Part shown: piece after piece, positions 1 to 35,943 of the stretch | How the letters are laid out: each line of letters starts with the position of its first letter | Numbering within the stretch: position 1 is the stretch's first letter | Assembly (NCBI GenBank): GCA_025352165.1 | Contig: JANXTX010000088.1 | Coordinates: forward strand, 1-35,943 | Direction of reading: 5' to 3' | Length of the DNA stretch: 35,943 nt | DNA from: Caulobacteraceae bacterium | Lineage (GTDB): Bacteria > Pseudomonadota > Alphaproteobacteria > Caulobacterales > Caulobacteraceae | Position numbers and translations under genes: made by a program | The notes under the pieces: model-generated | Told to the model about the DNA's origin: nothing | What the model saw: the letters and a program-made list of their open reading frames with translations, nothing else | Databases searched by the model: none

Positions 1-1182
1 CAGGTCGCCGGCGTCAAGGCGCAGATTCAGAAGCCGGGCGACTATCTGACGACGCCGATGGGCAACGAGACCATCCTGTGCGTCATGGGCGACGACCAGC
101 AGATCCGCGCCTTCTACAATGTCTGCCAGCATCGCGGCATGCTGTTGATGGCTGAGGAAGAGGGCCATGCCAAGCGGCTGGTCTGCCCCTACCACGGCTG
201 GGCGTTCAACACCCGCGGTGAACTGAAGGCGGTTCCGGACGAGGCCGATTTCCCGCAGGGCAGCCCCTGCGGCAAGAAGAACCTGGTCGAGATTCCCTGT
301 GAGTCCTGGGCGGGCTTCATCTGGTACAACATGGACCCCGATTGCATGTCGCTGCGGTCCTATATGCATCCGACCGCCGACATGATCGACACCTATCCGA
401 TGGACGACATGGTGCGGACGCACTGGATGACCGTCGAGGGCAAGTTCAACTGGAAGCTCATTCAGGACAATTTCAACGAGTCCTATCACGTGCCGTTCGT
501 GCACCCGCAGTTGAAGTTCATGCTCGAGTACGCCTACGATCACTGTCAGTTCGATCTCTATCCCAGCGGCCATGCCCGGATGCTGATGCCCGGCGGCGAG
601 CCCGCCAGCACACTGCAGGGCGGCGAGGATGAGGCCCTGGACATGCTGGGTGAGGAATTGCGCTTCTGGGAACTCGATCCCGACCAGTTCAGGGGCGGGA
701 AGATGGAAGGCATGCGCGAAGCGCTGCAGAAGCAGAAGCGCCTGCTCGGGGAGAAGAAGGGCTTTGACTTCTCGACCTATCACGATGCCCAGCTGACCGA
801 TCACTGGCACTTCACGATCTTCCCGAACCTGTCGTTCAGCCTCAAGCCGGATGGCAATATCTGGCTACGCGCGCGCCCGCATGAAACCGACCCCGAGAAA
901 TGCTATTTCGACATGTGGTACATGACGCTGTTCCCCAAGGGCACGACCAAGTACTACTCGCAGAGCATGGAGGAGTGGGTCGACACCACGGTCCCCGCCC
1001 CCCACCAGCAAGGCAAGGCGGGCGAGGTCAGCCTGGGTCCGGCCATCGACCAGGATTTCGCGATCTGGGAGGTCAACCAGCGAGGCCTGCATTCGCGCGG
1101 TTACAAGCGCGACTATCTGTCGGGCCAGGAGGATCGCGTGCGGTATTTCCACGAGAACCTGGCGCGCTGGATGAATCGCTAG
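1..1182 (+). CDS. Rieske [2Fe-2S] ring-hydroxylating oxygenase alpha subunit, 5' truncated by window
   Basis: The reading frame is open from base 1, so the gene begins upstream. By alignment with the paralogue at 1290, about 59 N-terminal residues are missing. The Rieske cluster ligands are CxH (codons at 124-132) and CPYH (184-195). The mononuclear iron site reads NFNESYHVPFVHP, with Glu (codon 478), His (487) and His (502). Oxygenases of this type use electrons from a ferredoxin or reductase to insert O2 into an organic substrate in the cytoplasm. The substrate is unknown. The protein is strikingly similar to the next gene, and the two are a tandem duplication. The differences cluster just after the iron-site helix (about nt 520-760). 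The ATG at 58 is internal and not the true start. Confidence 0.93.
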   Translation, partial: QVAGVKAQIQKPGDYLTTPMGNETILCVMGDDQQIRAFYNVCQHRGMLLMAEEEGHAKRLVCPYHGWAFNTRGELKAVPDEADFPQGSPCGKKNLVEIPCESWAGFIWYNMDPDCMSLRSYMHPTADMIDTYPMDDMVRTHWMTVEGKFNWKLIQDNFNESYHVPFVHPQLKFMLEYAYDHCQFDLYPSGHARMLMPGGEPASTLQGGEDEALDMLGEELRFWELDPDQFRGGKMEGMREALQKQKRLLGEKKGFDFSTYHDAQLTDHWHFTIFPNLSFSLKPDGNIWLRARPHETDPEKCYFDMWYMTLFPKGTTKYYSQSMEEWVDTTVPAPHQQGKAGEVSLGPAIDQDFAIWEVNQRGLHSRGYKRDYLSGQEDRVRYFHENLARWMNR

Positions 1183-1201
1183 AAGTCAATCCGGCCGCAA
1201 T

Positions 1202-1230
1202 TTGACGTCGCGATCCTTTTAAGCGCTGTT
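1202..1230 (+). promoter_or_regulatory. candidate promoter ahead of the second Rieske gene
   Basis: TTGACG (1202-1207) and GCTGTT (1225-1230) are separated by 17 bases, in the 107-base gap between the two Rieske genes. The -10 resembles the GCTAnnnC form of Caulobacter-type housekeeping promoters. If used, copy 2 and the genes after it could be transcribed independently of copy 1. Confidence 0.35.
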
Positions 1231-1289
1231 GCTTTTTTCGCGCGGCTAGCGCACGGTCGCGGCGGTTCCAACACTCGGAGACGCGGTCC

Positions 1290-2648
1290 ATGAGCGAAAC
1301 CCTTCAGGCGCCGACCAACAGCGAAATCCCCAACGTGGCCAAGCGCCTCGCGGACATCTCGCAAACCCCGCATCCGGTACTGGGCAGCGAGCCGATCTCG
1401 CCGGACCGGTACTGGTCGCGCGAGTTCTGGCAGAAGGAATGGGATCACGTCTGGACAAAGACGTGGCAGATCGCGGGGGTCAAAGCGCAGATCAAGAAAC
1501 CCGGCGACTACATCACCGCGAATCTCGGAACCGAGACCATCTTGTGCGTGATGGGCGATGATCAGCAGATCCGCGCCTTCTACAATGTCTGTCAGCATCG
1601 CGGCATGCTGCTGATGGCCGAGGAACAAGGCCACGCGAAGCGGCTGGTTTGCCCCTATCACGGCTGGGCGTTCAACACCCGCGGGGAACTGAAAGCGGTG
1701 CCGGACGAGGCGGATTTCCCGCAGGGAAGCCCGTGCGGCAAGAAGAACCTGGTCGAGATTCCGTGCGAATCCTGGGCCGGTTTCATCTGGTACAACATGG
1801 ATCCCGATTGCACGTCGCTGCGCTCGTACATGCATCCGATCGCCGACATGATCGACACCTATCCGATGGACGACATGGTGCGGACCCATTGGGTGACGCT
1901 CGAGGCGAACTTCAACTGGAAGCTCATCCAGGATAACTTCAACGAATCCTATCACGTACCGTTCGTGCATCCGCAGACGAAGTTCGTGATGGAGTACGCC
2001 TACGATAACTGCCAGTTCGACCTGTTTCCCAGCGGTCATGCCCGCATGCTGATGCCGGGCGCCGGACCAACCAAAACGCTGCAGGGCGGCGAGGACGACA
2101 CCCTGCGGATGATGGAACAGGAACTGAAATTCTGGAATCTCGATCCCGATAACTACCGGGGCGGCAAGACCAGTGAGATCCGCGCGGACCTGCAAAGGCA
2201 AAAACGTCTGCTGGGCGCCGAGAAGGGCTTCGACTTCTCGACCTATCACGACGCCCAATTGACCGATCACTGGCACTTCACGATCTTCCCCAACCTGTCG
2301 TTCAGCCTCAAGCCCGACGGCAACATCTGGCTGCGCGCGCGTCCGCACGAGACCGACCCCGAGAAGTGCTATTTCGATATGTGGTACATGACGTTGTTCC
2401 CCAAAGGGACCACGCAGTACTATTCGCAGAGCATGGGCGAAATGGTCGACCTGACGGTTCCCGCGCCGCACCTGCAGGGCAAGTGGGGCGATGTCTCCAT
2501 GGGCCCCGGTATCGACCAGGACGTGTCGGTGTGGGAAGTCCAGCAGCGCGGCCTGCATTCACGCGGCTATCGCCGCGATTACCTTTCGGGTCAGGAAGAT
2601 CGCGTGCGCTACTTCCATGAGAACCTCGCGCGGTGGATGAACCGCTAA
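1290..2648 (+). CDS. Rieske [2Fe-2S] ring-hydroxylating oxygenase alpha subunit (452 aa)
   Basis: Full-length paralogue of the gene just upstream. The start ATG follows CGGAG at a normal distance. The Rieske domain spans about residues 55-165, with ligands C101, H103, C121 and H124. The catalytic domain follows, with the iron motif D215-NFNE219-SYH222-VPFVH227. The bridging carboxylate is Glu rather than the Asp of naphthalene-dioxygenase-type enzymes, as also seen in CntA-like oxygenases. The role is hydroxylation or demethylation of an unknown substrate using external electrons. It is followed 34 bases later by a SnoaL-fold gene, then ABM and a third Rieske gene, so these probably form one transcription unit. 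No classical beta subunit or ferredoxin lies alongside. Confidence 0.95.
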   Translation: MSETLQAPTNSEIPNVAKRLADISQTPHPVLGSEPISPDRYWSREFWQKEWDHVWTKTWQIAGVKAQIKKPGDYITANLGTETILCVMGDDQQIRAFYNVCQHRGMLLMAEEQGHAKRLVCPYHGWAFNTRGELKAVPDEADFPQGSPCGKKNLVEIPCESWAGFIWYNMDPDCTSLRSYMHPIADMIDTYPMDDMVRTHWVTLEANFNWKLIQDNFNESYHVPFVHPQTKFVMEYAYDNCQFDLFPSGHARMLMPGAGPTKTLQGGEDDTLRMMEQELKFWNLDPDNYRGGKTSEIRADLQRQKRLLGAEKGFDFSTYHDAQLTDHWHFTIFPNLSFSLKPDGNIWLRARPHETDPEKCYFDMWYMTLFPKGTTQYYSQSMGEMVDLTVPAPHLQGKWGDVSMGPGIDQDVSVWEVQQRGLHSRGYRRDYLSGQEDRVRYFHENLARWMNR

Positions 2649-2682
2649 CAATAGAAGTCTGCAACAACCAGGGAGGACGCGG

Positions 2683-3084
2683 ATGGCGTTCGTTGGACCG
2701 ATCGAAGACCGGCTGGCTATCCGTGAGCGGGTGGAAGCCTATTGCGACGCGGTGTTCCGCAAGGACGCCGATGACTGGATCGCCTGCTGGGCGGAAGACG
2801 GCGTATGGAAGCTGCCAGGGATGGAAGTCGCCGGCCACGAAGCGATGAAGCCGGCGTGGATCAACGCGATGAGCGCCTACAAGTTCGCCGGCTTTTTCGG
2901 CAACCCCGGGCACATCGTGGTCACCGGCGACACCGCCGAGGCGCGCACCTACACCACCGAGTATCTGGAGCGGAACGACGGCGTCTACATCAAGATCTTC
3001 GGCTCCTATGAAGACCATCTGGTGAAGAAGAACGGAACCTGGGTGTTCTCCAGCCGCGCCTACACCGTGCTGAGGTCCGAATAG
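2683..3084 (+). CDS. SnoaL-like / NTF2-fold protein (133 aa)
   Basis: A small alpha+beta-cone protein of the SnoaL-like family: an N-terminal helix (IEDRLAIRERVEAYCDAV), an ADDWIACWAEDGVW segment, and C-terminal strands ending in WVFSSRAYTVL. A strong ribosome-binding site (GGGAGGA) precedes the ATG. Family members are isomerases, cyclases or dehydratases, or binding subunits. The beta subunits of ring-hydroxylating dioxygenases have the same fold but are usually longer. Sitting directly after two Rieske alpha genes, it could be a noncanonical beta-like partner, or a separate enzyme acting on the hydroxylated product. Its stop overlaps the next start by one base, so translation is probably coupled. 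Confidence 0.85.
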   Translation: MAFVGPIEDRLAIRERVEAYCDAVFRKDADDWIACWAEDGVWKLPGMEVAGHEAMKPAWINAMSAYKFAGFFGNPGHIVVTGDTAEARTYTTEYLERNDGVYIKIFGSYEDHLVKKNGTWVFSSRAYTVLRSE

Positions 3085-3440
3085 TGAGCGGTCCCTACCG
3101 CGTCGTCATTTCGGGCGAGATCGATGTCGAGCCGTCAATTCGGGAAAAAGCCATTCTCGATGCCCAGCCGCTGATCGCCGATGCGCTCGCGGAAAAAGGC
3201 TGCGTCCACTATGCCTGGACGTGCGATCCCGCCAAGCCGGGACGCATCCACGTGTTCGAAGAATGGGACACCGAAGCCGACCTGATTGCCCATCTGGCAG
3301 CCGAACCCTACTTGAAAATGGCCGGACATCTGGCGGCGACCGGAATTCTCGGCGCCGTAACGCGAAAGTACAGGGTTGATATCGTCGAGCCGGTCTATGA
3401 TCCGGACGGCAAGCCGAGGGGCGATTTCTTCACCGCGTGA
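3084..3440 (+). CDS. antibiotic biosynthesis monooxygenase (ABM) domain protein (118 aa)
   Basis: Begins with GTG, sharing one base with the preceding stop codon. It shows the dimeric ferredoxin-like fold pattern: a first strand YRVVISGEIDV, a helix, CVHYAWTCDPAKPGRIHVFEEW, then a helix with AHLAAEPYLKMAGHL. The family includes cofactor-free quinol monooxygenases and small stress-type proteins. In catabolic clusters such proteins often act on ring-hydroxylated or quinone intermediates. The C-terminal tail after about residue 95 is longer than the minimal domain. The fold is secure, the reaction is not. Confidence 0.8.
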   Translation: MSGPYRVVISGEIDVEPSIREKAILDAQPLIADALAEKGCVHYAWTCDPAKPGRIHVFEEWDTEADLIAHLAAEPYLKMAGHLAATGILGAVTRKYRVDIVEPVYDPDGKPRGDFFTA

Positions 3441-3481
3441 CCCCCGAGGGTCAGACGGGCGACACTTACAGGAGACGTATT

Positions 3482-4690
3482 GTGACAAAGATGGTGGCTG
3501 GCGCTGAATTGACGGCGATGGTGCGCGACTCGATCGGCCACGCCAAGGCCGGGACTATCTCCAAGACCCCGGGTATCCTGAAGCTGGCGGCGTCTCGCTA
3601 CTATGACCCGGAGCTGTTCCAGAAGGAAGTCGACCAGATCTTCAAGCGGGTGCCGCTGATGCTGGCGGCCTCGTCCGAACTGCCCAACCCCGGCGACTTC
3701 AAGACCATGGAAGCGGTAGGCCTGCCGATACTGATCGTCCGAGGCCAGGACATGATCGCGCGCGCGTTCATCAATTCGTGCAGCCACCGCGGCACCAACG
3801 TCGCCGTGGCGCCCACGGGCAACGCCAAGCGCTTCATGTGCCCCTATCACGGCTGGACATTCACCCAGAAGGGCGAGCTGATGGGCGTGGCCTCGGCCGA
3901 CGACTTCGGCGAAATCGACAAATCCTGCTACGGTCTGACTCCGTTGCCGTCGGCGGAGCGCTCCGGTCTGATCTGGGTGATCGCCAACGCCAAGTCGGAC
4001 CTCGTCATCGATGACTTCCTGTCGGGCTACGACAAGTTGCTGGCGAACTTCGGTTTCGACAAGTGGCATTTCTTTTCCAGCCGGGTTCTGGCCGGGCCGA
4101 ACTGGAAGATCGCCTACGACGGCTATCTGGACTTCTACCACCTGCCGGTTCTGCACAGGAACACCTTTGGCGAGGACATGTTCAACCAGGCGCTATTCTA
4201 TGCCTGGGGTCCGCACCAGTGCGTGCGGGCGCCGACGGCGAACCTGATCGAAATGGACGCCCTGCCGGAAGATCAGTGGTCGAACGAGGACGTGATGAGC
4301 GGCGTGTGGACGATCTTCCCGCACATCTCGATCGCCAGCTTCGGCGGCGGTGGGCGCGGGGTGATGGTCTCGCAGCTGATGCCGGGCAAACACGTCGGCG
4401 AGTCCTTCACGACCCAGATGTACCTTACCCAGGATCCGCCGACCGAGCAGATGCTCGCCGAGGTGGACGCGCAATTCAAATTCCTGGAGGTCGTCGTCCG
4501 CGACGAGGACTATGCGACCGGCCTGCGCCAGCAACGCGCGCTCGAAGGGGGCGGCCGGGAGTTCGTTCTGTTCGGCGAGAATGAGGGCGGCGCCCGACGT
4601 TTCCACCAATGGGTGGATACTCTTCTCGCGGCCGACGACGAAGAGCTCAAAGCCCTGTTCAGGCCGGGCGCGATCCAGCCCGGCGCTTGA
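3482..4690 (+). CDS. Rieske oxygenase alpha subunit, divergent type (402 aa)
   Basis: The start chosen is GTG at 3482, which has AGGAG seven bases upstream. A frame extension to GTG 3437 would overlap the previous gene and lacks such a site. Rieske ligands are C100, H102, C120 and H123. The mononuclear site is D217-FYH220-LPVLH225, with the usual Asp bridge, unlike the two Rieske proteins upstream. It clearly belongs to another branch of the superfamily, so its substrate or regiochemistry probably differs. It is the last plus-strand gene before the convergent TetR gene. It is probably cotranscribed with the ABM gene, from whose stop it is 41 bases away. The electron donor is not encoded nearby. 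Confidence 0.94.
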   Translation: MTKMVAGAELTAMVRDSIGHAKAGTISKTPGILKLAASRYYDPELFQKEVDQIFKRVPLMLAASSELPNPGDFKTMEAVGLPILIVRGQDMIARAFINSCSHRGTNVAVAPTGNAKRFMCPYHGWTFTQKGELMGVASADDFGEIDKSCYGLTPLPSAERSGLIWVIANAKSDLVIDDFLSGYDKLLANFGFDKWHFFSSRVLAGPNWKIAYDGYLDFYHLPVLHRNTFGEDMFNQALFYAWGPHQCVRAPTANLIEMDALPEDQWSNEDVMSGVWTIFPHISIASFGGGGRGVMVSQLMPGKHVGESFTTQMYLTQDPPTEQMLAEVDAQFKFLEVVVRDEDYATGLRQQRALEGGGREFVLFGENEGGARRFHQWVDTLLAADDEELKALFRPGAIQPGA

Positions 4691-4794
4691 CGCCCGTCCG
4701 TCCGATCGCGGTGGCGCGACAGAGCCGCCGCGTACGTTTCATCGACTATTTTCGGTGAACTGAACGAAGGCCGGGCGCCGCCAGGCGTCACTTG

Positions 4795-5400
4795 TCACCC
4801 TGGACCCTGGGCCCGCGTTCCGCTCGACATGGTGTCCAGCCGATCGATGATCGCCCGCGCCTGACGCTCGGGCGGCCAGTCCTCGGCATCGAAGGCGGCC
4901 TGCAGCGCCACGCCGATCACCACGGTCAAGAGATCGCGCGCAGCCCTTTCACGCACATCCGCCGCCAGTCCGGCAAAGGCCGGGTCGAGCGTGAGAATTT
5001 CCGCCACCTGAGTTCGCGCGGCCAGGACCCGAGCCCTCTGCTCTTGTGCGAACTCCGGGTCGGCGATCGCATAGGCCCAGAAGGCGAGCCAGACCTTCCA
5101 GTTTCGCAGCATGGGCGCGGACGAGGGCAACAATGACAGCAAGTAGGCGCGCGTGTCCGCCCCGGCGCCGGCCTGGCTCGAAAGGGCGCGGTTGACAGAG
5201 TCCTCCGTCGCCGAGCGATAGGTGGACACCAGCAAGGCGCGCTTGTCGCGAAAATAGTGGCTGACGACCTTCGTGCTGGCGCCGGCGGCCTCCGCGATCG
5301 CCCGCACCGTGGCCGCCTCGATGCCCTTGGCGGCGATGATATCCGCCGCCAGCCCCGCGAGGGCGGCGCGGCGGGCCTGATGATCGACGGAGGCGGGCAT
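4795..5400 (-). CDS. TetR-family transcriptional regulator (201 aa)
   Basis: The N-terminal helix-turn-helix (residues about 8-55) reads TVRAIAEAAGASTKVVSHYF followed by RDKRALL, the typical TetR signature. The C-terminal half is helical and would hold the ligand pocket and dimer interface. The start chosen is ATG at 5400, with AGAGG upstream. The frame extends to an ATG at 5445, but that codon lies inside the palindrome at 5427-5446, which is better explained as the operator. The gene is divergent from the flavoprotein gene at 5471, and repression of both that operon and itself is the natural inference. The inducer is unknown. Confidence 0.9.
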   Translation of the reverse strand: MPASVDHQARRAALAGLAADIIAAKGIEAATVRAIAEAAGASTKVVSHYFRDKRALLVSTYRSATEDSVNRALSSQAGAGADTRAYLLSLLPSSAPMLRNWKVWLAFWAYAIADPEFAQEQRARVLAARTQVAEILTLDPAFAGLAADVRERAARDLLTVVIGVALQAAFDAEDWPPERQARAIIDRLDTMSSGTRAQGPG

Positions 5401-5426
5401 TGACCATTGACCTCTGGCGCTATTTA

Positions 5427-5446
5427 TATGCAACGATTGTTGCATA
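5427..5446. promoter_or_regulatory. palindromic operator, probable TetR-protein binding site
   Basis: TATGCAAC, four bases (GATT), then GTTGCATA: a perfect 8-base inverted repeat in the divergent gap between the regulator (start 5400) and the flavoprotein (start 5471). Its position and symmetry match TetR-type autoregulatory operators. Confidence 0.7.
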
Positions 5447-5470
5447 ACACGCCATTCGGGAGTCCGCGCA

Positions 5471-7099
5471 ATGCCGCAATCTCACGTCGTCGTCCTGGGG
5501 ACCGGCGGATCGGGGCTGACCGCCGCCATCGCCGCGCATGACGCGGGCGCGCGGGTCAGCGTCTATGAGAAATATGACAAGGTCGGCGGGACCACGGCAT
5601 GGTCGGGCGGGATGATCTGGATTCCCAACAACCACCACGAAGACGCGCTCGGCCTGAATGACGATCGCGCGCAGGCGCTGACCTATCTGATGTCGCTGTC
5701 GCATGGCCTGATCGAGCCAAGGATGGCCGAGGCTTTCCTCGACGCGGGGCCGGTCATGGTCAAGTATCTTGAGGACCATACACCGGTGCGGTTCCGCCCG
5801 ATTGCGGATTTTCCCGACTATCACGCCGAGCATCCAGGCGGTCGGCCAGGCGGCGGGCGTTCCCTGGACTGCCCACTTTATTCATTCAATGAGCTGGGTG
5901 AATGGGCCGGGCGCGTAACGCCCTCGCCGTACTATCCCAACCCCCATGTCTCGATCTATGACACCTCACTGGGTCAGGCTCGGCCGCGTTCGCTAGACCC
6001 CGATGAGATGGCGCGGCGGAAGTCACTCAACGAGCGTGGCAGCGGCCAGGCCCTGATCGGTCGGCTGCTTAGGGCTTGCCTTGACCGGAGTATCGAGCCC
6101 CGCACCAGCTGCCGCGCCACGGAATTGATCTCGCTTGATGGCGCGGTCAAGGGCGTAAAATTAGAAACGCCCGATGGGCAGGCCGAGATCGCGGCCGACG
6201 CGGTAATCCTGGCCACCGGCGGGTTCGAATTCGATGAGGCTCTGAAGCGGGCTTTTCTGCGCGGACCGATGACGCATCCGGTTTCGATCCCGACCAATAC
6301 CGGCGACGGCCTGAAGATGGCGATGCGGGTCGGCGCCATGCTCGGCAACATGCGCGAAGCCTGGTGGATGCCTGTGATCGAGGTCCCGACCGAGGAGATC
6401 TGGACGGGGGTGTCGCTGATGGCCGGCCAGCGTTCGTTGCCGCGCACGATCATGATCAACCGGGAAGCCAAACGGTTCACCAATGAGGCGGCCAACTACA
6501 ACGCCTTCGGCGCAGCCTTCCATGAGCAGGACGTTTCGGCGTTCGACTACCGAAACCTGCCTTGTTGGATGATCTTTGATAAGGGCTATATCGACAAATA
6601 CGGTTTCGGCATGATGGGTGGGGCGCCGGGCGAGCCACCTCCCCAATGGGTCACCCGGGCCGAGACACTCGACGAAATGGCCGCGAGACTGGGCGTTCCG
6701 GCCAACGGTCTGCGCCAGACTATCTCACGCTGGAACGAACAGTGCGCGGCGGGCCGGGACGACGACTTCCGCCGCGGCGAAGCGGCACACGACGTCTGGT
6801 GGGGCGACCCCGACTATCGTGGAGACCCCCGCGCCAGCCTTGGACCACTCGATCAGGGTCCGTTCTACGCCCTTGAGATCAAGAGCGGCGCGCTCGGCAC
6901 CAGGGGCGGACCGCAGACCGACGAGAACGCCAATGTACTCGATGTCGATGGTCGACCAATCCAGGGCTTGTACGCGGCGGGCAATGTGATGGCCTCGGCC
7001 ATGGGCATGACCTATGGCGGACCGGGCGGCACGATCGCGCCCGGCATGGTGTTCGGCTTCCTGGCCGGCCGACACGCCGCGACCCTCGGCGGCGTCTGA
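5471..7099 (+). CDS. FAD-dependent oxidoreductase, 3-ketosteroid delta-1-dehydrogenase-like (542 aa)
   Basis: N-terminal FAD-binding Rossmann motif VVVLGTGGSG (residues 6-15) with E33, then GGTTAWSGGMIWIPNN (39-54), a signature of the fumarate-reductase/KstD flavoprotein family. A second FAD-contact strand, ADAVILATGGFEFD, lies in the middle. The C-terminus carries TYGGPGGTIAPG with Tyr515, matching the conserved tyrosine-glycine region of ketosteroid dehydrogenases. Family members introduce a C=C double bond next to a ketone. The steroid as substrate is inferred from similarity only, and another cyclic ketone is possible. It heads an operon with the dioxygenase gene 12 bases downstream, probably under the divergent TetR regulator. 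Confidence 0.9.
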   Translation: MPQSHVVVLGTGGSGLTAAIAAHDAGARVSVYEKYDKVGGTTAWSGGMIWIPNNHHEDALGLNDDRAQALTYLMSLSHGLIEPRMAEAFLDAGPVMVKYLEDHTPVRFRPIADFPDYHAEHPGGRPGGGRSLDCPLYSFNELGEWAGRVTPSPYYPNPHVSIYDTSLGQARPRSLDPDEMARRKSLNERGSGQALIGRLLRACLDRSIEPRTSCRATELISLDGAVKGVKLETPDGQAEIAADAVILATGGFEFDEALKRAFLRGPMTHPVSIPTNTGDGLKMAMRVGAMLGNMREAWWMPVIEVPTEEIWTGVSLMAGQRSLPRTIMINREAKRFTNEAANYNAFGAAFHEQDVSAFDYRNLPCWMIFDKGYIDKYGFGMMGGAPGEPPPQWVTRAETLDEMAARLGVPANGLRQTISRWNEQCAAGRDDDFRRGEAAHDVWWGDPDYRGDPRASLGPLDQGPFYALEIKSGALGTRGGPQTDENANVLDVDGRPIQGLYAAGNVMASAMGMTYGGPGGTIAPGMVFGFLAGRHAATLGGV

Positions 7100-7111
7100 C
7101 GGTCCCATCCC

Positions 7112-7912
7112 GTGAGCAAGGTGGACGCGGACATCATCGAAGCGTTTCGGTGCGACGGCGCCGTCGTCCTGCGTGGCGTTGTCAGTGCCGCGATGATCGA
7201 CGTCTTGCAGGACGGCATCGAAGCCAACCTTACCTCGCCCAGCCCCAGGGCAAAGATCGCCAGCACCGACGGCGATCCCGGACTGTTCATCGAGGATTTC
7301 TGCAACTGGCGGGATAACCCGGCCTATCGACGGTTCATCTTCGAGAGCGGTCTCGGCGGCGTCGCCGGTGAACTTACTGACGCGCGCGAAATCCGCCTGC
7401 ACCACGACCACATGCTGACCAAGACCAGTGGCACGCGGCAGCCGACGCCCTGGCATCAGGATCAGCCTTATTACAATATCGAGGGCAGTCAGACTTGCAG
7501 CTTCTGGATTCCGGTCGACCCGGTGGATCGCGCCTCGACACTCGAATTCATTGCCGGATCGCATCGCGGCCCCTGGATGATGCCGAGAACGTTTCGCGAC
7601 GCCCAGGCAAAGTGGTTTCCCGAAGGAAGCCTTGGCGAACTGCCCGATATCGATGCCGACCGGCAGGCCTTCAGGATCATCGGCTGGGCGCTGGAACCGG
7701 GCGACGCGGTCGCCTTCAATATGCTGACCCTGCACGCAGCCCCTGGCTCGAACCGGATGCGCCGGGTGTTTTCAATGCGGGTGATCGGGGAGGATGTGCG
7801 GCATGCGCCCCGCCCCTGGACGACGTCGCCGGACTTCCCCGGCCTGGCGAACGAACTGCCAGCCGGCGCGCAAATGGACCATCCGCTGTTTCCGGTGGTG
7901 TGGACGGGATGA
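7112..7912 (+). CDS. phytanoyl-CoA dioxygenase (PhyH) family Fe(II)/2-oxoglutarate oxygenase (266 aa)
   Basis: Starts with GTG 12 bases after the flavoprotein stop. The iron triad is visible: H115-x-D117 in TPWHQDQPYYN and H208 in TLHAAPG, followed by arginines in RMRRVFSMR that could hold the 2-oxoglutarate carboxylate. The segment between (SQTCSFWIPVDPVDRASTLEFIAGSH) is characteristic of PhyH enzymes. Family members hydroxylate acyl-CoAs and many small lipophilic metabolites. Operon pairing with a KstD-like enzyme suggests successive oxidation of one intermediate. The substrate is unknown. Confidence 0.9.
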   Translation: MSKVDADIIEAFRCDGAVVLRGVVSAAMIDVLQDGIEANLTSPSPRAKIASTDGDPGLFIEDFCNWRDNPAYRRFIFESGLGGVAGELTDAREIRLHHDHMLTKTSGTRQPTPWHQDQPYYNIEGSQTCSFWIPVDPVDRASTLEFIAGSHRGPWMMPRTFRDAQAKWFPEGSLGELPDIDADRQAFRIIGWALEPGDAVAFNMLTLHAAPGSNRMRRVFSMRVIGEDVRHAPRPWTTSPDFPGLANELPAGAQMDHPLFPVVWTG

Positions 7913-8359
7913 GATGCCCCCGCTTTGGGCCATCGAGACCATCAACGTGGATGATGCTCCGCGGCCACAACCCTGGTCGGACCCCGCGCCGTGGTCGGCT
8001 TCGAACCACCGGGCGTCCCGCTAAGTGCGCCCCTGACCATAGCGCAGAAGCGAGCGAGCGCCGGAGGTGGGGCCCAAGGAACGAGTGGCGCAGCCAGATA
8101 TCTAACGGTCGGTACGCCAAACCAGCGACAGCAATGATGGCTTCTGGATGGTCGAGATTTGCGCGCGACCCCGAATAGGCAAGCGGGGACATACACTGGC
8201 CCAACGTCCGCGCATCCACACACACCCCAAACCGTCGGGCCAGCATAAAATTTCTAAGTAGAATTGCAGTATAGACCGGGACATTGATGTTACCCAATCA
8301 ATCCTCCGATCAGGCACGCGGACGGTCTGCCACATATGAGTTGGACTAAGGGGCTGCCA
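7913..8359. other. 446-base non-coding gap with small palindromes
   Basis: No convincing gene is present. A 36-codon frame from ATG 7914 (MPPLWAIETINVDDAPRPQP...) could be a remnant but matches no family I recognise. Two small inverted repeats lie before the next gene: TTCTA-AG-TAGAA near 8250 and ATTGAT (8283-8288) with ATCAAT (8297-8302). Between them TATAGA near 8272 could be a -10 box. I see no tRNA or terminator that can be defended. Confidence 0.4.
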
Positions 8360-10174
8360 ATGAACGAGCGGTTTTTCGCGAAGCCAGATTTATCCGGCGG
8401 CCTGGGCGCGCATCGTCCGCGGCATCGTGAAAATGAACCGCGATCGACCGTTCGAAGATTGTCGACCGGGTCCCACAGGTCTTTGGGAACGGGCGGCGTC
8501 GCCCTGTTTTCAGCATTGGCGATTGGCGCCCTTCAGCCGAACAACGCACATGCCCAGACGCCCGTCGTTGATCAGACCGCATCGGGACTGATCAAGTGCA
8601 ATCCGACCAAGGCGGCCAGAACCAGCACCTTGCCTCAGGTCCAGATCCACCCGCGCGCCAAGGCGGGCCTGGCGTTGCCGTACGGCGGCACGCCGATCAA
8701 TGTCACCACATTCCACTATGACAGTAGCCGAACAGGGTGGAATTCCAGCGAAACGGACCTCACGCCCTCGTCAGTGGCGTCCGAGAATTTCGGGCTGTTG
8801 GCAAGTATTCCAATCTTCGGCGCGGCATGGGCACAGCCGCTGTTGGTATCGGGCTACACCATGCCTAACGGCTCCGTGCATGACGTGCTGATCGTCGCCA
8901 CCACCCGAAACATGGTCTACGCGTTCGATGCGCGGTCATATGCCAAGCTGTGGAGCGTTAGCCTGGGTCCTTGGGTCAGCCAGCTACCTCCGGTCTGCCG
9001 CCAACAGCCTGGTGTCAACAGCACGCCCGTGGTCGGACCTGGAGCTATCCCAGGTCAAATGGTGCTATATCTCGCGGGTAACGTACAGCCCAGCCCCGGC
9101 GCCTATCGGACCCAGGTCAGGGCGCTCGATCTTGGTTCAGGCCGCGACGTCCAGGCGCCGACCTACCTCGCAGCCTCGCGGACGCTGCCCAACGGAACGG
9201 TCGTCTCATACGATCCTTCCCACCAGTTCAACCGCTCAGGCCTGGCGCTCAATAACGGCAAACTCTACATCGCCGTCGCCAGCGACTGCGAGACTCAGAG
9301 CTATTCGACCGTCGGCTGGATATTCAAGGTGAGCACGGACTTCTCGACTCAAACCGCCATTTCGACGATCTCGCGGCAGACCACGACCCAACTGATGGAC
9401 GGGATATGGATGACCGGTTTCGCCCCGGCCATCGACGCCGCGGGCAACCTGTTTGTGACAACGGGAAATGGCGATGCGACGACGCAGGCGCCACAGGACT
9501 GGGGCAGCTCCGTCATCAAGCTCGCTCCAGACCTGAGCGCCGTCACCGATAGCTTCACGCCCGCCGACTACGCTATTCTCGCTCGTCGTGACGGTGACTT
9601 CAGTTCTGGGGGCGTCATGCTTTTGCCGCCGGTCCCCGGCCAGGTCTCCGATCCCCTCGCGGTGGCCATGGGTAAGGATCCAATTCTATACCTTCTGGAT
9701 CAGACTGCGCTGGGAGGGTATTCATCCACCAATAGCGGCGCCATGCAGGCTCTGACACTTGGCGTCAAGCCGTCCACTGGGGTCTGGGGCGGGCCGGCCT
9801 TCTATAACGGTCCCGCGGGGCCGGTGATCTTTTACCAGAAGACGGATGATGTCCTGACGGCCTATCACGTTTCGACAGGCGCCAAGCCCTCGCTGTCGCT
9901 TATGGCGCAAGGGACGTCGCTTTCGAGCAATGGCGGCTCGATCCCGGTGGTCTCCTCAAACGGATCGGCGCCAAACACCGGCATTGTCTGGCTGGTGCGC
10001 CGGTCGTCGCCTCCTGCGCTGGAAGCCTATGACGCAACCGAACTTGGCGAGCCGATCTTCCAGGCGTCGATTGGCACTGACTACAGCATCTACCATGGGC
10101 CAATGGTTGCGAACGGCCGAGCCTATGTGGGCAGCAGCGGGCGCGTGTACGTGTTTGGCCTGACCGCCGATTGA
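8360..10174 (+). CDS. secreted PQQ-like beta-propeller protein (604 aa)
   Basis: The start chosen is ATG 8360 (AAGGGG seven bases upstream) rather than ATG 8336. An unusually long basic N-region (about 40 residues) precedes a hydrophobic segment (about 44-58) and a signal-peptidase-like AHA site before QTP (about 65). The body contains repeated propeller blades, such as VYAFDARSYAKLWSVSLG (186-203), like the repeats of quinoprotein dehydrogenases, where a tryptophan near the blade end docks neighbouring sheets. It is probably periplasmic or extracellular. Whether it binds PQQ or is only a structural propeller cannot be told, and no obvious cytochrome c motif CxxCH is seen. It is convergent with the copper radical oxidase gene. 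The true function is unknown. Confidence 0.72.
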   Translation: MNERFFAKPDLSGGLGAHRPRHRENEPRSTVRRLSTGSHRSLGTGGVALFSALAIGALQPNNAHAQTPVVDQTASGLIKCNPTKAARTSTLPQVQIHPRAKAGLALPYGGTPINVTTFHYDSSRTGWNSSETDLTPSSVASENFGLLASIPIFGAAWAQPLLVSGYTMPNGSVHDVLIVATTRNMVYAFDARSYAKLWSVSLGPWVSQLPPVCRQQPGVNSTPVVGPGAIPGQMVLYLAGNVQPSPGAYRTQVRALDLGSGRDVQAPTYLAASRTLPNGTVVSYDPSHQFNRSGLALNNGKLYIAVASDCETQSYSTVGWIFKVSTDFSTQTAISTISRQTTTQLMDGIWMTGFAPAIDAAGNLFVTTGNGDATTQAPQDWGSSVIKLAPDLSAVTDSFTPADYAILARRDGDFSSGGVMLLPPVPGQVSDPLAVAMGKDPILYLLDQTALGGYSSTNSGAMQALTLGVKPSTGVWGGPAFYNGPAGPVIFYQKTDDVLTAYHVSTGAKPSLSLMAQGTSLSSNGGSIPVVSSNGSAPNTGIVWLVRRSSPPALEAYDATELGEPIFQASIGTDYSIYHGPMVANGRAYVGSSGRVYVFGLTAD

Positions 10175-10313
10175 TCAGTTGATCCTGGCGGCTCTCGATG
10201 TGGGCGACCCGAAATGGAACGCCAGGAATTCCATTCAGACTTCAGGACCGCGCCTGCAGGTGTGCGTCGGAGCGGAAACTATTGTGCGGCGGCGTTCTTG
10301 GTGGTCCGCCGCG

Positions 10314-11987
10314 TCAACCGGCGGTATTTACCAGCATGATCTGCGATACCGAGGGGACGCCGTTCGCGAGCACGAACATCATATAGTAGCCCGGCGTCAT
10401 CACATTTGGGTTCGATGGCAGTGTCGCGGTGATCACATTACCACTTTGCGTGAACGAGGCATCTATGAAGCGCTGATCGATGTTGGTTGAATGGGTCATT
10501 GAGCCGGTGCGCACGAACGTGACGCGATTGATGACATCCGTGGGGCCGACTGTTGCGGTAACGGTCTGGCCGATGGTCGCGGAGGTCGGTGCGCTGACCA
10601 GCGTCGGCCGTGGAGCCGGATTGCCCGAGCCGTCATTGAGGTAGAGATAGGGCGGATAGTAGATTTCGGCGTTGAGCTCGTTGATCGGCCCTGGCGCGCC
10701 GCCAGCGCCTGTCAGTACCGTGGCGTCGGGCAGCAATAGCGCGATCGAATGATAGAGGCGCGGTTTCGTGGCAGTTGCGCCGATGGTCCACTGGCCGGTC
10801 GTCGGGTTCCATATCTCCGTCGTATAGTCGACGTTGATCAACTGGTTCGCCACGGAAGACCCACCGGTTACCGCGACCGTGCCATCGGGCAATACTGTCG
10901 CCGTCGACCAGTACCTGACCTGATCGATCGGAGCCCCCGCGGTCAATACCGGTTGCGCACCGTTGATGTCGATCAGCTCAGTCGCGCTGTTGAGCCGCAA
11001 TGACAGCAGTTTGCCGGGGGCGTACATGACCGTTGACAGCTCGTTGCTGCCATATGGGACCGCCCCGGGAAGACGGGTCAGTGTACCGGCCCCCGTCGTG
11101 GATATGTTAAACATCCGTCCATCCGGACCGACAAGAAAGACCTTGCCGCTCGGCGCCACAAAGCCCTTCGGGTAGAACCAATCAGCGTAATAGTTTCCGA
11201 ATGCGAGATTACTGTTCGGGAGCACAATGCCTGTGAGCGTCCGCCACCCGGTCGAGGGATTATAGATTTCTGGCGTCAATGCAGGACTGGCCGGCGCCAA
11301 TCGACCGCCTAGCGTCAGCATGTCGCCATTGGGCATCCCCACAATGCTCGGGTACCAACGCGGATATTGCATAGGACCGATAGAGGTGAGCGTGTTTGTC
11401 TGCGGATTGAAGATATTTGTGTTGTTGTTCGAATAGTTGCGCTTGCCGCTAATTGTCAGGTCGCCACCGGTGATCAAGACATTGCCGCTGCTCCAAAGCA
11501 GTGACTGCATGCTGCAGAAGATGTCGGTCGTCGTGGTGTTAGGCAGAAGGGTGTGGGCGTTGGCCCCGGTTCCCAACGATGGAGTCCACACATCGTACCA
11601 GAGCTGCGCTCCCTGCTGACCAAGCTGGTTCGTGCCGTAGTTGACTACGCGACCGTCCGACAGCAACAACTCATGCAAGCCGTTGATCGGCCAGGACACT
11701 GGCGGATCGAAATATCCGCCGACTCCGGCGTTGAGGCCCCCGACAGGCGTCGCACCGAAGACATAGGCCGGACTGCTGACACGCCGTCCGCCAGCGTCGA
11801 ACCGCAGCCGCGCCGGCGCCTCCGAGCCATGCTTGCCCATTCCCGGACCGAAGCCATAGTCAATCCGCGCACCTGGAGCGGCCGTCATATCGTCCATGTG
11901 GCTGTCCGACATCGGCATGGATGCTATGGCCGCGAGTGGAGAGAGCAAGAGGGATGCGGCAAGCAGCGCGGTCTTGAGAGACTTCAC
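10314..11987 (-). CDS. galactose-oxidase/glyoxal-oxidase-like copper radical oxidase, secreted (557 aa)
   Basis: The start chosen is GTG 11987 with GAGGA upstream. It places a clean signal peptide (VKSLKTALLAASLLLSPLAAIAS) at the N-terminus, whereas the longer frame to 12110 buries it. The middle is a kelch-type seven-bladed propeller and the end is a DUF1929 immunoglobulin-like domain. All copper radical oxidase residues can be matched by eye: Cys158 (DIFCSMQ) and Tyr212 (YPRWYPS) for the thioether-linked cofactor, Tyr412-His413 (RLYHSIALLLPD), and His499 (MTHSTNIDQR). Such enzymes oxidise primary alcohols or aldehydes with O2, giving H2O2. They are best known from fungi and some actinobacteria, so this one in a proteobacterial context is notable. 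The substrate is unknown. Confidence 0.85.
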   Translation of the reverse strand: MKSLKTALLAASLLLSPLAAIASMPMSDSHMDDMTAAPGARIDYGFGPGMGKHGSEAPARLRFDAGGRRVSSPAYVFGATPVGGLNAGVGGYFDPPVSWPINGLHELLLSDGRVVNYGTNQLGQQGAQLWYDVWTPSLGTGANAHTLLPNTTTTDIFCSMQSLLWSSGNVLITGGDLTISGKRNYSNNNTNIFNPQTNTLTSIGPMQYPRWYPSIVGMPNGDMLTLGGRLAPASPALTPEIYNPSTGWRTLTGIVLPNSNLAFGNYYADWFYPKGFVAPSGKVFLVGPDGRMFNISTTGAGTLTRLPGAVPYGSNELSTVMYAPGKLLSLRLNSATELIDINGAQPVLTAGAPIDQVRYWSTATVLPDGTVAVTGGSSVANQLINVDYTTEIWNPTTGQWTIGATATKPRLYHSIALLLPDATVLTGAGGAPGPINELNAEIYYPPYLYLNDGSGNPAPRPTLVSAPTSATIGQTVTATVGPTDVINRVTFVRTGSMTHSTNIDQRFIDASFTQSGNVITATLPSNPNVMTPGYYMMFVLANGVPSVSQIMLVNTAG

Positions 11988-12328
11988 GGAATCATCCTCG
12001 GACAACTGAAATAGGGAGTAGCGATTCGCAATGCCCAGTGACTCTCGCGTGCGAGCGACATAGTAGAGCGCTGAGCACAATTTCAATCCGAAAAATCCCG
12101 CAATTGACAAATTTCCGCCATTATTGGGTGGCGCGCTGTTGGGCGCGCCGCTTGGCCGAAACGGCCAATTCGGCGTCAGTAACCCGCCGCGCCCATCGGA
12201 TTGGATCTCGATCTATTCAGCGCCTGAGGGAAAAATGCCGGTGACTCCCTTCCTGATCGCTTCTTGTCGCTCGCTGCGAATTGTGCTTCTTCGCCGAGAA
12301 TACCCGGAAACGATTTGAGGCGTCAGCT
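11988..12328. promoter_or_regulatory. divergent intergenic region with two adjacent hairpins
   Basis: A 341-base gap between the copper oxidase (minus) and the small coiled-coil gene (plus). It holds TTGACA near 12103-12108. Two hairpins follow: GGCGCGC (12130-12136) with GCGCGCC (12143-12149), then TTGGCCG (12152-12158), AAA and CGGCCAA (12162-12168). These may be operators, a terminator or part of a leader. No gene is seen. Confidence 0.4.
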
Positions 12329-12550
12329 ATGAGCGAAGAGAAAACTAGGCCGAACGTCCTGAGCCCCGAAGAAAAGGCATTGCGGGAAAAGAAAAAGGAG
12401 CTCCGCAAGCTGAAGGAACGCGCCAACGAGCTTCGCGACACTTCCAAGGCGGCAAATGAGGAGCGGCGTCAGTTGCTCGGGCAGATCAAGGAAATGGCTG
12501 AGGAATTAGGTCTCGGCAAGAAGGCCGGCGACTCTCAACCGGCCGACTAG
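12329..12550 (+). CDS. small highly charged coiled-coil protein (73 aa), function unknown
   Basis: Starts at ATG 12329 with GAGG about nine bases upstream. From residue 12 to about 60 it is one continuous, Lys/Glu/Arg-rich helix (LSPEEKALREKKKELRKLKE and onward) with heptad-like leucines, which predicts a coiled coil. There is no signal peptide, membrane segment or cysteine. The frame extends upstream to 12281 but without a better start. It stands alone between the divergent copper oxidase and the convergent MFS gene, and is followed by a strong hairpin. I do not recognise the family, and a structural or protein-binding role is only a guess. Confidence 0.7.
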   Translation: MSEEKTRPNVLSPEEKALREKKKELRKLKERANELRDTSKAANEERRQLLGQIKEMAEELGLGKKAGDSQPAD

Positions 12551-12555
12551 ACATA

Positions 12556-12587
12556 CCAGCCCGGCCTGACGCCAGGCCGGGCGCTGG
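12556..12587. terminator. GC-rich hairpin between convergent genes
   Basis: GCCCGGCCTG (12559-12568), loop ACGC, then CAGGCCGGGC (12573-12582): a perfect 10-bp stem between two convergent genes. No clear T-run follows, so it is a probable bidirectional transcription stop rather than a textbook terminator. Confidence 0.55.
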
Positions 12588-12622
12588 ATTTAGAAATCAC
12601 TACTGGCCGCCGCCTGCCAGCC

Positions 12623-14038
12623 TCAGGCGGCGGCAGTTTCTATGGCCGCCACTTCCGGCCCCGGAGTCCGGCGTAGGGCGACGATCGCCAGAAACAGGCC
12701 GACTGCGATCACCGCGGCCGCGGCAAGGAAAGCGGTGCTGTAATTCCCGCCCGCTCCAGCCGACAGAATCGACAGCGCCAGGGTTGCGCCCAGCGGCGTG
12801 CCGATCTGCTGAATGGTGAACAGCATGGCCGAGCCGACACCCTGCTGATCCTCGGGAACATCCGCTGTCGCCTCGGCCATCATCGCCATGTACGCGAGCG
12901 TGCTGCCGAAGGCCAATATCGCCAGCCAGGGCCCCAGATCGGTCCAATACCCGCCGGAGCCGATGAACAGCCCGATCAGCGTCATCCCGGCAAGAAAGCA
13001 GGCCAGCCCCACGACCATGCTGCGGCGATGAGGCAGGCGGGCCATGATCCGCGGCGCGAGCTGACCCGCGAGCATCACGGCGCCGGCGAACGGCATCATG
13101 CCCAGCCCGGAGTAGAACGCCGAAAAGCCGAGCTTGCTCTGCATGAACAGGTTGACGGCGACGAATAGCGCCCCGACGCCGGCGATGTGACAACCGCCAA
13201 TGATATTGGCGACGGTGAAGTTGCGTCTGGTGAAAATTGATAGCGGCACCAGTGGCGCGCGCACCTTCGATTCGACTAAGCCGAACAGACCAAAGATGGC
13301 GAACGATCCCGCCAGCAGGCCAAGCGCCAGTAGTGAGACGCCGCCCCGCCCGAGCATCGAAACCGACATCAACAGCGCCGCTGTCCCGCTGGTGATCAGC
13401 GCCGCGCCAACGATATCGACCGAACGGTCGGCGCCACCGCCGACGAGGGTCTTTGGCACGCAGCGCAGCGTCAGATAGATCGCGGCGAGGATGATCGGTG
13501 GGTTGATCAGGAACACTGACCGCCAGCCAAGATAGGTCGTCATGGCGCCGCCAAGCAGCAGCCCGATGATCAGCGAGAGACCCTGCATGATCCCGAACAC
13601 ACCGAGCGCGCGATGTCGCTGCGGCCCTTCGGGCACCAGCACGTTGATGAGGGAGAAGTTGGCCGGCATGGCGATTGCGACACCTAGGCCCTGTGCGACC
13701 CGCGCCGCGATCAGCAGATAATAACTTGGCGCGATCGCCGAACAGAATGAGCCAAGGCCGAACAGCGTCAGCCCGACCAACATGCACCGGCGCTGACCAA
13801 ACAGATCGGCGGCGCGCCCTGCAAGGATCATAAAGCCCACGAGCGGTACGGCGCCGGCGGAAATCAGCAGCGAAAGGTCCGCATCCTTCAGCTGAAAGGT
13901 CGCCTTGATCGACGGCAGGGCCACGGAGAGGATCGAAAAATCCGTGGTCATGACCAGCTGGGTGAGGCCGACTAGGACAATGACCAGCCGATAGTCGCCG
14001 TGCGCCTCGCCGCCCGGGCGCAATTCGCCTCCCTGCAT
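12623..14038 (-). CDS. MFS transporter, EmrB/QacA-like drug:H+ antiporter family (471 aa)
   Basis: A polytopic membrane protein with at least 12, probably 14, hydrophobic helices. The loop after helix 2 has the MFS motif A (GRAADLFGQRR), and helix 5 carries the antiporter-type GLLLGGAMTTYLGWRSVFLIN. An AAGGAAC sequence precedes the ATG. The family exports hydrophobic compounds in exchange for protons across the inner membrane. It is divergent from the DUF35-thiolase-Rieske operon, with about 177 bases between the starts, and might export a toxic substrate or product of that operon. No membrane-fusion partner is present. Confidence 0.9.
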   Translation of the reverse strand: MQGGELRPGGEAHGDYRLVIVLVGLTQLVMTTDFSILSVALPSIKATFQLKDADLSLLISAGAVPLVGFMILAGRAADLFGQRRCMLVGLTLFGLGSFCSAIAPSYYLLIAARVAQGLGVAIAMPANFSLINVLVPEGPQRHRALGVFGIMQGLSLIIGLLLGGAMTTYLGWRSVFLINPPIILAAIYLTLRCVPKTLVGGGADRSVDIVGAALITSGTAALLMSVSMLGRGGVSLLALGLLAGSFAIFGLFGLVESKVRAPLVPLSIFTRRNFTVANIIGGCHIAGVGALFVAVNLFMQSKLGFSAFYSGLGMMPFAGAVMLAGQLAPRIMARLPHRRSMVVGLACFLAGMTLIGLFIGSGGYWTDLGPWLAILAFGSTLAYMAMMAEATADVPEDQQGVGSAMLFTIQQIGTPLGATLALSILSAGAGGNYSTAFLAAAAVIAVGLFLAIVALRRTPGPEVAAIETAAA

Positions 14039-14152
14039 CTCCGACGTTCCTTCCGCTTTATATTTTCAGCGAGCGTGCCGTTTTTGACGAGTCTTGGCAA
14101 TCGCAATCACTCCGGCGGCCGGGCGCAAAACAAACGCGGGCGTCGAAATAAA

Positions 14153-14188
14153 TCACTCGTGACTTTTTTAAACGTTGGCCCTAGGGTC
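14153..14188 (+). promoter_or_regulatory. shared TGACTTTT box and candidate promoter for the DUF35-thiolase operon
   Basis: AATCACTCGTGACTTTTTT lies about 50 bases before the DUF35 start. GTGACT (14160-14165) and TAGGGT (14183-14188) are 17 bases apart and could be -35 and -10 boxes. The first part matches boxes before both TonB receptors and the E1 operon (see findings). Confidence 0.5.
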
Positions 14189-14215
14189 GCTGGTCTGGAA
14201 AAAGGGAGTATCTGG

Positions 14216-14629
14216 ATGGTCGCCACTGCCGTCGCCGATGGCCTGTTCGTAATGCACGGCGACCAGCCGCATCTGATCGCCGCCCGTCGGAAATCGGATG
14301 GACGCATGCGCTTCCCGATGCCGCTGGGCCCGGAGGCCGCGCTCTATGAGCCTGTGGAATTGCCGGCCGAAGGAAAGCTCTGGTCGTACACCGTGCAACG
14401 TTTCCGCCCGAAAACGCCGCCCTATATCGGCGCCGATGACGACGCCAGCTTCAAGGCTTTCGCCTTGGGCTATATAGAATTTCCTGATCAGGTGATCGTC
14501 GAAGGACGCATCCTGATCGACGATACATCTACCTTGCGTATCGGCCGCCCGATGAAGGTGGTCATTGAACCGTTTGCAACCTCCACCCGCGGCGAAGTCA
14601 GCAACTTCGCCTTCAAGCCGGCGGACTGA
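14216..14629 (+). CDS. DUF35 / OB-fold protein without zinc-ribbon cysteines (137 aa)
   Basis: The start chosen is ATG 14216 with AAGGGAG seven bases upstream. The frame is open further up to 14000, but that part is not protein-like. The layout is DUF35: an N-terminal segment HLIAARRKSDGRMRFPMP where the rubredoxin-like zinc ribbon normally sits, then an OB-fold with LWSYTVQRFRP and FALGYIEFPDQVIVEGRI. The protein contains no cysteine, so the usual four zinc ligands are lost. DUF35 proteins partner with thiolase-fold enzymes such as Ltp2 aldolases and provide the acyl-CoA entry site. The thiolase-like gene follows 18 bases later, making a complex with it likely. Confidence 0.82.
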   Translation: MVATAVADGLFVMHGDQPHLIAARRKSDGRMRFPMPLGPEAALYEPVELPAEGKLWSYTVQRFRPKTPPYIGADDDASFKAFALGYIEFPDQVIVEGRILIDDTSTLRIGRPMKVVIEPFATSTRGEVSNFAFKPAD

Positions 14630-14647
14630 CCCAAGAGGATCACTGCG

Positions 14648-15790
14648 ATGACCGAAGTTCATATAGTCGGGGCGGGCATCCACCCCTTTGGCCGCCACCC
14701 GGAGAAGACCGGACTGGATCAGGGCGTGTTCGCCGTTCGCGAAGCCCTGACCGACGCGGGCCTGACCTGGGAAGACGTGCAGTTCGCCTTCGGCGGATCG
14801 TCCGCCGCCGGCAGCGCCGACGCCGCCCTGCCTCGCCTGGGTCTGACAGGCGTGCAGTTCATCAACATTTCCAACGGGTGCGCCACCGGCGGATCGTCGC
14901 TACTGTCCGGCTACTGGGCGATCAAATCCGGCGAATTCGACATCGGTGTCGTACTCGGCTTCGACAAGCATCCACGCGGCGCCTTCAACGCCGACCCGGA
15001 AGCCTCGGGTCTGCAGCGCTGGTACGGCGAAACTGGCATGATGCTGACCACGCAGTTCTTCGCCATGAAGATCCGCCGCTACATGGACCTTTATGGCATC
15101 AGCAACGAGTCGCTCGGCCGTGTAGCCGAGAAGGCTTATGAGAACGGCGCGCTCACGCCGCATGCCTGGCGCCGCGAGCCGGTCGGCCTGAACACAATCC
15201 TCGGCAGCCAGATGCTGTCGGACCCACTGACCAAGTACATGTTCTGCTCGCCCGCCGAAGGCGGCGCGGCCTTGGTGCTGATGTCCGACAAGAAAATGCG
15301 CGAGCTTGGCCTGACCGGCCCACGCGTGCGCGGCGCGGCGGTCCGCACCCGCGTCAACGGTTCGTTCGAGGTGTTCTCGCCTTCGCTCGATGTCGAGCGT
15401 GGTCCCTCGCCGACGCAAATCGCTTCGGCGGCGGCGTTCGAGATGGCAGGCGTTGGCCCCTCGGATATCCACGTCGCCCAGATCCAGGACACGGAATCGG
15501 GCGCGGAAATCATGCACATGGCCGAGAACGGCTTCTGTGCCGACGGCGAACAGGAGCGTATGCTGGCCGAGGGCGCGACCAAGCTTGGAGGCGCCCTGCC
15601 GATGAATACCGATGGCGGCTGCCTCGCCTGTGGCGAACCTGTAGGCGCCTCGGGACTGCGTCAGGTCTATGAGAACGTGCAGCAATTGCGCAAACGCGCC
15701 GACGGCCGCCAGGTCGCAAACGCCAGCCTCGCATACAGCCAAGTTTACGGCGCCCCCGGCCTGTCGGCCGTCGCCATTCTGGAGGCCTGA
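14648..15790 (+). CDS. thiolase-fold enzyme of the lipid-transfer-protein (SCP-x/Ltp2-like) group (380 aa)
   Basis: AAGAGGA precedes the ATG. The N-terminal thiolase nucleophile region is NISNGCATGGSS with Cys78. Near the C-terminus GEPVGASG (329-336) stands where classical thiolases have GHPxGxxG, so the catalytic His is Glu330. The second catalytic cysteine of thiolases is also absent (SQVYGAPGLSA). This pattern fits the DUF35-associated group that includes Ltp2 retro-aldolases of steroid side-chain degradation. C-C bond cleavage of a side-chain acyl-CoA is therefore more likely than ordinary thiolysis, but this is inference. It lies between its DUF35 partner and a Rieske gene in one operon, together with an acyl-CoA synthetase. 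Confidence 0.85.
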   Translation: MTEVHIVGAGIHPFGRHPEKTGLDQGVFAVREALTDAGLTWEDVQFAFGGSSAAGSADAALPRLGLTGVQFINISNGCATGGSSLLSGYWAIKSGEFDIGVVLGFDKHPRGAFNADPEASGLQRWYGETGMMLTTQFFAMKIRRYMDLYGISNESLGRVAEKAYENGALTPHAWRREPVGLNTILGSQMLSDPLTKYMFCSPAEGGAALVLMSDKKMRELGLTGPRVRGAAVRTRVNGSFEVFSPSLDVERGPSPTQIASAAAFEMAGVGPSDIHVAQIQDTESGAEIMHMAENGFCADGEQERMLAEGATKLGGALPMNTDGGCLACGEPVGASGLRQVYENVQQLRKRADGRQVANASLAYSQVYGAPGLSAVAILEA

Positions 15791-15792
15791 AT

Positions 15793-17193
15793 ATGGACGG
15801 ATCGAACCCGGCTTACCGTCCTGACCGACATCCTTCCGAGTCATACGACGACATCCTCAATCGTGATACGCGACCGGTTCCCGATCATATGCGTCAGGGG
15901 CCGGCGCCGGATCTGGGCGGCGAGGGCATCGCGGTCGATCGCTACTTCTCTCCTGAGTTATTCAAGAAGGAGGTCGAGCACGTCTGGATGAAGGTCTGGC
16001 AATGGGCCTGCCGGGAAGAGGAAATCCCCGACGTCGGCGACTACGTGATCTACGAGGTGGTCGGCAAATCGCTGATTATCGTGCGTGCACCGGACAACTC
16101 GATCAAGGCGCTCTACAACACCTGCCTGCACCGCGGCCGTAAGCTGGTCACCCTGAACGGCTGTAAGAACGAGTTCCGCTGCCCCTATCACGGCATCGCC
16201 TGGAACAACGACGGCAGCTTCAAGGACAACCCGATCGGCTGGGACTTCCCGCAGTGGAAGGACGAGGACATCGGATTGCCGCAAGCCAAGGTCGACACCT
16301 GGGGCGGCTTCGTGTTCATCAACTTCGATCACAACGCCCCGCCGCTAATGGATCAGATTGGCGTGCTGGCGAAGCACTTTGAAAGCTACGACTATGCGAA
16401 CCGCTACAAGGCGGTGCACGTGGCCAAGGTGGTCCGCTGCAACTGGAAGGTGCTGGCGGAGGCTTTCATGGAGAGCCACCACACCGTCACGACTCACCCA
16501 CAGATCCTGCCGTTCCTGGCAGACGCGAACAGCCAGTACGACCTGTTTGACGATTTCGTCAGCCGGCAGTTCTCGGCCCAGGGCGTGCCGAGCCCGTTCG
16601 TCTATGACAAGAACTACACCGCCAGCGACATCATCAACGCCATGGGCGGTGTCGCGACCAGCGCGCAAAACATGGGCCGCGGTGGAGGGGAAGGCGTGGT
16701 TCCCGAAGGCGTGAGCGCACGCGCCTTTGCCGCCGAGGCCGCGCGTCAAAGTCTCGGCGCCGAAGACGGCTGGGACTACTCGAACTGCTCGGATGCCGAG
16801 ATGCTCGACGCGCTGCTCTATAACGTCTGGCCGAACATGAGCTTCTGGGCTGGCTTCTCGCCCAATCTCGTCTACCGCTGGCGCCCGAACGGGCTGGATC
16901 CCGATAGCGGGATCATGGACGTGATCATCATGAAGCGCGTGCCCAAGACCGGGCCGCGACCCAAGGCGGTTCCCATGCACGAACTGGGCGCGGATGATCC
17001 ATGGACCGACGCTCCGGAACTCGGGGCGGGACTGATAGGCATCTTCGAGCAGGACATGGGCAACCTGCCCTATGTGCAGGAAGGCCTGAAGGCGTCCGGC
17101 AACGGTGTTGTCCAGTTTGGACGATACACCGAGATGCGCATCCGCAAACTGCATCAGATGATCGACCGCTACATCGCGGCCGGCTCGGTTTAA
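15793..17193 (+). CDS. Rieske oxygenase alpha subunit (466 aa)
   Basis: Starts two bases after the thiolase-like stop, with GGAGG inside the end of that gene as ribosome-binding site, so it is tightly coupled. Rieske ligands are C111, H113, C130 and H133. The iron motif is E227-SHH230-TVTTH235, with Glu as the bridging residue. The approximately 45-residue N-terminal extension before YFSPELFKKE differs from the other Rieske proteins here, and the sequence is distant from both the tandem pair and the 3482 protein. Its membership in an operon with CoA-handling enzymes suggests a hydroxylation step on or near the same side-chain substrate. No reductase is encoded nearby. Confidence 0.94.
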   Translation: MDGSNPAYRPDRHPSESYDDILNRDTRPVPDHMRQGPAPDLGGEGIAVDRYFSPELFKKEVEHVWMKVWQWACREEEIPDVGDYVIYEVVGKSLIIVRAPDNSIKALYNTCLHRGRKLVTLNGCKNEFRCPYHGIAWNNDGSFKDNPIGWDFPQWKDEDIGLPQAKVDTWGGFVFINFDHNAPPLMDQIGVLAKHFESYDYANRYKAVHVAKVVRCNWKVLAEAFMESHHTVTTHPQILPFLADANSQYDLFDDFVSRQFSAQGVPSPFVYDKNYTASDIINAMGGVATSAQNMGRGGGEGVVPEGVSARAFAAEAARQSLGAEDGWDYSNCSDAEMLDALLYNVWPNMSFWAGFSPNLVYRWRPNGLDPDSGIMDVIIMKRVPKTGPRPKAVPMHELGADDPWTDAPELGAGLIGIFEQDMGNLPYVQEGLKASGNGVVQFGRYTEMRIRKLHQMIDRYIAAGSV

Positions 17194-17201
17194 GAAATTT
17201 T

Positions 17202-17250
17202 CCTTATCCCCTTGCGGGAGAAGGTGTCGGCAAAGCCGACGGATGAGGGG
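17202..17250. repeat. REP-like double-hairpin element, copy 1
   Basis: Follows the Rieske stop. The first hairpin pairs CTT-TCCC with GGGA-AAG across CTTGC, and the second is GTCGGC (17226-17231), AAA, GCCGAC (17235-17240). It ends in GGATGAGGGG. The architecture is the same as at 19764, 20231 and 35401. As transcribed RNA it could stabilise or attenuate the operon message between the Rieske and SDR genes. Confidence 0.75.
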
Positions 17251-17322
17251 CCGCACCGGCTCTCCCGCGCCCTGCGACCTATTGGCGGAGGGGGCGAGTA
17301 AAAACACTGGAGGAGCGCTTTC

Positions 17323-18125
17323 ATGGGTAGATTGGCAGGCAAGAAGGCCGTGGTGCTTGGCGCCGCCGGCAAGGACAACATGGGCCAGGTCATCGCCCGG
17401 CGTCTCGCCGCCGAAGGCGCGACGGTCCTGGTCGCTGGTCGCCGGGCAGAGCCGCTCGAAGCGCTCGCCAAGGAAATCGGCGGTCACTTCGCATTGTGCG
17501 ACATCGCCAAGCGGGACGATGTCTTCGCGCTGGCTGAAACTGCCAAGGCCAGGATGGGTGGCGTCGATATCGCCGTGCAAGCCGCCGCGATCGCTCCGCT
17601 GATCCCGTTCCTTGAGAACACCGAGGCGCAGCTTCGGGAGATGACAGACATCCTGTTCCTCGGACCGTTCTATTTCCTGCAGGCGATGATCGGGGCGATG
17701 GATCACGGTGGCTCAATCGTACAGATCAGTTCCGCAACCGCGACGATCATGCTCAACGATCACGCCGCCTACATGGGCGCCAAGGCGGGCATTGATCATG
17801 TCGTTCGCGCCGCCGCCAATGAGTTCGGATCGCGCGGCATCAAGATTAACTCCATCTCGCCGGGACTGACCGACACACCGATGACGGCCGGCGCGAAGAT
17901 GACGCCCGGCGTTTTCGATGCTTTCATTCCTTCCTATCCGCTGGGGCGCATCGGAACCTCTGATGACATCGCGGCCGGCGTGGTCTGGCTTGCCAGCGAC
18001 GAGTGCTTCATGACCGGGCAGAACCTGCACGTGAACGGCGGCCTTACGCTTCGCCGAAATCCGAACCGGGAAGAGATCACCGCCGCGGTCGGCGCCGCCA
18101 TGGCGGCTCAGGCCGCAACAGCCTG

Positions 18126-18126
<1 letters not shown>
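17323..18126 (+). CDS. short-chain dehydrogenase/reductase (267 aa)
   Basis: GGAGGAG lies seven bases before the ATG. The Rossmann motif is GAAGKDNMG (13-21), followed by AGRR (38-41), which suggests NADP(H). The catalytic residues are Ser136/137 (QISSATA) and Y150xxxK154 (YMGAK). The usual NNAG motif is replaced by QAAA (86-89), which is less common and may alter the structure near the active site. It probably oxidises a hydroxyl formed by the upstream Rieske enzyme. Its TGA stop overlaps the next ATG (TGATG), so it is translationally coupled to the acyl-CoA synthetase. Confidence 0.92.
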
Positions 18127-19703
<1,577 letters not shown>

Positions 19704-19725
19704 ACCTCGCCGTCTCCTCTATAGG

Positions 19726-19818
19726 GGCTGCCGGACGCACGTATTTCGGAGACGATCCACTGAACACCTCTCCCGTTTGGGAGAGGGAGGGGCCCAGCGA
19801 AGCTGGGAGGGTGAGGGT
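19726..19818. repeat. left inverted repeat of the DUF559 element (93 nt; REP-like core 19764-19818)
   Basis: The inner 55 bases (19764-19818) are a perfect reverse complement of 20231-20285. The outer bases match 20286-20323 imperfectly but without gaps. The core has two hairpins: CCTCTCCC (19767-19774), GTTT, GGGAGAGG (19779-19786), and CCCAGC (19793-19798), GAA, GCTGGG (19802-19807). It begins 23 bases after the acyl-CoA synthetase stop, so the hairpins could also end that transcript. Confidence 0.9.
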
Positions 19819-19842
19819 CTATTGCGTTCGCGGAAGGGGAGC

Positions 19843-20193
19843 TCAGCCCCGAATAATCTTGATTTCGTCAAATATGGCCCGAGCGACGCCATCAATATTC
19901 TCTAGGGCGTCGTTGTTGCCGAACCGTATGACGCGCCAGCCGCACATTGACAGGACACGCGTTCGCTCTTCGTCGTAAGCAACCTGTTCAGCGTGTTGGC
20001 CGCCGTCCAGCTCCACGATCAGTTTGACGGCGACGCAGGCGAAGTCGGCGAAATAGCGGTCGATGGGGACTTGGCGTCGGAATTTCAGGCCCTCGAATCG
20101 GCGCCCTCTCAGCGCCGCCCAGACAGCCCGCTCCGCGTCGGTCGAGGTAGACCTTAATGATCTCGCCCGGGAGATGCGTGTGCGGCGTTCCAT
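19843..20193 (-). CDS. DUF559 (Vsr/PD-(D/E)xK-type) endonuclease-domain protein (116 aa)
   Basis: The ATG at 20193 is preferred, and a TTG sits directly before it. The sequence carries the DUF559 hallmark: FRRQVPIDRYFADFAC followed by LIVELDGGQH, giving putative catalytic D50, E61 and D63 as in very-short-patch-repair and related PD-(D/E)xK nucleases. A basic N-terminus (MERRTRISRARSLR) could contact DNA. It fills most of the space between two 93-nt inverted repeats and has no metabolic neighbours in its orientation. The family's true function is unsettled. The arrangement here suggests that the nuclease acts on, or helped spread, the surrounding repeat. Confidence 0.85.
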   Translation of the reverse strand: MERRTRISRARSLRSTSTDAERAVWAALRGRRFEGLKFRRQVPIDRYFADFACVAVKLIVELDGGQHAEQVAYDEERTRVLSMCGWRVIRFGNNDALENIDGVARAIFDEIKIIRG

Positions 20194-20230
20194 CAACCAC
20201 AGGTACGCTCTTCAGCCCGAGCGCAAAAGA

Positions 20231-20323
20231 ACCCTCACCCTCCCAGCTTCGCTGGGCCCCTCCCTCTCCCAAACGGGAGAGGTGTTTCGCGGATCACCTT
20301 GGAGCTGTGTGCCTCCGGTAGCC
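20231..20323. repeat. right inverted repeat of the DUF559 element (93 nt; REP-like core 20231-20285)
   Basis: Reverse complement of 19726-19818: perfect over the inner 55 bases and about 70 percent by eye over the outermost 43 positions counted with a short overlap. It ends 28 bases before the stop of the ThuA gene. Its core starts 38 bases before the endonuclease ATG. Confidence 0.9.
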
Positions 20324-20351
20324 ATAAAGGGGAGGGAGGAAAAAGCGACTG

Positions 20352-21170
20352 TCAGCCCTGTTTGGCCCAGGCCAGCGCCTCGGGCGACGCCACCCAGCGG
20401 ATCGCGTTTTCAATCAGCTGGCGGTAGTTCGGATCATCGTAGGTCGCCGGGCCATCGCCGGGCTGCAGGTAGACCAGCGGACTGTTGCGGGCGCGCTTGG
20501 TCCAGCCGATCAGGTTGGGGCCGTCTTCGTGCAACCAACCTTCGTTGGAGAACATCTTCCCGGAGATCGCCCGCGCCGCTGAATAGAAGTTGTCGCGGGT
20601 GAAGGTGGCGCTGGAGCGCAGCAGTGGCTGGACTGAGTCCTCGAAAACCTCGGAGAGATAAATTTCGTCGGTCAGCGGAAAGCTGTCCGGCAGGCCCGCG
20701 ACCACCGGGTGAGCACGGTCGACGACCGTCACGGTGTGCGGAACGTCGTGGTGATAGCCGGAGTCGGGCAGTTGCCTGCCCCTAAGTTCGCCTGGCTGGT
20801 AGAGGAACCGGCCGCCCAGCAGCTCGGCGTACTCCGGCCATGCCGGCCAGCCGGCAATGGCGTGGTGCAGGGCGACGATGCCCTTGCCGTGGTCCAGGAG
20901 CGCCAGCAGGCCCTGCTTGAACTCGGCATCCGGCTCGACGAACTCGGGACCGCCGGCGAAATTGATGCCCGGGATGTCATAGAGCACCAGGGCGTCGTAG
21001 CCCTCCATCGCCTTGGTATTCATCAGCCGTTGAGCCGCGGGCTGCTCGACCAGCGAGCCGGCGATGCCGGGCATCTGGTCGAAGATCGCCATGAACGGAT
21101 CGCGCAGATAGGGGTGTCCCTTGGCGACGACGAGGACGTTCAGCGGTTCGCCATAGCGGACGGTGGGCAT
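20352..21170 (-). CDS. ThuA-domain protein (272 aa)
   Basis: AAGGAGAG lies upstream of the ATG. The class I glutamine-amidotransferase-like fold is suggested by LNVLVVAKGHPYLRDPF, YDALVLYDIPG, GKGIVALHHAIAGWPAWPEY and DEIYLSEVF, which are ThuA hallmarks. No nucleophilic Cys-His-Glu triad is evident. ThuA proteins were named from trehalose utilisation in rhizobia, but most are uncharacterised and occur in many catabolic operons. It is the last gene of the minus-strand operon, 22 bases after the reductase. Its role here is unknown. Confidence 0.88.
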   Translation of the reverse strand: MPTVRYGEPLNVLVVAKGHPYLRDPFMAIFDQMPGIAGSLVEQPAAQRLMNTKAMEGYDALVLYDIPGINFAGGPEFVEPDAEFKQGLLALLDHGKGIVALHHAIAGWPAWPEYAELLGGRFLYQPGELRGRQLPDSGYHHDVPHTVTVVDRAHPVVAGLPDSFPLTDEIYLSEVFEDSVQPLLRSSATFTRDNFYSAARAISGKMFSNEGWLHEDGPNLIGWTKRARNSPLVYLQPGDGPATYDDPNYRQLIENAIRWVASPEALAWAKQG

Positions 21171-21192
21171 CTTCAGCTCTCCTTGCGTCAGC

Positions 21193-22194
21193 TCACAGCT
21201 TGAGCAGTTGCTTGCCGAAATTGCGGCCCTCGAACAGGCGCTTGAGCGTCGAGGGGGCGTTCTCGATGCCCTGCTGGATGTCTTCCTTATAGTGCAGACG
21301 CCCCTCGCGGATGAACCTCGCCAGGCGAGCGCGCGCCCAGGGGAATTCGTCGACCCAATCGCTGACGATGAAGCCTTCCATCCGCGCGCGCTTGAAGATC
21401 AGGTTGAAATAGTTTGCCGGACCCGACGGGGTCATGCCGGGCTCGTGACGCGAGATGTTGCCGCAGGTGACGACCCGCGCGTGCATGGCGATCTCACCGA
21501 GGACATCGTTGAACACCCGGCCGCCGACATTGTCCCACAGGACGTCGATACCCTCGGGCGCGGCGGCCTTGACCTGGGCCTGGAGGTCGCCCGCCTTGTA
21601 GTCGACCGCGGCATCGAAGCCGAGTTCCTCGACTAGCCAGGCGCATTTCTCCGCGCCGCCGGCGACGCCGATCACCCGGCAGCCGGCGATCTTGCCCAGT
21701 TGACCGACCACCGAGCCCGTCGCGCCGGCCGCACCCGTGACCACCATGGTATCACCGACGAACGGCTTACCGATCTTGAACAGGCCGAACAGCGCGGTCA
21801 TGCCTGTCGTGCCGAGCACGCCGAGATTGGCGGTCAGCAGTTCGTCGTCGACGACCTTGAGCAGTTCCTTGGCCGAAACCGTCGCATAGGTCTGCCAGCG
21901 TAATCCGCCCATCACCTTGTCGCCGATTGCGAAGCCCGGCGCCTTCGACGCCACCACCTCGCCGATTCCGGATCCCCGCATCACCTCGCCGATCTGGGTC
22001 GGAGCGACGTAGTTGCTGATGTTCTCCATGTGCCCCTTCAGCGCCGGGTCAAAGGCGAGATAGAGATTGCGAACCAGGACCTCGCCATCATTCGGTTCAA
22101 CGACCGGCGTTTCGACGAACTTGAAGTCGTCGTCAGCCAGGGGGCGGCCGACAGGGCGGCCATTGATCAGCCATTGGCGGTTGGAGTTGGTCAT
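21193..22194 (-). CDS. NADPH-dependent MDR-family oxidoreductase (zinc-independent, CurA/LTB4DH-like) (333 aa)
   Basis: The N-terminal catalytic domain begins RQWLINGRPVGRP and FVETPVVEPNDGEVLVRNLYLAFDP, typical of the leukotriene-B4-dehydrogenase/curcumin-reductase branch. The nucleotide-binding motif is TGAAGATGSVVGQ (153-165). The branch lacks the zinc sites of alcohol dehydrogenases, and none are seen. Members reduce the C=C bond of alpha,beta-unsaturated ketones or aldehydes with NADPH. It follows the SDR gene by 19 bases, so it may saturate an enone made by the SDR or an upstream enzyme. Confidence 0.92.
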   Translation of the reverse strand: MTNSNRQWLINGRPVGRPLADDDFKFVETPVVEPNDGEVLVRNLYLAFDPALKGHMENISNYVAPTQIGEVMRGSGIGEVVASKAPGFAIGDKVMGGLRWQTYATVSAKELLKVVDDELLTANLGVLGTTGMTALFGLFKIGKPFVGDTMVVTGAAGATGSVVGQLGKIAGCRVIGVAGGAEKCAWLVEELGFDAAVDYKAGDLQAQVKAAAPEGIDVLWDNVGGRVFNDVLGEIAMHARVVTCGNISRHEPGMTPSGPANYFNLIFKRARMEGFIVSDWVDEFPWARARLARFIREGRLHYKEDIQQGIENAPSTLKRLFEGRNFGKQLLKL

Positions 22195-22213
22195 CAGAAT
22201 ATCCGATCGAAAT

Positions 22214-22993
22214 TCAAAGAGGAGACGGCGCGGCCAGCCAGCCGCCGTCGGCCAGCAGTTCCGAACCGGTCACGAAACTGGCGTCGTCCGAGGCAAGGAA
22301 CAAGGCGCAAGCGGCCATTTCATCAGGCGTCGCCATGCGTCCGACTGGCTGCAGGGTATCGAACATCGCCCGCATGCCCGCGGGATCACCGCTGGCCGCG
22401 AAGGCGGCCTGATTGAGCGGCGTGTCGATCGCACCGGGATGCAGCGAGTTGCAGCGGATGGTCTTGTAGGTTCGCGCGCAGTGCACGGCCACCGACTTGG
22501 TCAGTAGACGGACGGCGCCCTTCGAGGCGGTATAGGCCACCGCGCCCGGCAGGCCGACATAGCCCGCCATCGACGAGATGTTGATGATCGACCCGCTCGG
22601 CCCGCCAGGATTGGCTTTCATCGCGCCGATGCCGTGCTTGCAGCCCAGCATGGTCCCGGTGACGTTCACCGCCATGACCCGGTTCCAGTTGTCGAGTTCG
22701 CAATCCTCGACACTGCCGCCGCCAATGATGCCGGCGTTGTTGACCAGAATGTCCAGGCGGCCGTGCGGCGCGAGCACCTGGGCGATCACATCGCGCCACT
22801 GATCTTCGCTGGTAACCTCCTGGGCAATGAAGTGACCCGAGATCTCCGCGGCTACGGCGTGACCCTTGTCTTCCTGAAGGTCGGTAATGACCACCTTGGC
22901 GCCTTCGGCGGCGAAGCGGCGCGCGCAGGCCGCGCCAATCCCCGAGGCGCCGCCGGTAATCAGCGCGACCTTGCCGGCAATGCGATCGCTCAT
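22214..22993 (-). CDS. classical short-chain dehydrogenase/reductase (259 aa)
   Basis: TGGASGIG (13-20), Asp38 at the end of beta-2 (prefers NAD(H)), NNAG (85-88), Ser140/141 and Y154xxxK158 are all present, followed by the PGAIDTPLN segment. Standard length for a classical SDR, probably a tetrameric cytoplasmic alcohol dehydrogenase. Its ATG overlaps the stop of the VOC gene (ATGA). It resembles the SDR at 33324 but is not a recent copy. Confidence 0.95.
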   Translation of the reverse strand: MSDRIAGKVALITGGASGIGAACARRFAAEGAKVVITDLQEDKGHAVAAEISGHFIAQEVTSEDQWRDVIAQVLAPHGRLDILVNNAGIIGGGSVEDCELDNWNRVMAVNVTGTMLGCKHGIGAMKANPGGPSGSIINISSMAGYVGLPGAVAYTASKGAVRLLTKSVAVHCARTYKTIRCNSLHPGAIDTPLNQAAFAASGDPAGMRAMFDTLQPVGRMATPDEMAACALFLASDDASFVTGSELLADGGWLAAPSPL

Positions 22994-23529
22994 CCCAGCC
23001 TCCTCACCGGGTCGGTTCCATCCCAGTCACGGGCGGCGTCACGCATCATCGCGAAGAACTCGCGGCTGCCGGGACCGGGCTTGAGAATTTCCACCATGGT
23101 TCCCGGGCCGCCGCCGGTGTCGACGTAGATCACTTCGCCGCCTCCGGAAACCAGGCCCTCCTGCGCGACGACAGCGCCTGCCTTGGCGCAGACCTCTCGC
23201 GCGTGAGCCATATCATCGACCAGGATGCAGACATGATGCAGGCCTTCGCGGCCCTCATCCCGCCACGACTTGTAGATCGACGGCGAATCGTTGTGCTGGC
23301 GGATCAGCTCGATCTGCAGATCGCCCCAGTAGCCTATGACCATCGAGAAATCGATCTCCACCGGCGTCCCGAAGTGCTTCACGTTTTCCAGCTGCACGTG
23401 GTCGAGGGCGAAGAATGGCCCGGCGCCGACCGTCTCGATCCAGAACTTCAGAGTCTGGTCGAAGTCGGCCGGCACATAGGCCAGCTGCATGATCTCGCCG
23501 AGGCTGGCGACCGAGCCGCGGGCGCTCAT
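22990..23529 (-). CDS. VOC (glyoxalase/bleomycin-resistance/dioxygenase) superfamily protein (179 aa)
   Basis: Paired beta-alpha-beta-beta-beta modules: IMQLAYVPADFDQTLKFWIETVG and LQIELIRQ, then GLHHVCILVDDMAHA, and GGPGTMVEIL. The Glu of IELI, the His of LHHV and the Glu of VEIL are plausible metal ligands. Similar proteins act as lyases, epimerases or isomerases, including methylmalonyl-CoA-epimerase-like forms. It is translationally coupled on both sides: TGATG with the E1 beta stop and ATGA with the SDR start. The reaction is unknown. Confidence 0.88.
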   Translation of the reverse strand: MSARGSVASLGEIMQLAYVPADFDQTLKFWIETVGAGPFFALDHVQLENVKHFGTPVEIDFSMVIGYWGDLQIELIRQHNDSPSIYKSWRDEGREGLHHVCILVDDMAHAREVCAKAGAVVAQEGLVSGGGEVIYVDTGGGPGTMVEILKPGPGSREFFAMMRDAARDWDGTDPVRRLG

Positions 23530-24539
23530 CAGCGATATCCCAGCACCGCCCTCGCCGCCTCTTCGATGCGGCGGGGATTGGGCATGTACTCGTCCTCGAG
23601 ATTGGGTGCGAACGGCACCGGCGTGTGCGGGCAGGTTACGGCCTTGATCGGCGCCTTGAGGCTGCGGAAGCCCTTGTCGGCGACCATCGCGCCGACATCG
23701 GCGGCCAGGCTGCAGCGCGGCGGGCTCTCGTCGATGATGACCAGGCGGCCGGTCTTGGCGACGCTCTCGAGGATGGTGTCCTCATCCAGCGGCGAGGTCG
23801 TGCGCGGATCAATCACTTCGCAGGAGATACCTTCAGCTGCCAGGGTCTGGGCGACAGCCAGGGCGCGGGGCACCATTGCGCCGAACGCGACGAACGTCAG
23901 GTCCTTGCCTTCACGGACCACGTTGGCTTCGCCGAACGGGATGCGGTAGGCCTCGTCCGGCACTTCCATGGATTGCCCATAGAGCACCTTGGACTCCATG
24001 AAGATCACCGGATCGTCGTCGCGGATCGCACTGATCAGCAGACCCTTGGCGTCGTAGGCGTTGGAGGGAATGACCACCTTCAGGCCGGGCACCATGGTGA
24101 ACAGCGGGTGCAGGGTCTGGCTGTGTTGCGCGCCGCCGCGGAAGCCCGCGCCGATCGCGGTGCGGATGACCATCGGGGTCTTCGCCTTGCCGCCGAACAT
24201 GTAGCGGAACTTGGCGGCCTGATTGTAGATCTGGTCGAAGCAGACGCCGACGAAATCGACGAACATGATCTCCGCCACGGGACGCATGCCGGTAACAGCG
24301 GCGCCCGACGCGGCGCCGATGATCGCGCTTTCGCTGATCGGCGTGTCGAGAACCCGCTCCGGGCCGAACTCCTTGTAGAGCCCCGCCGTCATGCCGAACA
24401 CGCCGCCGACGCCGCCCGGCTCACCGGATGCGCCATGACCGCCGGCTACGTCCTCACCGATGATGATGACGTTAGGATCGCGCAGCATTTCGCCACGCAA
24501 GGCTTCGTTGATCGCCTGCCCATAAGTTTTCTTTGACAT
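23529..24539 (-). CDS. TPP-dependent 2-oxoacid/acetoin dehydrogenase E1 beta subunit (336 aa)
   Basis: Begins MSKKTYGQAINEALRGEMLRD and contains IIGEDVAGGHG, DTPISESAIIGAASGAAVTG, FVDFVGVCFDQIYNQAAKFRY and EVIDPRTTSPLDEDTI. These are transketolase-pyrimidine and C-terminal domain motifs of E1 beta subunits, closest in style to the acetoin/pyruvate group. The start lies one base after the E1 alpha stop (TGATATG). With E1 alpha it forms an alpha2beta2 enzyme that decarboxylates a 2-oxo acid or cleaves a diketone or acetoin. No lipoyl E2 or E3 gene is in the window. Confidence 0.95.
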   Translation of the reverse strand: MSKKTYGQAINEALRGEMLRDPNVIIIGEDVAGGHGASGEPGGVGGVFGMTAGLYKEFGPERVLDTPISESAIIGAASGAAVTGMRPVAEIMFVDFVGVCFDQIYNQAAKFRYMFGGKAKTPMVIRTAIGAGFRGGAQHSQTLHPLFTMVPGLKVVIPSNAYDAKGLLISAIRDDDPVIFMESKVLYGQSMEVPDEAYRIPFGEANVVREGKDLTFVAFGAMVPRALAVAQTLAAEGISCEVIDPRTTSPLDEDTILESVAKTGRLVIIDESPPRCSLAADVGAMVADKGFRSLKAPIKAVTCPHTPVPFAPNLEDEYMPNPRRIEEAARAVLGYR

Positions 24540-24540
24540 A

Positions 24541-25506
24541 TCAATACCTTACGTAGACGTCAGTTTCGAGCGTCGAAATATCCGGACGAGGCGCGGCCAT
24601 GGCCTTGGCGACGGCGTCCTCGACCTCGGCGAGCACCTCGGATTCGATGGCGTCGAGATCCGCGTCATCCAGCAGCGCTGCCTCTGTTACACCCTTGCGG
24701 AACCGCGGGATCGGGTCATTGCCACGCGCCTGGGCCAGCTCCTCCGGCAGGCGATAGGCCTGGGGGTCGCCGATGAAGTGACCGAGGAAGCGGGAGCATA
24801 CGATTTCGAGTGCGTAGGGACCCTCACCGGCCCGACCGCGTTCGAGCGCTCGGCCCATGGCCTGGTGCACGGCAAAGAAGTCCGAACCATCGACGACTTC
24901 CGCCGGCATGCCGAAGCTGCGCGCACGTTCGGCGATCGAAGGCGCGCCGACCGCGTAGCTAGAGGCAGTGTGCTCGCCATAGCCATTGTTCTCGAAGGCG
25001 AAGATGGCCGGCACTCCCAGCACCACCGCCATGTTCAGAGCCTCGAAAGTTGTGCCCTGGTTGGAGGCGCCGTCGCCGGAGAAGGCTACAGCGACGCGGC
25101 CGGTCTTCTTCAGCTTTTGGGTCAGCGCCGCGCCGACCGCGATCGGCGGAGAGCCGCCGACGATGGCGTTGGCGCCCAGCATGCCCTTGGTCATGTCGGC
25201 GATATGCATCGAGCCGCCCTTGCCGCCGCAGAGGCCGCCCTGCTTGCCCATGATCTCCAGCATCATGCCGTGGACGTCACAGCCCTTGGCGATGCAGTGG
25301 CCGTGACCGCGGTGCGTCGATCCAATGTAGTCGTCATTGGTCAGATCGAAGCACACGCCGACGCCCGAGGCCTCCTGGCCAAGATAGACGTGGGCGAAAC
25401 CCGGGATATTGCCGAGGGCAAACTCCTTGTCGACCCGCTCCTCAAAGGTGCGGATCGTGAACATGCTCCTGTAGGCGCGTTTCAGGTCGTCTCTGCTAAG
25501 CTGCAT
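24541..25506 (-). CDS. TPP-dependent 2-oxoacid/acetoin dehydrogenase E1 alpha subunit (321 aa)
   Basis: The TPP-binding motif GDGASNQG (144-151) to ENN (172-174) has the expected spacing. STHRGHGHC and GGKGGSMH, both E1 alpha signatures, lie before it. The length is that of acetoin dehydrogenase E1 alpha. The ATG overlaps the stop of a small upstream frame (TGATG), and the ribosome-binding site is weak (GGAACGG), so translation may depend on that frame. With E1 beta downstream it makes the decarboxylase component. The lipoamide partner must be supplied from elsewhere or an artificial acceptor-type reaction is used. Confidence 0.95.
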   Translation of the reverse strand: MQLSRDDLKRAYRSMFTIRTFEERVDKEFALGNIPGFAHVYLGQEASGVGVCFDLTNDDYIGSTHRGHGHCIAKGCDVHGMMLEIMGKQGGLCGGKGGSMHIADMTKGMLGANAIVGGSPPIAVGAALTQKLKKTGRVAVAFSGDGASNQGTTFEALNMAVVLGVPAIFAFENNGYGEHTASSYAVGAPSIAERARSFGMPAEVVDGSDFFAVHQAMGRALERGRAGEGPYALEIVCSRFLGHFIGDPQAYRLPEELAQARGNDPIPRFRKGVTEAALLDDADLDAIESEVLAEVEDAVAKAMAAPRPDISTLETDVYVRY

Positions 25507-25670
25507 CAGTCCGTTCCGTCAAAATGGAAAAGTTCACCGCCAGGGCCCATTGGCGCCTGCCATATGTCCGGGTCGGCCGGCGCCAGACTGCGTTCCTGAG
25601 CGTGGCCGGGATAGTCAAAGTCGTCCAGTTCCTCCCTGCCCTCGGACCTGCGTCGGACGATGGGCGGCAA
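25506..25670 (-). CDS. possible small protein (54 aa) coupled to E1 alpha
   Basis: A short frame ending DDFDYPGHAQERSLAPADPD and then IWQAPMGPGGELFHFDGTD, whose TGA overlaps the E1 alpha ATG. It has protein-like composition and fits the overlapping style of the operon. A TTG at 25670 is the nearest plausible start, and an ATG at 25796 would overlap the AhpD-like gene. I recognise no family. It may be a real small protein, a leader that couples translation, or a remnant of a larger gene. Confidence 0.42.
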   Translation of the reverse strand: MPPIVRRRSEGREELDDFDYPGHAQERSLAPADPDIWQAPMGPGGELFHFDGTD

Positions 25671-25690
25671 TGGACTCTCGGGGTCCGGGG

Positions 25691-25720
25691 CAAGAAAAGT
25701 CAAGCGTGATTGTAAAAAGC
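25691..25720 (-). promoter_or_regulatory. shared TTGACTTTT box ahead of the E1 operon
   Basis: On the minus strand it reads AATCACGCTTGACTTTTCT within a 30-base stretch that agrees with 33251-33280 at 25 of 30 positions. TTGACT is at 25703-25698 and could be a -35 box, but the -10 is poor (GAGAGT, 18 bases away). It may be an activator or repressor site overlapping a promoter. Confidence 0.55.
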
Positions 25721-25765
25721 AGATCTGGCGGTTTTCGAAATCGCCCGACGACTTCCTTGCGTGCT

Positions 25766-26335
25766 TCAGGCCGCCTCGGCTGGCGTGAACGGGCACCAGG
25801 TTTCACGCTCGACGAGATTGAGCACGAAAGCCATCTTGTTGAGTCCTCCGAGGACGGCGCCGACCATCGACAGTTCGACGATGTCGCCGTCGCTGAAATG
25901 GGCCTTGAGCGCGGCGTACAGCTCCGGCGTCAGGCTTCCACCCATGTTGGTCAGCACCAGTTCGTCCGCCAGCGCGAGCACGGCGCTTTCGGCGCCCGTG
26001 AAGTCGGCCCGCGCGTCGCCGCCAATGGCCTGGATCTGCGCATCGGTGAATCCGGCCGCCTTCGCCCCGGCCTCGTTATTGCGGTTGCAGAACCAGCAGC
26101 CATGAACCTTGGACAGGCGCAACCGCAGCAACTCCTTGTAGCGCAAGGGCACATCGCCGTTGAAGAACAGCCCCTGATAGAACTGGTTGAAAAAGAAATC
26201 GCAGACCTTCTCGGAGTTGGCGAACACCTCGGTAATCGTCGCATCGCCGGTCAGCGCCAGTGCGCCGGCGCGGGCCGCCTTCAGGGCGTCTGACATCCGC
26301 GATTCCGGGATCCGACGCATCAGCGTGTCGGTCAT
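25766..26335 (-). CDS. carboxymuconolactone decarboxylase/AhpD-like protein (189 aa)
   Basis: AGGAGGAAAT stands ahead of the ATG. The core has SKVHGCWFCNRNNEAGAKAAG with the C80xxC83 pair typical of AhpD-like peroxidase-fold proteins, then DAQIQAIGGD and FTGAESAVLALADELVLT. AhpD-type members reduce peroxides or disulfides, while carboxymuconolactone decarboxylases lack the CxxC. The redox type therefore fits better, perhaps protecting against H2O2 or dealing with a peroxide intermediate. It is the first gene of the minus-strand operon. Confidence 0.9.
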   Translation of the reverse strand: MTDTLMRRIPESRMSDALKAARAGALALTGDATITEVFANSEKVCDFFFNQFYQGLFFNGDVPLRYKELLRLRLSKVHGCWFCNRNNEAGAKAAGFTDAQIQAIGGDARADFTGAESAVLALADELVLTNMGGSLTPELYAALKAHFSDGDIVELSMVGAVLGGLNKMAFVLNLVERETWCPFTPAEAA

Positions 26336-26390
26336 TGATTTCCTCCTCGTACGTTTTGGCTTTCAGCAACGGTCATCCACGAACGTTATA

Positions 26391-26404
26391 AGTCAAGACT
26401 GCTG
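26391..26404 (-). promoter_or_regulatory. weak copy of the shared TTGACT box ahead of the AhpD-like gene
   Basis: Minus-strand CAGTCTTGACTTATAACG with TTGACT at 26396-26391, about 56 bases before the ATG. It agrees with the other boxes only around TTGACTT. No good -10 is seen at 17 bases. Confidence 0.3.
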
Positions 26405-26432
26405 GTCGGCACACTCAAGTGAAGCCAATTTT

Positions 26433-26552
26433 AACCACGAAGTCCACGAAGGACACGAAGAAGCCGGTAAAAAAGGTTGGAATGCGCTTCGCGCGAAGCG
26501 CCAGATCTATCCCTTGCTGAACTTCTTCGTGGCCTTCGTGCCCTTCGTGGTT
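26433..26552. repeat. foldback element with CACGAAG tandem-repeat arms (120 nt)
   Basis: The left arm (26433-26463) has three spaced ACGAAG units, and the right arm (26522-26552) is its reverse complement at 28 of 31 positions. Between the arms lies a perfect 18-base palindrome, GCGCTTCGCGCGAAGCGC (26484-26501). The element lies in the divergent gap between the AhpD-like and P450 genes. It looks like a MITE-like or REP-like mobile repeat. Related CACGAAG repeats are familiar from other bacterial genomes. No gene is seen in the rest of the 353-base gap. Confidence 0.8.
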
Positions 26553-26688
26553 GAACCTTCCTTGCATTCTCCGTCGATTCGCGACCTGGCGATCGTTCAC
26601 CCGATTGCACTGGACTGCTTGTTTTGGCGCAATGACCGTGACTACTCTTACGAAATAATTTCTCGGCATCGAGATGGGAGAAACGGCT

Positions 26689-27996
26689 ATGGCGGCTGAC
26701 GATATTCCGGCAATCGACACGCGGGCCCAGGGTGGCGCCGCGTCAGGCTGCCCCCTGCATGAAATCAATTTCTTCGACCCGGACTTCCTGCAGGACCCCT
26801 ATCCCGCATATGCGCGCCTGCGGGCCGAAGCTCCGGTCTATCGCGACCCCAACACCAACATCATCTACGTCTCGACCTATGATCTGATCAACGAGGTCAA
26901 CCGGCAGCCGGCGGTGTTTTCCAGCGACTTCGGCCAGCAACTCGCCTCGGGCGCCGGCGGCGAGATCGACCCGGAGGAGATCGCCATTCTCAGCCAGGGC
27001 CTGACGCCAACGAGCACGATGCTGACCGCCGACCCGCCCGTCCACACCCGCTATCGCAAACTCGGCGCCAAGGCCTTCACCTTCAAGCGTGTCGAACAGA
27101 TGGGCGACTACGTGGCGCGGGTCACCAATGACCTGATTGACGCCTTCATCGCCGACGGCCGCTGCGAGTTCAAAACCCAGTTCGCCGACCTGTTGCCCAT
27201 GACGGTTATCGCCGATTCACTGGGCGTGCCACGCGCCGACATGGCGAAGTTCAAGCGCTGGTCCGATGGCTTCATCGTCCAGCTTTCCGGCATGGCCACC
27301 CGTGAGCAACGTCTGGCGGCGGCGCGGGGCATGATCGAGTTCCAGCACTATTTCATCGACGTCATCGAACAGAAGCGACTCCATCCGACCGACGACATCA
27401 TCTCCGACCTCGTCCATGCCGACCTCGCCGAGGAAGGCGACCCGCGCAAGATGAACCACTCCGAGCTGATGTCGATGCTGCAGCAGATCCTGGTCGCCGG
27501 CAACGAGACGACGGCGCATTCGATAACCGCGGGCCTTTACTACCTGCTGACCAATCCGGGCCTGATCGACGAACTGATGGCCGATCCGGACCTTGTCCCG
27601 GGCTTCGTTGAGGAAACGCTGCGCTATCTGTCGCCGGTCAACAACATGTGGCGGATCGCCACGCGTGAGACCGAAATCGGCGGCTTCCCGATCAAGGCCG
27701 GGGACACGGTGATGGTGCGCTTCGGCTCGGGCAACCGCGACACAGCCCACTTCCCGGAGGCCGACACGTTTGACATCCGCCGGGAGAACGCCCGCACGCA
27801 TCTGGCTTTCGGCGCGGGCATCCACACCTGCATCGGCGCCCTGCTGGCGCGCAAGGAGATGACCGTCGCGTTCCCGATCCTGCTGCGCCGCCTGAAGAAC
27901 CTGCGGCTGCGGGAAGGCCATGGCGAGTTTCGCTACAGCCCGAACGTCATTCTGCGCGGCGTGCTGGAGCTGAACGTGGCGTTCGACGCGGCCTGA
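26689..27996 (+). CDS. cytochrome P450 (435 aa)
   Basis: The start chosen is ATG 26689 with GGGAG eight bases upstream, and an in-frame ATG 26674 has none. I-helix AGNETT (270-275), K-helix ExxR (309-312, in EETLRYLSPVNNMWR) and haem loop FGAGIHTCIG (374-383, Cys381) are all present. It is a soluble bacterial class I P450 needing a ferredoxin and a reductase, neither of which is in the window. It is paralogous to the P450 at 34111: the N-terminus (CPLHEINFFDP), the STYDLINEVNRQP segment and the I-helix match closely. Hydroxylation of the imported hydrophobic substrate is likely. The exact compound is unknown. Confidence 0.96.
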   Translation: MAADDIPAIDTRAQGGAASGCPLHEINFFDPDFLQDPYPAYARLRAEAPVYRDPNTNIIYVSTYDLINEVNRQPAVFSSDFGQQLASGAGGEIDPEEIAILSQGLTPTSTMLTADPPVHTRYRKLGAKAFTFKRVEQMGDYVARVTNDLIDAFIADGRCEFKTQFADLLPMTVIADSLGVPRADMAKFKRWSDGFIVQLSGMATREQRLAAARGMIEFQHYFIDVIEQKRLHPTDDIISDLVHADLAEEGDPRKMNHSELMSMLQQILVAGNETTAHSITAGLYYLLTNPGLIDELMADPDLVPGFVEETLRYLSPVNNMWRIATRETEIGGFPIKAGDTVMVRFGSGNRDTAHFPEADTFDIRRENARTHLAFGAGIHTCIGALLARKEMTVAFPILLRRLKNLRLREGHGEFRYSPNVILRGVLELNVAFDAA

Positions 27997-28002
27997 GAAA
28001 GT

Positions 28003-28029
28003 CCCTGACGCGCTTTCCGCGCGTCAGGG
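28003..28029. terminator. bidirectional terminator between P450 and TonB receptor
   Basis: CCCTGACGCGC, loop TTTCC, GCGCGTCAGGG: a perfect 11-bp stem located between convergent stops at 27996 and 28040. The flanks lack a long T-run, but stem strength and position support a terminator. Confidence 0.75.
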
Positions 28030-28039
28030 CGCCGTCCCC

Positions 28040-30532
28040 CTAAAAGTGGCGGGTGACCTGGAAGGTCACTTCGCGCGGACGTCCCAGCGAGGCAGTGATA
28101 TCGCCGCCGGCTCCTGGTACAACTTGGCTCAACGGCTTGTCGCCGCCCAGCACCGCATAATAGGTGTCCGTGAGATTCTTTCCGATGATCGCGAATTCCC
28201 ACTTGTCGTTATAGACTCGCGCGCTCAGGTCGACGGTTGCGTACTTGCCCTGATATCCACCGGGGTTGTTGTTCGTCTCGAACAGGTAGCCGGAGCTGTA
28301 GCGAACGTCACCCGTCAGCGCGAGCTTATAGTCGTTAAAGATCTCGTGCTCGTAGGTGGCGCCGACCAGGGCGACGAGGTCGGGCGCGCGGTAGATTGGC
28401 GCGCCGCTAAGGTTCTGCGTACCCGAGTGTTGATTCGGGTTGGCCGCGGAGGGGCCGCATCCCTCCGCGGCAGACTGTCCCGTCCAGCACTGCGCATCGC
28501 TGAATGTGTCATACCGCGCGTGATTGTAGCCGACAGAAACGTGGGCGCCGAATTCCTGCGTCGCCTGGAAGTTCAGGTTGACCTCGACACCCTGGCTGGT
28601 GGCGGACCCCGCGTTCTGCGTGAAGTATGAGGTCGTCGCCGCGTCGAACGCGGTCAGCTGGAGGCCGGAGAAGGTGTACCGATACAACGTCAGGTCGCCC
28701 GTCAGTCGGCGATCCATTTCCGAGAACTTCAGGCCGACTTCGCCGCCTTTCACAGTTTCCTCGTGAAAAGTCTGATTGTCGATCGTCGCAACGGCCGGAA
28801 TGAGCGCCGGAGTCGAGAAGCCACCCGATTTGAAGCCAGTCTTATAGGCGCCGTAAACCATCACATCGGGCGACATGTGCCAGGACAACGTTACCTGCGG
28901 CGAGACGTTTGTATCCGTGAACGTTTTGATGAAACGCGTTCCCACCGGAGAGGCGATAGTGCCGCCGGTCAGCAGTTGCAGCAGCGGATGCACATAGGTC
29001 ATGCCGTCGTTGCCGTATTTGGTTTCAGACGAATAGCGCGCCCCACCCGCCAGTTCGACGTTCGGCAGGACCTTCCAGCTCAACTCGCCGAAGCCCGAAT
29101 AGGAGTCGGTGTGATAATAGTCGATGCTCTGGAAAAGATCGGTGTTGCCTGTCGCCGGGTCGACGCCGAGATAGCCGATGCTGCCGACTTGGTGGAAGCT
29201 ACGCCGGTCATGCCCATAGAAGCCGCCGATCGTGAAATTGAGCGGCCCCTGGAACGACGACTGTAGTCGAAGCTCTTGGCTCAGCGACGTCTGCTCGTCG
29301 TTGTTGACGCCAGAGGCCAGGACCATGTCGGTCTCGTCATAGTTCGACCACTGCGTCTGGTTGTATTCGTAATAGCCCGTCACCGAGGTCAGGGTCAGAT
29401 GATCGGCGACCTTGTAGTTCATGGTCAAAGACGACAGGTAGGTCAGCACATCCGTATACGGAATGCCGCCGTTCGATCCCGGGTAACCGGCGGCCCAGCC
29501 CGCGGGAAGACCGCCCATCGAGTTCGAGCGCGCGCCGTGGCAGCTGCTGTAGGGGTCCTGGGGGTAGATAGGGCCCCCCTTCAAGAAAGCGCCGAAGTCG
29601 AGGCTGCTGGTGTGCGAATTGCCCGGCGTACAACGCCAGATCACCGTTTCCATGCTGTCGCCGCGGTCATGGTGATCGCTACCCAGGAACTTGAAGCTGG
29701 CGTCGAACCGGCTGCCGGGCGGCCTATAGTTCAGTGTAAAGCGACCGATGACTTCGCGCGAGCCGGGATAATTGGAGAACGGTGACCCCGGCATGGTCAT
29801 ACCATCAGCACGCACAAATGCCGGCAGTTGAGCCCCGGTCAGGGGCCCGCCGACGCCCTTGACGTATCCGCCGGTCATGTCGCTGTAACGGAAGGCCGCA
29901 CGAGCGGAGAGACCGTCGGCGATCGGTCCGCCGAAGGCACCTTCACCGAACCAGTTCTGGGCCCCCTCTTCATAACCCGCGCGCACATAGCCGCTGGCGA
30001 CATCGCCCGGGTTCTGGCTGGTGATCGAGATCACCCCGGCCGGGCTGTTCTTGCCGAAATAGAGAGCCTGAGGTCCTTTGAGCACCTGCACGGAGGCTTC
30101 GTCGAAGAAGGCCTGGGCGATCACGCGGCCCCGGCTGATCGGCACGCCGTCGATGTTGATGGTGACTTCCTGTTCGATCGCCGCGTCGACGTTCGTCGAG
30201 CCGATGCCACGGATCGTGATCAGCGCGCCGGTGCCCGAGGCGCCATGGTCGATGCTGACCTGGGGAATCTGAAGGCCGACGTCGGTGAGGTCCGTGGTCG
30301 CGTATTTGGCCAGCGCTTTATTGGAGAGTGAGACGGCCGCTACCGGCACGTCAAGCAGCCTTTCCGTCTTCTTACGCGCAGTGACGGTCACTTCCTCGAC
30401 GTTGACCGCATTGTTGTCTGCGCTCGCCGATGTCGCCGCGCTAGCGGCCAATACCGGATTGGCCCCCAAGGTGAGGGCCATTGCAACGCCTCCCAACAGG
30501 GCAGCGCGCGTGCGAATTGAAGTGGTGATCAT
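28040..30532 (-). CDS. TonB-dependent outer-membrane receptor (830 aa)
   Basis: A signal peptide (MITTSIRTRAALLGGVAMAL... to VLA near residue 29) is followed by the TonB-box-like NVEEVTVTARKKTERLLDVP. The plug domain follows (TIRGIG, DGVPISRGR, EVQ-type VQVLKGPQALYFGKNSPAGVI), then a long 22-strand-type barrel ending in TFQVTRHF with the terminal Phe needed for barrel assembly. It imports large or scarce substrates across the outer membrane, energised by TonB-ExbBD. The VEEVTVTARK-type start is typical of catabolic receptors in sphingomonads and Caulobacter relatives. It lies next to P450 genes, so hydrophobic-substrate uptake is inferred. Confidence 0.95.
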   Translation of the reverse strand: MITTSIRTRAALLGGVAMALTLGANPVLAASAATSASADNNAVNVEEVTVTARKKTERLLDVPVAAVSLSNKALAKYATTDLTDVGLQIPQVSIDHGASGTGALITIRGIGSTNVDAAIEQEVTINIDGVPISRGRVIAQAFFDEASVQVLKGPQALYFGKNSPAGVISITSQNPGDVASGYVRAGYEEGAQNWFGEGAFGGPIADGLSARAAFRYSDMTGGYVKGVGGPLTGAQLPAFVRADGMTMPGSPFSNYPGSREVIGRFTLNYRPPGSRFDASFKFLGSDHHDRGDSMETVIWRCTPGNSHTSSLDFGAFLKGGPIYPQDPYSSCHGARSNSMGGLPAGWAAGYPGSNGGIPYTDVLTYLSSLTMNYKVADHLTLTSVTGYYEYNQTQWSNYDETDMVLASGVNNDEQTSLSQELRLQSSFQGPLNFTIGGFYGHDRRSFHQVGSIGYLGVDPATGNTDLFQSIDYYHTDSYSGFGELSWKVLPNVELAGGARYSSETKYGNDGMTYVHPLLQLLTGGTIASPVGTRFIKTFTDTNVSPQVTLSWHMSPDVMVYGAYKTGFKSGGFSTPALIPAVATIDNQTFHEETVKGGEVGLKFSEMDRRLTGDLTLYRYTFSGLQLTAFDAATTSYFTQNAGSATSQGVEVNLNFQATQEFGAHVSVGYNHARYDTFSDAQCWTGQSAAEGCGPSAANPNQHSGTQNLSGAPIYRAPDLVALVGATYEHEIFNDYKLALTGDVRYSSGYLFETNNNPGGYQGKYATVDLSARVYNDKWEFAIIGKNLTDTYYAVLGGDKPLSQVVPGAGGDITASLGRPREVTFQVTRHF

Positions 30533-30603
30533 CGAATTTGTCTCTCCCTGTCCAAGGAGGCGCGTCCTCGCGCCGGCCCTCGGAAGCTCTTGCTGTTGCT
30601 TCC

Positions 30604-30640
30604 CATAGCCGGTGTGTCGGCAAAAAAGTCAATGCTGACG
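30604..30640 (-). promoter_or_regulatory. promoter of the first TonB receptor with shared box
   Basis: TTGACT (30632-30627), 17 bases, GCTATG (30609-30604), about 72 bases before the ATG. The -10 fits the Caulobacter-type GCTAnnnC style. The TTGACTTTTTTG around the -35 matches the shared box. Upstream, GTTTCAG (30654-30660) and CTGAAAC (30675-30681) form an inverted repeat that could bind a regulator. Confidence 0.6.
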
Positions 30641-30770
30641 GTTTAAGGCACGTGTTTCAGTTTTGAGGTGGTTGCTGAAACGACACACTCCGGCGTCCGC
30701 TCGTCGAGCATGGACGGAGTCGGCAGACAAAATTTCAACGATCAGAGCCGCTGACTTCGCGTCGGGCGCC

Positions 30771-33161
30771 TCAGAACTTGGCCTGCAACTCCACCAGGAA
30801 CGTCCGCGGATCCCCCCAACCCTGGAAGTCGACGGCCGCGAGCGTGTTGGACAGGTAAAGCGCGTTTCCGAGGTTCTTGCCCGACAATGTCAGCTTGTAG
30901 TTCTTCCAGGCGTAGGAAATCGACGCGTCGACAAGCCCATAGGCGCTTTCATAATCGTAATAAGGAGCACCCAGCCCGCCGATGATATACTTGTCGGTCC
31001 AGTGGTAACGGACGCTGAAATCGATCAGGCCAGGACCGAGCTCATGATTGTAGTCCCCGCTGATCTGGAAGTTCCACGGTGGCGCGTTAGCGAATGCGCC
31101 GCCCTGGACGGGATATACGGACCCAGGCGCACCTGCCTGACCGCCCGGCCCGATCGGAAAAAAGATTCCGGGAAGTGACCCGGTCGGTGGCGTCCCGTGC
31201 TCATAGCCGCCGGAGAATGCCAGCGTCAGGCCGGGGGCCGATTGAAGACGAAGGACTGATTCGAGCTCAAGCCCGTAGATCTTTATCTCCGGCAGATTGA
31301 CAATGTAGGTGTTGGTGCCTGGCCCATAGCTGCCTGTCTGGACAACGCTTCCAGCCTGACTGCCGTAGTCCAGTGTATAAAATCCGGCCAGGTTCAGCGT
31401 CAGCTGATTATCGAAAAACCGGTTCTTTGATCCAACTTCGTACGACCGGTCTGTCTCAGGATTGAAAGAAAGATAGTCCGCGCCTGGTGAATAATTGGTC
31501 GAAGTCGGTTGAGATTCAGAGAGCGTGCCGCGCGGTGAGAAACCACCTGACCTGAAACCTTGCGACACTGTGGCGTACAGCAAGTTTTCGTTCGTGAGCT
31601 TGTACTCCAACGCGAAGCGCGTGATCGGCTTGGACCAGGACGCGTGGTCGTGCACGCTGATCAATGGTATATTGAAAAATAGATTATTGTAGGCATTGTG
31701 ATACGTTGTTGATTCATCAATATAACGTATCCCCGCTGACAGCTTCAGCTGGCTCGTCACATTAAAGTCAAAGTTCCCAAACACCGACAGGCTGTGGTTT
31801 GATTCGCCGGATATCTGATTAGTCCAGACCTGATCGTAGGCAACAAACGGCAATCCAAGCCGGGTCAGCTGAACCGCCTCGATGTCATGATGGAAATAGA
31901 ACCCGCCCACCATGAGCTTGGCGCGGCCGCCGAAATCGTGGCTGAAGCGTACTTCCTCCGTGAACTGGTCGTATTTTTGCGGTCTGGAGGTGTGCAGGTA
32001 GAGGCCACCGAGCGCCGGGTTTCCGAGCACGTTACAGGGAGCCCTCCCGGCCGGAGCATTGTAGGCGAAGCAACTTCCGTCGAAATCCTGGTCCGTCGCG
32101 TCGTTCTGCTTGATGAAGGCGGTGATCGTGGTCAGTTGGCCATAGGGTGTGTCCCAGACCGCGTTCAGGCTGTAACGCTGCTGTGAAAGCTGGTTGCGGT
32201 CAGGGAAGGCGGCTGCCGATTGCCGCGGGCCCAGCGGCACGGTGACTCCAGGGATATAGGGCGAGCCGACGTTGTTGAAGAGGATGGGCACGCCCAGGAA
32301 GTCCTTCCCGGCCGCGTAGTCCGCCCCGTGCAACTGAGCAAAGGCGGGATCGCCCAGCGATACGGGCGTGCCTTCGCCATACTCATGCGTGAAGTCGGCG
32401 CTCGCCAATATGTCCAGGGTCGGCGTGGGCTTCCAGTCGAACTCGATGTTCGCCGTCCCCAGAGCGTCGCGGCCGTACGGCTTCTGCGTGTAGACGTTGT
32501 AGTCGAATCCACCGCGCTCGCGGAACGAGTAACCAATCTTCAGCCCGGCGGTCCGACCGATCGGAGCGTTCGCTATGATGCGACCCTGGTGCTGACCGTA
32601 ATCCCCGATCGCACCGTCGAGGCTCAGGCCCCATTGATGGGTCGGCCGGCTGCGATGAACGCTGATCGCCCCGCCGGTCGTGTTCTTGCCAAAGAAGATA
32701 CCTTGCGGCCCGCGGTCGATCTCGACCTGCTGGATGTCGAAGGCATCGATCAGCTGGGCGGTGCTGGTGCCGATCACCACATCGTCGATCAGCAGACCGA
32801 CGACCGGATTCTGGCCCTTTTCGATATCCGCGTAACCGAGGCCACGAATGAAAATGGCCGAGGCGCCGGAGCCCGCGGTGTTCAGGCCGATAAGGACGTT
32901 GGGCGCCTCGCCGGCGAAATCCAGCAGGGTTCGTGGTTTCAGAGCCTCGATCTGGGCGGACGTCACGGCGGTGACAGCGACCGGCACCTGCTGAAGATTT
33001 TCGGATGAGCGCCGCGCGGTCACCACGACTTCCTCAACGGTGCTATTCTTCGCCGGCGAACTTGTCGCCGCGGCGCGCGCCCAAGAAGGACTGGTGATAG
33101 CAATTGCAAAGGCGCTGCCGCAAAGCAGGGCGCGACGCAGAGTCCGGGCGTTGCTGAACAT
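30771..33161 (-). CDS. TonB-dependent outer-membrane receptor (796 aa)
   Basis: The start chosen is ATG 33161, with GGGAGGAG just upstream. The frame runs on to 33263, but that would extend the signal peptide and overlap the shared box. Signal peptide LRRALLCGSAFAIAITSPSWARA, then STVEEVVVTARRSSENLQQVP as TonB box and plug start, with IFIRGLGYADIEKGQN, DDVVIGTSTAQLIDAFD and VEIDRGPQGIFFGKNTTGGAI. The barrel ends FLVELQAKF. Not a close copy of the receptor at 28040, so a second ligand or transport of a related metabolite is likely. It is divergent from the SDR-P450 pair. Confidence 0.95.
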   Translation of the reverse strand: MFSNARTLRRALLCGSAFAIAITSPSWARAAATSSPAKNSTVEEVVVTARRSSENLQQVPVAVTAVTSAQIEALKPRTLLDFAGEAPNVLIGLNTAGSGASAIFIRGLGYADIEKGQNPVVGLLIDDVVIGTSTAQLIDAFDIQQVEIDRGPQGIFFGKNTTGGAISVHRSRPTHQWGLSLDGAIGDYGQHQGRIIANAPIGRTAGLKIGYSFRERGGFDYNVYTQKPYGRDALGTANIEFDWKPTPTLDILASADFTHEYGEGTPVSLGDPAFAQLHGADYAAGKDFLGVPILFNNVGSPYIPGVTVPLGPRQSAAAFPDRNQLSQQRYSLNAVWDTPYGQLTTITAFIKQNDATDQDFDGSCFAYNAPAGRAPCNVLGNPALGGLYLHTSRPQKYDQFTEEVRFSHDFGGRAKLMVGGFYFHHDIEAVQLTRLGLPFVAYDQVWTNQISGESNHSLSVFGNFDFNVTSQLKLSAGIRYIDESTTYHNAYNNLFFNIPLISVHDHASWSKPITRFALEYKLTNENLLYATVSQGFRSGGFSPRGTLSESQPTSTNYSPGADYLSFNPETDRSYEVGSKNRFFDNQLTLNLAGFYTLDYGSQAGSVVQTGSYGPGTNTYIVNLPEIKIYGLELESVLRLQSAPGLTLAFSGGYEHGTPPTGSLPGIFFPIGPGGQAGAPGSVYPVQGGAFANAPPWNFQISGDYNHELGPGLIDFSVRYHWTDKYIIGGLGAPYYDYESAYGLVDASISYAWKNYKLTLSGKNLGNALYLSNTLAAVDFQGWGDPRTFLVELQAKF

Positions 33162-33250
33162 GACTTCTCCTCCCATATTTTTGTTGCGGCGCATCTTAAG
33201 TGCGCCTGCCGTAAGTCTTACCGTCCGTATCGGAAGCAGGCGCGCCATGA

Positions 33251-33280
33251 CGAGAAAAGTCAAGCGTGCTTGTTATGAGC
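33251..33280 (-). promoter_or_regulatory. shared TTGACTTTT box between TonB receptor and SDR-P450 genes
   Basis: Minus-strand AAGCACGCTTGACTTTTCT, with TTGACT at 33263-33258. On the plus strand CAAGC-GT-GCTTG (33261-33272) is a small dyad. A 30-base stretch agrees with 25691-25720 at 25 positions. It sits in the 162-base divergent gap, so it could control both directions. The -10 is not obvious (CCTGCT at 17 bases). Confidence 0.55.
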
Positions 33281-33323
33281 CCGGATATCTGTTTTTCCTC
33301 CTCCGAAATCGAGGAAAGCTGGC

Positions 33324-34091
33324 ATGCGCCTGAACGACAAAATCGCCCTGATCACCGGCGGAGCCAGCGGCATCGGGGCAGCGACTGCGCGCCGCTTCGT
33401 CGAGGAAGGCGCCCGGGTCGTCATCTGCGATCTGCAGGCAGAGAAGGGCGAGGCGCTGGCCGCTGAACTCGGCGAGGCGGCAAGCTTCGTTCGGCTGGAC
33501 GTGACCTCGGAGGACAGCTGGTCACAGGCGATGCCGACAGCGCTAAGCTGCTTCGGAAGACTGACGACCGTGGTTAACTGTGCGGGCGTTTCGATCCCCG
33601 CCAATATCGAGGACGAGACTCTCGAGGGCTTCCACCGCACCATGGCCATCAACGTCGACGGCGTGTTCCTGGGCTGCAAGCATGGCGTGGCGGCATTGAA
33701 GGGCGGACGCGGGGGATCGATCGTAAACCTCGGTTCCACTCTGGGCGTCCGCGCCGGCGCGATTTTCCCGGCCTATTCCGCGTCGAAGGGAGCGGTCCGC
33801 CTGCTGACGCGCTCGGTGGCGCTGCATTGCGCCGAGCAGGGCTATGACATCAGGGTGAACGCGGTGCTGCCCGGCGCCATCCATACCGAGATGGTTGAAG
33901 GCTATGTAGCCGCGGGCGTCGCCGCCGGCGGAACGCGTGAAGCGGTTGTCGAGGGCTTTGCTTCAGTGCACCCGATGAAGCGGCTTGGCCGCCCGAATGA
34001 ACCGGCCGAGGCGATCGTGTTTCTCGCCTCCGACGAATCCAGCTTTACGACCGGCGCAGACCTACCGGTCGACGGCGGCTTCCTCGCATAA
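33324..34091 (+). CDS. classical short-chain dehydrogenase/reductase (255 aa)
   Basis: TGGASGIG (11-18), Asp36 for NAD(H), NCAG in place of NNAG (85-88), Ser138 and Y151xxxK155. PGAIHTEMVEG follows the active site. Standard classical SDR length. It is 19 bases from the P450 gene downstream and probably cotranscribed, so it may oxidise the P450-made alcohol. It is similar but not identical in type to the SDR at 22214. Confidence 0.95.
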   Translation: MRLNDKIALITGGASGIGAATARRFVEEGARVVICDLQAEKGEALAAELGEAASFVRLDVTSEDSWSQAMPTALSCFGRLTTVVNCAGVSIPANIEDETLEGFHRTMAINVDGVFLGCKHGVAALKGGRGGSIVNLGSTLGVRAGAIFPAYSASKGAVRLLTRSVALHCAEQGYDIRVNAVLPGAIHTEMVEGYVAAGVAAGGTREAVVEGFASVHPMKRLGRPNEPAEAIVFLASDESSFTTGADLPVDGGFLA

Positions 34092-34110
34092 CCCCGAACA
34101 GGCAAAGATC

Positions 34111-35397
34111 ATGGCGCACGACGACGCAAGTCCAATCAACGACATCCGCACCTGCCCGCTGGCGGAGATCAACGCCTTCGATCCGGCGATCCTCAACGAT
34201 CCATTCCCCTATTTCGCTCGCCTGCGCGAAGAGGCGCCGGTGTTTCGCGATCCGAAGACCGGCATCGTATCCATCTCGACCTATGACCTGATCATGGAGG
34301 TCAATCGCCAGCCTGGCGTGTTCTCCAATGATTTTGGCTCGCAACTGCAGAGCGGCAGCGGCGCCGCGCCGGATCCCGAAGAGGTGGCGATCGCCAGCAA
34401 AGGATGGGCTGTGCCGCCGACCATGCTCACGGCTGATCCCCCCGCGCATACCCGCTATCGCAAGCTTGCGGGCAAGGCGTTCACCTACAAGCGCGCGGAG
34501 GAAAAGGCCGACTACATCGCCAAGGTCACCAACGACCTGATCGACACCTTCATCGACGACGGCGCCTGCGAATTCAAATCGGCATTCGCCAACCATCTGC
34601 CAATGACGGTGATCGCCGACAGCCTGGGCGCGCCGCGCTCGGACATGGACCGTTTCCATCGCTGGTCGGACGCCTTCATCGTTCAACTGGGCGGTGTATC
34701 GGACCGGGAGACGCGCCTGGAGGCCTCGCGCCGCATCGTCGAGTTCCAGCACTATTTCGTCGACCGCATCGAGGAAAAGCGACGCAATCCGACCGCGGAC
34801 GTCATCTCGGATCTGGTCCACGCCGATCTCGCCGACGAGGGTGATCCACGCAAGATGGAACATCCTGAATTGCTGTCGATCCTGCAGCAGCTGCTGGTGG
34901 CCGGCAACGAGACAACCGCGCACTCTTTGACGGCCGGACTGTTTTATCTGATCTCCAATCCCGACCAGATGGAGAAGGTGCTGGCCGACCCGGGCCTGAT
35001 CGACGGCTTTGTCGAGGAGACGCTGCGGTTCCTGACACCCAGCAACAACATGTGGCGGGTCGCCAAGCAAGACGCGGAGATCGGCGGAGTTCCGATCAGG
35101 AAGAACGAGCTGATCCTGGTGCGCTATGGCTCCGCGAACCGCGACGCGGGCCATTTCTCCGATCCCGACCGCTTCGATGTCAGCCGCGAGAACGCCCGCT
35201 CGCATCTCGCGTTCGGCGCTGGCATCCACACCTGCATCGCCGCGCCGCTGGCCCGCAAGGAGATGCAGGTCGCCTTCCCGATCCTGCTCGAACGCCTGAA
35301 GAACCCCCGCTTCGCCAAGGGCCTCAACAGCTTCAGCTACGCCCCGAACGTCCTGCTGCGCGGCGTGCAGGAACTGCACATCGAATTCGATAAATAA
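34111..35397 (+). CDS. cytochrome P450 (428 aa)
   Basis: The start is ATG 34111, and the frame upstream to 33985 overlaps the SDR gene. I-helix AGNETT (264-269), ExxR (303-306) and the haem loop FGAGIHTCIAAPLAR with Cys375 are present. The residue two after the cysteine is Ala377 where most P450s have Gly, a tolerated but notable change. Paralogue of the 26689 P450. The ribosome-binding site is weak (AGG), suggesting coupling to the SDR gene. Redox partners are not encoded here. Confidence 0.96.
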   Translation: MAHDDASPINDIRTCPLAEINAFDPAILNDPFPYFARLREEAPVFRDPKTGIVSISTYDLIMEVNRQPGVFSNDFGSQLQSGSGAAPDPEEVAIASKGWAVPPTMLTADPPAHTRYRKLAGKAFTYKRAEEKADYIAKVTNDLIDTFIDDGACEFKSAFANHLPMTVIADSLGAPRSDMDRFHRWSDAFIVQLGGVSDRETRLEASRRIVEFQHYFVDRIEEKRRNPTADVISDLVHADLADEGDPRKMEHPELLSILQQLLVAGNETTAHSLTAGLFYLISNPDQMEKVLADPGLIDGFVEETLRFLTPSNNMWRVAKQDAEIGGVPIRKNELILVRYGSANRDAGHFSDPDRFDVSRENARSHLAFGAGIHTCIAAPLARKEMQVAFPILLERLKNPRFAKGLNSFSYAPNVLLRGVQELHIEFDK

Positions 35398-35400
35398 GAG

Positions 35401-35448
35401 TCTCTTCTCCCTCTGGAAGAAGGTGGCCTGAAAGGCCGGATGAGGGTC
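35401..35448. repeat. REP-like double-hairpin element, copy at P450 3' end
   Basis: Directly after the P450 stop: CTTC...GAAG first hairpin, GGTGGCC TGAAA GGCC second hairpin, then GGATGAGGGT. Same architecture as 17202-17250 and the cores at 19764 and 20231. Confidence 0.7.
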
Positions 35449-35552
35449 TGGCCGCTACAACGGCGTCTTGCTTCTGCAGGTCGGCTTTTTAGCGGAACAA
35501 AGAGGGATGGCGCTCGTGACTGAAAGGCGGGCGCAGCGATTGCCGCTTCTCA

Positions 35553-35710
35553 AACGCCAAGAAGCCAAGAAGCCAGGAGATGAATGAGCCTCGCGCCCCC
35601 GGTTCCGGCCGATAGGCGACCCGAGGACAGGCTCCACATAGCTCCTTTCTCTTGGCTTCTTTGGCTTCTTTGGCTTCTTGGCTTCTTGGCTTCTTGGCTC
35701 CTTGGCGTTG
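35553..35710. repeat. foldback element with GCCAAGAA tandem-repeat arms (158 nt)
   Basis: The left arm (35553-35579) has three GCCAAGAA-like units. The right arm (35651-35710) has seven units of the reverse complement, some with an extra base (GCCAAAGAA). Both arms start with AACGCCAAG when read inward. About 70 bases lie between. It resembles the element at 26433 in design but not in sequence. The extra units show slippage or expansion in one arm. Short frames through it are low-complexity (KKPKKPKKP) and are not genes. Confidence 0.8.
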
Positions 35711-35943
35711 AATCCGACGCCAGTGTCGTGCAAAATTGTGGCGGTAAGACCGCTGCCTTATCTGCGTCAACTGCGGAAAACCCTTCCCGCCCTATCCGCG
35801 GGACCGCCAGCTTCCGTGCGTCAGGGCAAGCTGGCGCGATCCAGCTGGAGGAAGTCCAGCGCAGGTAAGGGGTAGCGCCCGCCTGGTAGCGAGTGTTGCG
35901 GGGTGGAAGGTGACGACCATCGCGAAGCGTACACAGCGATTGT
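35711..35943. other. unassigned end of window
   Basis: No coding frame with family motifs is seen. The composition and the segment from about 35760 onward feel unlike the flanking catabolic genes and could be the edge of an insertion element or a structured RNA, but I cannot identify it. Confidence 0.3.

Follow-up and report, generated by a model that had tools for sequence, protein, structure and literature searches.

What role does a small nuclease gene play between two long inverted repeats, and do the enzyme and the repeats belong together? The question is raised by an element of about 600 bases in a stretch of Caulobacteraceae DNA of 35,943 nucleotides (the window, meaning here the whole stretch analysed). 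An original prediction, made from the sequence alone, described it as a DUF559 endonuclease gene enclosed in REP-like repeats and likened it to REP elements and their tyrosine transposases.

The element and its nuclease

The two inverted arms of 93 nucleotides proposed for this locus (19726-19818 and 20231-20323) are present and 86% complementary, with 80/93 positions identical, and each extends further, to about 109 nucleotides. The inner stretch of full identity exists as well, but comprises 56 bases rather than the 55 first given. From the outside towards the gene, the left arm consists of an outer box, hairpin 1, hairpin 2 and a GGGTGAGGG tail (Table 1). In the left arm the sequence of the outer box (near 19726) is GGCTGCC, and in the right arm (near 20323) it is GGCTACC, the latter corresponding to GTAG on the opposite strand. 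Folded as single-stranded DNA, the 54-nucleotide arm core forms two hairpins with a z-score of -3.9, 0/200 shuffles being equally stable, while the whole arms (103-106 nucleotides) fold less strikingly (z -1.2 and -1.3). The predicted gene for a protein of 116 residues is located between the arms, and the neighbouring genes do converge on the element, their 3' ends lying at 19703 (+) and 20352 (-). The double hairpin had also been said to occur elsewhere in the window, which did not hold: the covariance model R1, run with filters off, scores the two arms alone (E~1e-26), and the next independent match has E=0.049. It is in the genome beyond the window that the double hairpin recurs.

At the element, Rfam returned zero families at its gathering threshold, PADLOC gave two weak matches alone (E 0.004-0.005), and NCBIfam models scored below the bits needed (PRK09767, 99.7 against 218; ProA, 16.2 against 1500). 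Among the other ThuA-gene relatives fetched from the genus, the AMP-binding gene stands beside none, and no empty syntenic site for the element was found there.

Table 1 Features of the element and its neighbours; R1 is a covariance model trained on an alignment containing both window arms.
Feature	Position	Strand	Basis
Left arm, REP-like unit, 109 nt	19713..19821	+	R1, 115.5 bits, E 2.8e-26
Right arm, inverted copy of left-arm unit	20228..20336	-	R1, 114.1 bits, E 6.1e-26
Hairpin 1, left arm, CCTCTCCC-GTTT-GGGAGAGG	19767..19786	+	DNA fold
Hairpin 2, left arm, CCCAGC-GAA-GCTGGG	19793..19807	+	DNA fold
Tail AGGGTGAGGG, left arm, toward gene	19808..19817	+	Sequence reading
Hairpin 1, right arm	20263..20282	-	Sequence and fold
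Hairpin 2, right arm	20242..20256	-	Sequence and fold
DUF559 gene, predicted Vsr-like PD-(D/E)xK nuclease, 116 aa	19843..20193	-	PF04480 E 9.6e-40
AMP-binding enzyme gene (context, outside element)	18003..19703	+	PF00501 E 3.1e-84
ThuA-like protein gene (context, outside element)	20352..21170	-	PF06283 E 3e-22

The encoded protein scores above the Pfam gathering cut-off for DUF559 (PF04480; 135.3 against 20.6 bits), and among 98 sequences E61, D63 and H67 are invariant and D50 is present in at least 90%. The fold of its AlphaFold2 model (pLDDT 87.6) matches structure 3hrl (E 3.8e-8) and the homing endonuclease I-Bth0305I (3r3p; E 1.6e-4), followed by weaker matches to the modified-cytosine restriction enzyme 4oq2 (5e-3) and to mitoribosomal proteins (from 9e-3); the matches to Vsr are weak (1vsr, 0.043; 1cw0, 0.060). 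None of the best-matching structures whose role is known, i.e., the homing endonuclease, modified-cytosine restriction enzymes and Vsr, is known to process single-stranded hairpins. By its acidic positions and modelled fold, the window protein classes as a predicted nuclease of the Vsr-like PD-(D/E)xK type. Judging from the comparison with a 94%-identical copy on contig C297 of the same genome, the protein is under strong purifying selection, since dN is 0.045 and dS 0.643 (dN/dS 0.07); the 50-nucleotide repeat core differs by one base between these copies. Another DUF559 protein, VsrA of Caulobacter (CCNA_02930), is needed for the SOS response in cells lacking a cytosine methyltransferase, and a role in mismatch repair has been proposed for it (PMC12907096); the word "inverted" is absent from the main text of that paper. 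Phages are not a main home of the DUF559 nuclease, since 2/50,697 phage records contain a match at 1e-5.

Inverted repeats at DUF559 and GIY-YIG genes

The original prediction had made its case depend on whether repeats are enriched at the flanks of DUF559 genes, and this comparison came out strongly in its favour. In the flank test, the 350 nucleotides to the left of a gene were compared with the reverse complement of the 350 nucleotides to the right by best local alignment, an inverted score of at least 20 counting as positive. Loci were drawn from public genomes with an aligned set of eleven DUF559 proteins as the similarity query, and 76 of the best 80 of at least 587 loci were testable. 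The score was reached by 46/76 DUF559 genes, against 2/581 other ORFs of the same loci (Fisher p=9e-48) and 0/569 random positions of the same size; with inverted or direct repeats counted together, the figures were 58/76 and 3/581. A second sample, drawn from whole genomes, gave 71/112 for DUF559 genes and 0/62 for ORF controls. Within this second sample, an inverted score of 20 was reached by 9/11 loci of the window's own genus (one further locus being untestable), by 14/30 best-scoring loci of a 397-genome phylum sample, by 24/30 loci of five genomes picked for their high number of DUF559 genes (30 loci taken out of 37 matches), and by 24/41 genes from 40 further hand-picked rows of the same table, the whole-genome samples being non-random and biased toward strong DUF559 matches and multi-copy genomes. 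Of 194 DUF559 genes pooled, 119 reach the score when untestable ones are counted as misses. The ORF and random-position controls exclude chance for the layout seen in the window, small intergenic genes as a class lying outside these controls, and the repeat-enclosed DUF559 nuclease is a real and general finding.

Across lineages (taken from the record titles), the repeats flanking DUF559 genes have a common layout and differing sequences. By eye, arms in Alpha-, Beta-, Gamma- and Deltaproteobacteria, Planctomycetes and Chloroflexi comprise a pyrimidine-purine hairpin of the type CCCTCTCCC-loop-GGGAGAGGG, in many cases another, variable hairpin, and a GGGTGAGGG or GGGTGGGGG-like tail. In the left arms of 119 loci, the tail points toward the gene in 62, away from it in 16 and both ways in 6, and is unrecognised in 35. 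Nine hand-picked non-proteobacterial plasmid loci reached a score of at least 20 in Deinococcus (4/4) and cyanobacteria (2/4), and not in Bacillota (0/1). Proteobacterial plasmid loci reached it in 2/8 cases (L260 and L264), six of the eight being Azospirillum loci at one site with mostly left-side repeats alone. Repeats are lacking at both named enterobacterial DUF559 loci (Serratia L032 and Superficieibacter L066), at 5/5 loci of family f52 and at several loci with long reading frames.

How closely the arms follow the protein was assessed in several ways. By nearest neighbour, 119/119 DUF559 arms group with DUF559 arms, a result to which unequal group sizes and ancestry contribute. The overall protein-arm correlation was equalled by 0/200 permutations and is confounded by ancestry, and co-variation within genomes was not significant (r=0.245, 84/1000 permutations as high). 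The match between the two arms of a single locus is 0.73, against 0.26 with arms of other loci of the genome, in loci preselected for matching arms. The copy number of one repeat exceeded that of a control pattern in genomes G039 (25 vs 9) and G204 (9 vs 0), and was not above control in G244 (3 vs 3). Finally, genome G007 holds 96 weak R1 matches, some overlapping on opposite strands, without a DUF559 match, and these represent either an orphan repeat family or a different family.

Small GIY-YIG nucleases are found in a similar setting, with repeats of other types. Five DUF559-less intervals between yqeY and dnaG (L290, L305, L319, L327 and L328) contain a small ORF inside another inverted repeat, with scores of 27 to 32.5, and the scanned ORFs were GIY-YIG in 4/4 cases. 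Among the 30 best GIY-YIG loci (L334-L363) from 143 alphaproteobacterial genomes, 28 were testable; inverted repeats flank 13 of these, and the number becomes 16 when direct repeats are counted too. UvrC genes, which encode the same GIY-YIG domain, have inverted repeats in 0/18 cases (19 fetched, one incomplete). By nearest neighbour, 10/13 GIY-YIG arms group with GIY-YIG arms, unequal group sizes and ancestry again contributing. Some of the flanking repeats (GTCATCC...GGATC) resemble the CGTC class by eye, yet CGTC/GACG is not enriched in the 13 arms (7 against a shuffle mean of 5.3, 42/200 shuffles as high).

Gene-less units and changes of place

In the genome of the window, R1 detects 82 arms at E<=0.01, a lower bound with 150 of 1508 first-look candidates scored. 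These make up 36 tail-to-tail pairs, with 10 arms standing alone, so that the window family consists of short palindromic, multi-copy and paired units of the kind that defines REPs and REPINs. The gap is at most 20 nucleotides in 33 pairs, 43 nucleotides in one, and 397 and 406 nucleotides in the last two, and only these two wide pairs, i.e., the unit of the window and that of contig C297, contain DUF559 genes. The other three DUF559 genes of this genome have, by eye, different repeats nearby; one of them, L004, falls short in the flank test and another, L003, is interrupted by a contig end. G006, a sister genome encoding a nuclease with 60% identity to that of the window, shows the same division: among 31 listed of its 40 arms there are nine pairs and 13 unpaired arms, eight pairs with gaps of 48-81 nucleotides and one with a gap of 403 nucleotides that contains the DUF559 gene.

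In the units that were aligned, two types of arm can be told apart by the second hairpin, which is short in the A arm and longer in the B arm. The A/B order is preserved in the gene-bearing units of C297 and G006, and the window unit consists of two A arms. The spacer of the empty units resembles the ends of a gene-bearing unit minus the gene. The proposed analogy with REPs and RAYTs has thereby gained in strength, as the solo copies turn out to be pairs in which a short spacer takes the position of the gene in the nuclease unit. These two genomes show an autonomous/non-autonomous relation like that of RAYT and REPIN or of IS and MITE, but with a Vsr-like nuclease, and the window unit is best explained as a minimal nuclease-bearing member of a REPIN/MITE-like family, the gene replacing the short spacer.

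The position of DUF559 cassettes was compared in three settings. On three plasmids from three Deinococcus species with one hpa cluster (orthologues 66-88% identical), the cassette occupies three different junctions; there is a 4-nucleotide overlap between the oxidoreductase gene and hpaE in D. proteolyticus, and strain NW-56 carries the cassette at exactly that junction. The second setting is the yqeY-dnaG interval of one genus (61 genomes, together with a Sphingomonas plasmid), which is readable in 54/62 cases and is a hotspot, with DUF559 in 21/54 and without it in 33/54, a pattern that equally allows gain or loss. By eye, this interval may be occupied by a cassette of the DUF559 or GIY-YIG type or by inverted repeats that enclose no gene and belong to at least two further kinds, or it may be vacant. 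In L273 the interval measures 99 nucleotides, and L274 and L275, whose YqeY is equally near the query (97%), carry the cassette; the borders of the empty site are not crisp. A target-site duplication was established neither here nor at the Deinococcus junctions.

The third setting is provided by the Azospirillum megaplasmids, where the DUF559 gene lies at one site in seven records, with arms on both sides in 1/6 loci read at that site, and the repeats occur at 461 places in 41 records. Across the cassette, strains Sp7 and Az39 share 55-88 matches per 100 nucleotides, and Sp7 and MTCC4035 share 64-78 over its first 400 nucleotides, while the flanks mostly share 90-100; the Az39 and MTCC4035 cassettes differ mutually as well. 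The A. brasilense pairs Sp7/WK and Sp7/MTCC4039 are without this drop in identity. The Az39 allele of the DUF559 gene is apparently frameshifted, and A. argentinense MTCC4035 (L266, about 2680-3843) carries about 1.16 kb extra beside the left repeat of the cassette. The diverged alleles fit an exchange of cassettes, with fast local evolution as a further possibility, and plain vertical inheritance also fits the retention of a single site. In 50-kb stretches of six Azospirillum records, repeat units mostly shared their sites, with size differences, and a clean insertion was not seen.

Possible mobilisation of the repeats and relation to known systems

The DUF559 nuclease is probably the cognate enzyme of its REPIN/MITE-like repeat family, whichever of the two sub-mechanisms outlined below applies. 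This partnership is supported by the enrichment of inverted repeats over ORF and random-position controls in the first sample and over ORF controls in the second, by the DUF559 content of the only wide pairs in G000 (the genome of the window) and G006, by the resemblance between the empty-unit spacer and the ends of gene-bearing units, and by the low dN/dS and the predicted fold like that of I-Bth0305I. It is further supported by the Deinococcus junctions, the presence and absence at yqeY-dnaG and the diverged Azospirillum cassettes, and by the need for a DUF559 protein in the SOS response of Caulobacter cells lacking a methyltransferase (PMC12907096). Against it stand the R1 matches of G007 without DUF559, the non-significant co-variation within genomes, the single-site retention in Azospirillum, the enterobacterial loci without repeats, the uncrisp yqeY-dnaG borders, and the Y1 matches of G000, with which another mobiliser becomes possible.

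As to how such a partnership might work, we infer that homing-like cutting and repair is more likely than RAYT-like transposition. Recognition of the arms by the nuclease, probably in the form of extruded hairpins or of the paired palindrome, would be followed by cutting at the arms or at empty copies. Repair of the break from a filled copy could then spread or replace the cassette and homogenise the arms, as with homing endonucleases, and the short paired units would be gene-less derivatives. In the main sub-alternative, empty units would reach new sites by RAYT-like processing of single-stranded hairpins.

This sub-alternative, in which the nuclease acts on hairpins in single strands and mobilises short units in trans, its own gene remaining mostly static, overlaps with the explanation just given and is possible, if a good deal less probable. 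It would account for the large number of units in a family that has just one or two nuclease genes, for the strong DNA hairpins, and for the contrast in Azospirillum between one gene site and hundreds of repeat places, although vertical inheritance explains the Azospirillum pattern equally. However, the gene changes place in Deinococcus and allele in Azospirillum, and the nearest folds with a known role are not those of enzymes known to process single-stranded hairpins.

It is unlikely that another enzyme, e.g., a Y1/RAYT transposase, moves the repeats and that the DUF559 genes are cargo or parasites inside REP pairs. Y1_Tnp matches do occur in G000 (eight) and G006 (two), and two truncated Y1 genes of G000 lie 0.6-0.7 kb from gene-less R1 units (L410 597-832 and L411 24-266). 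Moreover, CTAC (GTAG on the opposite strand) is found at about the same place of the outer box in 7/15 aligned arms of the window family, GTAG being the tag of RAYT-linked REPs (PMC3733652). However, 0/8 Y1 genes of G000 lie inside R1 arms in the stretches examined, several of which end at contig edges, and GTAG/CTAC is not enriched over the 119 DUF559 arms (20 against a shuffle mean of 29.9). Genome G244 has zero Y1_Tnp matches, yet its DUF559 loci have arms in 6/6 cases examined, and the only expanded pairs seen contain DUF559.

Still less probable is that the arms serve the gene alone, with hairpins that act in both directions to insulate or end transcription around a mismatch repair nuclease of the Vsr type. 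Hairpins do flank the gene, and a mismatch repair role is what has been proposed for VsrA (PMC12907096), but 34/36 pairs of the genome are too close for any gene, and the arrangement is shared by 0/18 UvrC genes and 2/581 other ORFs. Transcription insulation alone was set aside, as most arm pairs enclose no gene. Finally, that REP-rich intergenic regions are merely tolerant sites, where genes are found by ascertainment, can be regarded as highly improbable: gene-less REP pairs do occur at yqeY-dnaG too, but random positions and ORFs hardly ever score, with the reservation on small intergenic genes made above.

With the DUF559 nuclease taken as partner of its repeats, the known kind to which the window unit belongs is that of repeat-enzyme pairs, and it would stand as a separate class should the mechanism prove right. 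It shares with the REP/REPIN-RAYT system short hairpin repeats in many copies, inverted pairs and one or few enzyme genes flanked by repeats (PMC3733652 and PMC3686654), but differs in its enzyme, a DUF559/Vsr-like nuclease rather than an HUH/Y1 transposase. The gene between the arms being DUF559, the unit is not a REPtron, which has a Y1/HUH transposase gene between its repeats. As for RAYT-type tags, neither GTAG nor CGTC is enriched in the 119 DUF559 arms, although CTAC/GTAG does occur in the outer box of the window family, as mentioned above. Like insertion sequences, the unit has terminal inverted repeats around one enzyme gene, and like MITEs its gene-less relatives have the same ends; it differs from an IS in having no transposase of a known class and no established target-site duplication, and in its small size. 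With homing endonucleases it shares the predicted catalytic fold of I-Bth0305I, allele differences at one site and a gene inside a repeat that exists elsewhere without the gene; however, the DUF559 unit lies outside any intron, intein or phage gene, and it presumably targets a repeat present in many copies. E. coli Vsr is similar by its weak fold match and VsrA by its domain, but the window unit has no methyltransferase. No report of an association between DUF559 and inverted repeats or REPs was listed in searches of open-licence PMC papers, a collection without preprints and most subscription journals.

Many bacteria have large numbers of palindromic repeats between their genes, and the recurrence across phyla suggests that small nucleases partner scattered repeats of a widespread class. 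Homing endonucleases occur among the GIY-YIG enzymes as well. More tentatively, and at somewhat less than even chances in our estimate, small stand-alone DUF559/Vsr-like and GIY-YIG nucleases may be the missing partners of large classes of REP-like repeats, each lineage cutting and spreading its own structured repeats, and the units minimal mobile elements of ~500-600 bases without a transposase. CGTC-tagged REPs are likewise palindromic, are reportedly without a dedicated transposase and have no known enzyme partner (PMC3733652); some GIY-YIG repeats look similar by eye, yet CGTC is enriched in neither GIY-YIG nor DUF559 arms. Should DUF559 nucleases, and perhaps the small GIY-YIG ones, prove to be partners of this kind, a family named merely "domain of unknown function" would gain a function, a transposase-free spread of DNA would become testable, and the proposed mismatch repair roles of DUF559 genes would call for a re-reading, as the gene may be a selfish partner of repeats. 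With 116 residues in the protein and a core of about 55 bases in the presumed site, the system is tractable by experiment.

Two further features of the window lie apart from the element. Positions 35851-35943 match the 5' part of a group II intron (RF02005, 63.4 bits) that ends at the contig edge, and two adjacent genes on the minus strand (28040-30532 and 30771-33263) encode TonB-dependent receptors, both of 830 residues, with 25% identity across their aligned part.
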